Origin: Prevotella sp.
Lineage (GTDB): Bacteria; Bacteroidota; Bacteroidia; Bacteroidales; Bacteroidaceae
Direction of reading: 5' to 3'
Length of the DNA stretch: 64,000 nucleotides
NCBI GenBank assembly: GCA_017471245.1
Contig: JAFUVB010000047.1
Location: 24,835-88,834 of the forward strand
Positions within the stretch are counted from its first letter, which is position 1. Every line of letters starts with the position of its first letter. A program made the position numbers and the translations under genes. Below the pieces are notes generated by a model that saw only the letters and a program-made list of their open reading frames with translations, was not told where the DNA came from and did no database searches. This document shows, one piece after another, positions 1 through 64,000 of the stretch.

Positions 1-66
1 CAGTATTGGGGACCGTCGGAGGTGTGCGACCAGCCCACAATGACACTTGCCCTTGAGCAGATGTAA
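1..66 (+). CDS. C-terminal end of an unidentified protein
   Basis: The window opens inside a reading frame that runs 21 codons to a TAA at 64-66 and ends in LALEQM. A strong hairpin terminator follows 14 bases later, which supports this as a real gene end. The fragment is too short to assign a family. The following gene has the same orientation but lies beyond the terminator, so it is probably a separate transcription unit. Confidence 0.55.
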   Translation, partial: QYWGPSEVCDQPTMTLALEQM

Positions 67-80
67 TCAATTGCTACAGA

Positions 81-124
81 GGAAAGTGGTCCGCAATCGT
101 ATGTCTACGGACCACTTTCCTTTT
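81..124 (+). terminator. Rho-independent terminator
   Basis: A perfect 13 bp inverted repeat (GGAAAGTGGTCCG at 81-93 and its complement at 108-120) encloses a 14-base loop and is followed by TTTTC. It lies just after the stop codon of the partial gene. Confidence 0.85.
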
Positions 125-161
125 CATCAATTAATAATCCAACCATGATCAACAACCAGTC

Positions 162-989
162 ATGACGGCAAAAAAGCATGCATCCAAAAAGTCTTCTTCC
201 CGGCGCAAGTCGAAAAAAGGCATTCTCAACCGCTATCCCAAATGGGCATGGTGGGCGGGAGGCATTTCTGTCGTGGCTATCTATGTATGGCTGTTCTATT
301 ATTTCTTCGTCGGTCCTTACGGCTTTCGGTGGCGCGCCATCTACGGTGATGCCAAATACCCCGACGGGTATGAGATTCGCGGCATCGACATCAGCCATTA
401 TCAGGGCAAGATAGATTGGGAAAAGCTGCAAGGGGCAATGATTGAAAGATGCCCCATACGCTTCATCATGATCAAGGCAACAGAGGGTTCATCAAGGTTA
501 GACGAAAACTTTAACGATAATTTCCGTAACGCATTGGATTACGGATTTATACGTGGCGCATATCATTTCTGGAGCAATCATTCGTCAGCACGCGATCAGG
601 CATATTTCTTCCTCAAGAAAGCCAAGCTCAAGGAGGGCGATCTGCCGCCCGTGCTCGATGTGGAACACAAACCGAAAGACATGTCGGTGGAAGACTTCCA
701 GCGCGAGGTGCTCACCTGGCTTCATATCGTTGAAGACAAATATCACGTGAAGCCCATCATCTATACCTATTATAAGTTCAAGATGAAATATCTCGGTACG
801 CCTGTGTTCGACGACTATCCCTACTGGATAGCCCACTATTATGTGGACAAAGTGGAGTATCAAGGCGAGTGGAAATTCTGGCAGCACACCGACGCAGGCC
901 GCCTTCCGGGCATCAAGGGATATGTGGACTTCAACCTTTATAACGGCAGCTACTACGACTTGAAGCAGCTTTGCATCGGCGGAAAATAA
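162..989 (+). CDS. GH25 family lysozyme (muramidase), membrane anchored
   Basis: The 275-residue protein has a basic Lys/Arg-rich N-terminus, one membrane segment at about residues 30-50, then a glycoside hydrolase family 25 domain at about 72-265. Family motifs are visible: GIDISHYQG with D76, IKATEG, RGAYHFW, LDVEH with D166 and E168, YWIAHY and D256. GH25 enzymes cleave the beta-1,4 bond between MurNAc and GlcNAc in peptidoglycan. The N-terminal anchor suggests a catalytic domain facing the periplasm, either for wall remodelling or competitor killing. The start at 162 precedes the basic stretch typical of type II membrane anchors. Confidence 0.9.
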   Translation: MTAKKHASKKSSSRRKSKKGILNRYPKWAWWAGGISVVAIYVWLFYYFFVGPYGFRWRAIYGDAKYPDGYEIRGIDISHYQGKIDWEKLQGAMIERCPIRFIMIKATEGSSRLDENFNDNFRNALDYGFIRGAYHFWSNHSSARDQAYFFLKKAKLKEGDLPPVLDVEHKPKDMSVEDFQREVLTWLHIVEDKYHVKPIIYTYYKFKMKYLGTPVFDDYPYWIAHYYVDKVEYQGEWKFWQHTDAGRLPGIKGYVDFNLYNGSYYDLKQLCIGGK

Positions 990-1182
990 ACCCGCCAAAC
1001 CGTGAACCATCAAACGGTGAACAGTTAGCCCATCAGCACTGAGCCGAGAACTGTCTTGCGGGATGATTTCTGACGTCCTCGTAACAGAAATTGAATGTTC
1101 AGATTCTTTACTCTCTCCTTGCATTAAAATCAATATCTTTGTGCACCTGCGCTTATAATGCTGAAAATCAGAGGGTTTATAG

Positions 1183-1482
1183 AAATTTATCCCGCACCCG
1201 CTGCGACACCTGCTGCGTCACCTGCTGCGTAATCTTCTGACAAGATTTTGTAAAAAATATTCATTAATCTGTAATTTGTACCTCAAGAACAGCTCTTACC
1301 AGAACGTCTTTGTATCGCAATGATCAATGGTATCATCTGTAATATGTACCTCAAGAGCGGCTCTTACCAGAACGTATTTGGAGCGCATTGATCAATGGTT
1401 CTCGGATTTCTTTACAAATTCGTGTCAGAAGATTACGCAGCAGGTGACGCAGCGGGTGTCGCAGCGGGTGCGGGATAAATTT
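1183..1482. repeat. Large inverted-repeat element with internal direct repeat (copy 1)
   Basis: Two 72-base arms (1183-1254 and 1411-1482) are inverted copies of each other with about three mismatches. They contain a 12-base theme, GACGCAGCAGGT with variants, repeated three times, next to TTTATCCCGCACCC. The space between them is filled by two direct copies of a 68-base unit starting at 1267 and 1335, each containing CTCTTACCAGAACGT. No credible gene lies in 990-1878. Related arms occur at 20282-20690 and 37027-37345. Confidence 0.8.
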
Positions 1483-1657
1483 GTGTAAATACTTGATTGT
1501 CAATAATTTGTGCGAGGTGTCGTTATAAAGTCTTTTTTAAGGTAGGAGGGGAGTAATAATCTTTTACAAACGAACCTTGCATTCATCCTTCCACAAGCAA
1601 GCTGCCAAACTTTTAAATATTCTTCATCATCGTTGAAAACTAATGTCTCACCAAATA

Positions 1658-1757
1658 AAACCTATGTTCTCATCCCTCAATACCTATGGTTTCATTGCGT
1701 GAAACCTATGTTCTTATCCCTCAAAACCTAAGGTTTCATCGCAAGAAACCTATCATG
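1658..1757. repeat. 22-bp-period tandem repeat, 4.5 units
   Basis: Units begin at 1658, 1680, 1702, 1724 and 1746, each starting AAACCTA or a close variant. Odd and even units differ (TGTTCTCATCCCTCA type and TGGTTTCATTGCGTG type), giving a 44-base higher-order repeat. The core AAACCTATG also occurs in the arrays at 20062-20215 and 37480-37567. Confidence 0.8.
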
Positions 1758-1862
1758 AAACATCCGTTTAATCCGTGAAATCCGTTGTTTTGGTATAAGA
1801 TAAGAATCCGTTGTTTTGATAGAAGATGAAAAACCGTTGTTTTTATAAAGACAATCGTGTTC
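1755..1862 (-). repeat. Dispersed 3'-flanking repeat with AACAACGGAT iterons (copy 1)
   Basis: Read on the minus strand, the sequence after the prmA stop codon contains GATGAACAC and then repeated CAAAACAACGGAT motifs separated by TTATCTTATAC, ending in ACGGATGTTTC. A clearly related copy in the opposite orientation follows the stop codon of the pseudouridine synthase at 26094-26225. The two copies align over roughly 100 bases. Confidence 0.7.
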
Positions 1863-1878
1863 ATCTGTTCCTTTCCGG

Positions 1879-2769
1879 TCAGTGGTTTTCCTTGGAGAAA
1901 CAGAGCATGCACCAGTTGTTGTTGCTTGCTGTCTTTATCAGGCGCATGCCGAGTTCGCCAGCTTTTTCGGCAATCTTCATGCCGTCTTCCACATAGTAGC
2001 CGCTGAGTATCAGTATGCTGTCGATGCTCATCACGTCTTTGAAGTGCGGCATGTCGGCAAGAAGGATGTTGCGGTTGATGTTTGCCAGCACCACGTCGAA
2101 CACCCCGCTGACGTGGGAGAGCACGTTGGCATCGCCCAGAAGCACCTCCACGTTGTCCACCCCGTTCAGTTTGCAGTTGTGCCTTGTGTTTTCCACGCTC
2201 CATTCGTCTATGTCGTAGCCCAGCACACTGTCAGCTCCGCACTTCGAGGCGATGATGGATAGGATTCCCGTTCCGCATCCGCAGTCGAGCACGCGCTTGC
2301 CTTTCAGGTCCATGTCTAATAGTGCCGATGCAATCATCTGTGTGGTTTCGTGCGTGCCGGTGCCGAAAGCCTGGCGGGCATCGATAACAATGTCGATGCA
2401 GGATGGCTGATTGTCGGCTACGGCGTGGCGCGGATCATGAATCACGCAGCGGTTGTTGATGATGATTGGCTCAAATCCGCCTTCTTCCCAGCTGGCGTTC
2501 CAGTCTTTGTCTTCGGCGTCGCCGATGGTGTAATCCACCCGTATGCCCTCCATGGGGAACGCTTCCATCTGCTGGCGCAGCATGTCTTTGTCTAAGAGCG
2601 ATGTCTGCGCATAGCCGTTGAGCCCCTCGCCGGTTTCCTCAAACGACTCGCATCCTGCCTCACCTGCCAGTTGCGCAACGATGTCTCTTGCTGTCTCCAT
2701 CAGCATATCATCGGTCTTGGCATCACTGTCAGCCGCCGATATTTTGAAAATTACTTCGTAATATTTCAT
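1879..2769 (-). CDS. prmA: Ribosomal protein L11 methyltransferase
   Basis: The 296-residue protein has the PrmA layout: an N-terminal substrate-binding domain (about 1-120) and a class I SAM-dependent methyltransferase domain. Diagnostic motifs are FGTGTHETT, the SAM motif I LDCGCGTGILS, GYDIDEWSVENT, and LANINRNIL in place of the catalytic NPP-type loop. PrmA trimethylates ribosomal protein L11 in the cytoplasm. It is a single-gene unit with a minus-strand promoter just upstream. A dispersed repeat follows its stop codon. Confidence 0.93.
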   Translation of the reverse strand: MKYYEVIFKISAADSDAKTDDMLMETARDIVAQLAGEAGCESFEETGEGLNGYAQTSLLDKDMLRQQMEAFPMEGIRVDYTIGDAEDKDWNASWEEGGFEPIIINNRCVIHDPRHAVADNQPSCIDIVIDARQAFGTGTHETTQMIASALLDMDLKGKRVLDCGCGTGILSIIASKCGADSVLGYDIDEWSVENTRHNCKLNGVDNVEVLLGDANVLSHVSGVFDVVLANINRNILLADMPHFKDVMSIDSILILSGYYVEDGMKIAEKAGELGMRLIKTASNNNWCMLCFSKENH

Positions 2770-2789
2770 TTTCTTTGTTAAATTTGCTA

Positions 2790-2797
2790 CAAAAGTA
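2790..2797 (-). promoter_or_regulatory. -7 box of prmA promoter
   Basis: On the minus strand the sequence reads TACTTTTG, matching the Bacteroidetes TAnnTTTG box, 20 bases upstream of the prmA ATG. Confidence 0.65.
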
Positions 2798-2863
2798 TAA
2801 AAAAATAGGGAAAATCCTATGTATCATTAGGGAAATTCCTTAAATTTGCAGTAAAATTAATAG

Positions 2864-2871
2864 TAATTTTG
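2864..2871 (+). promoter_or_regulatory. -7 box upstream of the WYDPWY-rich protein
   Basis: TAATTTTG matches TAnnTTTG and lies 28 bases before the ATG at 2900. A TTTG at 2845 is a possible -33 box but its spacing of 15 is short. Confidence 0.55.
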
Positions 2872-2899
2872 CATCGTGACATAATAAAATGAGCAAAAA

Positions 2900-3847
2900 A
2901 TGAAAAGATTTGTACTTTTAGCAGTCCTTGTAAGTGCTCTGCCAATCGCAATGATGGCACAGGACGACCTTTATTTCACCCCGAAGAAGAGTGTGAAAAA
3001 GGCAGCAAGCACTTATGAAAAGATTGACGACAGCCCTGTTTATCACAGCGGTAGCAATCGAAATGTCGATGAGTATAATCGTCGCGGCAAATTCGGCAGC
3101 TATTTCCAGAAGATCGGCACTGATTCTTTGGGGAACGACATCATCGAATTCCATTCCAGCAAAGAGGATATCACCGACACGATGGCAGTCTATCCCGGAA
3201 CAAAAGTGCAATTCGACGAGGAGGATGACTATGCTTACAGCCGCCGCCTGAGCCGTTTCGACGACTATTACTGGTATGATCCCTGGTTCTACAGCTACTA
3301 CGGCTTCGGTCCGTATTGGCGCGCACGCTACTACGGATGGTATGATCCATGGTATGATCCGTGGTATTACGGAGGCTGGTACGGCAGTTGGTACGGCTGG
3401 TATGATCCCTGGTTCTACGGTCATTATGGCTGGGGCTATCCCTATCGCTACTGGGGCTGGGGCGGATACTATAACAGCTGGTATACACCTTCTTATTATG
3501 TGAGCTACGGCAACGGAGTAACCGGAACGCGCAATCATGGATTAGTGACTCGCGGAAGCACCACCACACCACGCGGCAATTTCGGAGGCTATCGAGGAAA
3601 CGGGCAGACCACGCGTGCCTATAACCAGTCGGAGGCAAACAGCACCCGCAGAGGCACATTCGGTGGAAACCGCTCTTCGTCGAACAGCGGTACGCGTACA
3701 TACTCTCCTTCAACCACTTCTTCACCATCGTACGGTGGCGGCAGCTTCGGCGGATCGCGCAGCAGCGGCGGCAGTTTCGGTGGAAGCAGCGGTGGCTCTC
3801 GTAGCGGCGGCGGTGGCGGCGGCGGCCATTTCGGTGGCAGGCGATAG
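2900..3847 (+). CDS. Secreted low-complexity protein rich in Trp, Tyr and Gly
   Basis: The 315-residue product starts with a clear signal peptide (MKRFVLLAVLVSALPIAMMAQ). The middle (about 120-205) is a run of aromatic repeats such as WYDPWY and YYGWYDPW. The C-terminal third is Gly/Ser-rich, with GGSFGGS and a poly-Gly stretch before the terminal HFGGRR. The composition suggests an exported structural or surface-associated protein, but no function can be assigned from sequence. A porin gene follows downstream on the same strand. Confidence 0.75.
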   Translation: MKRFVLLAVLVSALPIAMMAQDDLYFTPKKSVKKAASTYEKIDDSPVYHSGSNRNVDEYNRRGKFGSYFQKIGTDSLGNDIIEFHSSKEDITDTMAVYPGTKVQFDEEDDYAYSRRLSRFDDYYWYDPWFYSYYGFGPYWRARYYGWYDPWYDPWYYGGWYGSWYGWYDPWFYGHYGWGYPYRYWGWGGYYNSWYTPSYYVSYGNGVTGTRNHGLVTRGSTTTPRGNFGGYRGNGQTTRAYNQSEANSTRRGTFGGNRSSSNSGTRTYSPSTTSSPSYGGGSFGGSRSSGGSFGGSSGGSRSGGGGGGGHFGGRR

Positions 3848-3886
3848 TCTTCCGCCGTGGAGCAACGCCACGGGATTCAAGTTTTC

Positions 3887-3921
3887 GGCGGTTCGCCCCT
3901 TCCCGAAAGGGGCGATGCGCC
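3887..3921. other. Strong GC hairpin between secreted protein and porin
   Basis: GGCG and CGCCCCTT pair with AAGGGGCG and CGCC around a short loop. There is no T-run after it, so it may be a processing or stability hairpin rather than an intrinsic terminator. Confidence 0.45.
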
Positions 3922-4003
3922 AAGCGAAACTTCAGTAAGAATAAGTTAAACAGTGCATGTCGCGGATCGCGGCGATGCAATCAAAAACATAACAAAAGTA
4001 ACT

Positions 4004-5575
4004 ATGAAGAAATTATTGGTGATAGCTGCTTTCTCATTGGCTGTATTGCCGATGGCAGCACAGGAGACATACGAGAATGCCGCAGTAGCAACTCAAGACT
4101 TGAACGGTAGTGCGCGCTACGTGGGAATGGGCGGTGCCATGGAAGCACTCGGTGCCGACATATCCACCATCGGCACCAATCCTGCCGGTATAGGTTTGTT
4201 CCGCCACTCCATGGTGAGCGCTTCCATGGGCATGCTGAGCCAGCAGGGAGCGAAGACTTACGGCATTGCCGACAAGAATAAGGTGAGTTTCGACCAGGTG
4301 GGCTTCGTCTATGCCCGCCAAACCGGCGAGAACTCGTTCATGAACTTAGGTTTCAACTATCACAAGAGTCGCAACTTCAGCCAGATAGTCTCGGCTGCCG
4401 ACCGCCTGAGCGGTGCATCGTCGAACAAACTGTCGTATATCAAGGGCGATCTGGGGCTTCTCGGTCTGCAGTACAGTAATTCAGAGTGGTTGGGAAACAG
4501 CAATGCCTTCAACCAGATTGACTATCTGAACTACAATGCGCTGATGTATGACGAGGATGATGATACATTCTACTACAACGAAGCCAACGGCTATACCTTC
4601 AACAACGGTGTGAAAGGGCATGTGAATGATTTCGACTTCAACATCAGCGGCAACATCAACGACAAGGTGTTCCTCGGTTTTACCGTCGGCATCAAGGATG
4701 TTGACTATCAGAAATATAGCGAATATTCCGAAAGCCTGCTCACCGGTCGCGGCGATCCAGTGGGTAATGTGATTATCAAGGACAGTCGCACCATCGAAGG
4801 AACGGGTTTCGACATCAAGGCTGGTGTGACCTTCCGTCCTATTGAGGAATCTCCCTTCCGCATCGCATTGTATGTTCACACGCCGACATGGTATGACTTG
4901 AAGACCAGCAACTATACAACGCTGACCAACAACTCCACCGTGGGACTCTATAACAACGGCTATTCAGAAGAAAGATATGACTTCAAGCTCTATACTCCGT
5001 GGAAGTTCGGTGCCTCTGTAGGTCATACATTCGGCTCTTCGCTTGCCATTGGCGCCACCTACGAGTTTGCTGACTATGCGCATCTCGACAGTCGCGTGAA
5101 CACGGGAGAGAGCTACGACTGGTATTATGATACCTATACAGAGTCGAGCGAGCACGATTTTGCGATGAACGACCATACCAAGCAGTGCCTCAATGGTGTG
5201 CATACGCTGAAGGTGGGTGCAGAACTGAAGGCCGACGAAAACTTCGCAGTGCGCTTGGGATATAATTTCATCAGCCCGATGTACAGCAAAGATGCCTACA
5301 AGGATGGCAGCATCGACAGTCCGGGATCCTACTACGCTTCGTCTACCGACTATACCAACTGGAAAGCAACCAACCGTATCACGGCAGGTATCGGCTACAA
5401 CATCGGCAAGCTGAGCATGGATCTGGCTTACCAGTATACCGCTCAGAGCGGCGATTTCAGTCCTTTCATGAACTATTGGGATGATACGGATCGCACGATG
5501 GACAATGTCTGCAACAGCGTGAAGGTTGACAACAACCGCCATCAGCTGCTGTTCACGCTCGGCTATCATTTCTAA
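4004..5575 (+). CDS. OmpP1/FadL-family outer membrane transporter
   Basis: The start at 4004 was chosen because it opens a signal peptide (MKKLLVIAAFSLAVLPMAAQ); an in-frame ATG 51 bases upstream would spoil it. The mature 503-residue protein shows the FadL-type N-terminal signature YVGMGGAMEALGADISTIG followed by TNPAGIGLFR. It then alternates aromatic beta-strands through to the terminal LLFTLGYHF, ending in Phe as outer-membrane barrels do. Members move hydrophobic compounds across the outer membrane; the substrate here cannot be told. Confidence 0.82.
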   Translation: MKKLLVIAAFSLAVLPMAAQETYENAAVATQDLNGSARYVGMGGAMEALGADISTIGTNPAGIGLFRHSMVSASMGMLSQQGAKTYGIADKNKVSFDQVGFVYARQTGENSFMNLGFNYHKSRNFSQIVSAADRLSGASSNKLSYIKGDLGLLGLQYSNSEWLGNSNAFNQIDYLNYNALMYDEDDDTFYYNEANGYTFNNGVKGHVNDFDFNISGNINDKVFLGFTVGIKDVDYQKYSEYSESLLTGRGDPVGNVIIKDSRTIEGTGFDIKAGVTFRPIEESPFRIALYVHTPTWYDLKTSNYTTLTNNSTVGLYNNGYSEERYDFKLYTPWKFGASVGHTFGSSLAIGATYEFADYAHLDSRVNTGESYDWYYDTYTESSEHDFAMNDHTKQCLNGVHTLKVGAELKADENFAVRLGYNFISPMYSKDAYKDGSIDSPGSYYASSTDYTNWKATNRITAGIGYNIGKLSMDLAYQYTAQSGDFSPFMNYWDDTDRTMDNVCNSVKVDNNRHQLLFTLGYHF

Positions 5576-5651
5576 ACAGCCGGCACGAAATGTTCAGAAA
5601 GTTCGGCAGAGACCATGTTTGATTACTAATATTGCGCAAAGATACATATTA

Positions 5652-7136
5652 ATGAATCACATCAGAAGAATTATGATATGCAGCTGCATGCTTGTTATGG
5701 CATGCAGCTGCATTTGTGCACAGCAGAAACGGGAGTTCCGAGGTGCGTGGATACAGGCTGTCAACGGACAGTGGGTGGGCATGAGCACACAGAAAATGCA
5801 GCAAACGCTCACATATCAGTTGGATGAACTGAAGAAAGACGGGGTGAATGCCATCATCTTTCAGGTGCGTCCAGAGTGTGATGCGCTCTATAACAGCCAG
5901 TTAGAACCCTGGAGCAGGTTCCTCACCGGCAAGCAGGGGCAGGCTCCATCGCCTTATTGGGATCCTCTTCAGTGGATGATCGACGAATGCCACAAGCGCG
6001 GAATGGAACTTCATGCATGGATAAACCCCTATCGGGCAAAGACAAAAACCACGAATGAACTGGCAAACAACCATGTGGCGGTGCAGCATCCTGATTGGAT
6101 ATTCCCTTACGACGGCCTGTATATCCTGAATCCCGGTATTCCTGCATGCCGCGACTATATATGCAAGGTGGTGGAAGACATCGTGAAGAGATACGATATC
6201 GACGGTCTGCACATCGACGATTATTTCTATCCTTATCCGGTTGCGGGTGTTGCCATCCCCGACAGCAAGCAGTTCCAGCAGTATAACAACGGTTTCAAGA
6301 ACATCAACGACTGGCGCCGCGACAATGTGAATATCTATATCAAGCAGATGTATGAGACAATACATCGCGTGAAGCCTTGGGTGAAGTTCGGCGTGTCACC
6401 TTTCGGCATCTACCGCAACAAAAAAAGCGATCCAAACGGCAGTGCTACCAACGGTCTTCAGAACTACGACGATCTCTATGCCGACGTGCTGATGTGGGTT
6501 AACAATGGTTGGGTTGACTATAACGTGCCTCAAATCTACTGGGAGATAGGCAACAAGGCTGCCGATTATAAGGAGCTGATTGCATGGTGGAACAGAAATG
6601 CTTCGAAACGCCTGCTTTTCATTGGCGAGGATGTGGAGAGAACGGTGAAATATAAGGATCCGCAGAATGCAAACCAGCATCAGTTGCCTGCCAAACGTGC
6701 GCTTCACAGGCAGATGCAGAACGTGAGCGGCACCGTGCTCTGGTATGCCAAGGCTGCGGTTGACAATGTGGGCAACTACGGAACGCTGCTCCGCAACAAC
6801 TATTGGCGCACTCCTGCACTTCAGCCTCAGATGAAATACATCGACGGAAAGGCTCCCAAGAAAGTGAAAAAGCCAAAGGTGATTGCCACCGACGACGGTA
6901 ATGTGCTCTTCTGGAAGGCTCCTTCAGGAAAGGGATGGAAGAACGAGGCTCGCAACTATGTGGTTTACCGTTTCGCAAAAGGTGAGCCTCTGAATATGGA
7001 TGATGCCTCACACATCGTTGCCATCACCCCCAACACCTATTATCATCTGCCGCAGCAGGCATCTGGAAGTGTCTATGTGGTGACGGCTCTCGACAGAATG
7101 AGCAACGAGAGCAAGGGTAAGAAAGCAAAGTATTGA
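5652..7136 (+). CDS. GH10-like (DUF187 type) family glycoside hydrolase, exported
   Basis: The start at 5652 opens a short Cys-rich signal peptide ending CICAQ; a longer in-frame start at 5526 overlaps the porin and is rejected. The TIM-barrel region (about 25-370 of 494) carries REFRGAWIQAV, FQVRPECDALY, HAWINPYR, the acidic loop DGLHIDDYFYPYP and PQIYWE, as in the bacterial GHL10/YngK-like family acting on glycans. A fibronectin-III-like segment (about 405-485) with VVYRF and YVVTALD follows. The likely location is the periplasm or cell surface. Confidence 0.82.
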   Translation: MNHIRRIMICSCMLVMACSCICAQQKREFRGAWIQAVNGQWVGMSTQKMQQTLTYQLDELKKDGVNAIIFQVRPECDALYNSQLEPWSRFLTGKQGQAPSPYWDPLQWMIDECHKRGMELHAWINPYRAKTKTTNELANNHVAVQHPDWIFPYDGLYILNPGIPACRDYICKVVEDIVKRYDIDGLHIDDYFYPYPVAGVAIPDSKQFQQYNNGFKNINDWRRDNVNIYIKQMYETIHRVKPWVKFGVSPFGIYRNKKSDPNGSATNGLQNYDDLYADVLMWVNNGWVDYNVPQIYWEIGNKAADYKELIAWWNRNASKRLLFIGEDVERTVKYKDPQNANQHQLPAKRALHRQMQNVSGTVLWYAKAAVDNVGNYGTLLRNNYWRTPALQPQMKYIDGKAPKKVKKPKVIATDDGNVLFWKAPSGKGWKNEARNYVVYRFAKGEPLNMDDASHIVAITPNTYYHLPQQASGSVYVVTALDRMSNESKGKKAKY

Positions 7137-7173
7137 TGCTCTGCTATAGAAAAAGGTACCCGCGAAACATCAA

Positions 7174-7239
7174 TTGATAATCAGCACAATTCTGATTGAT
7201 AATCAGCACAATTCTGATTGATAATCAGCACAATTCTGA
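7174..7239. repeat. Three exact 22-bp tandem repeats overlapping a stop codon
   Basis: TTGATAATCAGCACAATTCTGA is repeated three times without change at 7174, 7196 and 7218. The third unit overlaps the 3' end of the minus-strand ABC-F gene and encodes its last residues (SELC) and stop codon. Confidence 0.95.
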
Positions 7240-9006
7240 TAGTTCAAGCCAGCGCATGCTCTTCTCGTCTAATTCATCTTTCAGAGAGGGCAGGCGCTTG
7301 CTTTTTTCTGTGAGTTCTTCCACCGAAAGCGTGCCGCTGCATAGCTGCTCTTCAATTTTCCGCTGTTCTTCTTCCAAGGCAGCAATTTCTTTTTCCAATT
7401 GTTCGAACTCGCGTTTCTCCTTGAAACTCATGCGACGGCGGTTGTCGTTGCGGTGGGAAACCCTTTCTGCCTTGGCAGGAGCCTCGTTTTTCTGGTGCTT
7501 TTCCTCCTCGATGCTCTTCAGCGAAGCCCATTCCCGGTATTGTGTATAGTTGCCGGGGAAGTCTTTAATCACACCGTTTCCCTTGAAAACGAGCAGGTGA
7601 TCCACCACCTTATCCATGAAATAGCGGTCGTGGCTGATCACTATCACGCATCCGGGAAAGTCGGTCAGGTATTCTTCCAATATCTGGAGCGTCTGAATGT
7701 CCAGGTCATTGGTAGGCTCGTCGAGCACCAAGAAGTTGGGATTCTTCATCAAAACGGTGCAGAGATACAGCTTCCGTTTTTCGCCGCCGCTGAGCTTATA
7801 CACATAGTTGTGTTGCTGTTCGGGCGAAAAAAGGAAGAACTGCAGGAACTGTGAGGCAGAGAGATGCTTGCCGTTGCCCATGTCGATGTATTCGGCAATG
7901 TCGGTAATCACGTCGATCACTTTCTGCTGTTCGTTGAATTGAAGTCCTTCCTGCGAGAAATAACCGAAGTTCACGGTGTCGCCGATGTCGAACCTGCCCT
8001 GGTCGATGGGTTCCAGCCCGAGCAGCATCTTGATGAATGTGCTCTTTCCGGTTCCGTTGTTGCCCACGATACCCATCTTTTCATAACGCGAGAAGTTATA
8101 GTAGAAGTCTTTCGTGATTACGTTGTCTTCACCGTATTTCTTCGAAATGTACTGGCATTCGAATATTTTTGAACCGATATAAATGCCATTCGACTTGAGA
8201 CGTATTTGTCTTTCTTCTATGCGCTGCTTGGCAATCTTCTCCAGTTCATAGAAAGCCTCTTCGCGGTATCTTGCCTTGTGCCCTCTTGCCTGTGGCATTC
8301 TCCTCATCCATTCCAGCTCGCGGCGATACAGGTTGTTGGCTCTGGCAACTTCGGCTCTTGTGTTCTCAATCCTTTCCTGCCGCTTTTCAAGATAGTAGCT
8401 GTAGTTGCCGCGGTAGGTATAGATGGTTTGGTTGTCAAGTTCCAATATGATGCTGCACACCTTGTCAAGGAAAAAACGGTCGTGGGTGACCATGAGCAGT
8501 GTCTTGTTTCCGCGTGCGAGATAGCCCTCTAACCACACAATCATGTCGAGGTCGAGGTGGTTTGTGGGTTCGTCGAGGATGATCAGGTCGGGGTTTGTGA
8601 TGAGAACATTCGCCAGCGCCACGCGTTTCTGCTGCCCGCCGCTCAGCTGCTTCATGGGTTGGGCGAGGTTGCTGATCTTCAGTTGCGTCAGTATCTGCTT
8701 CGCTTTCAGCACCTTATCCTCTTCGCCCTCATGGTTGAAGCAAGCGTCGAGCACGGTATCATCAGGATTGAACACCGGTGACTGCTCAAGAAAGCCTATG
8801 CGCAAGTCCTTGCGATAGATGATGCTGCCGCTGTCGTAGCCCTCTTTGCCGGTGAGGATGGAAAGCAGGGTAGACTTTCCTGTGCCGTTTTGTGCTATCA
8901 GACCAACTTTCTGCCCTTCGGCAATGCTGAAGGATATGTTGCGGAACAGCACTTGTGCTCCGAATGATTTGGTGAGTTGTTGAACGTCAAGGTAGGGTAC
9001 GGGCAT
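7225..9006 (-). CDS. uup: ABC-F family ATPase, Uup-like
   Basis: The 593-residue protein has two ABC domains and no membrane segments. Domain 1 shows QNGTGKST, the signature LSGGQQKRVALA and ILDEPTNHLD. Domain 2 shows GNNGTGKST, LSGGEKRKLYL and VLDEPTNDLD. A charged coiled-coil tail (about 520-593) is typical of Uup. ABC-F proteins act on the ribosome, or in Uup's case also in genome stability; the symbol rests on the C-terminal coiled coil. It is co-directional with engB, 11 bases upstream, suggesting an operon. The last codons derive from a tandem repeat. Confidence 0.85.
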   Translation of the reverse strand: MPVPYLDVQQLTKSFGAQVLFRNISFSIAEGQKVGLIAQNGTGKSTLLSILTGKEGYDSGSIIYRKDLRIGFLEQSPVFNPDDTVLDACFNHEGEEDKVLKAKQILTQLKISNLAQPMKQLSGGQQKRVALANVLITNPDLIILDEPTNHLDLDMIVWLEGYLARGNKTLLMVTHDRFFLDKVCSIILELDNQTIYTYRGNYSYYLEKRQERIENTRAEVARANNLYRRELEWMRRMPQARGHKARYREEAFYELEKIAKQRIEERQIRLKSNGIYIGSKIFECQYISKKYGEDNVITKDFYYNFSRYEKMGIVGNNGTGKSTFIKMLLGLEPIDQGRFDIGDTVNFGYFSQEGLQFNEQQKVIDVITDIAEYIDMGNGKHLSASQFLQFFLFSPEQQHNYVYKLSGGEKRKLYLCTVLMKNPNFLVLDEPTNDLDIQTLQILEEYLTDFPGCVIVISHDRYFMDKVVDHLLVFKGNGVIKDFPGNYTQYREWASLKSIEEEKHQKNEAPAKAERVSHRNDNRRRMSFKEKREFEQLEKEIAALEEEQRKIEEQLCSGTLSVEELTEKSKRLPSLKDELDEKSMRWLELSELC

Positions 9007-9017
9007 CTCTCAGTGGG

Positions 9018-9623
9018 TTATTCTTCTTTCAGGCTTTTGTTAATGCTGTCAATATAGTCTAACAACTCCTCGCGGCCGGTCTTCTTTTCGGCCGAGGTAA
9101 TGAAGTATACGGGCAGCTCCTCCCACGTGTCTTCCAGTTGTTCCATCCATTTCTCCGCATTTTGCTTTGCCTTTACGGGTCCCAGCTTGTCTGCTTTTGT
9201 GAACACGATGGAGAACGGAACATTGCTCGTTCCTAACCAGTCGATGAACTCGCGGTCAATTTTCTGCTGCTCATGCCGTATGTCAATAAGCACGAAAAGG
9301 TTCACCAACTGCATCCTTTGCAGGATATATGTGGATATCATCTGCTCAAGTTTTGCCCGTGTTGTCTTGGATTGCTTGGCGTAGCCGTAGCCGGGAAGGT
9401 CAACGATATACCATTGATTGTTCACAATGAAATGGTTGATGAGCAGCGTTTTTCCCGGTGTTGACGATGTCTTAGCCAGGTTTTTCCTGCCGCAAAGCAT
9501 ATTGATGAGGCTTGATTTTCCCACGTTGCTGCGCCCGATGAATGCATATTCAGCCTTGCTGTCCTTGGGACATTGTATCACGGTAGGGCTACTGATGACA
9601 AACTCTGCTTTATTGATTTCCAT
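9018..9623 (-). CDS. engB: Ribosome biogenesis GTPase EngB (YsxC/YihA)
   Basis: The start at 9623 gives the standard 201-residue EngB; an upstream in-frame extension crosses the promoter and is excluded. G1 [11 protein letters not shown]2 SSTPGKT, G3 DLPGYGYA and G4 TKADKL are all present, with [10 protein letters not shown] for G5. EngB is an essential GTPase in large-subunit assembly. It is transcribed away from recR from a shared intergenic region and leads into the ABC-F gene. Confidence 0.94.
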
Positions 9624-9646
9624 AATTATTTTATATTTTTTGACCG

Positions 9647-9654
9647 CAAAGATA
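9647..9654 (-). promoter_or_regulatory. -7 box of engB promoter
   Basis: The minus strand reads TATCTTTG, a match to TAnnTTTG, 23 bases before the chosen engB ATG. This is what excludes the longer upstream start. Confidence 0.7.
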
Positions 9655-9676
9655 ATGTTTTTATCCCAAAAACTCG

Positions 9677-9684
9677 TATCTTTG
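9677..9684 (+). promoter_or_regulatory. -7 box of recR promoter
   Basis: TATCTTTG lies 30 bases before the GTG at 9715 and is divergent from the engB promoter. It rules out the earlier in-frame ATG at 9655, which would precede the transcript. Confidence 0.7.
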
Positions 9685-9714
9685 CGCTTGAAATCGAAAA
9701 AAATAGGCAATAAA

Positions 9715-10344
9715 GTGAAATCTGTGGAACATATAGACGGGCAGTATCCGTCGCAATTGCTGGAAAAAGCCGTCGGCGAATTCTCTAAATTGCCTGGCAT
9801 AGGAAGGAAGACAGCACTCAGGTTGGTGCTTCATCTTCTGCGTCAGAGCAGTGAAGACGTGGAGATGTTTACGGATGCTGTGGGCAGGATGAAACAGGAA
9901 GTGAAGTATTGCAACGTCTGTCATAACATCAGCGATACCGAAACATGCCCTATATGCGCCGATCATCATCGTGATGCTTCCACCATTTGCGTCGTTGAAA
10001 ATATCCAAGATGTCATGGCAATCGAGAATACGCAGCAGTATCATGGTCTCTATCACGTGCTCGGAGGCATCATTTCGCCTATGGATGGCATCGGTCCGGC
10101 TGACATAGAAATACAGTCGTTGGTCGACAGAGTGGCTTCCGGAGAAGTGCATGAGGTGATCCTTGCCCTGAACAGCACGATGGAGGGTGACACAACCAAT
10201 TTCTACATATTCCGCAAGCTTGCTGATTTCGATGTGCGTATCACGGTGATCGCCAGGGGTATCTCAGTCGGCGGCGAACTGGAGTATACGGATGAGGTGA
10301 CATTAGGTAGGTCAATTATTAATAGAATCCCTTTCAATGGATAA
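9715..10344 (+). CDS. recR: Recombination protein RecR
   Basis: The product, about 209 residues, has a helix-hairpin-helix ([13 protein letters not shown]), a four-Cys zinc finger ([16 protein letters not shown]) and a Toprim domain ([15 protein letters not shown]). RecR works with RecO and RecF to load RecA at gaps. There is no ATG in the leader; GTG at 9715 or GTG at 9724 (giving [10 protein letters not shown]) are the likely starts. The 3' end overlaps the next gene by 8 bases, so they are probably translationally coupled. Confidence 0.92.
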
Positions 10345-10762
10345 GACAATCGCAAAACTCAAGACATTATTCTATTCGTTGATCATCATCGCTTTGGTGC
10401 TGGTGGTGGTCTACGAAACAGATTTAATACTGCCGGGAGCGCTCAGCAGCGACAGTAAAAGCTCATTTGTGCTGTCGGCAATCATGGAATTGTACACGGT
10501 GTGCATGATACCTCTGTCTTTGTATCTGTTCAGAATACCCAAGATTCACCAAGGTTTGCTCAGCTCACCAGCCAAGTCTCTGCTGTGCTACGGTCGTCTC
10601 CGGATGATCTTGTTGGGCGTTGGTCTCATCGCCAACACCTTATTATATTACCTTTGCATGAACGTGACATTCGGCTATTTGGCAATTATCTTCCTGTTGG
10701 TATTCCCGTTTGTTTATCCGAGCAAGGCAAGATGCCAGGCTGAAACATCTGAAGAAGAATGA
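10337..10762 (+). CDS. Four-helix integral membrane protein, unknown function
   Basis: The 141-residue protein has four predicted membrane segments (about 10-28, 47-65, 87-107, 110-127) and an acidic tail (TSEEE). It overlaps recR by 8 bases and the glycosyltransferase gene by 4 (ATGA), so it sits in a tightly coupled operon. No motif gives a function. Its position before a glycosyltransferase hints at an envelope role, which is inference only. Confidence 0.8.
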
Positions 10763-11958
10763 AAAAACTTACGATAGTCATCGTCAACTATAACGTGAAA
10801 TACTATGTGGAGCAGTGCATCCGCAGTGTGAAACGGGCAACGGAGGGAATCGACGCTGAGGTATATGTCGTTGACAATCATTCTCACGATGGTTCCGTTG
10901 AGTATCTCCGGCCGCTGTTTCCCGATGTCACGTTCATAGAAAGCAATCACAATCTGGGTTTCTCGCGCGCTAACAACATCGCAATCAGCCAGTCGGAGAG
11001 CAAATATGTGCTGCTGCTCAATCCCGATACCATCGTTGGCGAAGATGCCATCCGCCATTCCGTTGACTTCATGGATGCCCATCCCGATGCGGGAGCAGTG
11101 GGCGTGAAGATGCTCTACGGCAATGGCATCAAGGCAAAAGAGAGCAGGCGGGGCGTGCCAACGCCGCTCACGTCGTTCTATAAGATGTGCGGTCTCTGCG
11201 CCCGCTACCCTCAGCATCCCAAATATGGCAAGTATTACATGGGATACCTGCCATGGGACAAGCCCAGCGAGATTGAAATCGTGAGCGGTGCCTGCCTTAT
11301 GGTGAGGCGGAATGCCATCGAAGAAATAGGTTTGATGGATGAAGACTATTTCATGTATGGCGAAGATATCGACCTTTCCTATCGTCTTCTGCAGAAAGGA
11401 TGGCACAATTGGTATCTGCCGGCTACCATTCTGCATTACAAAGGTGAGAGCACGGAGAAATCCTCGTTCCGTTACGTTCACGTCTTCTATGATGCCATGC
11501 TCATTTTCCTGCGCAAGCATTTCGGTTATCTTGGCTTCTGGATCACCATTCCCGTGAAGATTGCCATCTTCTTCAAGGCTTTCATCGAGATGATTTCCAT
11601 GTTCCTGAAGTTCATGCGCAAGTCGCTCGGATTCAATATCCTCAGAAAGAAAGACTATCCCGACTATGTGTTCATCGGCAAAAAGGAAAATCTCGCGAAG
11701 TGCGAACTGCTGGCAAGGAAGAAAGGAATCACCGTTCAGTATGTGGAAGGCGACTCGCTGACATGCCCCGACGGCCATTTGCAGTTTCCGAGGATGATGT
11801 CGGCGCGCAAGCTCACCTATATTATATATGACACCACGGCCTATTCCATGCAGCAGATATTCGCTGTCATGGAAAAGAGTGCCAACCATTTGATACAGTT
11901 AGGAACGTTTTATCCCGACAGAAACATCATCATTACAGACCAGGAGATACTCACATGA
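10759..11958 (+). CDS. Glycosyltransferase family 2, WbbL-like
   Basis: The 399-residue protein begins with the GT2 fold: TIVIVNYNV, YVVDNHSHDGS, NLGFSRANN and the metal-binding region LLLNPDT. It continues with GACLMVRRNAIEEIGLMDE and the conserved EDIDLSYR. This pattern matches rhamnosyltransferase-like enzymes of polysaccharide synthesis. A hydrophobic segment near residues 255-275 suggests membrane association. It overlaps its neighbours by 4 bases on both sides. The acceptor and sugar cannot be told. Confidence 0.88.
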   Translation: MKKLTIVIVNYNVKYYVEQCIRSVKRATEGIDAEVYVVDNHSHDGSVEYLRPLFPDVTFIESNHNLGFSRANNIAISQSESKYVLLLNPDTIVGEDAIRHSVDFMDAHPDAGAVGVKMLYGNGIKAKESRRGVPTPLTSFYKMCGLCARYPQHPKYGKYYMGYLPWDKPSEIEIVSGACLMVRRNAIEEIGLMDEDYFMYGEDIDLSYRLLQKGWHNWYLPATILHYKGESTEKSSFRYVHVFYDAMLIFLRKHFGYLGFWITIPVKIAIFFKAFIEMISMFLKFMRKSLGFNILRKKDYPDYVFIGKKENLAKCELLARKKGITVQYVEGDSLTCPDGHLQFPRMMSARKLTYIIYDTTAYSMQQIFAVMEKSANHLIQLGTFYPDRNIIITDQEILT

Positions 11959-12458
11959 ACAACACTCTGACACTCCGCGCCTTGGAGCCCGACGATTTGG
12001 AGGTGCTCTACGGCATAGAAAACGACAGCGACCTGTGGGATGTGGGTACCACCAATGTGCCTTATTCCAAATCATCGCTCCGCAATTTCATCCTCAACAC
12101 CACCAACGACATCTATGCCGACAAGCAGTTGCGCATGATGATATGCGCCGGGGAAGAAGTGGTGGGAATAGTAGACTTGATGGATTTCGACCCCAAGAAC
12201 AGCAGGGCAGAGGTGGGAATAGTGATCATGAAGCCCTTCCGCAGGCGCGGCTACGCCCTGAAAGCACTGGCGCTCATAGCAAAGTATGCCTCCGAAGTGA
12301 TCCATCTGCACCAGTTGTATGCCTTCGTCGATGCCGACAACGTATCGTCGCTTCGACTGTTTCATCAGGCAGGATACCGCGACGAGTCACTTCTGAAAGG
12401 CTGGCTTTATGATGGATGCCGTTACCATGATGCTCTGTTGTTACAATTTTTTTTGTAA
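11955..12458 (+). CDS. GNAT-family N-acetyltransferase (RimJ/RimL-like)
   Basis: The 167-residue protein has the GNAT pattern: LTLRALEPDDLEVLYGIEND at the start, EVGIVIMKPFRRRGYALKAL as the acetyl-CoA-binding loop (motif A, R-R-x-G-Y/A), and NVSSLRLFHQAGY as motif B. Relatives acetylate protein N-termini, amino sugars or small amines; the substrate is unknown. It starts inside the stop codon of the glycosyltransferase (ATGA) and ends the operon before the tRNA genes. Confidence 0.87.
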   Translation: MNNTLTLRALEPDDLEVLYGIENDSDLWDVGTTNVPYSKSSLRNFILNTTNDIYADKQLRMMICAGEEVVGIVDLMDFDPKNSRAEVGIVIMKPFRRRGYALKALALIAKYASEVIHLHQLYAFVDADNVSSLRLFHQAGYRDESLLKGWLYDGCRYHDALLLQFFL

Positions 12459-12497
12459 AAAAACAGAATATCTCTTGGTGGAAAAGAAAAAAATAAC

Positions 12498-12505
12498 TAC
12501 CTTTG
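12498..12505 (+). promoter_or_regulatory. -7 box of the tRNA-Asp pair
   Basis: TACCTTTG lies 29 bases before the first tRNA, matching TAnnTTTG. Confidence 0.65.
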
Positions 12506-12534
12506 CAACCGCAAAAAGGAAAATGACCATTTAA

Positions 12535-12609
12535 GGTGCGTTAGTTCAGCCTGGTTAGAATGCCTGCCTGTCACGCAGGAGGTCACGGGTTCGAGTCCCG
12601 TACGCACCG
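12535..12609 (+). tRNA. tRNA-Asp (GTC), copy 1
   Basis: A full cloverleaf can be drawn. Acceptor GGTGCGT pairs with ACGCACC, the anticodon stem is CCTGC/GCAGG around CTGTCAC, the anticodon is GTC, and the T arm is GGGTTCGAGTCCC. The 3' CCA is not encoded. Confidence 0.95.
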
Positions 12610-12635
12610 CAAAATGAAGCTTTCCTGATGCAAAA

Positions 12636-12710
12636 GGTGCGTTAGTTCAGCCTGGTTAGAATGCCTGCCTGTCACGCAGGAGGTCACGGGTTCGAGTCCC
12701 GTACGCACCG
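12636..12710 (+). tRNA. tRNA-Asp (GTC), copy 2
   Basis: This is an identical copy of the preceding tRNA, separated from it by 26 bases and probably on the same transcript. The anticodon is GTC. Confidence 0.95.
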
Positions 12711-12714
12711 CAGA

Positions 12715-12741
12715 AGAGCCTTTTTCGAGGCTCTTTTTTTG
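12715..12741 (+). terminator. Terminator after the tRNA-Asp pair
   Basis: AGAGCC (12715-12720) pairs with GGCTCT (12729-12734), followed by a run of seven T. Confidence 0.85.
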
Positions 12742-12810
12742 TTTTGTGTTTTTGAACAGGCAATCGGGACTCAGTCGATAATCAGTGGCTCTGCTCCATC
12801 AAGTCCTTAC

Positions 12811-13449
12811 TTATTGTTCCTTATTCATTTTCTTCTTTTTGGAAACATTTCTGAGAAGAAAATAAACTATTGCTATGCAGACCACGGCGATGATGAAATA
12901 CTTGATGTAGTCGCCATATTCCATGATCTTATCGTTCAATTGGTCTTCACCCACGATGCTATGCAGATACCATCCCAACGCTGCCAGTATGCAGTTCCAT
13001 ACGCCTGCGCCGAGCGTGGTATAGAGCAGGAACTTGCCATAGTTCATCTTTGCCAGACCGGCAGGGATGGAAATCAGGTGGCGTATGCCGGGTATCAGTC
13101 TTCCGGTGATGGTAGCCACCATGCCGTGGTCGTAGAAATACTTCTCGCTCTTCTCCACTTTCTGCTGGTTCAGCAGGCACAGATGACCGAGCTTGCTGTT
13201 GGCAAAGCGGTAGACAACCGGTCTTCCCACGAAATAGGAAACCACATAATTGATGGTCGCCCCCAAGTCGGCACCCAGTGTGGAGAACAGAATCACTAAC
13301 CAGATGTTGATGTTTCCCGCTGCTGCATGATAGGCGGCGGGGCTCACCACCAGTTCCGACGGCACTGGAATCACGGTGCTTTCCAACATCATCAGGAAGA
13401 ATATGGTGGGGTAGTTGAGGTTTCCCAATAAAGATGATATCCAATTCAT
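12811..13449 (-). CDS. DedA-family membrane protein
   Basis: The 212-residue protein has several membrane helices and the DedA/SNARE-associated motifs: the N-terminal ESTVIPVPSE and the central ITGRLIPGIRHLISIPAG with its G-R and R residues. DedA proteins flip polyprenyl-phosphate or phospholipid across the inner membrane in characterised cases. The tail is strongly basic (SKKKKMNK). The start codon overlaps the stop of the upstream TPR gene by 4 bases, so the two are translationally coupled. Confidence 0.88.
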   Translation of the reverse strand: MNWISSLLGNLNYPTIFFLMMLESTVIPVPSELVVSPAAYHAAAGNINIWLVILFSTLGADLGATINYVVSYFVGRPVVYRFANSKLGHLCLLNQQKVEKSEKYFYDHGMVATITGRLIPGIRHLISIPAGLAKMNYGKFLLYTTLGAGVWNCILAALGWYLHSIVGEDQLNDKIMEYGDYIKYFIIAVVCIAIVYFLLRNVSKKKKMNKEQ

Positions 13450-14864
13450 AACATGCTGTAGTTGCTTATTGCATATTGATAGTAATCCGACGGATCCATG
13501 CCTTCAGGAAACATGTATCCGAGTATGAGTTTTGCCTCGCGCGCATCTTGCTCCACGGCTTTCTGAAGGTATTCGTAGAACCTGTCCATGTTATTGCCAA
13601 GGAACTGGCACACTGCCATATACGAGTAGCCTTTGTTCCAGTTAGTGTTCTTATACAGGATGTCGAGCATCTCGCCTGCCATGTGTACGTATCCGGCTTC
13701 GTAGGCGGCGACGGCGATACGATAGAAAATATCGGGTGCCGAGTTGCTTTCGCGGATAGCATTGTTGAAGCACAGCTGCGCTTCTTCTGTCTGGTCGTGT
13801 TCCAGATAGAACTGTCCTTTCAGCACCAACAGTTCAGCATGGTTGCCATTCAGTTGTGCAGCCTTGTCTAAAGATGCCAAAGCACCTTCCAGGTCGCCAG
13901 TCTTGTCTTTGGCAAATGCTATTTCCTGACAGATGTCGGGCAGGTTGTTTGAGTAGGGTGGTGCTATTTTCTCCGCCCGCAGCAGGTGTTCCAGTGCCTC
14001 TTCGTTGCGATCCAGATTGATCAGGCAGATGCCGCAGAACAGTTCTCCGTATTCATCGTCGGGCCGAAGCTTGTTGTAGCGCTCGTAGTAGGAGAGTGCC
14101 TCCGCGTAATTCCCCAGGCTGTATAGCCCGTTGGCTATGTTCAGCGTGGCTTCATCGTTGTCGGGATTCAGCGCAATGGAGTATTCACTGCTCGAAATGG
14201 ATTCATTGAACTTATGTTGGTTATACTGTGTGGCGGCGAGACAGTCCCAATAGTCGGACGAAAAGGCATCTATGTCGATCAGTTTGTTGAACACTTTCTC
14301 GCTTTCCTCGTTTCTTCCCAGTCCTTCGAGCGTTCTTCCGAGCAGCAGAAGATACTCTTCGTCGTCTCTTTCGTCAATCTTCTGCAGCCATTTCCATGAC
14401 GTTTCGTATTGTTCGTAGTCGGTAAACAGCGATGCCACGTCGAGAGTGCTTTCCTCAAGCTCATCTTCATCGATGTCTTCAAACACTTTCTCCAGATAGC
14501 TGTCGGCTTTTTCGGTCTGCTTTTCGGCAATGAATATCTCTGCCATGAGGTAGTGATACTCCATGTTTCCCTTGTCTTCTATCTGGTTGGCATAGAATCT
14601 TGCCTCCTGCGGGTTGTGGTTGTGCACCAGTGCAAACCTTGCCCTGAGAGCCAGCGGATAGATTTCGCCGGGATAGATGTCGAGTGCTGCATCGATAGCC
14701 CTGAGGGCTTGCTCTGTCAGGTTGTTGTTGTCGTAATACTCGGCAATGTCTGCATAGTCTTCAGAGCTGATGATGCATGGCACGTTTCGTTTCTCGCAAT
14801 CCTCATATTCCTTGAGTATTGCGAGAAACTCATCGCTTTTATAATAGTCGTACTTTCCTTTCAA
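13446..14864 (-). CDS. TPR-repeat protein
   Basis: The 472-residue, acidic protein consists almost wholly of tetratricopeptide-like helical pairs. Good repeats include EEYLLLLGRTLEGLGRNEES, ATLNIANGLYSLGNYAEALS and YGELFCGICLINLDRNEEAL. It has no signal peptide or membrane segment, so it is probably a cytoplasmic scaffold. It lies between glnS (18 bases upstream) and dedA (4-base overlap) in one minus-strand operon. The binding partner is unknown. Confidence 0.85.
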   Translation of the reverse strand: MKGKYDYYKSDEFLAILKEYEDCEKRNVPCIISSEDYADIAEYYDNNNLTEQALRAIDAALDIYPGEIYPLALRARFALVHNHNPQEARFYANQIEDKGNMEYHYLMAEIFIAEKQTEKADSYLEKVFEDIDEDELEESTLDVASLFTDYEQYETSWKWLQKIDERDDEEYLLLLGRTLEGLGRNEESEKVFNKLIDIDAFSSDYWDCLAATQYNQHKFNESISSSEYSIALNPDNDEATLNIANGLYSLGNYAEALSYYERYNKLRPDDEYGELFCGICLINLDRNEEALEHLLRAEKIAPPYSNNLPDICQEIAFAKDKTGDLEGALASLDKAAQLNGNHAELLVLKGQFYLEHDQTEEAQLCFNNAIRESNSAPDIFYRIAVAAYEAGYVHMAGEMLDILYKNTNWNKGYSYMAVCQFLGNNMDRFYEYLQKAVEQDAREAKLILGYMFPEGMDPSDYYQYAISNYSML

Positions 14865-14882
14865 CGGTACAGAAAACGTGTT

Positions 14883-16595
14883 TTATCCTTTAACTTGTTG
14901 CTTTGCCCATGTGTCTTTCAAGCCCACAGTCTTGTTGAATACCAACTGACTGTCGTTGCTGTCGAGGTCTGCCATGAAGTAGCCGATGCGCTGGAACTGC
15001 AGGTATTCGCCGGGTTTGCGCTGTGCGGCATATTCTTCCACATAGCAGTTGTTGATAACCTGCAGCGAGTCGGGGTTCAGAAGGTCACGGAAATCACCCT
15101 CTTCGGCCGATGGATTCTCCACATTGAAGAGCCGGTCGTAGACTCTCACCTGTGCTTTCTTGCAGTGATCGGCGCTCACCCAGTGCAAAGTACCCTTCAC
15201 TTTGCGGTTTGATCCGCTCATTCCGCTTCTGCTTTCGGGGTCGTATTCTGCCTGAATCTCGATGATGTTGCCGTTTTCGTCTTTCGTGCACCCCGTGCAT
15301 GTAACGATATATGCATTCTTCAGTCTTACTTCCTTGCCTGGAGTCATGCGGAAGAACTTCTTCGGCGCATCCTCCATGAAGTCTTCCCGCTCAATCCAGA
15401 GGTTGCGGCTGAAGGTGATTTCGTGAGTTCCGTCGCTCTCGTTTTCGGGGTTGTTCACGGCAATCATATTCTCGGTCTTTCCTTCCGGATAGTTGGTGAT
15501 CACCAGTTTCACCGGATTCAGCACGGCACTCACGCGTGTGGAGCGCGCATTCAGGTCTTCGCGCACGGCTGCTTCCAGCAATGCCACGTCGTTCAAGGCA
15601 TCGAATTTCGTATAGCCGATGCTGTCGATGAACTTGCGGATGCTCTCTGGCGAATAGCCTCTGCGGCGCATTCCGCACAGCGTAGGCATGCGCGGATCGT
15701 CCCAACCTGCCACGAGGTGCTCGTCGACGAGTGCTTTCAGCTTGCGTTTGCTCATCACCGTGTACGTCATATTCAGACGGTTGAACTCAATTTGTCGTGG
15801 GCGGTATTCCTTTTGCTGCTGCATTTCCTGCAGTTCGTCGATGAAATGGTCGTAGAGAGGACGGTGGGGAACGAACTCCAGCGTACAGATGGAGTGGGTG
15901 ACACCCTCAAAATAGTCGCTCTGTCCGTGTGCGAAGTCATACATCGGGTATGCATGCCATGTGGTTCCGGTGCGGTGATGGGGTGTATGAATGATGCGAT
16001 AGATGATCGGATCGCGGAAATGCATGTTCGGATTAGCCATGTCGAGCTTGGCGCGCAGTACCATTGAACCCTCCACTGCCTCTGGTGTGTTCATCTTCTT
16101 GAACAGTTCCAGATTCTCTTCAATGGGGCGGTCGCGGTATGGCGACGGTGTTCCGGGCTGTGTGGGCGTGCCTTTCTGCTCGGCAATCTGCTCGCTCGTC
16201 TGCTCGTCGATGTAAGCTTTTCCCTGCTTGATCATCCAGATGGCGAAGTCCCACAGCTGCTGGAAGTAGTCGGAAGCGTAGTATACGTTTCCCCATTCGA
16301 ATCCGAGCCACTTGATATCGTTCAGTATCGAGTCGACATATTCAGTGTCTTCCTTGCTGGGATTGGTGTCGTCGAATCGCAGGTTGCACACGCCGTTGTA
16401 GTTTTCCGCCACACCGAAGTCCATGCAGATGGCTTTGGCGTGGCCGATGTGCAGGTATCCGTTTGGCTCTGGCGGGAATCGGGTCTGTATTCTCCCGTTG
16501 TTTTTTCCTTCTTCCAGGTCTTTTTCAACCAGTTGCTCAACGAAACTCAGGCTTTTCTTCTCTTCGCCTTTATTCTCATTTATAATCTCTGTCAT
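14883..16595 (-). CDS. glnS: Glutaminyl-tRNA synthetase
   Basis: The 570-residue class I synthetase has PPEPNGYLHIGHAK (HIGH motif at 49-52) and VMSKRKL as the KMSKS loop. It also has the GlnRS/GluRS-type DDTNPSKED and LRFD, and a C-terminal anticodon-binding beta-barrel region (about 350-560). GlnRS charges tRNA-Gln directly. The length and the R/H-rich catalytic core are normal. It is the first gene of the minus-strand unit glnS-TPR-dedA. Confidence 0.94.
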   Translation of the reverse strand: MTEIINENKGEEKKSLSFVEQLVEKDLEEGKNNGRIQTRFPPEPNGYLHIGHAKAICMDFGVAENYNGVCNLRFDDTNPSKEDTEYVDSILNDIKWLGFEWGNVYYASDYFQQLWDFAIWMIKQGKAYIDEQTSEQIAEQKGTPTQPGTPSPYRDRPIEENLELFKKMNTPEAVEGSMVLRAKLDMANPNMHFRDPIIYRIIHTPHHRTGTTWHAYPMYDFAHGQSDYFEGVTHSICTLEFVPHRPLYDHFIDELQEMQQQKEYRPRQIEFNRLNMTYTVMSKRKLKALVDEHLVAGWDDPRMPTLCGMRRRGYSPESIRKFIDSIGYTKFDALNDVALLEAAVREDLNARSTRVSAVLNPVKLVITNYPEGKTENMIAVNNPENESDGTHEITFSRNLWIEREDFMEDAPKKFFRMTPGKEVRLKNAYIVTCTGCTKDENGNIIEIQAEYDPESRSGMSGSNRKVKGTLHWVSADHCKKAQVRVYDRLFNVENPSAEEGDFRDLLNPDSLQVINNCYVEEYAAQRKPGEYLQFQRIGYFMADLDSNDSQLVFNKTVGLKDTWAKQQVKG

Positions 16596-16621
16596 AGCTA
16601 TACATTATTATTAAGACGGTG

Positions 16622-16629
16622 CAAAAGTA
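16622..16629 (-). promoter_or_regulatory. -7 box of glnS promoter
   Basis: The minus strand reads TACTTTTG, 26 bases upstream of the glnS ATG. Confidence 0.65.
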
Positions 16630-16695
16630 CATAAAAAAATTGAGAATACTATGTATGATGCATAAAAACCTTGTGTTTTTTGCGGCAAAAAGGCA

Positions 16696-16733
16696 AGAAA
16701 AAGGAGGATTGGCAGCAAAGCCCATCCTCCTTT
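16696..16733 (-). terminator. Terminator of the C4-dicarboxylate carrier genes
   Basis: AAAGGAGGAT (16700-16709) and its complement (16724-16733) form a 10 bp stem, with a T-rich run on the minus-strand 3' side. It lies just beyond the stop codon of the second carrier gene. Confidence 0.75.
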
Positions 16734-16757
16734 GGCGGTTAGTTTGTTGCTGAAAAA

Positions 16758-18200
16758 TCAGAAGAACATGCTCGCCAGTGCGTAGCAAACCACTGTGGAT
16801 ACGATCACGCTGATCAGTCCGGGAACCATGAATGAATGGTTGAACACGTATTTTCCGATCTTCGTCGTTCCCGTTCTGTCCATGTTCACCGTAGCGATGT
16901 CGGTTGGATAGTTGGGGATGAAGAAATAGCCGTAGGCACATGGCAGCACGCCCAAGAGCACCCAACCGGGAATGCCGAGTGCGTAGGCAACGGGCAATAG
17001 CGACACGATGACGGCTCCCTGCGAATTGATGAGCACTGAGAAGATGAAGAACATCAGGGCTATGGTCCACTTGTAGTTCTCCACCATCGAGCCGAGCAGC
17101 ATGCGCACATCATCCATGTGGGCGTTGAAGAAGGTGTTCGAGAGCCAGGCAATGCCGTAGATGGCAACCACGGCTACCATTCCCGACTGCCAAACATTAT
17201 CGGCAACGGCATTCTTGGGCTTGGCACCGCATACGATAATCATCAGTGCTGCTGCCGAAATGAGTATGATCTGGATCACAAGATACATCTTGATGGTGAC
17301 CATCGACTTGACGGTGACACCCGGCATCACAATGCCTGCTGCTGCCAAGCTGGCAGGCGACACGGTCTTACCTGTGGGCAGCACCACATCCTTGGCACCT
17401 TCCACGGCAATCACCTGCTCATAGGAGGGCAGAATCTGCTGTGCGAATGCCAGGATAACGATGATGGCAACGGCGGCAAGGAAGATGTAGACGGCATATT
17501 TCGCCTTTTTGTCGATCTGCTTGTTGAGCACGGTGTGCGTGTTACCATAGATAAACTCGCGCTGCACGGGATCGGAGATGCGTGCAAGGAACTCCGGGTC
17601 CTTGTCTAAATCAAGACCGCGGCGGCTGCTCCATGCTGCTGCAACCATGATACCCACCAGACAGCTGGGTATTGTTACGGCAACGATCTGCGGAATGGAT
17701 ATCTGGAACCCGTTGATGGCCGAGATGGTGGAGAATGCAACCACGGCAGCCGAGATGGGCGAGCAGATGATGGCAATCATTGAAGCCACACTTGCCACGG
17801 CGCAGGGGCGCTCCGGGCGGATGCCTTTCTTGATCGCCACATCGGTGATAATGGGCATGAGTGTATACATCACATGACCTGTTCCCACGAGAATGGTCAG
17901 GAAGAAGGTTGACAGCGGTGCCAGGTAAGTGATATACTGTGGGTGGCGGCGCAGCATTTTCTCTGCTATCTGGATCATCCAATCCATTCCGCCAGAGGCT
18001 TGAAGTATACCTGCGCAGGTAACGGCTGCCACGATGATGTAGATAACGTCGGTGGGAGGTGTGCCGGGGCGCAGGCCATGGTCGAACACCAGTATGGCAA
18101 GACCCAGTCCGGCGATGGCTCCGAGAGCCAGACTTCCGTATTTGGAGCCCAGATAGAGCGCCAGCAGGACAATCAGTAATTCTATAATAGTGATAAGCAT
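16758..18200 (-). CDS. Anaerobic C4-dicarboxylate transporter (Dcu family), second copy
   Basis: The 480-residue protein has 10-12 hydrophobic segments and matches DcuA/DcuB carriers: LLALYLGSKYGSLALGAIAG, ASGGMDWMIQIAEKMLR, GTGHVMYTLMPII, RPERPCAVASVASMIAI, and FIPNYPTDIATVNMDRTGTTKIGKYV near the end. These proteins exchange fumarate, aspartate or malate for succinate across the inner membrane, fitting succinate-producing Bacteroidales. It lies 24 bases downstream of a close paralogue in the same orientation. Confidence 0.92.
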   Translation of the reverse strand: MLITIIELLIVLLALYLGSKYGSLALGAIAGLGLAILVFDHGLRPGTPPTDVIYIIVAAVTCAGILQASGGMDWMIQIAEKMLRRHPQYITYLAPLSTFFLTILVGTGHVMYTLMPIITDVAIKKGIRPERPCAVASVASMIAIICSPISAAVVAFSTISAINGFQISIPQIVAVTIPSCLVGIMVAAAWSSRRGLDLDKDPEFLARISDPVQREFIYGNTHTVLNKQIDKKAKYAVYIFLAAVAIIVILAFAQQILPSYEQVIAVEGAKDVVLPTGKTVSPASLAAAGIVMPGVTVKSMVTIKMYLVIQIILISAAALMIIVCGAKPKNAVADNVWQSGMVAVVAIYGIAWLSNTFFNAHMDDVRMLLGSMVENYKWTIALMFFIFSVLINSQGAVIVSLLPVAYALGIPGWVLLGVLPCAYGYFFIPNYPTDIATVNMDRTGTTKIGKYVFNHSFMVPGLISVIVSTVVCYALASMFF

Positions 18201-18224
18201 TGTATTCTTCTGTTTAAAGGATTA

Positions 18225-19670
18225 TTAGAAAATGAGCATTGACAGTGCATAGGCCACCAGCGTGGCAGTTACCACATGAATCAGGCCGGGCATCATGAAC
18301 GAGTGGTTCAGCAGGTATTTACCGATGACGGTGGTGCCTGAACGGTCGAAGTTCACGGTGGCAATGTCTGATGGATAGTTGGGAATGAAGAAGTAGCCAT
18401 ACACAGAAGGAAGCACTCCGAGCAGCACCGGTCCCGGGATACCTAACGAATAGGCGAGCGGAAGCATGGAAACCACCACCGCACCCTGGGAGTTGATCAG
18501 CACTGAAACGAGGAAGAACACAAAGGCTATCGACCAGTTATACTTGGCAACAATGTCGCTGAGCATGGCCTGCATCTCGTTGGTGTAGTTAGAGAAATAG
18601 GTGTCAGCCAGCCACGCAATGCCGAAGATGGCGACCACTGCCACCATTCCCGACTGCCAGACAGCCCCATGCACGGCTTTCACCGGCGATGCATTGCAGA
18701 ACAATATCATGATGGCTGCGGCTGAAATCATCACAATCTGGATCACCACATTCATCTTCAGCTGGACGGTTGACGCCTCGGTGATGCCCGGGATGAGCAC
18801 GTTTGCCTTTGCAAGAGCGGCGGCTGAAGCCACCGTTCCGTCGCTAAAGGTGAAGTCGGGCGCATCTTTCACGGCCTTGATGGTGGAGTAGGTGGGGAGA
18901 ATATCCTGGAAAATGGCGAACAAAACGATGATGCAGAGTGCGCCGAGGAACACGTAAACGGCATTCTTTGCCGACTGCGGAATCTCTTTGTCGAGCGTTG
19001 TTGCATTCGAACCGTAGATGTATTCGCGCTGGATGGGATCCTTCAGCTTGGCCTGGAACTCAGGATCCTTGTCGAGGTCCTTGCCGCGATGATAGGAGGC
19101 AGCAGCGGCAGCCATCAGTCCGCATACACATGCCGGGAACGAAATCATCAGCACTTGCGGGATGCTAACGTCGAATCCGTTGGCGTTGGAGATGGTCACG
19201 AAAGCAACCACGGCAGCTGCAATGGGCGAACACGTGATACCCACCTGCGAGGCAATGGATGCCACACCGCACGGGCGCTCCGGTCGGATGCCCTGTTTCA
19301 GCGAGATGTCGCAGATGATCGGCATGAGCGTGTAAACCACATGGCCTGTTCCCACCAGCACCGTCAGGATAAACGTGCAGAAAGGAGCCAGGAATGTGAT
19401 GCGGTCGGGATGCTTCCTGAGCATCTTCTCCGCAATCTGGATGAGCCAGTCCATACCCCCCGAAGCCTGCATGATGCCAGCACAGGTAACGGCGGCAATG
19501 ATGATGTAGATAACATCGGTGGGTGGGGAACCGGGCTTCATGCCGAAGCCGAACACGAGTAGGGCGAGACCGATGCCGGAAATGGCGCCCAGCGCCAGTG
19601 ATCCGTATCGAGAGCCTACATACAGAGCCAATAAAACAATCAGCAACTGTAGAATCATTGTGAAACTCAT
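18225..19670 (-). CDS. Anaerobic C4-dicarboxylate transporter (Dcu family), first copy
   Basis: The 481-residue protein closely resembles its downstream neighbour along its whole length (for example ASGGMDWLIQIAEKMLR, RPERPCGVASIASQVGI and IPNYPSDIATVNFDRSGTT), so the pair arose by tandem duplication. They diverge most in the loop around 250-300, where this copy has AVKDAPDFTFSDGTVAS. Differing loops may reflect different affinity or substrate. No -7 box was obvious; the promoter presumably lies in 19671-19760. Confidence 0.92.
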   Translation of the reverse strand: MSFTMILQLLIVLLALYVGSRYGSLALGAISGIGLALLVFGFGMKPGSPPTDVIYIIIAAVTCAGIMQASGGMDWLIQIAEKMLRKHPDRITFLAPFCTFILTVLVGTGHVVYTLMPIICDISLKQGIRPERPCGVASIASQVGITCSPIAAAVVAFVTISNANGFDVSIPQVLMISFPACVCGLMAAAAASYHRGKDLDKDPEFQAKLKDPIQREYIYGSNATTLDKEIPQSAKNAVYVFLGALCIIVLFAIFQDILPTYSTIKAVKDAPDFTFSDGTVASAAALAKANVLIPGITEASTVQLKMNVVIQIVMISAAAIMILFCNASPVKAVHGAVWQSGMVAVVAIFGIAWLADTYFSNYTNEMQAMLSDIVAKYNWSIAFVFFLVSVLINSQGAVVVSMLPLAYSLGIPGPVLLGVLPSVYGYFFIPNYPSDIATVNFDRSGTTVIGKYLLNHSFMMPGLIHVVTATLVAYALSMLIF

Positions 19671-19994
19671 AGATGAAAGTGTTTAATAGATGTTATACGT
19701 TAGTTGTTATTTTAATTATTTCATGACATTCAGCATGTAATTCATGATGCTCTGCAATATATTCCATGATATTCTGCAAATTTAATCAAAAAAGCCTTAA
19801 AACCAAAATAATTTCGATAAAAAATTGCCTGTTGGCGATTATTTTCATGCTGTGCGCGACCACATGCTTTCATTTTGCTCGCGCTCATCCCGCCTTTCCC
19901 AACCGTTTTTTAGCGCAGCTGAAAACCATGCAGCAATGTTTGAACATCAAAAACATTTGGTTTTAAAGATTGGAAGCATAGGTTTTTCTCAAGA

Positions 19995-20695
19995 GTGAAT
20001 GCATATAGGGCTTATAAGGCTTATAGGGCATATAAGCCCTATGAGACTAATAGGATTAGAAAAAACATAGGTATTGGAGCCTCAAAGCATAGGTTTTGAT
20101 GATTGAAAGCATAGGTTTTGATGATTGAAAGCATAGGTTTTGATGATTGAAAGCATAGGTTTTGATGATTGAAAACATAGGTTTTGATGATTGAAAGCCC
20201 ATGTTTTGAGATGCTGGAGCAAGTGAAAGTGGCAGGAATCGATGCTTCATCACCATCTCCTACAGAGCATAAAAAACGGTTTTATGCCGCACCTGAGCAT
20301 AAAGTGCAGATATTCAGACGTTTAGAGGATTTTATCCCGCACCCGCTGCGTCACCTGCTGCGACACCTGATGAGGTTTTTCCTGACCATTTTTCATGTGT
20401 TTGTGATGATTTCTGTCCTTTTGCTCCAATTTTCTATCCGATTTCACCAATTTTCTTTGTAATTGTGTCCGCAAACAATGCCTTCTGAAAGGTTAAAATT
20501 GTTGTCGTGGATTTTTACTTTCGCCTCGCAACCATCTGAATATCAAGTTGTTGTGTTGTTGAGTATTCTTACTATTTCGCCGTTTTTCCACAAAATTACC
20601 CATCTGGTGACGCAGCAGGTGACGCAGTGGGTGCGGGATAAAACTCGCTAAACGTCTGAATATCTGTGAGTTATGTGCAGGTGTCGGATAACTGA
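19995..20695 (+). repeat. 0.7-kb dispersed non-coding element (copy 2)
   Basis: This segment aligns with the reverse complement of 36965-37640 over almost its whole length. In order it holds ATAGGGCTTATA-type short repeats, a 22-base tandem array, a unique segment starting GGCAGGAATCGATGC, a long inverted-repeat arm (20282-20376), about 215 bases of spacer including GTCGTGGATTTTTACTTTCG, and the opposite arm (20591-20690). Short ORFs are not conserved between copies, so it is most likely non-coding. Confidence 0.8.
20062..20215 (+). repeat. 22-bp tandem array, 7 units
   Basis: The marker CATAGG or its variant occurs at 20066, 20088, 20110, 20132, 20154, 20176 and 20198, an exact 22-base period. 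Central units read AAAGCATAGGTTTTGATGATTG and are identical; outer units are degenerate. Confidence 0.9.
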
Positions 20696-20741
20696 AATCA
20701 TTATTTATGGGAGTGAAATTGAGTTGCCGAGGTGTCCATGT

Positions 20742-20937
20742 GGTGTAGTAACCACTCAGCAGCCCCAAATAGCCCCACTCTGCAAATCTTAAAAAAGAGT
20801 CGCCTACGGCGAGAAATCTTACAAATCTATTCAAAATCGTTCAAATCTCCTTTTCTTTTTTTTGTAAGATTTGGTCAGATTTGTATGATTTCTGCCCCTG
20901 AAGGGGCACTCTTCTTGAGGTTGCTGAGTGGCTACGT
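20742..20937. repeat. Inverted repeats and hairpins before nadE
   Basis: GTAGTAACCACTCAGCA (from 20745) is nearly complementary to TTGCTGAGTGGCTAC (20921-20935). Between them AATCTTACAAATC and GTAAGATTTG-type sequences also pair, and TGCCCC/GGGGCA (20893-20908) forms a compact hairpin. No gene is credible here. Confidence 0.6.
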
Positions 20938-20969
20938 GATGTGCTGGAATCGTTAATCTTCTGAAAACA

Positions 20970-21001
20970 TTTGCCGATTACGCCAATTTTTCTTATATTT
21001 G
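20970..21001 (+). promoter_or_regulatory. Promoter of nadE
   Basis: A TTTG at 20970-20973 and TATATTTG at 20994-21001 are separated by 20 bases, a full match to the Bacteroidetes -33/-7 promoter. It predicts a leader of about 105 bases. Confidence 0.8.
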
Positions 21002-21111
21002 CACAATAATTACCACGATGCATCCTGCTTTCATGGGCTGTGGCGGCAGAAACCAAGCATCAGGCAGGGCAAAGGGTAAGACAGAAATCATTAAAGAGAA
21101 AACAAAGGTTT

Positions 21112-23049
21112 ATGCAAAACGGATTTATAAAAGTGGCTGCTGCCATCCCGGCGGTGAAGGTTGCCGACTGTGCTTACAACGTGGAGAAGATGAAAGACAT
21201 GATTGCCCAGGCCGAAAGCCAGGGCGTGGAAATCATCGTTTTCCCCGAACTGGGAATCACCGGCTATACCTGTCAGGACCTGTTTCGCCAGCAGTCGCTG
21301 CTCGAACATGCCGAGAGGGGAGTGATGGAACTGATGGATTTCACGCGCAAGATGGATGTCATCGTCATCGCGGGCTTGCCCGTGGTGGTGGGCGACCTGC
21401 TTCTCAACTGTGCCGCAGTGATACAGAAAGGCGGCATCCTCGCCCTCATTCCCAAGACATACCTGCCCAACTACAGCGAGTTCTATGAGAAACGCTGGTT
21501 TGCTTCCTCACAGGATCTGGAACCGACAGAGATCCGCTTTGCAGGAAACCGCACGACGGTGACACCCGAACCGACGCTCTTTCAGACCGCCGACGGCGTG
21601 AAGTTCGGCGTGGAGATATGCGAAGACGTGTGGGCGCCTGCCCCGCCGAGCAACCGTCTGGCACTTGCCGGAGCCGACCTCATATTCAATCTCTCGGCAA
21701 GCGACGAGCTGATAGGCAAGCACAGCTATCTGCTGAGTCTGCTGGCACAGCAGAGCGCGCGCACCATAACAGGCTATATCTACAGCGGCTGCGGCTTTGG
21801 CGAGAGCACGCAGGATGTGGTGTATGGCGGCAACGCATTGATCTTTGAGAACGGAAGGCTGTTGGAGGAGGCAGAACGGTTCTCGCTCGAACCGCAGATG
21901 ACGGTTTCGCAAATCGATGTGGACAAACTGCGCACCGAGCGCCGCACAAACAGCACCTATGTGAATGCGCAACGCGGCAATCAGGCACGCGTGATCGACT
22001 GCCATACCATAGCTCGCCGCGAGTTCGAACTGATACGCGACGTTGATCCGCATCCGTTTATACCAAAGTCGGATGACATGAAACGCAGCTGCGACGAGAT
22101 ATTCAACATCCAAGTGTGCGGACTTGCCAAGCGAATCGTACACACCAACAGCAAAAAGGTGATCCTCGGCATCAGCGGAGGTCTCGACAGCACGCTGGCG
22201 CTCTTGGTTTGCGTGAAGACATTCGACAAGCTCGGCCTGCCGAGAGAAGGCATCATCGGAGTGACCATGCCCGGTTTCGGCACCACCGACCGCACCTATC
22301 GCAATGCCGTTTCGCTGATGAAGAACCTCGGCATCACGATGAAGGAAATCAACATCGCCAAATCGGTGATGCAACACTTCGAAGACATCGGTCACGATGT
22401 GTCGGTTCACGACGTGACATACGAGAACTCGCAGGCACGCGAGCGCACGCAGATACTGATGGATCTTACCAACGAGCTGGGCGGACTGGTGGTCGGAACG
22501 GGCGACCTGAGCGAACTGGCGCTCGGATGGGCTACCTATAACGGCGACCACATGTCGATGTACGGCGTGAATGCCAGCGTTCCCAAAACGCTGATTCAAT
22601 ACTTGGTGCGCCACGTTGCCGATGAATTCGGCAAGAGCGAGGGCAGCGACGCAGGCACAAAATCCATCTTGCTCGATATCCTCGACACGCCCATCTCGCC
22701 GGAACTGATACCTGCCGACGAGCAGGGAAACATCAAGCAGAAGACAGAAGACCTGGTGGGTCCCTACGAACTGCACGATTTCTTCCTCTATTATTTCCTG
22801 CGTTTCGGCTTCTTTCCGCGCAAGATCTACCTCCTGGCATGCAAAGCGTTTGTCGGTGCATATGAAAAAGAGGTGATCAAAAAGTGGCTCACCACATTCA
22901 CGCGGCGCTTTTTCTCGCAGCAGTTCAAACGGTCGTGCCTGCCCGATGGTCCCAAAGTGGGCAGCGTGAGCCTGAGTCCGCGCGGCGATTGGCGCATGCC
23001 GTCGGATGCAAGCAGTGCCTTGTGGTTGCAGGAGTGCGAACAGTTGTAG
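21112..23049 (+). CDS. nadE: Glutamine-dependent NAD+ synthetase
   Basis: The start at 21112 gives MQNGFIKVAAAIP and a 645-residue protein, normal for the two-domain enzyme; a longer in-frame start at 21040 is not needed. The N-terminal amidase (nitrilase fold) has E46 in FPELG, K115 in IPKTYLPNY and C170 in GVEICEDVW. The C-terminal synthetase has the PP-loop GISGGLDST (353-361) and GTGDLSELALGW. It uses ammonia from glutamine to amidate deamido-NAD in the cytoplasm. It is a single gene with its own promoter. Confidence 0.95.
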   Translation: MQNGFIKVAAAIPAVKVADCAYNVEKMKDMIAQAESQGVEIIVFPELGITGYTCQDLFRQQSLLEHAERGVMELMDFTRKMDVIVIAGLPVVVGDLLLNCAAVIQKGGILALIPKTYLPNYSEFYEKRWFASSQDLEPTEIRFAGNRTTVTPEPTLFQTADGVKFGVEICEDVWAPAPPSNRLALAGADLIFNLSASDELIGKHSYLLSLLAQQSARTITGYIYSGCGFGESTQDVVYGGNALIFENGRLLEEAERFSLEPQMTVSQIDVDKLRTERRTNSTYVNAQRGNQARVIDCHTIARREFELIRDVDPHPFIPKSDDMKRSCDEIFNIQVCGLAKRIVHTNSKKVILGISGGLDSTLALLVCVKTFDKLGLPREGIIGVTMPGFGTTDRTYRNAVSLMKNLGITMKEINIAKSVMQHFEDIGHDVSVHDVTYENSQARERTQILMDLTNELGGLVVGTGDLSELALGWATYNGDHMSMYGVNASVPKTLIQYLVRHVADEFGKSEGSDAGTKSILLDILDTPISPELIPADEQGNIKQKTEDLVGPYELHDFFLYYFLRFGFFPRKIYLLACKAFVGAYEKEVIKKWLTTFTRRFFSQQFKRSCLPDGPKVGSVSLSPRGDWRMPSDASSALWLQECEQL

Positions 23050-23118
23050 CCGGTTTGGGAGGTGAGCGTGCGAAACAGAACGAGGCAATAATATGCGCAA
23101 AAACGCGTTATTCAATTA

Positions 23119-24579
23119 ATGAAAGCATTCTGTAGGTCGATATTCTTGACGGTTGTGCTGGTGCTGGCAGCCTGTTCCGACGGTGATTCGTTCAGTGATT
23201 CGCCGTCGCGGTTGCTGTCGTTTTCTGTCGATTCGGTCAAGATGGATACCGTTTTCTCGCGTGTTCCCACTCCCACGAAGTCGTTTTGGGTGTACAATCG
23301 CTCAGGCAGCGGCATCAGATGCAGCAAGATCAGTCTCGCCAATGGTAATCAGACGGGCTATCGCGTGAATGTGGATGGCATCTATCTGAGTGCTTCCGCA
23401 GGCTTCCAAGCCCAGAATGTTGAAATCCGCGACAAAGACAGCATCCGCGTTTTCGTGGAACTCACGGCACCCGAAAATGGCATCTCATCACCCCAGGAGC
23501 ATGAAGACGATCTGGTTTTTACGCTGGAGAGCGGCGTGGAACAGCGCGTCTGCCTGCATGCCTACACATGGGATGCTGAGATGATCGACAATATGGTGGT
23601 GAGCAGCGATTGCGAATTGAGCGGAGAAACGCCGACCATCATCTACGGAGGAATCACGATTGACGAGGGTGCCACGCTGACCATCAGCGGCGGAAAGACC
23701 CTCTATTTCCACCATGGCAGCGGTATCGATGTGCATGGCAGGCTTGTCATCGAGGGAACAGCTGAGAAGAACGTGGTGTTGCGGGGCGACCGCACCGACA
23801 ATATGTTCGATTACCTGCCCTACGACCTTGTGAGCGGGCAGTGGAGCGGTATCGTTTTTCATGAGAATTCTTACGACAACATCATTAGTTACGCAGATAT
23901 CCACAGCACATACAATGGGATTGTGTGCGACTCTGCCGATGTCTCGAAAACCAAACTGAGGTTGGAGAACAGCACGATTCATAATTGTCAGGGCGCAGGT
24001 CTGCAGGCGCGCAGCTGCAAACTGCACGTTGTCAACTCGCAAATCACCAACACGCTGGGCAGTTGCCTCGATGTGAGCGGGGGAGATGTCGTGATTCAGC
24101 ATGCAACCCTGGCGCAGTTCTATCCGTTTGACTCTGAAAGAGGCGCCGCCCTTGCCTTCTCCAACGGAAAAGAATTGCCCCTGAAGCTGCGCTGCTACAA
24201 CTCGCTGATCACCGGATATGCCGAAGATGTGGTGATGGGAACGCAGGCAGACGATGATGCCGACTTCGATTATATGTTCGTATCATCCATCATCCGCATG
24301 CCCGAAGTATTCTTGCCGGAAGAGAAGACCGAAGGGAGAAAAGACGTGGCAGACACGCTGCATTTCCAAAAGGTGGTGTTCGAGGATCCTGCAGATACCC
24401 TTTCCCTGGGTGAGAAGCATTTCGTGAAGGTTGATATCAACACGCAACACTATGATTTTCAGCTGAGCAATGCTTCAGCGGCGATAGATTTCGGCTCTCC
24501 AGAGTATGCACTGCCAGCCGACCGTAAGGGCAGAAAGCGTGACGACAAGCCCGATGCCGGATGCTTCGAGCGGCAATAA
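23119..24579 (+). CDS. Lipoprotein with right-handed beta-helix repeats
   Basis: The signal peptide ends in a lipobox (LAAC, Cys19), so it is probably lipid anchored. After an N-terminal beta-sandwich-like part (about 35-155), residues about 165-400 form short parallel beta turns (TLTISGGKTLYFH, GIDVHGRLVIEG, AGLQARSCKLHVVNSQI) typical of pectate-lyase-like beta-helix proteins. The C-terminus ends KPDAGCFER, as in many Bacteroidetes surface lipoproteins. Such proteins often bind or cleave glycans; no catalytic site could be identified. Confidence 0.8.
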   Translation: MKAFCRSIFLTVVLVLAACSDGDSFSDSPSRLLSFSVDSVKMDTVFSRVPTPTKSFWVYNRSGSGIRCSKISLANGNQTGYRVNVDGIYLSASAGFQAQNVEIRDKDSIRVFVELTAPENGISSPQEHEDDLVFTLESGVEQRVCLHAYTWDAEMIDNMVVSSDCELSGETPTIIYGGITIDEGATLTISGGKTLYFHHGSGIDVHGRLVIEGTAEKNVVLRGDRTDNMFDYLPYDLVSGQWSGIVFHENSYDNIISYADIHSTYNGIVCDSADVSKTKLRLENSTIHNCQGAGLQARSCKLHVVNSQITNTLGSCLDVSGGDVVIQHATLAQFYPFDSERGAALAFSNGKELPLKLRCYNSLITGYAEDVVMGTQADDDADFDYMFVSSIIRMPEVFLPEEKTEGRKDVADTLHFQKVVFEDPADTLSLGEKHFVKVDINTQHYDFQLSNASAAIDFGSPEYALPADRKGRKRDDKPDAGCFERQ

Positions 24580-24594
24580 GGATGGCATTTAAGG

Positions 24595-24684
24595 AATAAA
24601 AAGCTTTATATACAAGAACAAAAAGCTTCATATACAAGAATAAAAAGCTTCAAGAGAAAGAACAATTAACTTCATATACGTAAG
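24595..24684 (+). repeat. 22-bp-period tandem repeat, 4 units, abutting cdd start
   Basis: Units start at 24595, 24617, 24639 and 24661. The consensus is AAnAAAAAGCTTCATATACAAG; the last unit is 24 bases long and ends directly at the ATG of cdd, so the array supplies the leader and ribosome binding region. Confidence 0.88.
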
Positions 24685-25164
24685 ATGAAAGATATAGTTT
24701 TACAATCAAACATCAAGCTCTGTCAGTTGGATGAGTTGGATGAACAGGGCAGAAGGCTCGTTGAAATGGCAAAGAAAGCCACTGAAAACAGTTATTCGCC
24801 ATATTCCAATTTCGCAGTCGGGGCAGCCTTGCGATTAGCCGACGGCCGCGAGATGATAGGTGCCAATCAGGAGAACGCCGCGTTTCCCGTGGGATTGTGT
24901 GCAGAAAGGGCAGCCATCTATGCAGCTCAGTCGCAGCATCCCGACCAGCCAATCGTTGCCATAGCCATAGCAGCGCGCAACAGCAAGGGGCTTATGGCGG
25001 AGCCGATCAGCCCATGCGGGTCGTGCCGTCAGGTGATGATCGAGATGGAGCAGCGCTATTCGTGCAGCATAAAGATCTATCTGTATGGCACCGAAGGCAC
25101 TTACGTGATCGACAGCATCCGCGACCTGATGCCTTTATCGTTTGTTGATGAATCGATGAAATAG
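24685..25164 (+). CDS. cdd: Cytidine deaminase
   Basis: The 159-residue protein has the full cytidine deaminase signature: NSYSPYSNFAVGAAL, GANQENAAFPVGLCAERAA (zinc Cys and catalytic Glu) and PCGSCRQ (two zinc Cys). It deaminates cytidine and deoxycytidine for pyrimidine salvage as a small cytoplasmic tetramer. Its 5' leader consists of 22-base tandem repeats, so expression could vary with repeat number, which is inference. Confidence 0.94.
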   Translation: MKDIVLQSNIKLCQLDELDEQGRRLVEMAKKATENSYSPYSNFAVGAALRLADGREMIGANQENAAFPVGLCAERAAIYAAQSQHPDQPIVAIAIAARNSKGLMAEPISPCGSCRQVMIEMEQRYSCSIKIYLYGTEGTYVIDSIRDLMPLSFVDESMK

Positions 25165-25191
25165 TTTTTTTGAGTATTATAAACATTTGTT

Positions 25192-26082
25192 ATGATGAAT
25201 CCGATGGGCGACTATGCACGTTTCACAGTGGAACGTGAGCAGCCCTTGTTAGAGTTTTTGTTGGAAAACGTGGATGGCATGAGCCGCACGAGAATAAAGG
25301 CTGTGCTGAAAGGTCATGGCGTGATGGTCGACGGAATGTGCGTAACCCAGTTCGACATGATGCTCCAGCCAAAGATGAAGGTGATGGTGAGCAAGACGAA
25401 ACGCAACATGGAGGTGCTGCAAAGCCGATTCTTGAAAATCGTATATGAAGATCAGTGGCTTGTGGTTATCGAGAAGAATGTGGGCATACTATCCATGGCT
25501 GCCGGGCATTCTTCGTTGAACGTGAAGACGATATTAGACAAATATTTCCAAAATACAAAGCAAAAGTGCACGGCTCATGTGGTTCACCGCCTCGACCGCG
25601 ACACAAGCGGGTTGATGATCTATGCCAAAGACATGAAGACCGAGCAGAAACTGGAACAAGAATGGCACGATATCGTATACGACCGCCGTTATGTGGCGGT
25701 GGTGAGCGGATGTGTTGAGCAGGAAGGAGGCACCATTTCCAGTTGGCTGAAGGACAATAAGTCGTATTTCACCTATTCTTCGCCTGTCGATAACGGAGGA
25801 AAATATGCCGTCACTCATTTCCACACGCTTCGCCGTTCCAAGGATTATTCGCTGGTGGAGTTTGTGTTGGAGACCGGCAGGAAGAATCAGATACGCGTGC
25901 ATACGGCCGATATCGGCTGTCCTGTATGTGGCGATACGAAGTATGGAAACGGTGATGATCCCATCGGCCGCCTATGTCTCCATGCCTACGTGTTGTGCTT
26001 TGAGCATCCGGTAACTCATGAGCAGATGGAATTCAGTACGCCTATTCCGTCGGCATTTCTCAATATTGTGAACAAAGATTAA
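25192..26082 (+). CDS. RluA-family RNA pseudouridine synthase
   Basis: The 296-residue protein has an N-terminal S4-like RNA-binding region (about 15-70) and the pseudouridine synthase core. HRLDRDTSG includes the catalytic Asp135; GRKNQIRVHTADIGCPVCGD and RLCLHAYVLCFEHP follow. It isomerises uridine in rRNA or tRNA; the target cannot be told between RluC/D/A types. It lies 27 bases after cdd. A dispersed iteron repeat follows the stop codon. Confidence 0.9.
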   Translation: MMNPMGDYARFTVEREQPLLEFLLENVDGMSRTRIKAVLKGHGVMVDGMCVTQFDMMLQPKMKVMVSKTKRNMEVLQSRFLKIVYEDQWLVVIEKNVGILSMAAGHSSLNVKTILDKYFQNTKQKCTAHVVHRLDRDTSGLMIYAKDMKTEQKLEQEWHDIVYDRRYVAVVSGCVEQEGGTISSWLKDNKSYFTYSSPVDNGGKYAVTHFHTLRRSKDYSLVEFVLETGRKNQIRVHTADIGCPVCGDTKYGNGDDPIGRLCLHAYVLCFEHPVTHEQMEFSTPIPSAFLNIVNKD

Positions 26083-26093
26083 TAATATAAGTA

Positions 26094-26225
26094 GATGAAC
26101 ACCATATATCTTGTATCAAAACAACGGAGTTTTATCTTATACCAAAACAACGGATTTCACGGATTTCACGGATGTTTCCTGAGTAGCGTTAATCCGTAAA
26201 ATCCGTAGAATCCGTTGTTCTGAAT
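26094..26225 (+). repeat. Dispersed 3'-flanking repeat with AACAACGGAT iterons (copy 2)
   Basis: GATGAACAC, two CAAAACAACGGA motifs separated by TTATCTTATAC, ATTTCACGGATTTCACGG and ACGGATGTTTC appear in the same order as in the copy after prmA, and then ATCCGTAGAATCCGTTGTT reverses the motif. It begins 12 bases after a stop codon, like the other copy. Confidence 0.72.
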
Positions 26226-26266
26226 ATAGCATAGTTGTATAAACTAAAAATGAATAGTTTCTTAAA

Positions 26267-26419
26267 ATGGAAAATTACTATTATTATATACTGGCAATCA
26301 TCGTTTTGGTTGTTGTGTTTCTTGCCATCAAAAAAGTGGCGAGCTGCCTGATTAAAAGCATTGTCATGCTTGTCATCATAGCATTGCTCGCCTATGTGTG
26401 GTATTATTACTTCAGATGA
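26267..26419 (+). CDS. Small hydrophobic membrane protein (50 aa)
   Basis: An ATG at 26267 opens a 50-codon frame: a short polar start (MENYYYY), a helix (about 7-22), a two-Lys turn (IKKVAS) and a second helix (about 27-45) ending WYYYFR. The two-helix hairpin and aromatic ends look like a real small inner-membrane protein rather than chance. An overlapping ATG at 26250 in another frame yields a less plausible peptide. The function is unknown. Confidence 0.6.
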   Translation: MENYYYYILAIIVLVVVFLAIKKVASCLIKSIVMLVIIALLAYVWYYYFR

Positions 26420-26485
26420 TTCGGCGAATCATGGCGCTGTGTCGTTTGTATTGCTACAGCTGATACGGCGAAACATGGCGCGGTG

Positions 26486-27127
26486 TCATCTGTTCATGTC
26501 GAAACCAAGGCGGATACCGTCGTAGTTGCCGGCGATTTCGCTCACTGCCGACAGTGTGCTGTTGCCGCTGATTGAACCGAGCACCTGCATCACGGAAATC
26601 AGTTTCTTTGATTCGAAAGTAAGACTCATGCCGTTTGCCGAGCGTGCCAGGTATCCGTTCATGTTGAACAGCAATGTCTTCAGCGCGATGCTTCCCGATT
26701 TTGCATCATAATCGTAAGTGCCGCTGATGCTTTTTCCGTCAACTTTTGCCGAGAACGTATTGTCTTCCTTGAATGTGAAATAGGTGTTGCTGCTGCTCAC
26801 GCCCAAAGAATTGTATGTGGGAAGCAGCTTTTCTTTTACCTCTGTGGCAATAATCTCGCCTCCTGCCTTAGCCAAGAGCTTCTCAGAAGTGAATGCGCAT
26901 CCGGGAGAGTTGTATTTCCATGTGCCGATAACTTCTTCCTGCGTTAGTTTAGTGCCGCCAATCACATTGTAGAGAATGTTTGTGAGCGTGCCGGTGTTGG
27001 TTGCTGCACCAATAACGCTGCCGAGAACATTGCCTAATGTGGACAAATCACTGCCTCCAGTGCCAGAAACACCGCACGATGTGAGTGTTGCTGCCAATGC
27101 CAATGCATAAAATGTTTTCTTTTTCAT
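26486..27127 (-). CDS. Lipoprotein resembling DUF4923
   Basis: The 213-residue protein has a lipoprotein signal (MKKKTFYALALAATLTSC) with Cys18. A Gly/Thr/Leu-rich segment (GNVLGSVIGAATNTGTLTNI) is followed by GTWKYNSPGCAFTSEKLLAKAGG and the beta-rich FTFKEDNTFSAKVDGKSISG. This pattern recalls the Bacteroidales DUF4923 family of cell-surface lipoproteins with a lipocalin-like fold; no function is known. It lies downstream of the HD gene, separated by a 44-base tandem repeat. Confidence 0.8.
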   Translation of the reverse strand: MKKKTFYALALAATLTSCGVSGTGGSDLSTLGNVLGSVIGAATNTGTLTNILYNVIGGTKLTQEEVIGTWKYNSPGCAFTSEKLLAKAGGEIIATEVKEKLLPTYNSLGVSSSNTYFTFKEDNTFSAKVDGKSISGTYDYDAKSGSIALKTLLFNMNGYLARSANGMSLTFESKKLISVMQVLGSISGNSTLSAVSEIAGNYDGIRLGFDMNR

Positions 27128-27147
27128 TTTCTTTCAATTAATTGTTT

Positions 27148-27279
27148 ATCAGTAAATTATTTGTTGTTATTATCTGTTCCGTCGGTATTTTATCAGTATA
27201 TCATTTGTTGTTGTTATCTGTTTCGTCGGTATTTTGTCAGAAAATTATTTGTTGTTGTTATCTGTCTTGTCTGTATTGT
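27148..27279. repeat. Three 44-bp (2 x 22) tandem repeats overlapping a stop codon
   Basis: Units of exactly 44 bases start at 27148, 27192 and 27236, with the shared core ATTTGTTGTTGTTATCTG and TCGGTATTTT. The third unit contains the stop codon and the last codons (DNTDKTDNNNK) of the minus-strand HD gene. Confidence 0.9.
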
Positions 27280-27919
27280 CTTTCTTTTCTTCGCTCAGAA
27301 GCTGGTTGAACAGTTCGCGCAACTTCTTGGGCGAGTGGATGTATTCGCGAATTTCCTTCAGTTTCTTCTCATTAGGCGTGCCGTGCATCCACAGGCGAAT
27401 GTATCCATGGTCGGAGTATTTGTTCTGCATGTGCTCATAGAAACGTTCCCATTGCTGTTCGTCGTCCTTCTCAGGATAGTTGTTTAGTCCATATTGAATG
27501 GTGCGTCTGAACACGGTCATTGGGTCAAGGTCGCGGTCGGCTTCTGCAACAATCTTCCCATAGATGCTTCTTGGGGAGTGGCTTGCTGATGCCCGGTGGT
27601 CTTCAACCGCCTCTTTCATGATGCGGATCTGTTCTGAAGAGAACCATTTCCGCAGCCGCGCATCCGTAGCGAGTATCTTTCCGCCCGTGATATGGTGGAT
27701 TGCCCGCGGTCCGCTAAGTCCTAAGTCATGGTAGGCAGCTATGGTATAAACCATGTTAATGTCGGCTCCTGATTGCCTTCCGATTTCCAAAGAACGTCTG
27801 ATAACACTTGTCACGTGCGACATGTTGTGCGCTTTGTCGAAGGCTGCATATTGCGGCAGTATCTTCTGTTCTATGAAATCCATCAAATCCAAGCTGACAT
27901 TATTTTCCATTTCATCCAT
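27245..27919 (-). CDS. HD-domain protein (predicted phosphohydrolase)
   Basis: The 224-residue protein has the HD pattern: His in AHNMSHVTSV, the HD pair in AAYHDLGLSG, a distal His in HHITGG and Asp in VAEADRDLD. HD proteins of this type cleave phosphate esters or nucleotides; the substrate is unknown. The charged C-terminus (EEKKDNTDKTDNNNK) is encoded by a tandem repeat unit and is probably not part of the fold. Confidence 0.85.
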   Translation of the reverse strand: MDEMENNVSLDLMDFIEQKILPQYAAFDKAHNMSHVTSVIRRSLEIGRQSGADINMVYTIAAYHDLGLSGPRAIHHITGGKILATDARLRKWFSSEQIRIMKEAVEDHRASASHSPRSIYGKIVAEADRDLDPMTVFRRTIQYGLNNYPEKDDEQQWERFYEHMQNKYSDHGYIRLWMHGTPNEKKLKEIREYIHSPKKLRELFNQLLSEEKKDNTDKTDNNNK

Positions 27920-27929
27920 TTTTTATTTG

Positions 27930-27937
27930 CAAATATA
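27930..27937 (-). promoter_or_regulatory. -7 box of the HD gene
   Basis: The minus strand reads TATATTTG, 10 bases upstream of the HD gene start codon, predicting a very short leader. Confidence 0.55.
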
Positions 27938-27949
27938 CGATTAATTGTT

Positions 27950-27957
27950 TACTTTTG
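27950..27957 (+). promoter_or_regulatory. -7 box of menA promoter
   Basis: TACTTTTG on the plus strand, divergent from the HD gene promoter, lies 54 bases before the chosen menA start. Confidence 0.65.
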
Positions 27958-28011
27958 CAAGCAAATTCAACAAATTGTCTGTTTTTTTATGCTAATTGGG
28001 GCTTGGCTCCT

Positions 28012-28938
28012 ATGAACAGAAAGATGGATCGGAAAGAAAAAGATATGGCAGAACCGAGGAGAGACTCTGCCCGCTCATGGGTGCTGGCGGCGCGTCCGAA
28101 AACGCTGACGGGTGCTGCTGTTCCTGTAATGATAGGCTTGTCGATGGCGTTTGCCGACAGGTCGGCAGCGATGGCGTTCCATTGGTTGCCGGCAGTGTTG
28201 TGCTTGCTCTTCGCGTTCATCATGCAAATTGATGCAAATTTCATCAACGACTATTTCGATTTCAAACATGGAAACGACGATGAAACGCGCTTGGGACCGA
28301 AACGTGCGTGTGCAATGGGGTGGGTTACAGTGAGAAACATGAAGCATGCCATTGTGATAACAACGGCGTTGGCATGCCTTGTGGGATTGCCGCTCATCTG
28401 GTATGGCGGTGTGGAAATGATAGCGGTGGGATTGTTTTGCGTGGTTTTCTGCTTTCTGTATACCACACATCTCAGCTATCTCGGTCTTGGCGACCTGCTC
28501 GTACTTGTGTTTTTCGGAATCATACCCGTATGCGTACCTTATTATATTCAGATGCATGCGATAACCGGAGCTGTTGTCGTGGCTTCAGTCGCATGCGGTC
28601 TTGTCATTGACACACTGCTTGTCGTGAACAACTACAGGGATATAGACAACGACAGAAAAAACGGTAAGATCACGCTGATTGTGAGGATGGGTGCGCGAAT
28701 GGGGCGGTTGTTCTATCTGCTGCTTGGTGTTGTTGCCTGCGGATTGGGTATTGTTCACATTCAAAACGTGCATCCCATGGCATTTGTCCTGCCTTTTGTC
28801 TACCTGATCTTCCACATCGTAAGCTACAGACAGATGGTTCGCATTGACCACGGGCGTGAACTTAACATCATCTTGGGCTATACCGCCCGTAACATGCTGA
28901 TATATGGGCTTCTGGTTTCGATAGGCATGTTGATATAG
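28012..28938 (+). CDS. menA: 1,4-dihydroxy-2-naphthoate polyprenyltransferase
   Basis: The start at 28012 lies downstream of the promoter; the longer frame from 27955 begins inside the -7 box. The 308-residue UbiA-type membrane enzyme has the two prenyl-diphosphate motifs NDYFDFKHGNDDE and NNYRDIDNDRKNGK and about eight membrane helices. MenA attaches the polyprenyl tail in menaquinone synthesis, which Bacteroidales use in anaerobic fumarate respiration. This fits functionally with the succinate exchangers elsewhere in the window. Confidence 0.9.
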   Translation: MNRKMDRKEKDMAEPRRDSARSWVLAARPKTLTGAAVPVMIGLSMAFADRSAAMAFHWLPAVLCLLFAFIMQIDANFINDYFDFKHGNDDETRLGPKRACAMGWVTVRNMKHAIVITTALACLVGLPLIWYGGVEMIAVGLFCVVFCFLYTTHLSYLGLGDLLVLVFFGIIPVCVPYYIQMHAITGAVVVASVACGLVIDTLLVVNNYRDIDNDRKNGKITLIVRMGARMGRLFYLLLGVVACGLGIVHIQNVHPMAFVLPFVYLIFHIVSYRQMVRIDHGRELNIILGYTARNMLIYGLLVSIGMLI

Positions 28939-28987
28939 GAGAGTGAATTTATAAGAACAGAATACAGAATAAAAAACAAAATATAGT

Positions 28988-29473
28988 ATGAAAACAAGAT
29001 CGGCAGAGTGGTTTGAAGTAAAAATCGCTTATGAAAAGACCATGGAAGATGGTCTGCAGAAGAAAGTAAAAGAGAGTTATGTGGTGGATGCCATGAGTTT
29101 TACTGAGGCAGAACGCCGCATCATGGAAGAAATGTCATCCTATATCAGTGGCGCATTCGACGTGACTGATATCAAGAAAGCATCATTCCGGGAGATCATC
29201 TTCTCGGAAAACGACAACGACGACCGCTGGTATAAAGCCAAGTTGCAGTATATCACCATCGACGAAAAGACCGAAAAAGAGAAGCGCTCCAATGTTTATT
29301 ACTTCGTTCAGGCAAGTACGCTGGCTGGTGCAGTGAAGAATATCGATGCCGTTATGGGCGGCACGCTGATCGACTATGTGATAGCTTCTTTGAGCGAGAC
29401 CACGGTGATGGATGTTTTCGAGTATCATAAGGGCGTTGACGATGAAAAGTCTGATAAGCCCGAGTATGAGTAA
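28988..29473 (+). CDS. DUF4494-like conserved protein
   Basis: The 161-residue, soluble, acidic protein contains EWFEVKIAYEKTMEDG, SYVVDAMSFTEAERRIMEEM and WYKAKLQYITIDEKTEKEKR. This looks like the Bacteroidetes DUF4494 family, also found in phages. There is no signal peptide. It lies 49 bases after menA on the same strand. The function is unknown. Confidence 0.78.
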   Translation: MKTRSAEWFEVKIAYEKTMEDGLQKKVKESYVVDAMSFTEAERRIMEEMSSYISGAFDVTDIKKASFREIIFSENDNDDRWYKAKLQYITIDEKTEKEKRSNVYYFVQASTLAGAVKNIDAVMGGTLIDYVIASLSETTVMDVFEYHKGVDDEKSDKPEYE

Positions 29474-29538
29474 ACCGGATAGGCAAGGGTAGGGAATAGT
29501 AGGCTATTTCATTGTGGTTATTCTTAATTCATGCATTT

Positions 29539-30210
29539 ATGTATCCAGTAAAAGAAAACTTGCGCAAAGTGCTCTCGCAGTTGCCCGAAGGCGTGCGATT
29601 AGTAGCCATCAGCAAGTATCATCCGAATGAGTATATTGAAGCTGCCTACGAAGAGGGGCAGCGCATCTTCGGTGAAAGCCATGAGCAGGAGCTAAAGCAG
29701 AAGCATGCCACCCTTCCTTCGGACATAGAGTGGCATTTCATCGGCCATCTGCAGACCAACAAAGTGAAATATATTGCGCCCTACATATCGATGATCGAGG
29801 CTGTCGACTCGCTGAAACTGCTGAAGGAGATTGACAAACAGGCGAAGAAGTGCGACCGCGTCATCAAAGTGCTGCTCGAACTCCACATCGCTGAAGAAGA
29901 AACAAAGTATGGCCTCTCATTGGATTCTTGCAGGCAGTTGCTCGAAGAAGGCGAATGGCGGCAGTTGGATCATGTGAAGATATGCGGTCTGATGATGATG
30001 GCAAGCTATGTTGACGATGATCAGCAGATCAGAAATGAGATGATGCTTGCTGCAGAATTCTTCGATGAGGTGAAGCTGAAGTACTTTGCCGATGATGACG
30101 ATTTCTGTGAACGAAGTTGGGGAATGAGCCACGACTTCCCGATAGCATGCGAATGCAGGAGCACCATGGTGAGAATCGGCACCACCATCTTCGGTCCCCG
30201 TGTTTATTAA
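29539..30210 (+). CDS. YggS-family pyridoxal phosphate homeostasis protein
   Basis: The start at 29539 gives MYPVKENLRKVLSQLPEGVRL and a 223-residue protein. The PLP lysine is in LVAISKYHP, followed by RIFGESHEQELKQK, WHFIGHLQTNKVKYIAP, ELHIAEEETKYGLS and the C-terminal WGMSHDFPIACECRSTMVRIGTTIFGPR. These are the YggS/PROSC signatures. The family buffers pyridoxal 5'-phosphate in the cytoplasm and has no known catalytic turnover. Confidence 0.9.
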   Translation: MYPVKENLRKVLSQLPEGVRLVAISKYHPNEYIEAAYEEGQRIFGESHEQELKQKHATLPSDIEWHFIGHLQTNKVKYIAPYISMIEAVDSLKLLKEIDKQAKKCDRVIKVLLELHIAEEETKYGLSLDSCRQLLEEGEWRQLDHVKICGLMMMASYVDDDQQIRNEMMLAAEFFDEVKLKYFADDDDFCERSWGMSHDFPIACECRSTMVRIGTTIFGPRVY

Positions 30211-30237
30211 TATGCGCTCAACCAAAACAATATCAAT

Positions 30238-31593
30238 ATGGATATCAGGCAGAAGCTAATAAAACTCGGAATCAGCGAGCTTGCCGACATGCAGAAAGAG
30301 GCAAGCGACGTGTTGCTCAATACGAAGAAAGATGTAATCATACTGTCGCCGACAGGCAGCGGCAAGACATTGGCTTACCTGCTTCCGCTGGTAGAAAGCA
30401 TCGACGGCACTAAGGATTGCATTCAGGCAATCGTCATTGTTCCAGGCCGCGAACTGGCACTTCAGTCGGCAAACGTGCTGAAAGAACTGGGCAGCGGCAT
30501 ACGTTGTATGGCATTATATGGCGGTCGCCCCACGATGGATGAGCATCGGAAGCTGCGCGAATTGAGACCTCACGTGGTCTTTGCAACCCCAGGAAGGCTG
30601 AATGATCATATAGACAAGCAGAATTTTTCGGTAGATGATGTGCGCTGGCTCATTATCGACGAGTTTGACAAATGCCTCGAAATGGGGTTCCGCGACGAGA
30701 TGCAGCGTGTAGTGGAACGGCTTCCGCGCTTGAGCCGACGTGTGTTGCTGTCAGCCACCGATGTGAAGGAAATAGACCGTTGGGCATCAGCATTCATGAG
30801 CAATGCCACGGTTATCAACTATCTGTTGCAAAAAAGCGATGATGATAGCCAGGAAGCGCAACTCATGATAGGCAACGGCCGCTGCTCAATGTATACTGTG
30901 GATAGCCCCGACAAGGACAAACTTGAAACGCTTTCCAAACTGTTGAGAAGTTTTGGACAGCAGAGCAGCATTGTGTTTTTGAACTATCGTGAAAGCGTGG
31001 AGCGCACCGATGAGTATCTGCGCAAGCAGGGATTTGCCACTTCTGCCTTCCATGGCGGGCTCGAGCAGAAGCAACGTGAAGATGCATTGTATAAGTTCAG
31101 CAACGGCTCTGCCAACATTCTCGTCAGCACTGATCTTGCTTCGCGAGGGCTCGACATTCCGAACATCGCCAATATCGTGCATTATCATTTGCCTGAAAGC
31201 GAAGAGGGCTACATCCATCGCGTGGGAAGAACTGCCAGATGGGATGCTCAGGGAAGGGCTTTCTTCATCCTCCACTCGGGGGAAGAAGTTCCTTCTTACG
31301 TGAATGAAACTACTGAAGAATACGTTATTCCCGACCAACTGCCTTGGCCGGCAGAACCTCTCATGGCTACCATCTATATCGGCAAGGGAAAGAAAGACAA
31401 GATTTCGAAAGGCGACATCGTGGGATTCCTGTGCAAGAAAGGTGGTTTAGAAAGTAGCGACATCGGGCGCATCGACGTGAACGACCGTTATTGCTATGCC
31501 GCCATCACGAAAAAGAAAGTGCGCCAAGTGCTTGAAAAAGTGAAGGGTGAGAAAGTAAAAGGTGTCAAAACGATAGTCGAAGTAGTAGAATAA
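30238..31593 (+). CDS. DEAD-box family RNA helicase, DbpA-like
   Basis: The 451-residue protein has both RecA-like domains: SPTGSGKT (37-44), PGRELALQ, TPGRLNDHI, motif II as DEFD (141-144) rather than DEAD, SATD at 172-175, and HRVGRTAR. The C-terminus (about 368-451) looks like the DbpA RNA-binding domain (ATIYIGKGKKDKISKGDIVG), which recognises 23S rRNA during large-subunit maturation. The altered motif II keeps the catalytic D-E pair. The last residues (EKVKGEKVKGVKT) are repetitive. Confidence 0.87.
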   Translation: MDIRQKLIKLGISELADMQKEASDVLLNTKKDVIILSPTGSGKTLAYLLPLVESIDGTKDCIQAIVIVPGRELALQSANVLKELGSGIRCMALYGGRPTMDEHRKLRELRPHVVFATPGRLNDHIDKQNFSVDDVRWLIIDEFDKCLEMGFRDEMQRVVERLPRLSRRVLLSATDVKEIDRWASAFMSNATVINYLLQKSDDDSQEAQLMIGNGRCSMYTVDSPDKDKLETLSKLLRSFGQQSSIVFLNYRESVERTDEYLRKQGFATSAFHGGLEQKQREDALYKFSNGSANILVSTDLASRGLDIPNIANIVHYHLPESEEGYIHRVGRTARWDAQGRAFFILHSGEEVPSYVNETTEEYVIPDQLPWPAEPLMATIYIGKGKKDKISKGDIVGFLCKKGGLESSDIGRIDVNDRYCYAAITKKKVRQVLEKVKGEKVKGVKTIVEVVE

Positions 31594-31635
31594 GTGTTAA
31601 AATTGGCACGAATAGGTAAAATATTGCCAAAATAT

Positions 31636-31666
31636 TTTGTTTGATATAACAAATTGTATACTTTCG
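31636..31666 (+). promoter_or_regulatory. Promoter of serC
   Basis: TTTG at 31636-31639 and TACTTTCG at 31659-31666 are 19 bases apart. The -7 box deviates only in C for the penultimate base of the TTTG core. The start codon is 43 bases downstream. Confidence 0.6.
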
Positions 31667-31709
31667 CAGAAAATTTCAAACTTATATTAATTAAAAATTT
31701 AACAATCAA

Positions 31710-32777
31710 ATGAAGAAGTACAATTTCACTGCAGGTCCTTGTATTCTCGACCGCAGCGTGATCGAGAACACAGCAAAGGCAATCTTAGATTTTAATGGAA
31801 TGGGTCTCTCCATCGCAGAGATCAGTCACCGTTCCAAGGACTTCCAGGCCGTAATCGATGAGGCAGAAGCCCTGGCAAAGGAACTTCTCGACATTCCTGA
31901 AGGCTATTCCGTTCTCTTCCTCGGTGGTGGTGCATCACTCGAGTTCTGCATGATTCCCTACAACTTCCTCGTGAAAAAGGCTGCCTATCTGAACACTGGC
32001 GTATGGGCAAAGAAAGCTATGAAGGAAGCAAAACTGTTTGGCGAGGTTGTTGAGGTTGCCTCTTCAGCCGATGCTAACTACACTTTCATCCCGAAGGGAT
32101 GGACGGTGCCTACAGACGTTGACTATCTCCACATCACGACAAACAATACTATCTACGGTACTGAAATCCGCGAAGACCTTGATGTTCCCGTGCGCCTGAT
32201 CGCCGACATGTCTTCCGATATCTTCAGCCGCCCCGTTGATGTTTCCAAGTATGATGCCATCTATGCAGGTGCACAGAAGAACCTTTCAATGGCCGGTGTC
32301 ACCATCGTGATTGTCAAGAACGATGCTCTCGGCAAGGTGGAGCGCCAGATTCCCACCATGCTCGACTATCGCACACATGTTGACAAGGGTTCAATGTTCA
32401 ACACTCCTCCTGTGGTTCCCATCTACACAGCCATGGAAAACATGCGCTGGATCAAGGCTCAGGGTGGCGTGACAGCTATGCAGAAGCTGGCAAAGCAGCG
32501 TGCAGAGATCGTTTACAATGAGATCGACCGCAACAAACTCTTCCGCGGAACAGTTGAAACAGAAGATCGCTCTTACATGAATATCTGCTTCGTGCTCAAC
32601 GAAGAATACAAGGAGCTGGAGAAAGACTTCTTCGATTTCGCCACCTCTAAGGGTATGGTGGGCATCAAGGGTCACCGTTCTGTTGGCGGTTTCCGTGCAT
32701 CTTGCTACAACGCTCAGACCATCGAAGGTTGCGAGGCATTGGTTGCTTGCATGAAAGAATACGAAGCAAAACACTAA
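31710..32777 (+). CDS. serC: Phosphoserine aminotransferase
   Basis: The 355-residue class V aminotransferase starts [13 protein letters not shown]. It shows [39 protein letters not shown], the PLP-lysine region [13 protein letters not shown], and C-terminal [15 protein letters not shown]. It makes 3-phosphoserine from 3-phosphohydroxypyruvate for serine synthesis (and a related step for PLP in some bacteria). The serA gene is downstream, but a small foreign gene sits between them. Confidence 0.95.
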
Positions 32778-33215
32778 GTCATTGACAATTGACCATTGAG
32801 CATTGACCATTTCAAATGAAGAAAGACAATCAAATCCTGATGGACAGCAAAGCATTTGCGATTCGAATTATCAAATTATATGCATATTTGAAAGATGAGA
32901 AACACGTGGTGATGCTGTCAAAACAGGTTTTGAGAAGTGGTACCAGTATTGGTGCAAATGTTCGTGAAAGTGTCAATGCTCAAAGTCGATTGGATTTTAT
33001 AAATAAATTAAATATTGCTCTAAAGGAAGCAAACGAAACTGAATATTGGCTTGAACTGCTCCATGAATCTGACTTTTTGGATGATAATCAATTTGATTCC
33101 ATTTATAATGATTGTGGTAAAATAGCAGCAACGCTGACCAAAATCATCAAAACAACCAAATCTGGCATGCTGGAGTAATGGTCAATGGTCAATGTTCAAT
33201 GTTCAATTATTTAAA
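32778..33215 (+). mobile_element. Inserted unit with inverted-repeat ends (IVS-like)
   Basis: The 120-codon gene is flanked by ATTGACAATTGACCATTGAG at its left (from 32781) and the matching inverted series TGGTCAATGGTCAATGTTC at its right (from 33180). Each end holds several copies of the CATTGAC/GTCAATG heptamer. The unit separates two genes that form a serine operon in relatives. This resembles the rRNA intervening-sequence family, whose members encode a four-helix-bundle protein between inverted ends. Confidence 0.65.
32816..33178 (+). CDS. Four-helix-bundle protein (S23/IVP family)
   Basis: The 120-residue, helical protein has the family pattern SKAFAIRIIKLYAYL, VMLSKQVLRSGTSIGANVRES, FINKLNIALKEANETEYWLEL and a final helix NDCGKIAATLTKIIK. 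Members are encoded in 23S rRNA intervening sequences or stand alone, and some are accessory proteins of diversity-generating retroelements; no retroelement is seen here. Its AT-rich codon use differs from serC and serA, supporting acquisition. Confidence 0.88.
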   Translation: MKKDNQILMDSKAFAIRIIKLYAYLKDEKHVVMLSKQVLRSGTSIGANVRESVNAQSRLDFINKLNIALKEANETEYWLELLHESDFLDDNQFDSIYNDCGKIAATLTKIIKTTKSGMLE

Positions 33216-34133
33216 ATGAAAGTATTAGTAGCAACAGAGAAGCCTTTCGCCAGCGCAGCTGTTGAGGGCATTCGCAAGGAAGTGGTAGCAGCAGGCAACG
33301 AGCTTGTGCTGCTTGAGAAATATACAGAGAAGGCTCAGCTTCTCGATGCAGTGAAAGATGCAGACGCACTGATCATCCGTTCCGACAAGGTGGATGCAGA
33401 GGTTCTCGACGCTGCAAAGCAGTTGAAGATTGTGGTTCGCGCAGGTGCAGGCTACGACAATATCGACCTCGCCGCCGCAACAGCCCACAATGTGGTTGCT
33501 GAGAACACTCCGGGCCAGAACGCCAATGCCGTTGCCGAGCTGGTGTTCGGTCTGTTAGTGTTTGCCGTACGTAATTTCTACAACGGCAAGAGCGGTTCCG
33601 AACTGAAGGGAAAGAAACTGGGAATCCTCGCATTTGGCAATGTAGGCCGCAACGTGGCACGCATCGCAGCCGGCTTCGGCATGGATGTTTACGCTTACGA
33701 TGCATACTGCCCCGCTGCCGTTATCGAGCAGGCTGGCGTTCATGCCGTAGAGAATCAGGACGCTCTGTTTGAGACTTGCGACGTGGTATCGCTGCATATC
33801 CCTGCAACAGCAGAGACCAAGGAAAGCATCAACTATGCATTGGTGAACAAGATGCACAAGGGCGGAATCTTGGTGAATACTGCCCGCAAGGAGGTGATCA
33901 ACGAGACGGAGCTGATCAAGCTGCTGGGCGACCGCGAAGACCTGAAGTTCGTTACCGACATCAAGCCCGATGCCGATGCTGATTTCGCACAGTTCGAAGG
34001 CCGTTATTTCAGCACTCCCAAAAAGATGGGTGCCCAGACAGCCGAGGCTAACATCAATGCCGGTATTGCAGCTGCCAAGCAGATCAACGCATTCTTCAAG
34101 GATGGTGACACCAAATTCCAAGTTAACAAGTAA
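33216..34133 (+). CDS. serA: D-3-phosphoglycerate dehydrogenase (short form)
   Basis: The start at 33216 gives MKVLVATEKPFASAAVEGI and 305 residues. NAD-binding (KLGILAFGNVGRNVARIAAG), AENTPGQNANAVAELVFGLL, VNTARKEVINETEL and the catalytic set (R/E/H, with LHIPATAETKESINY) are visible. There is no ACT or regulatory domain, so feedback control by serine is unlikely to act through this protein. It makes 3-phosphohydroxypyruvate, the substrate of SerC. It is followed closely by a DUF1015 gene. Confidence 0.92.
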   Translation: MKVLVATEKPFASAAVEGIRKEVVAAGNELVLLEKYTEKAQLLDAVKDADALIIRSDKVDAEVLDAAKQLKIVVRAGAGYDNIDLAAATAHNVVAENTPGQNANAVAELVFGLLVFAVRNFYNGKSGSELKGKKLGILAFGNVGRNVARIAAGFGMDVYAYDAYCPAAVIEQAGVHAVENQDALFETCDVVSLHIPATAETKESINYALVNKMHKGGILVNTARKEVINETELIKLLGDREDLKFVTDIKPDADADFAQFEGRYFSTPKKMGAQTAEANINAGIAAAKQINAFFKDGDTKFQVNK

Positions 34134-34147
34134 TCAGAGTCAGCATT

Positions 34148-35395
34148 ATGGCAGTCATCAAACCATTTAAGGGCATTCGTCCGCCGAAAGAACTGGTGGA
34201 GAAAGTGGAGAGCCGCCCATACGATGTGCTCAATTCTGAAGAGGCAAGAGAAGAGGCCGGCGACAACGAGATGAGTCTCTATCACATCATCAAGCCTGAA
34301 ATCGATTTTCCCGAAGGCACAAGCGAATACGATCCGCGCGTGTATGAGAAAGCCGCTGAGAACTTCCAGAAGTTCCAGGACAATGGCTGGCTCGTGCAAG
34401 ACGATAAAGAGCAGTATTACATCTATGCCCAGACGATGAACGGAAAGACACAGTATGGACTGGTGGTAGGTGCTTACGTGAACGACTATCTCACCGGTGT
34501 GATCAAGAAGCATGAGCTGACACGTCGCGACAAGGAAGAAGACCGCATGAAGCATGTGCGTGTGAACAACGCAAACATCGAACCGGTGTTCTTCGCTTTC
34601 CCCGACAACGAGGTGCTCGACCAGCTCATCAAGCGCTATGCAGCCAACGAACCTGAATACGACTTCATTGCCCCCATCGACGGTTTCCGCCATCAGCTGT
34701 GGGTGATTTCTGATGATGCCGACATCGCCACCGTAACAGAAGAGTTCCGCAAGATGCCGTCGCTCTATATCGCCGACGGTCATCACCGCTCTGCAGCAGC
34801 AGCTCTCGTAGGTGCTGAAAAGCAGAAGCAGAACCCCAACCACAAGGGCGACGAGGAGTATAACTACTTCATGGCAGTGTGCTTCCAGGCATCGCAGCTC
34901 ACCATTCTCGACTACAACCGCGTGGTGAAAGACCTGAACGGCATGACATCTGAGCAGTTCCTCGATGCATTGAAGAAGAATTTCGATGTGGAGAAGAAAG
35001 GTGCAGAAATCTATAAGCCGGCTCAGCTGCATGAGTTCTCGCTCTATCTCGACGGCGAGTGGTACAGCCTTACCGCCAAGGAAGGCACCTACGACAACAG
35101 CGACCCCATCGGCGTGCTCGACGTAGACATCTCCAGCCGACTGATTCTCGACGAACTGCTCGGCATCAAGGACCTGCGTTCCAGCAACCGCATCGATTTC
35201 GTGGGCGGACTGCGTGGACTTGGCGAGCTGAAACGCCGTGTTGACAGCGGTGAGATGCGTGCAGCGCTTGCCCTCTATCCTGTGAGCATGCAGCAGATCA
35301 TGGATATTGCCGACAGCGGAAAGATCATGCCGCCCAAGGCAACATGGTTTGAGCCGAAGCTGCGCTCTGGTCTTATCATCCACAAACTTGTGTGA
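34148..35395 (+). CDS. DUF1015 family protein
   Basis: The 415-residue protein starts AVIKPFKGIRPPKELVEKV with the DUF1015 hallmark SRPYDVL. It includes YIYAQTMNGKTQYGLVVG, HELTRRDKEEDRMKH, LYIADGHHRSAAA and a C-terminal RIDFVGGLRGLGELKRRVD. It is regularly linked with serC-serA in Bacteroidetes and its biochemical role is unknown. It lies 14 bases after serA and overlaps no gene. Confidence 0.88.
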   Translation: MAVIKPFKGIRPPKELVEKVESRPYDVLNSEEAREEAGDNEMSLYHIIKPEIDFPEGTSEYDPRVYEKAAENFQKFQDNGWLVQDDKEQYYIYAQTMNGKTQYGLVVGAYVNDYLTGVIKKHELTRRDKEEDRMKHVRVNNANIEPVFFAFPDNEVLDQLIKRYAANEPEYDFIAPIDGFRHQLWVISDDADIATVTEEFRKMPSLYIADGHHRSAAAALVGAEKQKQNPNHKGDEEYNYFMAVCFQASQLTILDYNRVVKDLNGMTSEQFLDALKKNFDVEKKGAEIYKPAQLHEFSLYLDGEWYSLTAKEGTYDNSDPIGVLDVDISSRLILDELLGIKDLRSSNRIDFVGGLRGLGELKRRVDSGEMRAALALYPVSMQQIMDIADSGKIMPPKATWFEPKLRSGLIIHKLV

Positions 35396-35397
35396 TA

Positions 35398-35985
35398 ATG
35401 ACCGACGAGTATAAGACCATATCAGCAACAAGCGAGGGATATTACACCGAAAAGCGGAGTAAGTTCCTCGCTTTTGCGCATCATGTGGAAACCGTAGATG
35501 AAATAAAGGACATTCTTTCCTCCTACAGGAAGAAGTATTATGACGCCCGCCACGTGTGCTACGCCTACATGCTGGGGGCGGAAAGGCAGGAATTTCGCGC
35601 CAACGACGACGGTGAGCCGAGCAGCACTGCCGGAAAACCGATTCTCGGACAGATCAACAGCAACGAGCTCACCGACATTCTCATCGTGGTGGTGAGGTAT
35701 TACGGCGGCGTGAACCTTGGAACAAGCGGGCTGATTGTTGCCTACAAGACAGCCGCCGCTGATGCCATCGCCCATGCCGGCGTGGAAATGCGCCAGGTGG
35801 AAGAGCGCATCGTCTATGATTTTCCATACGTGATGATGAACCAGGTGATGAAGATTGTGAAGGAAATGAACCCGCGAATCATCGCGCAAGATTATGACAA
35901 CACCTGCCGGATCACGCTCGGCATCAGGAAATCAATGGCTGATGCACTGCGCAGCAAACTGGAAAAGCTCAGCTTCGGCGAATAG
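35398..35985 (+). CDS. YigZ/IMPACT-family protein
   Basis: The ATG at 35398 was preferred to a GTG at 35392 that overlaps the previous stop. The 195-residue protein has the IMPACT N-terminal domain: TEKRSKFLAFAHHVETVDE, ARHVCYAYMLG, NDDGEPSSTAGKPIL and VVRYYGGVNLGTSGLI. The C-terminal half is an EF-G-V-like DUF1949 fold. The role is uncertain, with links to translation control. It follows DUF1015 by 2 bases, so the two are co-transcribed. Confidence 0.9.
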   Translation: MTDEYKTISATSEGYYTEKRSKFLAFAHHVETVDEIKDILSSYRKKYYDARHVCYAYMLGAERQEFRANDDGEPSSTAGKPILGQINSNELTDILIVVVRYYGGVNLGTSGLIVAYKTAAADAIAHAGVEMRQVEERIVYDFPYVMMNQVMKIVKEMNPRIIAQDYDNTCRITLGIRKSMADALRSKLEKLSFGE

Positions 35986-36047
35986 TGCGTCACCGGAAAA
36001 CGCATGCAGCGGCTACGGAGAGTGCGGCAACGCACGCGCATGAGCAC

Positions 36048-36094
36048 AAAAAAAGACCACCAGAGGTGAGAGACGCTTCTCTTGTCTGGTGGTC
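36048..36094 (-). terminator. Terminator of the DUF4890-like gene
   Basis: GACCACCAGA (36055-36064) and its complement (36085-36094) form a 10 bp stem; read on the minus strand it is followed by seven T. A downstream plus gene ends before it, so it could also affect that strand weakly. Confidence 0.8.
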
Positions 36095-36113
36095 CTGAAA
36101 CACAATCACTTTA

Positions 36114-36605
36114 TTAACCCTTATTACCATTATTTCTTTCTCGTCCGAAACCGCCGCGCTCCATTCTCTTCTGGCGGTCGCTTTCGTATTTCTTGTATTG
36201 CTCAGAGGAGAATATCTTCTTGAGTTCTGCCTCATACTTGTCCATCTTCTCCTTGCGCTCTTTCATCATTTTCTCCATTTCCTCGCGGCTCGGACGCTGC
36301 TGGTTCTGTACAGAAGCACCTGAATTACCGTCGGGGCGCTGGCGGTTCTGACCCATTCCCTGACCGGGACCCCTGCCTGGACCTCTTCCAGGACCTCTGC
36401 CCGGACCCATGCGGAACAAATCTTTATATTGCTCGTTCAGTGCCTTCAGCTTTTCGGTCTGCTTGGCATCCAGTCCGTATTCCTTAACCATCATCTCTGT
36501 GCGGTCTACGCGTGGGCGCTGACGTTGTCCGTCGTTCTTCTGTTCTTGAGCCGATGCCGTGGTGAGCGTGCATGCAGCTATCATTGCTAAAACTAATTTT
36601 TTCAT
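36114..36605 (-). CDS. Periplasmic DUF4890-like protein
   Basis: The 163-residue protein has a signal peptide (MKKLVLAMIAACTLTTASAQ). It is highly charged, with repeated helical segments (RTEMMVKEYGLDAKQTEKLKA and EEMEKMMKERKEKMDKYEA) separated by a GPGRGPGRGPGRGPGQG spacer. This is typical of the small Bacteroidetes DUF4890 family, possibly Spy-like periplasmic chaperones, which is inference from the helix pattern. A Met/Lys/Glu-rich helix and a terminator downstream support it being real. Confidence 0.75.
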   Translation of the reverse strand: MKKLVLAMIAACTLTTASAQEQKNDGQRQRPRVDRTEMMVKEYGLDAKQTEKLKALNEQYKDLFRMGPGRGPGRGPGRGPGQGMGQNRQRPDGNSGASVQNQQRPSREEMEKMMKERKEKMDKYEAELKKIFSSEQYKKYESDRQKRMERGGFGRERNNGNKG

Positions 36606-36751
36606 TGTCTTTGATTTGTTTAATTTGTTATTTACTGAAAATAATCGCGATATTTTGACTTTATGACAGTTTCCGTTTCTTGATGTTTAATGGTTAGATA
36701 CTTTTTTAGTAAATTTTAAAACAAATACTTGCTCATTATGAAAAAATGTTG

Positions 36752-36759
36752 TAACTTTG
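36752..36759 (+). promoter_or_regulatory. -7 box of tRNA-Ser
   Basis: TAACTTTG lies 11 bases before the tRNA 5' end. Confidence 0.6.
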
Positions 36760-36770
36760 CATGTCGATAA

Positions 36771-36858
36771 GGAAGATTGGCAGAGTGATCGAATGCGCTG
36801 GACTCGAAATCCGGTATACCCATTATGGGTATCGGGGGTTTGAATCCCTCATCTTCCG
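36771..36858 (+). tRNA. tRNA-Ser (CGA)
   Basis: The 88-base type II tRNA has acceptor GGAAGAT/ATCTTCC, anticodon loop ACTCGAAA giving anticodon CGA, a long variable arm (TACCCATTATGGGTA) as in serine tRNAs, and a T arm with GGTTTGAATCC. The CCA end is not encoded. Confidence 0.93.
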
Positions 36859-36890
36859 CTTATGCAGATCAGTTAAGAAGTGTTTTTCAG

Positions 36891-36919
36891 GGGGACCGTG
36901 AGGTTCCCTTTTCTTTTTA
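36891..36919 (+). terminator. Terminator after tRNA-Ser
   Basis: GGGGACC and GGTTCCC form a 7 bp stem with one G-U pair, followed by TTTTCTTTTT. Confidence 0.65.
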
Positions 36920-36964
36920 TTTGGTATAGGCTCAGTCGATAATTTGTATATACACGCGAGTAAC

Positions 36965-37640
36965 TCCATATCAATAAAATGAAATGATGCGGCACCTGAG
37001 CTTAAACAGCTGTATATCAGTACGTTAGATTCCATTTACCTGCACCCGCTGCGTCACCTGCTGCGTCACCAGATGGGTAATTTTGTGGAAAAACGGCGAA
37101 AAAGTAAGATTTATTGACAATGCAACAGCTTGATATCCAGATATTTGCGAGGCGAAAGTAAAAATCCACGACAATTATTTTAACCATTCTATAGGCATTG
37201 TTCGCGGACACAATAACAAGTAAAATAAGTGAAATCGGATAGAATATCGGAGCAAAAGGACAGCATCTAATGAAAACTCATGAAAAATGGTCAGTAAATA
37301 CCCCATCAGGTGTCGCAGCGGGTGACGCAGCAGGTGCGGGATAAATCTCCGAAAGTGCCTGAATGTCAGTGCGTTATGCTCAGGTGCGGCATAAAACCGT
37401 TTTTATGCTCTGTAGGAGATGGTGATGAAGCACCGTGATGATGCATCGATTCCTGCCACTCTCATTTGCTCCAGCATCTCAAAACATGAGCTTTCATTCA
37501 TCAAAACCTATGCTTTCACCTTTCAAAACCTATGCTTTGAGGCTCCAAAACCTATGCTTTTTTTCATCCTATTAGTCTCATAAGCCTTATTTGCCCTATA
37601 AGTCCTATAAGCCCTATATGCCTTCACTCTAAAGAAAAAA
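36965..37640 (-). repeat. 0.7-kb dispersed non-coding element (copy 3)
   Basis: This is the reverse-complement relative of 19995-20695. It contains inverted arms (about 37027-37080 and 37300-37400) with TTTATCCCGCACC and GTGACGCAGCAGGTG, GTCGTGGATTTTTACTTTCG on the minus strand, a 22-base array (37480-37567, with AAAACCTATGCTTT units) and ATAAGCCCTATA runs. It fills the gap between tRNA-Ser and the M6 protease. No conserved ORF is present. Confidence 0.8.
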
Positions 37641-37672
37641 CATGCTTTCTATCTCGGAAACATATATTTTCT

Positions 37673-39493
37673 TCAAGGAACGATCACTTTTCGTCGGTTC
37701 ATGATATAGATGCCCTTTGGCAGTTTCGTCGGGTCATCGCCCACATAGATGCCGTCGAGCGAATAGATTCTCTTTTTCTCGTCGTTGCCGGTGATCATCA
37801 CTCCGCGTAAACCTGATGATATGTTTTCCAGAAAATCGAAAGTGATGATGCCGTCTTCGGATTCGTTGATGTTGAAGATGGGCTTGTTCAGGCTTTCACC
37901 CACATAAACCGTGGGCTTCACCTCGCTGGTGTCGGTGAGGAACCTCACATTCAGACTGCCCGGAAAGGGGTCGCCGGCATAGCTGGCGCGATATTCTGCG
38001 GCGGTGTATTTGCGTGGATCCACTTCGTCTTCGCCGAGCACCTGATACGAGCTGATCAGTAATCCGTCGGCTGGAACGATGGTGAGGCGCGGCTGTCCTG
38101 CCGTGTTGTTAGGATGGTCGCTCACTCCCACGTTTTCAGAGCTGTAGTTCAGGTGCATCACAAGCATGCCGTGGCCTCGCGCATAGCTGTTCCAGCCCTG
38201 CTTTTGCACGTTGAACAGCAGGAAATATTCGCGCCCTTTGCTGTCGTTGTCGTTCATGATGCGATAGGCTTTGCCGCCATTCTGTATGGTCTGAAGGCTC
38301 ACTTGCTGTGCCTCTTTCAGCGTGTCGATGGTCATCCAGCCCATCACTTCTTGTTCCCAGGGGGTGTATTCAGCCGGATAGAAGCCGATGTTGCCGCCCA
38401 GATACTCGCCGCCGTCCATCACGTCCCAGTCTTCCATGGCCTGGTTGTTGATTCTTGCTCCGTCATTGGTGGGGTAGATGTCGGGCAAGCCCATGCAGTG
38501 GGAGAATTCGTGCACGAAGAGTCCGATGCCGTTGATGCGCTTTTCGCCCCAGGCTTCGGTGTGGATGGGCGCGCCTCCTAACTCGCAGTGAACGCCATAC
38601 CGCGATACGGTCTTCCCGTCGTATGATCCGTAGCTGCCGGTGCTCGATTTTGGCCAGATGGCATTCGATGTAACGCCCGAATAGCTCTCTCCGTAACCGG
38701 CATAGATGATGTATACGAGATCCACCTTGCCGTCGTTGTCGGCATCGTATTGGGAGAAGTCGATCAGGTCGTCGGCTGCCTTGCACACATCGGGTATGAA
38801 CAGATCCATGCGGTCGTTGCTGCCGCTGCCGTAATACGACATTTTGTTGTTCAGTTTCACGGGTCCGTACACGTCGAACTGGGGTGCGAACTTGCCGAAG
38901 CTCATGTCTTTGAAATACTGCTTCACGCTTCCGTAGTTTCTTTCCACCGTCTTGTCTACGTCGTTGGTGGGCTGTCCGTCAGCATTGAGGAACGAGTCGA
39001 AGAGCTTCCGGGTGGTTTCGTAGTTGTTTTTGAACAGCGAGTCGCTGAACTCTGCCAGTATCACGATGGCTTTGGGCGTTCCTTCGTGGGGGAAATACGA
39101 GGAGTTGTTTGCCAGCTTCTCTTTCCTCATGCCGCTTTTCTTGGCCGCTGATGCCGTTTCCTGCTGCATGGCGCTGAGAAACAGGTGCTTGTCCTGCCTC
39201 TTGATGGCAGCTTTCTCCTGCTCGTTGCGGTTAGAAGGAGAGTGGGCGAGTATGCCGGTGGCTTTCAGCGAGCCGTCGTCGCCCACTTCAGCGATATAGT
39301 ATGAAAGGTCATCGTGCACAAGCAGCACGCCGTCGGCTGTGGTATACCAGTGGCTGAAGGCATCGCCATGGCTGTAGATGGTGAGCTGCGTGCCGTCGGA
39401 TTGCCTCACCGTGTGAGGTCCGCGCTGCGGTTTCACTGCCCAGCAGTTGATGGCTATGAGTGTGATGACGAGTGTATAGATCAGTTTTTTCAT
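37673..39493 (-). CDS. Secreted M6-type metalloprotease with type IX-like C-terminus
   Basis: The start at 39493 gives a signal peptide (MKKLIYTLVITLIAINCWA); a 129-codon upstream extension is a shadow over EFR1. The 606-residue protein has the metzincin-like zinc site HEFSHCMGLPD (328-338), an EF-hand-like DADNDGKVD (250-258) and N-terminal HTVRQSDGTQL. The C-terminus, RIYSLDGIYVGDDPTKLP then KGIYIMNRRKVIVP, resembles Bacteroidales type IX secretion sorting tails. It is likely a surface or secreted peptidase. Confidence 0.88.
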   Translation of the reverse strand: MKKLIYTLVITLIAINCWAVKPQRGPHTVRQSDGTQLTIYSHGDAFSHWYTTADGVLLVHDDLSYYIAEVGDDGSLKATGILAHSPSNRNEQEKAAIKRQDKHLFLSAMQQETASAAKKSGMRKEKLANNSSYFPHEGTPKAIVILAEFSDSLFKNNYETTRKLFDSFLNADGQPTNDVDKTVERNYGSVKQYFKDMSFGKFAPQFDVYGPVKLNNKMSYYGSGSNDRMDLFIPDVCKAADDLIDFSQYDADNDGKVDLVYIIYAGYGESYSGVTSNAIWPKSSTGSYGSYDGKTVSRYGVHCELGGAPIHTEAWGEKRINGIGLFVHEFSHCMGLPDIYPTNDGARINNQAMEDWDVMDGGEYLGGNIGFYPAEYTPWEQEVMGWMTIDTLKEAQQVSLQTIQNGGKAYRIMNDNDSKGREYFLLFNVQKQGWNSYARGHGMLVMHLNYSSENVGVSDHPNNTAGQPRLTIVPADGLLISSYQVLGEDEVDPRKYTAAEYRASYAGDPFPGSLNVRFLTDTSEVKPTVYVGESLNKPIFNINESEDGIITFDFLENISSGLRGVMITGNDEKKRIYSLDGIYVGDDPTKLPKGIYIMNRRKVIVP

Positions 39494-39507
39494 ACTTTTT
39501 TCTTTTT

Positions 39508-40281
39508 TTAATAGTAAAGATACTGCCCTTTGTTCTTGGTTCTTGAGCCGTATTCGATGGCGTGAACGGGGCAGTGGTGATAGCAGCTGAAGCAGGTGAG
39601 GCATTTCCCGTTGTGCTTCCACGTGGGTGTGGCGCCCTTGCCTGCCTGAATGTCGTGAACGGGGCATACGGCGGCGCATTTGCCGCACTGCCTGCATACG
39701 TCTTCCTTCACGCGAAACAGCTTGTCGCTCACTATATATTTCACGAAGGCTGCTCCCAGCACGTGGCTGTTTGTCTTGGGCCAGCGACCTTTGTAGGTGC
39801 GCGTGATGCCTGGCTCGCGGTCCACGATGTAGGGCAATATGTCGGAAAGCTGCCTTGCGGCGGTGGTTTTCTTCGTCCATTCTTTTTCTGGCGAATCCAC
39901 GTCCATGAAGGGCAGCCCCACGTAGCTCTCAGGCATGATGAGCGAAAATACACTGGTGGCATGCAATCCCCTCAGGTTCAGGTCTTTGTTCAGATATTCC
40001 ATGGTCTGCCCGATGTCGTCGCCGGCGGTGCACAATGCCCAGCAGAAATGGCGCGAAGCATCGCTGCTGAATTTCAGTTTGGCGATGAATTCGCGCACCA
40101 ACTTGGGCGGTCGCCATCCGTGAACGGGGAAGCAGAAGCCTATCCGCTCACCTTCATTCAACGTATAGCTGCATGCGCCATCGATTTCGTCGGCCATGTT
40201 GAGCATCGGCTCGTTCACTGCCTGCTGAATTTCGGTAGCTGCCCATCGGGTGTTGCCTGTTCCTGAGAAATAAAATATCAT
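39508..40281 (-). CDS. EFR1-family ferrodoxin (flavodoxin-like with 2x[4Fe-4S])
   Basis: The 257-residue protein opens with MIFYFSGTGNTRWAA, the flavodoxin phosphate loop. GFCFPVHGWRPPKLVREF follows, and near the C-terminus there are two ferredoxin clusters, CRQCGKCAAVCP and CLTCFSCYHHCP. EFR1 proteins move electrons in anaerobes; the partner is unknown. It ends 14 bases upstream of the M6 protease start, so they may be co-transcribed. Its promoter leaves almost no leader (see nth). Confidence 0.9.
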   Translation of the reverse strand: MIFYFSGTGNTRWAATEIQQAVNEPMLNMADEIDGACSYTLNEGERIGFCFPVHGWRPPKLVREFIAKLKFSSDASRHFCWALCTAGDDIGQTMEYLNKDLNLRGLHATSVFSLIMPESYVGLPFMDVDSPEKEWTKKTTAARQLSDILPYIVDREPGITRTYKGRWPKTNSHVLGAAFVKYIVSDKLFRVKEDVCRQCGKCAAVCPVHDIQAGKGATPTWKHNGKCLTCFSCYHHCPVHAIEYGSRTKNKGQYLYY

Positions 40282-40285
40282 TTTG

Positions 40286-40293
40286 CAAAGTTA
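40286..40293 (-). promoter_or_regulatory. -7 box of EFR1, adjacent to start codon
   Basis: The minus strand reads TAACTTTG, and only four bases (CAAA) separate it from the ATG at 40281, implying a leaderless or near-leaderless mRNA. Confidence 0.65.
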
Positions 40294-40332
40294 CACTTTT
40301 TTTCTTAACCATCAAAATTCCTGACGATTTAT

Positions 40333-40363
40333 TTTGTTTTGTGCAAGATTTCGAGTAATTTTG
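40333..40363 (+). promoter_or_regulatory. nth promoter, abutting the start codon
   Basis: TTTG at 40333-40336 and TAATTTTG at 40356-40363 have 19-base spacing. The ATG begins at 40370, six bases after the -7 box, about where transcription should start. Confidence 0.7.
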
Positions 40364-40369
40364 CAGGTC

Positions 40370-41020
40370 ATGAAAAGAAAAGAAAGATATGAGTTCGTGC
40401 TGGGTTATTTCCGTGAGCGGATGCCGCACGTGAGCACTGAACTGCAGTTTGGCAGCGTTTTTCAGCTCTTGGTGGCAACGGTGCTCAGCGCCCAGTGTAC
40501 CGACAAGCGCATCAATCAGGTGACACCGGCATTGTTCAGCCGTTATCCCGATGCGAAAACCATGGCAGAGGCTGAGCCGGAGGATGTGCTCGAATACGTG
40601 AAAAGCGTGAGCTATCCCAATGCCAAGTCGAAACACCTGGTTGAAATGTCGCGCATGCTGGTGGAGAGCTTCGGCGGCGAGGTGCCTGTAGAGATGAGCG
40701 ACCTCGTGAAACTGCCTGGGGTGGGGCGCAAGACTGCCAATGTGATTCAGGCAGTGGCCTACGGCAAGAGTGCCATCGCAGTAGATACGCACGTTTATCG
40801 TGTGAGCCACCGCATGGGACTGGTGTCGAAGCGTGCCAACACACCCGTGAAAGTGGAGGAGGAACTGAGCAGGAACATACCCGAAGGCGACCGCGCCGAT
40901 GCTCACCATTGGCTGTTGCTCCATGGCAGATATGTTTGCCAGAGCCGTCAGCCGCGCTGCAGCGAATGCCCGTTTGACTTCTTCTGTCCCAAATGCTTAG
41001 GGAACTCAAAGCTTGAATAA
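40370..41020 (+). CDS. nth: Endonuclease III
   Basis: The start at 40370 gives MKRKERYEFVLGYF, as expected for the family, and 216 residues. The helix-hairpin-helix LPGVGRKTANV carries catalytic K121, and AVDTHVYRV carries D139. The iron-sulfur loop CQSRQPRCSECPFDFFC has the C-x6-C-x2-C-x5-C spacing. Nth removes oxidised pyrimidines and nicks the strand in base excision repair. The earlier in-frame start at 40334 lies inside the promoter. Confidence 0.95.
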   Translation: MKRKERYEFVLGYFRERMPHVSTELQFGSVFQLLVATVLSAQCTDKRINQVTPALFSRYPDAKTMAEAEPEDVLEYVKSVSYPNAKSKHLVEMSRMLVESFGGEVPVEMSDLVKLPGVGRKTANVIQAVAYGKSAIAVDTHVYRVSHRMGLVSKRANTPVKVEEELSRNIPEGDRADAHHWLLLHGRYVCQSRQPRCSECPFDFFCPKCLGNSKLE

Positions 41021-41087
41021 AAAAAGAACACGTAGAAATCTGTATGACAGATAGTTATAACATATAATTAATCAAACACTTGATAAT

Positions 41088-41801
41088 ATGCAGACACAAC
41101 GAATACTCAGTTTCCTGAGAGATATTGCTGCCAACAACAACCGCCCGTGGTTCCAGCAGCACAAACAAGAATTCGATGCCGTGCGCCAGGATTTTGAAAA
41201 TGGCATTGCATTAGCCATCGGAAAAATCACCGAATTTGATGATACCATTGCCCATATCGCGGTGAAGGATGCCGTTTACCGCTTCTACCGCGACACGAGA
41301 TTCTCTCCCGACAAGTCGCCTTATAAGCGCCACCTCGGAGCTTATATCTCGGCTCATGGAAAGAAGTCGCTCCATGGTGGCTACTACATCCATTTAGAGC
41401 CGGGAAACTGCCTGCTTGCATGCGGCTGCTATTGGTTACCCACCAATATCCTCACCTCCTGCCGCAACGAAATCATGTCGAACATCGACCAGTGGCGAGG
41501 CATCGTGGAAAGCCGCAGGTTCGTCAGCTTGTTCGGAAAACCGGGAGCAGGCGAGTGGAGCGATGACAATACCACGTCGCCGAAAGGCTTCGGCATCAGC
41601 ATGCTCAAGACTGCACCCAGCGGATTTCCTAAAGATTATGAGTTCATCGAATATCTCCGCATGAAGGATTACTGCTGCTGGAAGCGCGTTCCTGATACGT
41701 TCTTCGACGGCGACGAGTGGATCAACGAAATGGCAAAGGTGTTCCAGGCGGGCAAGCCGATGATGGATTTCGTGAACAGCGTGGTGGATGATTATGAATA
41801 A
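41088..41801 (+). CDS. DUF2461 family protein
   Basis: The 237-residue protein has the DUF2461 pattern: FLRDIAANNNRPWFQQHKQEFD, YRFYRDTRFSPDKSPYKRHLGAYI, GGYYIHLEPGNCLLACGCYWL and PKDYEFIEYLRMKDYCCWKRV. The family is widespread in Bacteroidetes and its function is unknown. It is 67 bases after nth and 27 before greA on the same strand. Confidence 0.9.
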   Translation: MQTQRILSFLRDIAANNNRPWFQQHKQEFDAVRQDFENGIALAIGKITEFDDTIAHIAVKDAVYRFYRDTRFSPDKSPYKRHLGAYISAHGKKSLHGGYYIHLEPGNCLLACGCYWLPTNILTSCRNEIMSNIDQWRGIVESRRFVSLFGKPGAGEWSDDNTTSPKGFGISMLKTAPSGFPKDYEFIEYLRMKDYCCWKRVPDTFFDGDEWINEMAKVFQAGKPMMDFVNSVVDDYE

Positions 41802-41828
41802 AAGGATTGTTAAAACAGACAGTTTGTA

Positions 41829-42293
41829 ATGGAATATATGTCACAAGAGGGCTACGACAAGCTCGTAGCCGAACTGCATCAGTTAGAGAGCGTGGAACTG
41901 CCGATGGTGAGAGATGCCATTTCGGAGGCACGCGACAAGGGCGACCTCAGCGAAAACTTCGAATATCACGCCGCCAAGCGCGAACAGGCACGGCTGCTCA
42001 GCCGAATCCGATTCAAGCAGAAAGTGCTTGCCAATGCGCGGGTCATCGATGTGTCGCGCCTTAGTGCCGACAGCGTGCAGCTGCTCAGCAGGGTTGAAAT
42101 GACAAATATGGCGAATGGAGCCCACATGACCTATACCATCGCCAGTCCCAATGAGGCGAATATCCGTGAGGGAAAGATTTCCATCAAGTCGCCCATCGCG
42201 CAGGCTCTGCTCAACAAGCGGGCTGGCGACGTGGTGGAGGTGTGTGTTCCCGCCGGAAAACTCACGCTCCGCATCGACAGCATCCAACTGTAG
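41829..42293 (+). CDS. greA: Transcription elongation factor GreA
   Basis: The 154-residue protein starts MEYMSQEGYDKLVAELHQLE. It has the coiled-coil tip NFEYHAAKREQ and the C-terminal FKBP-like region VIDVSRL and ISIKSPIAQALLNKRAGDVVEV. GreA rescues backtracked RNA polymerase by stimulating transcript cleavage. Acidic residues at the coiled-coil tip (RDKGDLSENFEYH) are retained, so it is probably active. Confidence 0.94.
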   Translation: MEYMSQEGYDKLVAELHQLESVELPMVRDAISEARDKGDLSENFEYHAAKREQARLLSRIRFKQKVLANARVIDVSRLSADSVQLLSRVEMTNMANGAHMTYTIASPNEANIREGKISIKSPIAQALLNKRAGDVVEVCVPAGKLTLRIDSIQL

Positions 42294-42400
42294 CAACGGA
42301 ATGTATATTCATGCAGTCATTTGCAAAAATGGCGCTGGCACCCACTCTTTGTTTTTTGTACTTTTTCTGCAAAAGAGAAATGATTCTCGGAAATTTTTTA

Positions 42401-42408
42401 TAACTTTG
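42401..42408 (+). promoter_or_regulatory. -7 box of the DUF4160-DUF2442 pair
   Basis: TAACTTTG lies 29 bases upstream of the ATG at 42438. Confidence 0.6.
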
Positions 42409-42437
42409 CAACCACAGAACATAAAGCGTTAGATATT

Positions 42438-42695
42438 ATGCCGGAAATTAGCAAATTCTTTGGAATAATCATCAGCCTCTACTGGCGCGACCACAATCCG
42501 CCGCACATACACTTCACCTACGGCGAATACGAGTGCACCATCAGCGTGCTCGACCGTGTGGTGAGCGGCAAAGCCCCGTCGAAGGTCATTGCCAAGGTGA
42601 ACGAGTGGATGGACTTGCACGAGGCAGAAATACTCACTCTTTGGGAAAAGGCTCAAAGGGGCGAGAAACTGGGACGAATCGAGCCACTTAAATAA
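42438..42695 (+). CDS. DUF4160 family protein
   Basis: The 85-residue protein starts PEISKFFGIIISLYWRDHNP and has the motif PPHIHFTYGEYECTISV, typical of DUF4160. It is followed after 17 bases by a DUF2442 gene on the same strand, the usual pairing for this family, suggested to be toxin-antitoxin-like. No activity has been shown to my knowledge. The pair marks the start of the accessory zone. Confidence 0.85.
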   Translation: MPEISKFFGIIISLYWRDHNPPHIHFTYGEYECTISVLDRVVSGKAPSKVIAKVNEWMDLHEAEILTLWEKAQRGEKLGRIEPLK

Positions 42696-42712
42696 ACAGA
42701 AAGGAGAACAAT

Positions 42713-42946
42713 ATGCTGAGAGTAACCGATGTTGATTATGTGAAGGACTACGAGCTGCTGCTCACGTTCAGCGATGGTACGCGCAAACTCTGCGACCTGC
42801 AACCCTATCTGACGGGTGAGGTGTTCGGCGAGTTGCTCGACCTCAACAAGTTCATCCAGTACGGCTTGACGGGCTACACCATTGAGTGGGCTAACGGCGC
42901 AGACCTCGCACCCGAGTTCCTGCACGATATAGGGCGGGCTGCGTAA
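42713..42946 (+). CDS. DUF2442 family protein
   Basis: The 77-residue protein starts MLRVTDVDYVKDYELLLTFS and has DGTRKLCDLQPYL and EWANGADLAPEFLHDIG, the DUF2442 signature. It is the partner of the upstream DUF4160 gene. A shared 38-base repeat follows its stop codon by 11 bases. Confidence 0.85.
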   Translation: MLRVTDVDYVKDYELLLTFSDGTRKLCDLQPYLTGEVFGELLDLNKFIQYGLTGYTIEWANGADLAPEFLHDIGRAA

Positions 42947-42957
42947 GTGTCAGACAC

Positions 42958-42995
42958 GAGAAACAAAGGACGGGAACCGAGGACGAGGATGTCGG
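42958..42995 (+). repeat. 38-base repeat with hairpin core (copy A)
   Basis: GAGAAACAA, CGGGAA and CCGAGGACGAGGATGTCGG occur in this order; the same set at 47572-47610 differs at only a few positions. It lies at the 3' side of a minus-strand gene driven by the leader at 44420-44710. Confidence 0.75.
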
Positions 42996-43066
42996 AACTG
43001 GATCTTCGACGAGCAAAGCGGCAAGCTGATTGCCCGCTTTTCATCAGGCATTTATATATCGGTTTC

Positions 43067-44398
43067 TTATTTCAAAATAATCTTCTGAGTCGCTTTTACT
43101 GTATTATTCTGAATCTGTACGACATTATATACACCAGATGCTCCGTTAAGTGTTATCTGGGTTTCTCTCTGTCCTGCGGGAACGTTGGATTGCTTTACCT
43201 GTGTGCCTGCTGCCGATATCACCTTGATTTCTGCCCCCGTAGCATTTTCATCGCCAAAGTTAATATTGATAGTTGCGTTTCTGTCTGCAATTGTTGGTGA
43301 TACGCATAGGCGGGCTGGAGCAACATTCACTTTCTTTATGTCCGTGGTTTCCCTGTCGATAAGATAGAAGAGAGTACAATTGTTGTCATTGATAGATGCG
43401 TCTATGGCAATGTATGTCTTTTCGCCAATTGTGACGATGTATACACGGTCTGGTTTTGCTGAAACTTCGCTTCCAAATGTCAAGTCATTAAGAATAGCAC
43501 CATCCGCAGAAACTATCTGGAAGCCAATTAAAGCCAACTTTGATTTTTCAGAGATGTTGGTAGTGCGCTTCGTCTCGATTCTTTCTTCACCATAAATACC
43601 GTCATCGACCACACTGTATTCCCCCGTGCCTTCTGTTGCCGAAAGAGTGTATTTGGGAATGATATACTCAAACTCTTCATCCTTATTGAATAGGGTTTGC
43701 GATGCCTCAAAATAGTAGTTGGCTCTACCGTCGCCATAGTTAAGGTTAATATTGCAGAGGCGAATGCGTCGGAGAGTTTCTTGCCGGTCTTCTGTTCGTG
43801 TTCCCGTTACGTGCCAGTCGGAGTAGGTTACGTTATAGCCAACATTATACATGTACATTCGTCCATTCTTGCAACGCCAGTAACGTTTGGGATATTGCTT
43901 TCCGAAATAATCGTAATTGAAATAGTAGTCGGAAACAGAATAGAAACTATTATCAGTAAAATCAACGACAATGAGGCTGTCGCCATTTTCTTCTTTCGTT
44001 ATGTGTATAGAACTATCCGTAAATGTTGGGTCGGAAGCCATTATCTGGTTCAGCCACGTCTCGTATGTGGTATACAAATCCTGTTCATATACACCCGCAA
44101 CATCTACCGAAACGACCTCGCGTTCCTCATCTTGGAAGGTAAGCTGATAATTGAAAGTTTTCTCTTGCCGAGTATTGATGGTTTTAATAAGTTCTATGTT
44201 TTCATCATAGACCAGCAGATTCTCGTCTGAGTCATCATGCATTGTAAGAAGAGGAACATTATTAAACGTGAACTCTTTGGGAATTGAAAGAGAACTACGG
44301 TCTGGCCAGCCCAAATCTAAACGCTCCGTGGTTTTAACTTGTGAATGTGCAGTGCATGCAAGCAGCATAGCTACTAACGAAATGATGATCTTTCTCAT
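43067..44398 (-). CDS. Exported protein with type IX-like sorting domain
   Basis: The 443-residue protein has a signal peptide (MRKIIISLVAMLLACTAHSQ). The C-terminal ~80 residues (from INFGDENATGAEIKVISAAG to QIQNNTVKATQKIILK) look like a type IX secretion sorting beta-sandwich. The middle is Tyr/Asn-rich and unlike known enzymes. It is driven from a promoter and structured leader shared with the unrelated gene at 49310-49774. The function is unknown; it is a likely surface protein. Confidence 0.72.
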   Translation of the reverse strand: MRKIIISLVAMLLACTAHSQVKTTERLDLGWPDRSSLSIPKEFTFNNVPLLTMHDDSDENLLVYDENIELIKTINTRQEKTFNYQLTFQDEEREVVSVDVAGVYEQDLYTTYETWLNQIMASDPTFTDSSIHITKEENGDSLIVVDFTDNSFYSVSDYYFNYDYFGKQYPKRYWRCKNGRMYMYNVGYNVTYSDWHVTGTRTEDRQETLRRIRLCNINLNYGDGRANYYFEASQTLFNKDEEFEYIIPKYTLSATEGTGEYSVVDDGIYGEERIETKRTTNISEKSKLALIGFQIVSADGAILNDLTFGSEVSAKPDRVYIVTIGEKTYIAIDASINDNNCTLFYLIDRETTDIKKVNVAPARLCVSPTIADRNATININFGDENATGAEIKVISAAGTQVKQSNVPAGQRETQITLNGASGVYNVVQIQNNTVKATQKIILK

Positions 44399-44419
44399 AG
44401 TTCTTCTTGTTTGATTGTT

Positions 44420-44710
44420 AATGAACGCAAGAGGCGCAGACTTTCGCCATACACCTCACGGCTCACCACAAGCCATCATCAAATATGGGAAATCTGCGCC
44501 CGTTAGCGGGACAGTCCCAATATTGATGATTTGCTCGTTTTCTCGCGGTGGTGATTGTGAGGTTATTGAGCAATATGTCTTTGCACTCTTTGCAGAATGC
44601 GACGACAAAATTACAAAAAGAAATCCAAATAGCGACAGGAAAAGACAAAAATATTGTAATACAAGAATGAAATAAGCTATAATACGATTCTGTATCTTCC
44701 CAAAATCGTC
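44420..44710 (-). promoter_or_regulatory. Conserved promoter-leader module, copy A (candidate structured RNA)
   Basis: On the minus strand a -7 box TAATTTTG (44606-44613) precedes about 190 bases of leader before the ATG at 44398. The leader predicts paired stems ACCUCAC/GUGAGGU and UCAUCAA/UUGAUGA, CCCG/CGGG and GGCU/AGCC hairpins, and GGCG/CGCC near its end. The same elements occur in copy B at 49795-50075 with compensatory changes. Homology extends upstream of the promoter past AGGAAAAGACAAAAATATT. Confidence 0.75.
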
Positions 44711-44794
44711 CTATTGATGCATTAGAAAAATGAATAAGTTATATGCCATAAGAAGAAAAAAACAACGAAATGCTGAAATTTGGGAATAATTTAC

Positions 44795-44802
44795 TATTTT
44801 TG
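44795..44802 (+). promoter_or_regulatory. -7 box of the phosphoribosyltransferase-like gene
   Basis: TATTTTTG lies 27 bases before the ATG at 44830. It excludes the earlier start at 44770, which would be untranscribed. Confidence 0.5.
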
Positions 44803-44829
44803 CAACGTAATTGTATAAAGACATTGTTT

Positions 44830-45633
44830 ATGGGCGTAACATTTGACAATCAAGAGCAGCGCTTCGTGTTCGATTTTGAGCACGATGGGGTGGAGGATAT
44901 TATCAGCCTGATGGGCGACGGCTATCAAGTGGAAGCATTCGGACGCTGCTTCTATTATGGCTATGAATTCTCGGAGCAGGTGGACGGAAATGTGCGCACG
45001 GCATTCATCAAACACGTCAAGTTTTCTGAGAACCTGCAGAATAATCCCGACTTGACGCAGTTTGTTAAGAAAGCCGTCGACAATCTTAATCGTAGAATTA
45101 ACCTCTACGACTATGATTTAGTGGTTATGCCCGAGTCATCGAGCAAAGTCAATCAGTACATGCTCCGCTACATCTACCGCTTTGCCCAGCCGTCATTGCA
45201 CAAGATGGAACTGGTAAAATCGCTACCCTCCAGCATTTCATTTGATATGGACGCATACGAGAAGCAATATCTTGACGATGTGTTAGAGAATGGAAGGCCA
45301 CGCTATACTGAAGCCCAAAAGAATGATGTCAAGCAGTCTATCAATAAGATGATGGACTTGATTCACCAGAAAGATTACTTCACGATTGCAAAGGATGTGA
45401 AGAAAAGCCGCTTTCGTCCATATATGATGTCTTTCCTCCGCTTTGCAAACAAGGAAGATGAGGAGTTATGCGCATCTATCAGGAAGCAGAACGTTCTGGT
45501 TATTGATGACGTAACAACCAGCGGCTCTACGCTTAACGAGATTCTGCGTACCCTCCGTATCCTCAACGAAGATAACGAAATCACAATCTTTAGCCTGATA
45601 GGCAGACGGGATTTGATGGCTGAGGCTATATAA
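44830..45633 (+). CDS. Phosphoribosyltransferase-like protein
   Basis: The start at 44830 gives MGVTFDNQEQRFVFDFEHDG and 267 residues. The C-terminal part has the PRPP-loop motif VLVIDDVTTSGSTLNE. The N-terminal half (about 1-140) is acidic and unrecognised, and a helical region with PESSSKVNQYMLRYI and YTEAQKNDVKQSINK lies between. The substrate is unknown. It sits in an accessory region next to decayed genes. Confidence 0.75.
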   Translation: MGVTFDNQEQRFVFDFEHDGVEDIISLMGDGYQVEAFGRCFYYGYEFSEQVDGNVRTAFIKHVKFSENLQNNPDLTQFVKKAVDNLNRRINLYDYDLVVMPESSSKVNQYMLRYIYRFAQPSLHKMELVKSLPSSISFDMDAYEKQYLDDVLENGRPRYTEAQKNDVKQSINKMMDLIHQKDYFTIAKDVKKSRFRPYMMSFLRFANKEDEELCASIRKQNVLVIDDVTTSGSTLNEILRTLRILNEDNEITIFSLIGRRDLMAEAI

Positions 45634-45646
45634 TCTTCGGACTACG

Positions 45647-45745
45647 CTATTCCTCTTCATACCCCTCCATCCGACAAATGTGGTGGGTCTCTTTCCGTGC
45701 CTCTCTCCAGCGAGGGAAATACTTGTCCATCAAGGGATGCTCATG
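45647..45745 (-). pseudogene. Remnant of a YgjP/DUF45-type metallopeptidase C-terminus
   Basis: The minus strand can be read MDKYFPRWREARKETHHICR followed by MEGYEEE and a stop. This is nearly the same as the C-terminal end of the DUF45-like gene at 50995-51279 (MDKYFPRW, RKETHRICRM). Only this end survives; it joins the 3' part of the truncated alkD-like gene. Confidence 0.75.
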
Positions 45746-46308
45746 CGCTGTTTCCACAGACAAGGACTATTGGCTAAGGAGTCTAATACTTCTTTTTTAA
45801 TGTCTAAGGATTCTGGGATTTTAAGGATTCTATCGTCATCCTTTGAATCCTTTAAATCTTTAGTATCAAGATCATTCCCCAGAAACGTCGGCATCATCAG
45901 CCAGTGTCCCAGAATCTTATAGACCGACAGATCCACCAAGTCCCAGTTGTTGGCCCGTTCGGCATATTGCAGGTAAAGCGTTACGATTTCATCCCGCTGT
46001 CTGATGGCTTGCTCATCATGTTCCAGTCGTTTCGTGGCCAATCGCTCAAACTGGTCAACAAGGATCAGAAAACCGCAAAGACGAACCTCATGCCAGCGGG
46101 AAAGCAACAGCTCATGGATCTCGCTCAAAGGGAAGTCTTTCGATACGACCTTAACAACTTCTCTCGTCTGCGGTACCTTAATGCCCAAGAACTCATCGCC
46201 CTCACCATACTCTCCTGGTCCGCTCTTAAAGAACCGCAAAAAGTTGAGTCGCTGCTCATGATCTCGCAGCGACTCCATGTATTCGATAATCTCTGATGCC
46301 CTTGTCAT
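45730..46308 (-). pseudogene. Truncated DNA alkylation repair protein (AlkD-like)
   Basis: The 192-residue product has the AlkD HEAT-repeat pattern (VPQTREVVKVVSKDFPLSEI, SRWHEVRLCGFLILV, YAERANNWDLVDLSVYKILG). It stops shortly after LWKQR, where full-length proteins (roughly 230 residues) continue. The stop lies inside a remnant of another gene in a different frame, so the 3' end was replaced by a deletion joining two genes. Residues about 146-178 (NDLDTKDLKDSKDD and following) are a low-complexity insertion. Activity is doubtful. Confidence 0.7.
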
Positions 46309-46348
46309 CCCTAATATTCTTCACTCTTCATTCTTCACTCTTCACTTT

Positions 46349-46930
46349 TTAGAGTCTTCTTTCGATCTCCTCCCAATTGACAATTTGCCAGAGGGCGGCG
46401 AGATGGTCAGGACGACGGTTCTGATAATCTAAATAGTAGGCATGCTCCCAAACATCGAAGGTCAGCAGAGGCTTCAAACCGCGTTGCACAGGATTAGCGG
46501 CATTCGTTTCTTGCGTGATCACGAGCTTGCCGTCTTTGTCTGCCGACAGCCACACCCAACCGGAGCCGAATAATGTTGCGCCCTTCTTTTGAAACTCCTC
46601 CTTGAATGCCTCGAACGAGCCGAAATCTCTTTCTATCGCATCAGCAATCTTTCCTGTGGGCTTATTATCTGCTTTGGGCGCAGCAAATTGTCCGAAGTAC
46701 AGCTCGTGATTCAGAATCTGTCCGGCATTGTTCAGAATGCCACCTTGCCCTTTCACTACAATCTCCTCCAACGACAGACCGGCCAGCGGACTATTCTCAA
46801 GCAGTCCATTAAGGTTATTCACATACGCCAACAGGTGCTTACCGTGGTGGAATCCAATTGTCTCTTTGCTAATCACTGGCTCTAATGCATCGTCAGCATA
46901 CGGCAGAGCCATCAACTCGAATTTCTTCAT
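46349..46930 (-). CDS. sodB: Superoxide dismutase (Fe/Mn family)
   Basis: The 193-residue protein has metal ligands His28 (FHHGKH), His75 (LNHELYF), Asp159 and His163 (DVWEHAYYLDY). The Gln at position 71 in NNAGQILNH is where iron-type enzymes place their second-sphere glutamine, so it is probably iron-using or cambialistic. It removes superoxide when the anaerobe meets oxygen. It has its own minus-strand promoter; the alkD remnant lies 40 bases downstream. Confidence 0.95.
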   Translation of the reverse strand: MKKFELMALPYADDALEPVISKETIGFHHGKHLLAYVNNLNGLLENSPLAGLSLEEIVVKGQGGILNNAGQILNHELYFGQFAAPKADNKPTGKIADAIERDFGSFEAFKEEFQKKGATLFGSGWVWLSADKDGKLVITQETNAANPVQRGLKPLLTFDVWEHAYYLDYQNRRPDHLAALWQIVNWEEIERRL

Positions 46931-46956
46931 ACCTTATTATTTTAAGTTTATAGGGG

Positions 46957-46964
46957 CAAAGATA
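46957..46964 (-). promoter_or_regulatory. -7 box of sodB promoter
   Basis: The minus strand reads TATCTTTG, 26 bases upstream of the sodB start codon. Confidence 0.7.
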
Positions 46965-47050
46965 GCAATTATTTCGCAAAAAATATTTGAAAAACAAAAC
47001 TTTTCTTTATTTAGAATGTAACCTTTCTGTTTTTGTAACGACAAAATGTC

Positions 47051-47116
47051 CTAACACCTAACATGAATCACAGCAAAACCTTTGTGTATTGGCAGTTCAG
47101 GTATGTTAGGTGTTAG
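47051..47116. other. 14-bp perfect inverted repeat in a 0.6-kb non-coding gap
   Basis: CTAACACCTAACAT (47051-47064) and ATGTTAGGTGTTAG (47103-47116) are exact inverted copies with a 38-base loop. The surrounding gap (about 46965-47571) holds no convincing gene on either strand. No T-run follows either arm, so it is not a clear terminator. Confidence 0.6.
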
Positions 47117-47571
47117 ACTTACCATGGGGGCTGCATGTCCATCTGTTCATGAGATTACGTCTCGATGATGACGAAGATTACTTCTCACTACCGACAAGCC
47201 GTAACCTCGCAATTCATTTCCAACTTGGGAACATTTCATTCCCAGTGTGGGAATAATGGTTGCATAGTTAGGCAGCAAATATCTATTAGTAAAGCAAGCC
47301 CCAAAGCCAAAGGGGTATTTTTTCCCCATGTCCGATGTCGATACCATGGCTGACAACGTAACTGCTATATTTTTACTTTAGAAAAACAAATTTTATCCAC
47401 ATTTTTAACTTTCGAAAGTAAAAACGTCATCTTGTAAACTGTAATTTGTAGCAATCTGTTTGAGTTTCAATTATTATCCAAATAGCACCACTTTTGCGAT
47501 GATTTCTTTGAATAGGCATAGAAAAAGACTGCCACGATGGATGGCCTATAGTATATATAATAAATAATGTG

Positions 47572-47610
47572 GAGAAACAACGAGCGGGAAACCGAGGACG
47601 AGGATGTCGG
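47572..47610 (+). repeat. 38-base repeat with hairpin core (copy B)
   Basis: This is a close copy of 42958-42995. Here GCGGGAA (47584-47590) and TTCCCGC (47617-47623) flank the core, forming a hairpin that could end transcription of the minus-strand gene ending at 47633. Confidence 0.75.
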
Positions 47611-47632
47611 CGCGGGTTCCCGCTTTAATACT

Positions 47633-49237
47633 TTATAGTTTAACGATAACTTCACGCCCTATCAGTTGTTTCAGCTTTGCGCCCTCAATATCGTCGGAGT
47701 AGATGGCTTTCCAATGGTTTTCATAGAGAGGATTGTTGCGGTCGGCAGAGCCGTCTTTGTCAACACGATAGAGAATGATGCGCTCTTTGTCGCAGATGCC
47801 CATGATGGATGAGCGGAGCATTCTTGCATAAGACAATCCCTGTGAGAATGCCTTTTGTTGTTCGGTAATCAGCGACATGTCGAGCTTAGCCTCAATAACC
47901 ATCGGAGCGTTTTCGAAATGCTTTTCTCCACGTGGGAAGAAAACGAAATCGGGAATGGCCTTTTCGTTGCGTCCAGCCTTCTGGGATAGCTGACGCGACC
48001 AGTCGGCTTCTGTATATCCAAGCCGTTCAAGCATCGGAATAAGTATGTTTTCCTCGACATCCTTTTCCAACTTGATTTCACCGAAGTCAATATCGCAGCC
48101 CTCAAACAGTTTCGGAAGCATAGAGGTGTCGCCTCCCTTTTCCTTAATCAATCGCAGCAGTTCGCCATAATTCTCAGCTGTTAATTCAATGCCATTGATG
48201 CCTTGCAAGTTGCGGCGAACTATGGGCACGTCTGAGAAGTAAGCATCGTCTTTCAAGTCCTTAAACGATATTTCCGGCACACGCACACCATCGCAAACCG
48301 TAGTACGGCAATGATAATAATCGAAGGGATTGAATATGCCCGCCGAATTTGCTCGCCAAATTGAATGGATGTAACTACGGGGCGATGTACAATATACAAT
48401 AATAATATCACCTCGGCGTGTACGTTCGTTGCACGACCATATATTTGCCAAATTATAGTCAGTGTCTTTGCCCAATTTGTCGAGATAGTCGAAATCTCCT
48501 TTCCCCCCAGCACCTGTAAGCCACACATTCACTGGTGCAGGCAGCTCTGCTTTCGCTTTTTCATCCAACAGCATCGGAGCAAAGTCGTAAAGGCAAGCAC
48601 AGAATTCAGCGTCCGTCAGTTGGTTCTCTCTCTGAAATGCATTCATCACTTTGCAAATATCATAATAGTAACCAAGATAAGTCAAATAGTCTTTTGAGTG
48701 CGGTATTGGCGGCAATTCCAAGCCAAGTGCATCACAATTACGTTGTATGGCGTCAAAGTGGTTTGGTAATATGACAGGCTTGAAAATTTCTACATTATAA
48801 TAAAGAAACGTTGAGAGTAAATGAACCAATGCGGTCTTGGCACGGTAGTTGTCTCTTTTGATCCAGACAGATTTGGCATCATCATAGAACACAATTTTTT
48901 CATCCTCTTCAATACGAGCCTCAATAACTTCAAAATCTTTAGCGAATGCGATGAAATCCTCTTTTGTAATCGCCTCTTTTGTTAGTATGTCATTATCTTT
49001 TAGATTGCAAAGAAGTTGCATATACCATATACAAACATGTTCAGGGTTAATCATGCTTCCCCATTTCTTTGCATATTCAAACAAGCCTTCAATGCCTTTG
49101 TAGACATCTTCAACTTCGGGATTGAATAACTCAATAACTCTCTTTCCATTCTCTGAATCCTTGTAAAGATTCCACATTTTCTTGTTCATATCTTCGATGT
49201 TTTTTGGTTTATTCAAAAAATAGTTGAACCTTTGCAC
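47633..49237 (-). CDS. EVE/PUA-like and PD-(D/E)XK nuclease protein, candidate modification-dependent restriction factor
   Basis: The 534-residue protein has an unrecognised helical N-terminal half. A PUA/EVE-like segment (about 236-365) follows, with VNVWLTGAGGKGDFDYLDKL, RGDIIIVYCTSPRSYIHSIW and PEISFKDLKDDAYF. A nuclease-like domain (about 385-534) has AIPDFVFFPRGE (PD at 429-430) and APMVIEAKLD (EAK at 449-451), as in type I HsdR N-terminal domains. EVE domains read modified cytosine in known restriction systems, so a defence role is inferred. GTG at 49237 or ATG at 49189 may be the start. Confidence 0.7.
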   Translation of the reverse strand: MQRFNYFLNKPKNIEDMNKKMWNLYKDSENGKRVIELFNPEVEDVYKGIEGLFEYAKKWGSMINPEHVCIWYMQLLCNLKDNDILTKEAITKEDFIAFAKDFEVIEARIEEDEKIVFYDDAKSVWIKRDNYRAKTALVHLLSTFLYYNVEIFKPVILPNHFDAIQRNCDALGLELPPIPHSKDYLTYLGYYYDICKVMNAFQRENQLTDAEFCACLYDFAPMLLDEKAKAELPAPVNVWLTGAGGKGDFDYLDKLGKDTDYNLANIWSCNERTRRGDIIIVYCTSPRSYIHSIWRANSAGIFNPFDYYHCRTTVCDGVRVPEISFKDLKDDAYFSDVPIVRRNLQGINGIELTAENYGELLRLIKEKGGDTSMLPKLFEGCDIDFGEIKLEKDVEENILIPMLERLGYTEADWSRQLSQKAGRNEKAIPDFVFFPRGEKHFENAPMVIEAKLDMSLITEQQKAFSQGLSYARMLRSSIMGICDKERIILYRVDKDGSADRNNPLYENHWKAIYSDDIEGAKLKQLIGREVIVKL

Positions 49238-49269
49238 TTGCTGTTAGAAATGACAGTTCTAAATGGTTT

Positions 49270-49302
49270 GGACGGATGTCGTAGTGATACGATGTCCGTC
49301 CT
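49270..49302. other. Long hairpin between two minus-strand genes
   Basis: About 14 bp of stem (GGACGGATGTCGTA with TACGATGTCCGTCC, two G-T pairs) and a 4-base loop lie between the small gene and the nuclease gene. It may attenuate or separate transcription of the two. Position may be off by one base. Confidence 0.6.
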
Positions 49303-49309
49303 TTGCCAT

Positions 49310-49774
49310 TTACATAGAAACAATGTCTGCATATTCTTTGGGAGAGTTCCAAGTCATAACCTCTACTTGAGCCTCTTTGCTCAAACTTACGGCTTCGTCG
49401 AATGCCCAGCGCTCATCAAAACCATTCTGACCCTTTTCTTCCTTGGCAATTCTCAGAAGCTCCTGATAATAATCATATCTCCAGCTACTCAACTCTTCGC
49501 TGACAAAATACACAGGCACTTTGCCATTCCTTGATGAATAGACATAAGTATGTACTCCCTCACCGTCTGCATCAATTGCAATTGCCTCATGTTCAAAACC
49601 CTCATCCATGTCAACAGCATAAACATATTTGCCTTTGAAGACTTTAACCAGCGCCAACTTTTTATAGTCCAACTCAATGTCATCAGCAAATGTCATAGCT
49701 GCTTCCATTCGTTCCTTTTCAAGAGTACGAAGCTTCAGCGTATCTACGATTTGAGCATTACAACCATTATTCAT
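49310..49774 (-). CDS. Small acidic protein of unknown function under a shared leader
   Basis: The 154-residue soluble protein (ATG at 49774 chosen over a GTG at 49783) includes IELDYKKLALVKVFKGKYVY, AIAIDADGEGVHTYVYSSRN and a C-terminal EVMTWNSPKEYADIVSM. No domain was recognised. It is the first gene after the leader copy B and is followed by the EVE-nuclease gene 73 bases later, so both may respond to the same signal. Confidence 0.65.
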   Translation of the reverse strand: MNNGCNAQIVDTLKLRTLEKERMEAAMTFADDIELDYKKLALVKVFKGKYVYAVDMDEGFEHEAIAIDADGEGVHTYVYSSRNGKVPVYFVSEELSSWRYDYYQELLRIAKEEKGQNGFDERWAFDEAVSLSKEAQVEVMTWNSPKEYADIVSM

Positions 49775-49794
49775 ATCATGCACGTTTTCTAATT

Positions 49795-50075
49795 AATTGA
49801 AGAGGCGCAGACCTTCGCCATACGTCTCTCGGCTCACCACAAGCCACATCCTAATATGGGAAAGCTGCGCCCGAAGCGGGAACAGTCCCAATAAAGGATG
49901 TTTGCTCATTTTACTCAGGTGGTGATTGAGAGACTATTGAGCAATATGTCTTTGCGCACCTTTCGGATTGCGAGGGTAAAATTACACAAATTATCCGAAA
50001 ATGCAGCAGGAAAAGACAAAAATATTAAAAAACGCGGGGAAATATGTTATAATACGGTTCCGTATCTTATTTATT
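49795..50075 (-). promoter_or_regulatory. Conserved promoter-leader module, copy B (candidate structured RNA)
   Basis: This is homologous to 44420-44710 in the same orientation. A -7-like box TAATTTTA lies at 49977-49984. The predicted stems are GUCUCUC/GAGAGAC, ACAUCCU/AGGAUGU, UUGCUCA/UGAGCAA, CCCG/CGGG and GGCU/AGCC. An inverted repeat ATACGGTTCCGTAT (50052-50065) lies upstream of the promoter. Spacing from the structured part to the start codon is about 25 bases. Confidence 0.75.
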
Positions 50076-50090
50076 TCGCAAATTTATGTT

Positions 50091-50098
50091 TACCTTTG
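50091..50098 (+). promoter_or_regulatory. -7 box of the gene at 50115
   Basis: TACCTTTG lies 16 bases upstream of the ATG, divergent from the leader module. Confidence 0.6.
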
Positions 50099-50114
50099 CA
50101 GCAAAAAGGCTTAT

Positions 50115-50471
50115 ATGGAACTGACAAAACAAGACAGGAGGGTATTGAAAGACATTATTCGTATAGGTATTCTGCGCCGTTGCGAGGAATGGCTGACCGA
50201 GACATCGACACTTATAAATAAGGAATATGTTGATGATGAAAATGCCTTTGAGAGGTGTATGGAGGTGACTAAGCGTTCGCGTGATTTCTTCAAAGAAGCT
50301 ATGCGTCGTGAGGATTACTATCGTAATACCATGATAGAACTCGGTATTGAGAACCTGCTCTTTGAGGGCTATCTAACAGAAACGGATTTCGTCAAATGTC
50401 GCGAAGAATTGCGTTCCTACATTCTGGAGCGTCATCAACAATTAAAGAACATGCGTTTAGAAAAACAATAG
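50115..50471 (+). CDS. Small helical protein beside a decayed zeta-type toxin
   Basis: The start at 50115 gives MELTKQDRRVLKDIIRIGIL and 118 residues; an upstream extension lies before the promoter. It is mostly charged helix (CEEWLTETSTLINKEYVDDE, LRSYILERHQQLKNMRLEKQ) with no known domain. It converges on a zeta-toxin-like remnant with an 8-base gap. An antitoxin role is possible but unsupported by motifs. Confidence 0.6.
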   Translation: MELTKQDRRVLKDIIRIGILRRCEEWLTETSTLINKEYVDDENAFERCMEVTKRSRDFFKEAMRREDYYRNTMIELGIENLLFEGYLTETDFVKCREELRSYILERHQQLKNMRLEKQ

Positions 50472-50479
50472 GTATTATT

Positions 50480-51001
50480 CTACTTCTTAATCAATAACTT
50501 TGCCCATTCGGGTATGTCATCAGTATATTGCTTAAAGAGTTGACCGTCGGTAGTTCGAAAGAGCAAACGGGGCAACTGATTATCAACCGAATTGTCATAA
50601 ACGTATGCACGGTCTGCAAAAGAAATGGCTTTGGCTGCATTCTGTAAGGATTTATAGTAACGGGAAATAACCTTGGATATGGGAACTTCATGTCCTCCGT
50701 CAAGATAGCGCTGGGTGATGCGAGCCACATTGATTGCGGGGTCTGAAGTGCAAACGTAGAAAAAGCGAATAAAGAAACCTGCCTCATTTGCTTTCTTCAA
50801 AAACTCCAATTTCTCTATGGATGAGAAGACTGTCTCAAACACAAAATCCCGACCTTGCTGCAGACACTCATATCGCAGTTGGGTAGCTTGCTCTGCTGCC
50901 TTGAGTACAGCTTCAGGAGAGTTCCAATCACCAAATGTTTCTTGTGCAATATTGTCTGGATTGATATACAGGCTTTCAGCCGTCCATTCGTTATTCAACA
51001 A
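50480..51001 (-). pseudogene. 5'-truncated zeta-toxin-like ATPase
   Basis: The remaining 173 codons resemble zeta-type toxins after their Walker A (SLYINPDNIAQETFGDWNSP, DFVFETVFSS, FFIRFFYVCTSDPAINVARI, GGHEVPISKVISRYYKSL). The ATP-binding P-loop that should precede is missing; the reading frame begins at a TTG just after a stop codon, where the YgjP-like remnant begins. It is therefore probably inactive. Confidence 0.75.
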
Positions 51002-51279
51002 CTGGACATCCTACAGATGCGATGTGTCTCTTTTCGAACCTCGCACCAACGAGGAAAATACTTGTCCATTAGCGCATGGAAGCGGGCGTTGTGGCTGGGT
51101 TCTAACAGATGACAGAGTTCGTGGACGACATGCTCAGCAATCCAGTCGCGGTGTTCCACAATGAATCGCTCTACTTCCTTACGAGGCATACCGATGGGTG
51201 CCGACACGTGCACATCGCCGTTCTTCACGATGCGCATCGACAGCCGTCGCGTCCGCCTGTATGTCACCTGTATTGCCAA
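50995..51279 (-). pseudogene. YgjP/DUF45-type metallopeptidase with internal deletion
   Basis: The 94-codon frame keeps the N-terminus of the family (MAIQVTYRRTRRLSMRIVKN, GDVHVSAPIGMPRKEVERF) and the zinc motif with the C-terminus (VVHELCHLLEPSHNARFHAL, MDKYFPRW). Roughly a hundred or more residues expected between DWIAEH and VVHELCH are missing in frame. Full-length members are about 230 residues. It overlaps the truncated toxin remnant by 7 bases. Confidence 0.78.
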
Positions 51280-51294
51280 ATGAGAAAGTCTTGA

Positions 51295-52788
51295 TTAGTT
51301 GTTGCGATCGAATCTGCGACGCATGTCTTCAAATCGTTCGTGGATGTCAAGGATGCAGTCGTCGAGGTGCCCTGCATGACGGGGATTGCTCATGTCACGG
51401 ATAACGGATCCGTATTTGCCACAAATGCCTAAGTCGACAAGGTTGGTGTCGAATAGTGCCTTAACTTCCGGCTGTAGCTCTATGGCTTGCAGGTCGATGA
51501 CATCGCACATCAGCAGCCCTGCCAGGGTGCTATCAAAGGCTTTAGTCTCCTTGATATGATTTGTTGCGAAACGTAACACTTGACGGAACCATTCTACAAT
51601 ATCACTGCGGCGCTCAGGCTGTCGGAGGGCTATCTGAACGACGGCAGGGAACAGTTGGTATTTTGCATGAGTGCTTAGTCCTTCTTCCTTTACGAGTGAG
51701 AGCAGACGGTCAAGTTGGTGTTGACCAAGTTTGTAGATTGTGGGCGGTAGTACTTCGTGTGCAGAATCGCCAAAATGGTAGTCGAAGAAATCGACTGACT
51801 GGCGCATCACTTCAAGCACTGCATCAAGGCTCGTCGTGTCGTTGCCCACCTCGGCAATCAGCATCAGGGCTGTGCTCAACGTCCCGTTATATTCCCAATT
51901 GTCGTAGGCCTCCAGACTGTAGTCGCAGGTCAGTCCGATGTGATATATAATCAGTTGCTCCAAGTCCTGACGGAGTTCCTCATGCGGCAAGGCGAGAATG
52001 CGGTCGGTCAGTTCGTCTTTCAGGCAGACGTCATTCTCTGGCTTGGCTAATTCTTCTTGCAACCAGGGATAATGCAGCGAAACAGACTTAGGGTAGTCAG
52101 GATGTTGGTAGGTATATTCAACATCCGGGCCATATGTCTTGAACATGGGGCTGTCTTTCCAATTCTTCAGTCGCTCAGCCATTTCTCCCAAGTCAAAACC
52201 GTCTTCGTTATACGCATCCTCTTCTTCGTCGTCGGGTGTGTCATTGATGACGAAATCGTAGTTTCCTTCACCCAGATTCTGCTTGAGCAGAGGCAGATAG
52301 CGGCTGGCCTCCAGATGGCTGTGAGCCACAAGCATGTGCTTGCCATCCTTGCCAAACTCATACTCTATAAGCGGGATGTCATCGGTGTCTTCTTCAAGCA
52401 TATACCGTGTCAGGTTGAAACTCTTGTCGGGCTCGATTCCAGCCTCTTCTGCGTATGCTATCGAACCATATATCCAGTTGTGGGCTTCTTCATATGTGCA
52501 CTCTTCGGCACCGATTTTGTCTATTATTTCCTCCAATTCGTAGTCCTCCAAACGAAGACGGTAGAACGAATCCTTCACGCCAAGGCAGTAAGCATCGACC
52601 AGAAAGACTGCCATGCTGATCTTTCCGCCAGTGTGATTGCGGGTGACAAGGATGTGTCCCTCACCGACCTCTGTAATGTCTGTCATGTAGCACTTGCCTA
52701 TTTCCAGGGTTCGTGCCCTTTGTTTCATATATTGTTCGGGCGAGAGAAATTGCTGTCCTTGTTGTTTCTTTTGCTTTTTCTTAGCCAT
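51295..52788 (-). CDS. Bacteroidetes conserved protein, DUF1186-like C-terminal half
   Basis: The 497-residue protein starts with a basic tail (MAKKKQKKQQGQQ). The N-terminal half includes EIGKCYMTDITEVGEGHILV and YCLGVKDSFYRLRLEDYELE. The C-terminal half (about 225-497) has ILALPHEELRQDLEQLIIYH, IGLTCDY and VLEVMRQSVDFFDYHF, a HEAT-like pattern that resembles DUF1186. A second, shorter relative starts at 63549. Expression is divergent from tfoX. The function is unknown. Confidence 0.7.
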   Translation of the reverse strand: MAKKKQKKQQGQQFLSPEQYMKQRARTLEIGKCYMTDITEVGEGHILVTRNHTGGKISMAVFLVDAYCLGVKDSFYRLRLEDYELEEIIDKIGAEECTYEEAHNWIYGSIAYAEEAGIEPDKSFNLTRYMLEEDTDDIPLIEYEFGKDGKHMLVAHSHLEASRYLPLLKQNLGEGNYDFVINDTPDDEEEDAYNEDGFDLGEMAERLKNWKDSPMFKTYGPDVEYTYQHPDYPKSVSLHYPWLQEELAKPENDVCLKDELTDRILALPHEELRQDLEQLIIYHIGLTCDYSLEAYDNWEYNGTLSTALMLIAEVGNDTTSLDAVLEVMRQSVDFFDYHFGDSAHEVLPPTIYKLGQHQLDRLLSLVKEEGLSTHAKYQLFPAVVQIALRQPERRSDIVEWFRQVLRFATNHIKETKAFDSTLAGLLMCDVIDLQAIELQPEVKALFDTNLVDLGICGKYGSVIRDMSNPRHAGHLDDCILDIHERFEDMRRRFDRNN

Positions 52789-52867
52789 AATGAATATGTA
52801 TTCCTTTTATTGGGATGCAAATTTACGAAAAACTTGCAAAATGTCGGCATTATTCGAAATAATTTCG

Positions 52868-52875
52868 TAATTTTG
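52868..52875 (+). promoter_or_regulatory. -7 box of tfoX-like gene
   Basis: TAATTTTG lies 30 bases upstream of the ATG at 52906. A related copy with TATCTTTG lies at 63294-63301 before a tfoX remnant. Confidence 0.65.
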
Positions 52876-52905
52876 GCCTCAGTTAAATCAAATCGGAATA
52901 GGATT

Positions 52906-53259
52906 ATGGCAAGCAATGCAGACTTTGTGCAGTATATCGTCGACCAGTGTAGTGGTGCGTGGGAGAGTCCACGGGGAGGCGACGGAACGTCGGGAATGAT
53001 TGTCGCCAAGAAAATGTTTGGCGACTACGGCATCTATTGCGATGGGAAAATCTTCGGACTTATCTGCGACGACCGGCTATATATCAAGCCGACGGAGGCG
53101 GGTAGGGCATTACTCCGAACCCTCGACCTGCAACCACCATATGAGGGAGCGAAACCGTATTTTTACATCGCCGATGTTGACGACCGCGAATACCTCTCAG
53201 CTCTCGTCCGCGAGACCTGCCGAGCATTGCCAGAACCGAAACCGAAAAAGAAAAAGTAG
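52906..53259 (+). CDS. TfoX N-terminal domain protein
   Basis: The start at 52906 gives MASNADFVQYIVDQCSGAWE and 117 residues. The TfoX/Sxy N-terminal fold is recognisable in MIVAKKMFGDYGIYCDGKIF and DDRLYIKPTEAGR. TfoX proteins regulate competence in some Gammaproteobacteria, but isolated N-domains in Bacteroidetes have no established role. The C-terminus is Lys-rich (EPKPKKKK). An extended upstream reading frame is only antisense to its divergent neighbour. Confidence 0.82.
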   Translation: MASNADFVQYIVDQCSGAWESPRGGDGTSGMIVAKKMFGDYGIYCDGKIFGLICDDRLYIKPTEAGRALLRTLDLQPPYEGAKPYFYIADVDDREYLSALVRETCRALPEPKPKKKK

Positions 53260-53297
53260 AAGGAAAGTCAGGGAGCGGATTCCTCGATGCGTGCCTA

Positions 53298-54086
53298 TTA
53301 CCCAGACACATGCGTTAGTATGTAAAAACAGGAAGTCGTGAAGAAATTGCGAATATACGGAATTGCACCCAAGCCCCTTAGCAAACGCTGAGGGCGCAAA
53401 CCGAACTTCGTCTCGTAGTGCGGATTGACAAACCAGAGGATTCGGTCTTTAATCGTGAATGTGCCAAGGGCTTTCAGTATCCGTTCAAATTGTTCTATCG
53501 GTGTCTTTGTTTCCTTTATTGACATCAATTCTTTGATACATCCGTCGTCTTCTCCAAATGCTTCCAATAGTAGGTGATAAAGGGCTCTTGGCAACAGATG
53601 AACAAAGGGTAGATGGCTGATAACTCGGCTTCGGCATATCTGCTGATGGCCGCCAAAAGGCATCTGCCAAGCAGGGAACGACATGAAGACGATGCCGTCT
53701 CTTTTAAGAAATTGAGGCAGCAACGACAAGAAACGCTGCTTATCGCTGATGTGCTCAATCACATCGTGGCAGATGATAACATCAAACGACCCATGCAGTT
53801 CTTCAAGTAGGAAAACATCCGATTCGATGAAGTCGCCCTTCGCGTTGCAGTCCGCAAAGAATTTCCGCGCATCGGCAATCCTCCCTTTGCTAATGTCAAC
53901 GCCCAAAGTGTAGCATCCCATTTGAGCAAAAGGGAGCAGGTTGCCGCCGTCGCCGCAGCCAATCTCCAATACGCGGCAGTCTTGACCGGGCCGTTTGAAC
54001 TTACTGATATACGGTATAAAATATTTCCGACTGGTCTGAGCCAGTTCGTCGAAATAGAGTGTCCTGTTCGTGTGACGTTGTTGCAT
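53298..54086 (-). CDS. Class I SAM-dependent methyltransferase
   Basis: The 262-residue protein has motif I VLEIGCGDGGNLLPFAQMG, motif II GVDISKGRIADARKFFADC and DVIICHDVIEHISDKQRFL. A hydrophobic C-terminal segment (GAIPYIRNFFTTSCFYILTH) may associate with membrane. This UbiG-like arrangement is used by small-molecule and lipid methyltransferases; the substrate is unknown. It is a monocistronic minus-strand gene. Confidence 0.85.
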   Translation of the reverse strand: MQQRHTNRTLYFDELAQTSRKYFIPYISKFKRPGQDCRVLEIGCGDGGNLLPFAQMGCYTLGVDISKGRIADARKFFADCNAKGDFIESDVFLLEELHGSFDVIICHDVIEHISDKQRFLSLLPQFLKRDGIVFMSFPAWQMPFGGHQQICRSRVISHLPFVHLLPRALYHLLLEAFGEDDGCIKELMSIKETKTPIEQFERILKALGTFTIKDRILWFVNPHYETKFGLRPQRLLRGLGAIPYIRNFFTTSCFYILTHVSG

Positions 54087-54164
54087 ATTAAAACAATTCG
54101 TTGCAATTTTGTTCTCTACTTATAAAGTCCAAAATTGCAACGAATGACTGCACGGGGTGGGAGG

Positions 54165-54758
54165 TTATTTTCTCAGTTTGCCTTTACTATCCAGATATTT
54201 TGTAAATTTTTCCCATTGTGCGGCCCGATTGATGCGGTTGGCCTTCACAGTTTCATCGTCGATGAACTGCGAGGGATAGCAGTCTTGGAGATAATAGCAG
54301 TCGTCGATGACCTGCCCACCTTCGATGCGCCCCTGACAGAGCACGAGGTCAAGGAATACCTGACTACTGATGAGACCGACGTATGTGGCTCCACCTTCGA
54401 ACAGGAATTCTCCGTCCAGATAGAAGTCGATGCCGCTAAGTAGTTGGAGCCTGCCGTTGGGCGTTGTCGGCGTGTCACGGAAGCGTAGCTCGCGGGTGTT
54501 CACGTCGAACCATTCGATGTCGTCGTCGGTGAATAATTCGCCGTCGGCACCATTCCCGCTGTCGCGCCTACCCGTAGCCTTTCGCGTCTCAGTCGGCAGG
54601 ACAGAGTATGTACAGAGTCCAGCCTCTGTCTGCTGTCGCTCTGCTTCAGGCATGTTATTCACTTCATTGTCATCACTACTGCAAGCCGTCATTGACATTG
54701 CGAGGCTGGCTATGGCTATCGCCATCGTCCAGATGCTGTTTCTGATTTTCCTATTCAT
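54165..54758 (-). CDS. Lipoprotein of unknown function downstream of the sigma-barrel fusion
   Basis: The start at 54758 opens a lipoprotein signal (IWTMAIAIASLAMSMTAC, Cys26). The 197-residue product has GRLQLLSGIDFYLDGEFLFE and SQVFLDLVLCQGRIEGGQVI. No family was recognised. It begins 66 bases after the stop of the fusion gene in the same orientation, suggesting a shared operon and possibly a shared envelope role. Confidence 0.7.
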   Translation of the reverse strand: MNRKIRNSIWTMAIAIASLAMSMTACSSDDNEVNNMPEAERQQTEAGLCTYSVLPTETRKATGRRDSGNGADGELFTDDDIEWFDVNTRELRFRDTPTTPNGRLQLLSGIDFYLDGEFLFEGGATYVGLISSQVFLDLVLCQGRIEGGQVIDDCYYLQDCYPSQFIDDETVKANRINRAAQWEKFTKYLDSKGKLRK

Positions 54759-54824
54759 AATTCTATGGTTTAAAAGATGTGTCTCTATTAATATAGTCCT
54801 GATATCGCCAAAAGACTGCACCGA

Positions 54825-56489
54825 TTACCAGGTAAACCTGATGCCGAAGGGCAGCGAGAGGTCGAAGGGATGCTCCGTGCGGTAGGTCTCAACGGGGCTG
54901 CCCGTGGGGATGTAGTATTGCAGGCGGGGCTCGAAGTAGGCGTTGACGTGGGGCAGCAACTGGTACTGCACGCCGGCACCAGCGTTCACCGACCACTGCC
55001 AGGGAACCTTTACTTGTGCGTGGGTCGTCGGCAGAATCAGCGAGTCGCCACGCTCGGGCTGATACGGGCCGATGTAGAGATACTGCGTCGTTTCTTTGCC
55101 GCGCACGGGAATGTCGAGCCCGATGCCACCGGAGGCGTACAACTGCCAGCGGTTCTTCTCCAGCAGCGTATATCTCAGTTTCAGCGGCAGACCGACGTAG
55201 TAGAGTTTCTGTGTGCGGCGGGTGAGCATGTTTCCGTCGTCGCTCTCAAAGGTGGACTTCATGCGGGTGTAACTCAGTCCGCTGGTCACGTTCCAGCGCC
55301 TGGATAAGGGATAACTCAGCGACAGTTCAAAGGTGCGCGGACTCTCGTGATGTTTCCTTTCTGACAGAGGTGCGTCGGGATGTTCGACATTGGCGATGGC
55401 GATGCGCCGCATATTCATGGCGTCCACGCTGTCCATTGCGCTGGCGTAGTTGTTCACGTAGTCCATATATTCGCCCCAGTTGTAGATGCGCATGCTACGG
55501 GTCTGAACGCCCGAGGCATAGTCGACGACGGTCAGGAAGTTGTCGATGACCGACGTGCCGTTTGAGGGTACGCCAGCGTAGGTCAGCATCGTACTCAGCG
55601 GGGACTTCTTCTTCATTGGCGTGATGTCGTTTATGTCAGGCAGCGTGTCGGAAGTCTCTGCCGTCTGTATATCAGTATTATGCAGGATGTCAGGCAGCGG
55701 GCGGACAACATGCATGGTGTCTGTGTGTTCGTCTCGCTCTATTGGAAGCAGAAGCGTATCGACAGGGATAACAGAGTCGGTCGTCTGCCCGAGGATAGGC
55801 ACGATGGCAATTTGCGGAGTGGCGGACTCATTGGGACTTGAAGGCTTCTTGATGGCCGGCCGGCCAGCGTGCTTTGTCGCTATGGGCAGTCCTGTTTCCG
55901 CGCGGTTGTTGCTTTTGTAAAGATAGAATGCCACGGGCAACAGCAGCGGCAGCAGCCACAGCATCCAGTACCGAGCCAGTGACTTACGGAGCATCTTTTT
56001 TGCCCGTGCCAGTTGTGACGATGACGAATGTGGCTCGATGCCCAACATGGTAGCAATTTCCTTATGCGACAGACCATCAAAGACCGAGAGTCGGAACACC
56101 TGCCCATAGCCCTCTGGCAAGCGCTCCACCATGCGCAGTACGTCCTCTAACGGTACGCCCCTCACGTTAGTTTCATTATCTGGAGCCGCCAGAGAATTTG
56201 CTTTCTCCAAGGGAACGAATGGCAGACTGTCTAAATGGTCTTTGTATTTCGATGCTACGTTTCTCGTTATTGACATCATCCATGATTCAACTTTAGAAGG
56301 TTCCTTCAGCCTATCTAATGATGTGAAGATAATCACGAAGGCATCGTGCAGCACATCGTCCACCGTTTGCTCATCACTGATATAACGTCGGCATACGCCC
56401 CTCATCCGTTGGGCGTATGCCTTATACAGTTCGCCGAGTGCATCGGCGTCTCCCTGTCTGCACTGTTCTATCAGCCGTGTTATCTCCAT
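54825..56489 (-). CDS. ECF-type sigma factor fused to a membrane helix and outer-membrane beta-barrel
   Basis: A single 554-codon frame joins three parts. Residues 1-90 match sigma region 2 (EQCRQGDADALGELYKAYAQ, VDDVLHDAFVIIFTSLDRLK). Residues 113-171 match region 4 (VERLPEGYGQVFRLSVFDGL, SHKEIATMLG). Residues 176-191 form a hydrophobic helix (MLWLLPLLLPVAFYLY). After a Pro/Thr-rich linker, residues 385-554 form beta-strands ending in FGIRFTW with a terminal aromatic, as outer-membrane barrels do. In related genomes the barrel part is usually a separate, sigma-linked protein. Confidence 0.8.
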   Translation of the reverse strand: MEITRLIEQCRQGDADALGELYKAYAQRMRGVCRRYISDEQTVDDVLHDAFVIIFTSLDRLKEPSKVESWMMSITRNVASKYKDHLDSLPFVPLEKANSLAAPDNETNVRGVPLEDVLRMVERLPEGYGQVFRLSVFDGLSHKEIATMLGIEPHSSSSQLARAKKMLRKSLARYWMLWLLPLLLPVAFYLYKSNNRAETGLPIATKHAGRPAIKKPSSPNESATPQIAIVPILGQTTDSVIPVDTLLLPIERDEHTDTMHVVRPLPDILHNTDIQTAETSDTLPDINDITPMKKKSPLSTMLTYAGVPSNGTSVIDNFLTVVDYASGVQTRSMRIYNWGEYMDYVNNYASAMDSVDAMNMRRIAIANVEHPDAPLSERKHHESPRTFELSLSYPLSRRWNVTSGLSYTRMKSTFESDDGNMLTRRTQKLYYVGLPLKLRYTLLEKNRWQLYASGGIGLDIPVRGKETTQYLYIGPYQPERGDSLILPTTHAQVKVPWQWSVNAGAGVQYQLLPHVNAYFEPRLQYYIPTGSPVETYRTEHPFDLSLPFGIRFTW

Positions 56490-56644
56490 CGAAAACTTAA
56501 CGTCTCTATCTATATAGTCTGAAAATCGTGCAAATACTGCACGAGGATCACTATTTTTTTCAAATTTACTTGATTTTTGCGTGAATATTTTGCAAAGTTA
56601 CAGTTTTTGCCCATAGCAATAAGCCTAATTCTCAAAACTATTTG

Positions 56645-56652
56645 TATCTTTG
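56645..56652 (+). promoter_or_regulatory. -7 box of the lipocalin promoter
   Basis: TATCTTTG lies 32 bases upstream of the ATG at 56685. Confidence 0.7.
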
Positions 56653-56684
56653 CATCAACAAAAAGGCAAAACTAAGAAAAAGAT

Positions 56685-57206
56685 ATGAATGCTACAGCAT
56701 TTTTTACGCGTGTTCTCAGTTGGCTGACGCGCAGCCGGCTGACGGTGGATAATTCGATGGTGAAGGAACTCGACCTCGACCGCTTCTTAGGTAGTTGGTA
56801 CGAGGTGGCCCGCTTCGACCATTTCTTCGAGCGCGGCATGTCGCAAACCAAGGCCAACTACGTGCTTCGCGATGACGGCAACATCGACGTCATCAATACG
56901 GGCATCAAGAATGGCAAGCCCAAGACGGCCAAGGGCAGGGCGAAACTGACGGATAATCCCGCCTTATTCCGCGTCTCGTTCTTCGGTCCGTTCTACTCCG
57001 ACTATCGTGTCATGCTCGTCGATGCCGACTACCGCTACATGCTCATCGGCAGCAGCTCCGACGGTTACCTCTGGATTCTTTCCCGCACGCCGCAACTCGC
57101 CGACAGCGACAGCACCGCCATCCTCAGCGAAGCCACGCGTCGTGGCTACGACACCGGCAAACTGATTTGGGTGAAACAAGACTTACCAGCCCTATGGAGC
57201 ATTTAG
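56685..57206 (+). CDS. Bacterial lipocalin (Blc-like)
   Basis: The 173-residue protein has the lipocalin G-x-W signature in DLDRFLGSWYEVARFDHFFE, YVLRDDGNIDVINTGIKNGK, LFRVSFFGPFYSDYRVMLVD and YLWILSRTPQL. The Blc group binds hydrophobic lipids. The N-terminus (MNATAFFTRVLSWLTRSRLT) has no lipobox, unlike E. coli Blc, so it may be cytoplasmic or only weakly exported. The downstream DUF4298 gene overlaps its 3' end. Confidence 0.88.
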   Translation: MNATAFFTRVLSWLTRSRLTVDNSMVKELDLDRFLGSWYEVARFDHFFERGMSQTKANYVLRDDGNIDVINTGIKNGKPKTAKGRAKLTDNPALFRVSFFGPFYSDYRVMLVDADYRYMLIGSSSDGYLWILSRTPQLADSDSTAILSEATRRGYDTGKLIWVKQDLPALWSI

Positions 57207-57559
57207 AAGGAAACTCGCACATGGAGCAAACAGAAAGCATTCCGCAGACGGAGCAGATTGATCGAATCCAGCAGATGGAGCGTTGTCTCGACCGTGCGTC
57301 GAAGGCCTTGATGCGTCTCTCGGCAGCCCTCGACGAGTATGCTGATGCGCAGGATGCCCTCCGCCAGTTGAGCAACTACTACGGCAGCGACTTGTGGAAG
57401 CACGACATCGCCGCCGACTCAGCCGGTCTCCTCCCCCAAGACCTGAAACGCGGTGTCCTCTCCGAGGATGCTGTCTGGAACTTATTGGAAGATGTTCGCG
57501 ACTTGAAAGAACGGATGCGGGAGATGGTGACGATTCTCAGCAGTTTTCTCTCAAGATAG
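57194..57559 (+). CDS. DUF4298-like small protein
   Basis: The start at 57194 gives MEHLEGNSHMEQTE and 121 residues; a GTG further upstream and an ATG at 57221 are alternatives. The core IQQMERCLDRASKALMRLSA, YGSDLWKHDIAADSAGLLPQ and DAVWNLLEDVRDLKERMREM matches the Firmicutes/Bacteroidetes DUF4298 pattern. It overlaps the lipocalin gene by 13 bases, so they are translationally coupled. The function is unknown. Confidence 0.8.
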   Translation: MEHLEGNSHMEQTESIPQTEQIDRIQQMERCLDRASKALMRLSAALDEYADAQDALRQLSNYYGSDLWKHDIAADSAGLLPQDLKRGVLSEDAVWNLLEDVRDLKERMREMVTILSSFLSR

Positions 57560-57606
57560 ATGAATCTCTGCCATCGTCTCTTTAGATAGTTTCCTTGATG
57601 AACGGT

Positions 57607-58632
57607 TCATACCGTATTCTGCGGACGGCCCTCAACGAAAGCTTTTACGTTGTTTACTGCCGTCTTAATCAGTCGCATTCTCGCTTCATTCGTGGCCCAG
57701 GCAATATGCGGTGTGATGAAGGCGTTCTCTTGGTGGAGTAGGGGATTGTCAGCCCTTGGAGGCTCCTCGCTCAGCACGTCGGCACAATAGGCTTTCAAAC
57801 GATGCTCACTCAGTGCGTTTGCCACATCCTGCTCATTCACCAATGAGCCGCGCCCCGTATTAATAAGGATGGCTGATGGCTTCATCTTCTGGAGCCTCTC
57901 GTGGCAAATCAAATGGAGGGTATCTTGCGTCAGCGGACAATGCAGACTTACCACGTCGCTTTCCTTGAGTAGCTCATACATTGGTCGTTTCTTCACGCCT
58001 GCAGGCAGGCTGTCTGCATCTTTACTGGTGTAGGCAACCACTTTCATGCCGAAAGCCTGCGCTATCTCAGCCACCCGACTGCCTATGTTGCCAAGTCCTA
58101 CGATGCCTATCGTCTTTCCCGCCAACTCCGTCAGATCCGTGTCCCAATAGCAAAAGTCCTCGCAAGAAGACCATCGTCCTTCTCTATTTTGCTGTGCATA
58201 ATGCTCCGTCCGATTCGTGACTGTCAACAGATGTGCAAACACCATCTGCGCCACACTCATCGTGCTGTATGCCGGCACATTGGTCACCACGATGCCGCGC
58301 TCCTTCGCCGCCTCGATGTCCACCACGTTATACCCCGTCGCCAGCACCCCGATGTACTTCAGCCGCGACAGCTGCTCTATCTCTGCCCGCCGCAACACCA
58401 CCTTGTTCGTCAGCACAATGTCCGCCTCCCTGATCCGCTCCACCGTCTCTTCCGCTCGTGTCCGGTCATACACCGTCAACTCGCCAATCGTCTCCAGCCC
58501 ATCCCACGATAAATCGCCAGGGTTGACTTTGTCTTCGTCCCTCGCGACTCGGCCATATCCAAACATGTTTGGATGGCACTCGCTGCTCCGTCCGATTGCC
58601 GTATATCCGTCAAGTATTACTATCTTCATCAT
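57607..58632 (-). CDS. D-2-hydroxyacid dehydrogenase with internal palindromic insertion
   Basis: The 341-residue protein has the family motifs: ATGYNVVDIEAAKERGIVVTN, NAD-binding GKTIGIVGLGNIGSRVAEIA, LINTGRGSLVNEQDVANALS and NAFITPHIAWAT with the catalytic His. It resembles glycerate or hydroxypyruvate reductases. Near the N-terminus the expected VILDGYTA-NPGDLSW is split by about 24 residues (GRSSECHPNMFGYGRVARDE) encoded by a palindrome-centred stretch. The catalytic core is intact, so activity is likely. Confidence 0.88.
   Translation of the reverse strand: MMKIVILDGYTAIGRSSECHPNMFGYGRVARDEDKVNPGDLSWDGLETIGELTVYDRTRAEETVERIREADIVLTNKVVLRRAEIEQLSRLKYIGVLATGYNVVDIEAAKERGIVVTNVPAYSTMSVAQMVFAHLLTVTNRTEHYAQQNREGRWSSCEDFCYWDTDLTELAGKTIGIVGLGNIGSRVAEIAQAFGMKVVAYTSKDADSLPAGVKKRPMYELLKESDVVSLHCPLTQDTLHLICHERLQKMKPSAILINTGRGSLVNEQDVANALSEHRLKAYCADVLSEEPPRADNPLLHQENAFITPHIAWATNEARMRLIKTAVNNVKAFVEGRPQNTV
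58525..58596. repeat. In-frame 72-base palindromic insertion inside the dehydrogenase gene
   Basis: Residues about 13-36 lack a counterpart in the family. The DNA contains an 18-base perfect palindrome ATCCAAACATGTTTGGAT (58557-58574) flanked by GCC/GGC arms. The reading frame continues through it without a stop, so it is tolerated as a protein loop, as described for palindromic elements in other bacteria. Confidence 0.65.
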
Positions 58633-58664
58633 ATATCATTTACAATTTTCCGAACTAATTTTTT

Positions 58665-61600
58665 TCATTTCGAGAGAACCAAATCAGCCAACAAAACGGC
58701 TGATTCTTTTTCGTCTTTAGGGGCTTCTTTCGGTTTCCACGCCACGATGAAGCGGACAGAGGATGATGTAACCTGATATCCCTTTGCCGCCCAGTCTTTC
58801 AGGGTGGCCTGCATGTTGACCGAGAGTTTGGCTACGGGCTTGTTTCCACTACGGCTATATAACACGTCATTGCTGAAGTATAACGCATCTCCTGCATGCA
58901 AGGCCAGCACGTCCTGTTTTCGCTCTTTGAAATAGCCCAAGAAGACATCACGATGTGACAACTGAATGACGATCTCATCGGGCATGGGGTGTTGTTCTTG
59001 ACTGCTGACATGTTGGGCTGATTCCAAATGCTCGAAACAAGGCCCGTTGGTGTGAATGAACAGCCGGTTCTTGGCACGAGTCATGCCCACATAGTAGCGC
59101 CGCATCAAGGCATCGTCCTTCCAAGGCGTATCTGACATCAGCATGTACACATTGTCGAACTCGCATCCCTTGGCTTTGTGGATGGTGGAGACGACCACCT
59201 CAGCATTTGCAGTGTCGCAGAAATCTTCTACCGACGACTCAAAGACGAACTCACGGAAATCGCTGCGATACTTCATCTTGTTGGTCTGCTCAAACAGTTC
59301 CAGACACCGTTTGACGTATGGCAAGGCTGTGCTCCGCTCGTAATCAACTGCTCTACTAACGGCTGGTACATATACGCTGACCGATGGCGTGTCACGCAGA
59401 CCAGTCCCTCCTCATCGCGCATGGCGACAATGGACGTCTGTTTCATCCTGCCGTGCATGGACCTGATCGCAAATGCATTGGCCACGTCAACCACCTGACG
59501 ACTGCTGCGGTAGTTGTCGGTCATCTCTATAAAACGACTCCCTGCTTCTTGGGTCAACTGATAGAGATACTTGGAGTCAGAACCTCGGAACTCGAAAATG
59601 TTCTGGTCGTCATCGCCCACGGCAATCACACGCATGTCTTCATTGCTGCTCATCAAGGCTTTCACCAACGCATATTCCTCGCTACTCATGTCCTGGGCCT
59701 CATCGATGACCAGCACGGTCTTGCCAATCTTGCTGGGTTCCACCTCGCCTTGGGCTATCATCTCTGCGGCTCTCGAAACCACATCCCAGGCATCGTCCAG
59801 GTTTCCGATACGTCCCAGCAGGTCGAAGCAGTAGGAGTGGAAAGTCTTGATTTCCACGAAATGAGCCGCATTGCCTATCAGCCCCATCAGGCGCTGCTTA
59901 AACTCCGTAGCGGCGGCCCTTGAGAAGGTCAGCATCAGCAGTTGCTCGTGCTTGACGTCTTCGAGCAGCAGCAGCGAAGCCAGTTTGTGCACCAGCACCA
60001 TCGTCTTACCGCTTCCGGGTCCTGCTGCCACCACAATGCACCGCGACTCCTTGTCGTTGATAATCTCTTTCTGACGCTCAGACAACTGTCCAAACAACTG
60101 GCGGTATTTTGCCGGAGTCAGGTTCCGTTCAATCTCGCCAAGCCGCTCGCCCTTGAAATACTTGCCCACGAACTTCCGATAGTCCATCTGGAAGTAGTCC
60201 TGTACATATTGCAACGCAGCATCATAGTTGCGCACCATCAGGTTGGCATATTCGCCTACGATGTGCACCTGCTGGATTTTCTGCTTGTAGAACTCGTTCA
60301 GCATGCGATAGTAATCCTGCTTGTACCGTTGCTTGCTTTCCTTCAACCGCTTGATGTCCATAGCGTTATAGAGCACCAGGAACCCGCCTTCCAGCTTCAG
60401 CGCATCAATCTTCTGCAGGTATAGCAGCGCCTCCTCCACTTCAGGTAGCCCGACATCACCGAGTCCGCCAAACAGCGTTTGCTGATGGCTCTTGAGTTGG
60501 TTCAGCAGTACGACGATAGAGAACTGTATGGTTCGTCCTTCGGTGGCGTTCGACTCAACCAAACCATAGAGCCACTCTACGGCAAAACGGCTGATCTCAA
60601 TACGCTTCTCAAACCGTTTCATCGTGGCATCTATGTCACTTTGAAGCAGGATTTCTATATTGTGAGCCGCATCTTCCTTCTTGCGGATATAGCCTTCCAC
60701 GGTCAGGAAATACAACAGCGTGCGTATGTCTTTCTCTTTCGATGTAAAGATGCCGGCGTTCACGGCTTGGTCGTTCAACTGCTTGCAGGAAGTCCGCAGA
60801 ATGCCGTCTTTCACGTTCTGCAAGATGAAGCGTTCCAGTTTCATGAACCTCTCCAGCAGCAATGCTGACTTCTTTTCAGAACTGCCGGCATCCTGTAGAT
60901 AGGCTGACATGTCACGGCTGTCAGCCAAGATGCCTTCTTGGCGCATACGCTCCACCACCGAGATGACCTCCCCCTTGTTGAGTCCCAAGATGTCTGCAAG
61001 GTAGTCCACGCGCGATTCTGCCTCAGAATCTTGGGCTTTAGCGATGTGCTTCTGCGAGATGAGCGACTTGATGACTCTCACCGCCTTCTCCACCTCATCG
61101 CTGGCAAAGAGTGCCGACCGGGTGATTCGCTCTCGGGCTTCGTCCACATTCCTCACCGTGATGCCGGTCGCAAACACATGGGGAATGTTGTTGCCGCGTA
61201 CCAGATAGCCGCTTTGCTCCAGTGCCGCCAAGGCTGTGCGCACGCGTGTCTCGATGTCAGCCATCTGGTCGTCCCAGCCTGCTTGCCGAGCTATCTCCAG
61301 CGCAGAACAACTCACGCGGTCTCGCTGTTTGGTTTGCCGTTTCACCGCATTCCATACTTGGTTGATCTCGCTGATGCTGAGTTTCGTCTGGTTCAGCAGA
61401 ATGAAATGTTTGTCAAGGTCAGCATCGCTATACAGCACATAGCATCGGGCACTCAGCGAGGGGGCGCGTCCGGCACGACCGGCTTCCTGCACGTAGTCTT
61501 CCAGCGAGGCGCTGATGTCGTAGTGTACCACCAACCCCACGTCTTTCTTGTCCACACCCATGCCAAAGGCTGAGGTCGCCACGATGATGCGCACCTGTCC

Positions 61601-63211
61601 GCTCATGAATGCGTCTTGGTTCTCGGTCTTTTCGTCACGCTCCATCTTGCCGTTGAATGGCAATGCCCGGTATCCGTCGCGCGTCAGTTTCTGGGCCAGT
61701 TCCGTCGTGCGGCGTGTCCGTGAGGCATAGACGATGGTCGGACAGTTGGCATCAGCCACCAGTGCCCTCAGTTTCATGTATTTGTCCTCGTCCGTGTCAG
61801 CATGTATCACGCTGTAGTGCAGGTTGGTTCTTGTGGCCGTCGAGGCAAAGATGTCCAGGTTCAGATAGAGCGTCTGCTTGAAATAGTCGCAGATGTCCTG
61901 GATGACCTTTTGCTTGGCTGTTGCCGTGAAGCACGACACGGGAATCTGATATCTGCAGCCTTTCTTCTTTTGATAGTCGCTGATGAACTTGCCGATGTAG
62001 AGGTAGTCCACACGGAAATCCTGCCCCCAGGCAGAGAAGCAGTGGGCCTCGTCTATCACAAACCTTACCACATGGCGTTGCAGCAAGATGTGCTCTATGG
62101 TGTTGGAGCGCAGCATCTCCGGAGAAATATACAGCAGCGACTCCCCGCCGTCCTGAACCCGCTGTATGGCCAATGCTCTGCTGATAGGGTCCAGCAGGCC
62201 GTTGATGGTCACAGCATCCGTAATTACGCGGTCTGCCAGGTTGTCCACCTGGTCTTTCATCAGCGACTGCAACGGCGATATGACCACCGTCAGACCGTGC
62301 AGAGTCCTGCCTTCCATCAGTGCAGGTAACTGGAAGGTGAGGCTCTTGCCGCCACCCGTAGGGAAGATGGCCAGGAGCGACCTGCCTTTTACGGCTGCCT
62401 CTGCCGCCTTTTCCTGCAGGTTCTCTCCCTCGAAAGTACGAAACTGCTTGTAGCCAAAGAATGCTTCGAGGTTGTAGTGCAGATCCAGTTGGGTATTGCA
62501 ATAGGGGCAACCCTCTCTGCATGGCGTCTGCCGCAACAGTTTCATGACGTATTCCACCTCAGGATAGTTGCGCAGCACCCATCCTGGCGTAACGGATCGG
62601 TAGTCGGTCGTGTCGATAAGGGCCAGGGCGTAGGCCAACTCACACGTAGAAAGACTGATGAGCGTGTCGAAGGGAGCATGCGAGCATACTTTCCCCTCAT
62701 ATTCCTCTTGTATCAATGCTGCCAGCCCGCCATTCTGCCATTCTGCATCCACAAAGTTCAGGAACCCGTCAAATTCAGGCTTGCCTCTCAGCAAGGAAGC
62801 GAAAATCCTGCGTTTCTTCTCCGTCAGAGAATACCATCGTTCCACCTCGTCAAACAAGAGGTCTCGCGCCTTCTCGCAGTCGTTCACGGGATTGTTCACC
62901 TGGTCGCTCATCAGTTTGTCGTCCTTCAGCAATCGGTGGTAGGGTCGTTCAGGAAACAGCAGCGGCGACATATACAGCGTGTCAACCAGTTGCCAGCGAT
63001 GCTGTTCATCGCCAAACAGATATTTCGCATCGTGATGGATGATGTTATGACCGCAGATGTATTCCGTGTCTCGAATGAACTCAACAAGTCCCTGTCGCGA
63101 AGCATGGTGATAGACGGTACCATCGGAGCGAACCGCCCCAATGTCGTGAATCTTCTTGTCCTTCAGACCCACCTCCACATCTACTATGGCATAGCCCTTT
63201 CCGTCTATCAT
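58665..63211 (-). pseudogene. Frameshifted exonuclease-RecQ-UvrD helicase fusion
   Basis: A 1312-codon frame (59273-63211) is followed, after a -1 shift near 59325-59345, by a 219-codon frame (58665-59324) that completes the UvrD-like C-terminus. In order: a DEDD-type exonuclease-like start (AIVDVEVG at 8-15, ICGHNIIHHD), a RecQ helicase (FPTGGGKS 283-290, DEAH 387-390, FGMGVDKKDVG, QEAGRAGR), a linker, and a UvrD helicase (AAGPGSGKT near 1062-1070, VIDEAQDM, GDDDQNIFEFRG, VSTIHKAKGCEF, YVGMTRAKNRLF). No slippery heptamer was seen at the shift. It may be a broken gene or a sequence error. Confidence 0.8.
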
Positions 63212-63269
63212 TCCTTCACTTTTCGGATCGCCAAAATTAACTGCAAAGTTACAAATTTTGTGGCTAATA

Positions 63270-63400
63270 TCCGCATAATTCGAAATATTTTCGTATCTTT
63301 GTCTTCTATTAAATAAATTGGAACAGGATTATGGCATGCAACGCAGACTTCGTACAGTATATTGTCGAAAGGCTACGAGTGGGCGACGGAACTATAGTGC
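63270..63400 (+). pseudogene. 5' remnant of a duplicated tfoX-like gene
   Basis: The promoter (TATCTTTG at 63294-63301) and the first codons after ATG at 63331 (MACNADFVQYIVE) closely follow 52840-52945 (MASNADFVQYIVD), then similarity ends a few codons later with a scrap of GGCGACGGAAC. The remainder of the gene is lost. Confidence 0.75.
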
Positions 63401-63510
63401 TATGCACCCATATTTCGAGAGGCATAGTTTTTCTTGTCTCATGTTGAATTTATTATAGTGCAAAAGTATCAATTTATTCCAAAAAAATGGCATAGTTTGT
63501 TTCTTTTTAT

Positions 63511-63518
63511 TACCTTTG
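63511..63518 (+). promoter_or_regulatory. -7 box of the partial DUF1186-like gene
   Basis: TACCTTTG lies 30 bases upstream of the ATG at 63549. Confidence 0.55.
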
Positions 63519-63548
63519 TACACAAAATCCCCAAATATTATTGATATT

Positions 63549-64000
63549 ATGAGTCAGAATATATCAGAAAACGAATTAGATTTCGATGAAACATCTTACA
63601 CCTATCAGCATCCGGAATATCCCAAGACGTTGGAGATGGAGTATCCCTGGGTGGGTGAGGAACTATGCAAGCCCGAGAACGCCCTTGGCCTGAAACCTCA
63701 ACTCGTAAAGCGCATATTGGCCCTGCCAGCGGAGGCGCTGCGTCGGGATTTGGAACACCTTATCATGTATCATGTTGGTTTGACCTGTGACGAAATATCC
63801 GAAGACTACGATTCGGGCGACCAGTTCAACGGTGTTATCGGTGCGTCGCTTATTCTTTTGGCAGACGTAGGCAACGGAGAGAGCAGTCTTGACGTGGTAC
63901 TTGAGGTGATGCGTCAGTCACCAGACTTCAGCGAATATCACATTTGCGACTTGGGTGAAGACCTGTTCATTCCTACCATCTGTAAGTTGGGCCAGGAACA
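63549..64000 (+). CDS. Partial DUF1186-like protein, paralogue of the 51-52 kb gene
   Basis: The frame runs off the end of the window after about 150 codons. It starts MSQNISENELDFDETSYTYQ, then YQHPEYPKTLEMEYPWVGEE, ILALPAEALRRDLEHLIMYH and VLEVMRQSPDFSEYH, each matching the C-terminal half of the 51295-52788 protein. The N-terminal half of the relative is absent. It adds to the evidence for a local duplication. Confidence 0.75.
   Translation, partial: MSQNISENELDFDETSYTYQHPEYPKTLEMEYPWVGEELCKPENALGLKPQLVKRILALPAEALRRDLEHLIMYHVGLTCDEISEDYDSGDQFNGVIGASLILLADVGNGESSLDVVLEVMRQSPDFSEYHICDLGEDLFIPTICKLGQE

Follow-up and report, generated by a model that had tools for sequence, protein, structure and literature searches.

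Two copies of a structured RNA element on the minus strand of a 64,000-nt stretch of Prevotella sp. DNA (the window) belong to a family that precedes unrelated genes. On balance, we consider it probable that the family is a new class of cis-acting structured mRNA leaders with an associated promoter, acting as a riboswitch-like attenuator of transcription and exchanged between genes as a module. A conserved structured domain with covariation in a 5′ leader, which is a criterion for riboswitches, was found in these elements, the leader being putatively transcribed. The two copies lie at the following positions (scores are from covariance models R1 and R2, both of which had copies A and B among their building sequences):

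44433..44579, minus strand: structured core of copy A (147 nt, GACAUA...UCUGCGCC; R1, 169.9 bits; R2, 144.6 bits)
49804..49950, minus strand: structured core of copy B (147 nt; R1, 162.7 bits; R2, 137.8 bits)

A preliminary description of this DNA had correctly placed both copies and read them on the minus strand, and the shared segment of about 280 bp that it noted was recovered as a BLAST alignment of A with B (275 columns, 81%) running from 119 nt upstream of the core to 4 nt beyond it. The two cores are equal at 116 of 147 positions. A 19-mer of the core (up to 3 mismatches) occurs twice in the window against 0.03 occurrences expected, thus excluding chance as the source of the likeness.

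Searches with covariance models, proposed in the preliminary description as a check, detected many further copies. The family was present in 84 of 200 genomes of the same genus (own genome counted); outside the genus, 8 of 294 genomes of the order had copies. A later sample of the genus had copies in 72 of 150 genomes, with up to seven detected per genome. In Rfam, also a suggested check, the only window matches at or above the gathering threshold were three tRNAs, none of them at the copies, and no Rfam 15 match (E values up to 3) overlapped the elements at eight loci with copies. Copy A (226 bases) had no blastn match in plasmid and phage collections. The core 19-mer had no match in IMG/VR, where one contig of 114,945 bp carried a copy (55.9 bits). 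Four of 18 named records (L060, L073, L074, and L076) were chance 19-mer matches without an R1 match and were rejected. We recognized no description of this RNA in the open-access literature searched, including the passages covered of PMC7160235, PMC8040213, and PMC2864571, and term searches in PMC11109978 and PMC8632094 gave zero matches. The passages of PMC8040213 report two Prevotella-only candidates near uvrC along with thousands of other candidates; the RNA may coincide with one of these.

The core is organized as follows (the copy B elements were located by comparison with copy A, and T3 also from the sequence):

44557..44563 with 44453-44459, minus strand: copy A helix H2, 5′ and 3′ strands (7 of 7 pairs covary)
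44548..44554 (UCACCAC) with 44463-44469 (GUGGUGA, in the PH loop), minus strand: copy A helix H3 (5 of 7 pairs with E < 0.01)
44460..44474, minus strand: copy A hairpin PH (GGC..GCC), the loop of which pairs in H3 (double changes in 2 of 3 pairs)
44568..44573 (UUGCUC) with 44531-44536 (GAGCAA), minus strand: copy A helix H1, which would cross H2
44476..44529, minus strand: copy A arm H4, with H4a as its lower stem (44523-44529 with 44476-44482) and H4b as its middle part
44507-44514 with 44494-44502, minus strand: copy A apical hairpin H4c of the same arm (two pairs with E < 0.01)
44490..44500, minus strand: copy A strand T5, shared by H4c and the long-range helix T
44429..44443, minus strand: copy A strand T3 (44433-44443) and tail UCUU
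49928-49934 with 49824-49830, minus strand: copy B H2, 5′ and 3′ strands
49919-49925 with 49834-49840, minus strand: copy B H3, 5′ and 3′ strands
49847..49900, minus strand: copy B arm H4
49861..49871, minus strand: copy B strand T5
49800..49814, minus strand: copy B strand T3 (49804-49814) and tail UCUU

Covariation was significant against our own tree-based null (not R-scape) and against shuffles. In the tree-aware test of 101 sequences, whose alignment had been fitted to nested helices, all 21 column pairs with E < 0.01 were proposed pairs; H4a covaried in 7 of 7 pairs, and H1, P1, H4b, and PH had no significant pair (best PH pair, E = 0.18). With a sequence-only MAFFT alignment of 53 sequences, none of 500 shuffles reached any of five measures. 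Double changes occurred in 37 of 37 pairs among 20 distinct later sequences, which had been chosen and aligned by model R2. H1 was paired in 95.8% of cells of the MAFFT alignment with no double-changed pair; isolated double changes in H1 were seen by eye. At paired positions, G-U outnumbered A-C by 138 to 30 in five helices (i.e., omitting H3 [0 versus 1], H4b [11 versus 20], and PH [0 versus 19], of which H4b and PH lose their register in divergent copies) and by 149 to 70 in all eight. This excess, the promoter box, and the orientation of the genes all support the minus-strand reading. The RNA contains pseudoknot pairings, H3 being formed with the PH loop, and H1 probably crosses H2.

Between copies A and B, the preliminary count of about eight compensated pairs agrees with the 8 seen in the register of the family model (3 in H2 and 5 in H4a). 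Against this, copy B lacks one of the H4a pairs as well as an outer apical pair, and a T pair that is A-U in copy A reads C.U in copy B. The hairpin described as a constant GGCU/AGCC is indeed constant here, PH varying with compensation elsewhere in the family, and the pairing of CACCAC with GUGGUG was likewise correct, H3 varying with compensation in other copies. The CCCG/CGGG hairpin also exists, but part of it is common to a second, long-range helix that the preliminary description lacked.

This second helix, T, joins the 3′ end of the core (UCUGCGCC, followed by a U-rich tract) to GGCGCAGA in H4, which is also complementary to its local partner in the apical hairpin. Partner-swap tests indicated that both pairings of GGCGCAGA are retained across the family: T, which is part of no covariance model, scored 21.04 with its own partners versus 18.75 (sd, 0.19) with swapped ones, and the apical pairing scored 12.22 versus 11.30 (sd, 0.19) and 15.49 versus 13.50 (sd, 0.29). 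Runs of at least 7 T pairs (G-U allowed) were present in 94% of 144 copies; T was not found in 4 of the 144 and was present in 20 of 21 later copies. Double changes were seen in 3 of 8 T pairs. Of the 140 copies having T, 136 had at least half of T5 inside the apical hairpin. Predicted energies were about -16 kcal/mol for the T duplex and about -9 to -10 kcal/mol for the apical hairpin. U occupied the first four positions after T3 in 93, 58, 85, and 85% of copies in a group of 84 and in 88, 95, 73, and 60% in a group of 60; the tail in A and B is UCUU only. The T loop (about 46 nt) exceeds that of an ordinary intrinsic terminator, and a terminator pattern scan allowing loops of 3 to 8 found none at copy A or B. 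Measured from the end of the core, the start codon follows at a median distance of 51 nt in one group and 73 nt in the other; T therefore leaves it uncovered. A downstream partner for T3 that looked good by eye in the divergent group gave weak swap tests (11.87 versus 11.48 [sd, 0.13] for all copies; 12.65 versus 12.29 [sd, 0.34] for the divergent group) and is not claimed.

The upstream side of both copies carries a box of the -7 type, as the preliminary description had it, together with the following elements:

44606..44613, minus strand: copy A -7 box, TAATTTTG
49977..49984, minus strand: copy B -7-like box, TAATTTTA
44583..44600, minus strand: copy A hairpin P0, GCAUUCUGCAAAGAGUGC, between the promoter box and the core (predicted fold, -9.4 kcal/mol)
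49954..49971, minus strand: copy B P0 region, an imperfect hairpin (position by analogy with copy A)
44682..44695, no strand assigned: palindrome-like block upstream of copy A, ATACGATTCTGTAT on the plus strand, in the region shared by A and B
50052..50065, no strand assigned: palindrome upstream of copy B, ATACGGTTCCGTAT on the plus strand

At least 69 copies in the group of 84 and at least 53 in the group of 60 had a TAnnTTTG box within 50 nt upstream. Relative to mononucleotide shuffles, the family mean z score of P0 was -3.5 and -2.9.

Genes behind the leader (cargos) are as follows in the window:

43067..44398, minus strand: cargo of copy A, 443 aa, with a signal-peptide-like start
49310..49774, minus strand: cargo of copy B, a small acidic protein of 154 aa without a Pfam or PADLOC match
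47633..49237, minus strand: second gene after copy B, 534 aa, weakly matching VRR-NUC (E = 0.0043, which falls short of the curated cutoff)

The cargo of copy A ends in a weak match to the T9SS-type Por_Secre_tail (residues 375 to 441; E = 0.00042, below the cutoff). The second gene after copy B had been called an EVE-nuclease, which was not confirmed: it had the weak VRR-NUC match and no sequence match in the PDB. Unrelated genes under one leader, noted for A and B, proved to be a property of the whole family, and the idea of a conserved cis-acting RNA with different cargo is supported by the further copies, the covariation, and the strand evidence. A same-strand open reading frame (ORF) of at least 60 aa started within 200 nt of 133 of 144 copies; the other 11 had none. 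Cargos of at least 120 aa were signal-peptide-like in 101 of 125 cases, and flanking genes in 81 of 361 (odds ratio, 14.5; P = 5e-31), by a crude script rather than SignalP, the flanking genes not being independent; later cargos were so in 14 of 17 cases. Among the cargos scanned, LRR_5 was detected in 10 of 71 and in 9 of 59, and most other families occurred once. Unlike the targets of most riboswitches, the cargos showed no single metabolic or transport theme, the common trait being export, and no ribosomal-protein or amino acid biosynthesis families were among 22 Pfam families or among the 25 shown of 30. Many cargos had no Pfam match.

Relatives of the copy A cargo occur in 8 of 200 genus genomes (own counted), and the leader is present at its own locus and at that of a 58%-identical relative and absent at the other six (one leaderless relative gave a chance-level 12.2 bits). 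The cargo family of locus L034 was found at 18 loci, distributed over 16 of 200 genomes, and 3 of these loci have the leader directly upstream. A fourth locus of that family, L253, shows a weak partial match (17.1 bits) roughly 1 kb upstream; at L241, the upstream sequence is limited to some 200 nt, too little to judge whether the leader is present. Cores at least 90% alike precede nonhomologous genes in 26 of 34 pairs, one of which (L039/L068) is actually the same gene with the ORF wrongly chosen. Among 28 such pairs listed at 0.90 or above (L039/L068 included), the match stops 1 to 8 nt past the core in 22, and in 12 it starts at most 8 nt ahead of the core.

In the mechanism that we propose, transcription would probably start just past the TAnnTTTG box, such that the mRNA begins with P0, followed by a domain of about 130 nt in which H2 and H3 lie in line, with arm H4 between them. 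The folded domain, perhaps stabilized by a ligand or protein, would favor the local hairpin, and polymerase would read into the gene; otherwise, the long-range T helix would form before the U-rich tract and transcription would stop. Over evolution, the leader would change genes as a module. The genes behind it are mostly accessory, coding for exported or surface proteins. In transcriptional riboswitches with a terminator platform, one strand is common to two exclusive helices, one of which precedes a U tract. The family resembles them in its covarying pseudoknotted domain, its shared strand, and its terminator-like helix before a U-rich tract, and differs in its exported or accessory cargo without one pathway, its proposed exchange between genes, and its long-loop helix, a ligand being only presumed.

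T and H4c might be parts of the folds of different copies, or T might belong to one static fold, rather than being switch states. A static T is part of the reading, which we regard as unlikely, of a protein-bound leader or one acting on translation or mRNA stability instead of termination, whose fold would recruit a regulator or shield the 5′ end. Hairpins at the 5′ end occur in stabilizing 5′ untranslated regions, P0 stands at the probable 5′ end, and the presence of T in nearly all copies is as expected of a fixed fold; however, T5 also retains complementarity to its local partner, for which a single static fold has no need, and T3 is followed by a U-rich tract. We consider a leader-peptide attenuator quite improbable. 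Here, the conserved GUAUGG would start a short ORF over T3 (MAKVCASCVH in copy A, MAKVCASSIN in copy B), a ribosome would open T, and P1 (CAUA/UAUG) would hide the start codon of the short ORF. Of 144 copies, 117 have UAUGG at this site, and 93 of these share one phase relative to T3 (median, 17 codons), but it is absent in 27 of 144, and 24 of the 117 have another phase and different peptides.

A small mobile DNA element of the MITE or REP type, incidentally transcribed, would account for a short unit at unrelated sites, with near-identical cores before nonhomologous genes and matches often ending at the core edge. We judge it highly improbable, given the one orientation and fixed place relative to genes, an RNA fold that evolves by compensation, the lack of direct repeats noticed by eye at the edges of nine pairs, and the lack of recent within-genome copies. 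Across 74 pairs, the highest within-genome identity was 0.83, and shuffling of the genome labels gave a mean maximum of 0.85; recent within-genome transposition or conversion is thus unsupported. Mean within-genome identity (123 copies) was 0.602 versus 0.561 (sd, 0.011), above all shuffles, but a test inside three clusters showed no significant increase. A duplicated gene region of common descent, with a functionless RNA, would fit the distance of 5.4 kb between A and B and their shared promoter-side sequence; we consider it refuted by the nonhomologous cargo and by covariation across a family that has diverged deeply. In an insertion-site comparison, 17 of 40 relatives (own genome counted) matched the interval from A to B, mostly gene by gene.

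Beyond the attenuator itself, we tentatively suggest, as possible though doubtful, a horizontally exchanged promoter-plus-switch cassette of Prevotella and relatives that would place newly acquired exported or defense-like genes under common control by one shared signal, e.g., a second messenger or a cue from the envelope or from protein export; freely varying stems would let copies pass between unrelated genes. Riboswitches for c-di-GMP occur in several copies before diverse genes for surface or extracellular proteins. The family shares this arrangement and differs from them in having no Rfam match, a second-messenger role here being only conjectural. The motifs of Weinberg et al. (2010; PMC2864571), among which the passages covered include Bacteroidales-1 (RF01693), Bacteroides-1 (RF01694), and Bacteroid-trp (RF01692), are likewise structured RNAs of the same phylum, some of them cis-regulatory, whereas the elements described here have no Rfam match (at the gathering threshold in the window; at E values up to 3 for eight loci).

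If the proposed reading is true, a class of regulatory RNA that is absent from Rfam is carried by 42 to 48% of the species genomes sampled from one Prevotella-like genus. Leaders of about 190 nt would allow direct tests of ligand and mechanism. The family would then be an example of a regulatory RNA spreading as a module, and its bias toward exported genes would provide a handle on the control of surface and secreted proteins.

Both segments were present in the window as described preliminarily. On the minus strand, each copy carries a TAnnTTT(G/A) box, which a short hairpin region separates from a core of 147 nt (44433..44579 in A; 49804..49950 in B); the start codon follows the core at a distance of 34 nt in A and 29 nt in B. 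The cores are identical at 116 of 147 positions, and the window contains two occurrences of one core 19-mer, for which 0.03 would be expected. The helices, numbered along the core of copy A, are as follows.

3-6 with 129-132, P1
7-12 with 44-49, H1
17-23 with 121-127, H2
26-32 with 111-117, H3, the 3' strand being the loop of PH
51-57 with 98-104, lower stem of H4 (H4a), followed by a middle part (H4b) and the apical hairpin, 66-72 with 79-86 (H4c)
106-108 with 118-120, PH
80-90 with 137-147, T, a long-range helix with strands T5 and T3

Between A and B, 8 pairs had both partners changed with pairing kept, matching the earlier hand count of about eight; two helix pairs and one T pair were lost in B relative to A. 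A palindrome-like block (44682-44695 in A; 50052-50065 in B, where it has perfect 6+6 arms) lies ~102 to 116 nt upstream of the core and is possibly a candidate transcription-factor site; by eye, a TATCRTTTCGCC-like stretch occurs at a similar place in other copies.

Blastn (E ≤0.01; some matches short) detected the leader in 67 of 200 genus genomes, the window's own included, and an iterated profile search enlarged the set. Two covariance models were built with A and B: R1, from 53 sequences with nested helices only, and the wider R2. Searches with these models for further copies, as proposed in the preliminary description, found many across the genus, in 84/200 genomes with R1 (good-quality subset, 35/86; maximum, 6 per genome) and in 72/150 with R2 (29/69; maximum, 7). 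R1 detected four copies in the own genome; those besides A and B lay on contigs C7 and C28, the C28 copy being divergent (32.7 bits; 92 bits with R2, whose building set included it). Elsewhere in the order, 8 of 294 genomes carried copies; R1 copies occurred in none of 294 other genomes drawn from the class (two of these from the genus), and an R2 copy (33.4 bits) occurred in 1 of 295 others drawn from the phylum. The core 19-mer was found in 18 named records, 11 of them titled Prevotella or Prevotellaceae. An Rfam search of the window and eight loci with copies returned no family matching the leader. One contig of a metagenome-assembled genome (roe deer rumen sample) has copies at 533-692 (-) and 4902-5048 (+), ~4.2 kb apart in opposite orientation (A and B are 5.4 kb apart on one strand), and one IMG/VR contig (114,945 bp) carries a copy of 55.9 bits at 1472-1633 (-).

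When 53 copies were aligned with MAFFT from sequence alone, double changes occurred in 7/7 pairs of H2, 7/7 of H4a, and 2/3 of PH, and none of 500 shuffles equaled the structure by any of the five measures applied. The claimed covariation was also recovered in 101 copies against a null that replayed substitutions along a tree. H2, H3, H4a, and H4c contained all 21 top-ranking column pairs (E, 6e-12 to 7e-3), in an alignment fitted to the nested helices and thus biased in their favor. That test gave no significant pair for PH (best pair, E 0.18), P1, H4b, or H1; H1 was proposed from conservation and isolated double changes seen by eye. Among 21 later copies (20 distinct rows), absent from both building sets and both found and aligned by R2, 91% of cells were paired (H2, 100%).

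T was included in no covariance model. With G-U counted as pairing, T5 and T3 give an unbroken run of 7 or more pairs in 94% of the 144 distinct copies, and T was found in 20 of the 21 later copies. We propose T because own strands scored 21.04 vs 18.75 (SD, 0.19) with strands swapped between copies and because the MAFFT alignment showed double changes in 3/8 pairs with 96% paired; the 101-copy column test gave no significant pair in T, its structure-fitted alignment being out of register there for divergent copies. Of the 140 copies in which T was detected, 136 place half or more of T5 within the apical hairpin. Pairing of the apical hairpin likewise scored above partner swaps; therefore, complementarity to two different partners is maintained in a single strand. 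A U-rich tract follows T on the 3' side. As judged from sequence, this arrangement is the anatomy of a putative switch with a terminator-like arm, and we infer the switching itself.

A TAnnTTTG box was located ≤50 nt upstream of the core in at least 69/84 and 53/60 copies of the two groups making up the 144, and the hairpin into which the box-to-core stretch folds has a mean z of -3.5 and -2.9, respectively. At paired positions, G-U exceeds A-C (138 to 30 in P1, H2, H4a, H4c, and H1; 149 to 70 with the eight helices taken together), an excess expected under the original minus-strand reading of the RNA. In divergent leaders (L172, L208, L166, and others), an extra segment 3' of the core contains GUUAGUGC and GUAUUAAC, by eye a putative hairpin before the start codon.

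A same-strand ORF of ≥60 aa starts ≤200 nt from the core in 133/144 copies (median start codon distance, 51 and 73 nt in the two groups). Signal-peptide-like starts were called by a crude script in 101 of 125 cargo proteins (≥120 aa; the two window copies left out) vs 81 of 361 other genes of the same loci, these flanking genes not being independent of one another, and in 14 of 17 later copies with an ORF. BspA-type leucine-rich repeats (Pfam) were matched in 10/71 and 9/59 scanned cargo proteins; single or few matches each were to peptidases, DarT, an EcoRI-type methylase, T5orf172, and a phage-collar domain. PADLOC matched 3 of 7 proteins tested. The cargo proteins of the own genome's fourth copy and of L173, a locus in another genome, look alike by eye and lack a signal-peptide-like start; the latter had no match in Pfam or PADLOC.

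Among 34 copy pairs with cores ≥90% alike, 26 had nonhomologous cargo (blastp cutoff, E 1e-5; pairs not independent; one of the 26 an ORF-calling error). For the 28 nonhomologous pairs with a rounded core identity of at least 0.90, DNA similarity broke off 1 to 8 nt beyond the core in 22 pairs and, in 12, started ≤8 nt before it. In the clearest case, the own genome's third copy and L051 (genome G043) shared 98.7% identity across the core plus a few bases, with no match beyond at E 1e-5. B and another locus, L034, have cores 95% identical (similarity, -49 to +4) before genes with no homology. Of the 18 loci of one cargo family, 3 had the leader, and no recent duplicates were found within genomes. 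From these sequence comparisons, recombination between leaders, or gene capture by promoter-leader units, would fit better than active transposition.

Covariation and near-identical cores before nonhomologous genes corroborated the proposal of a conserved cis-acting RNA ahead of different cargo. With moderate confidence, we interpret the leader as a probable cis-acting attenuator; the fold that would count as "on" is guessed from where the U-rich tract lies. Two live alternatives are a leader that binds a protein or affects stability and a leader-peptide variant, in which a short ORF runs from a conserved GUAUGG over T3; a UAUGG stands at that place in 117/144 copies, 93 of these 117 sharing one phase. 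The ORFs in the window are as follows.

44418-44450, minus strand, short ORF over T3 in A, GUAUGG start, MAKVCASCVH
49789-49821, minus strand, short ORF over T3 in B, GUAUGG start, MAKVCASSIN

Within the open-access literature searched, we recognized no description of this leader RNA, which may still coincide with one of the unnamed supplementary candidates of PMC8040213. We rate the attenuator-like leader as a new class within a known kind, its unusual traits being exported cargo and module exchange.
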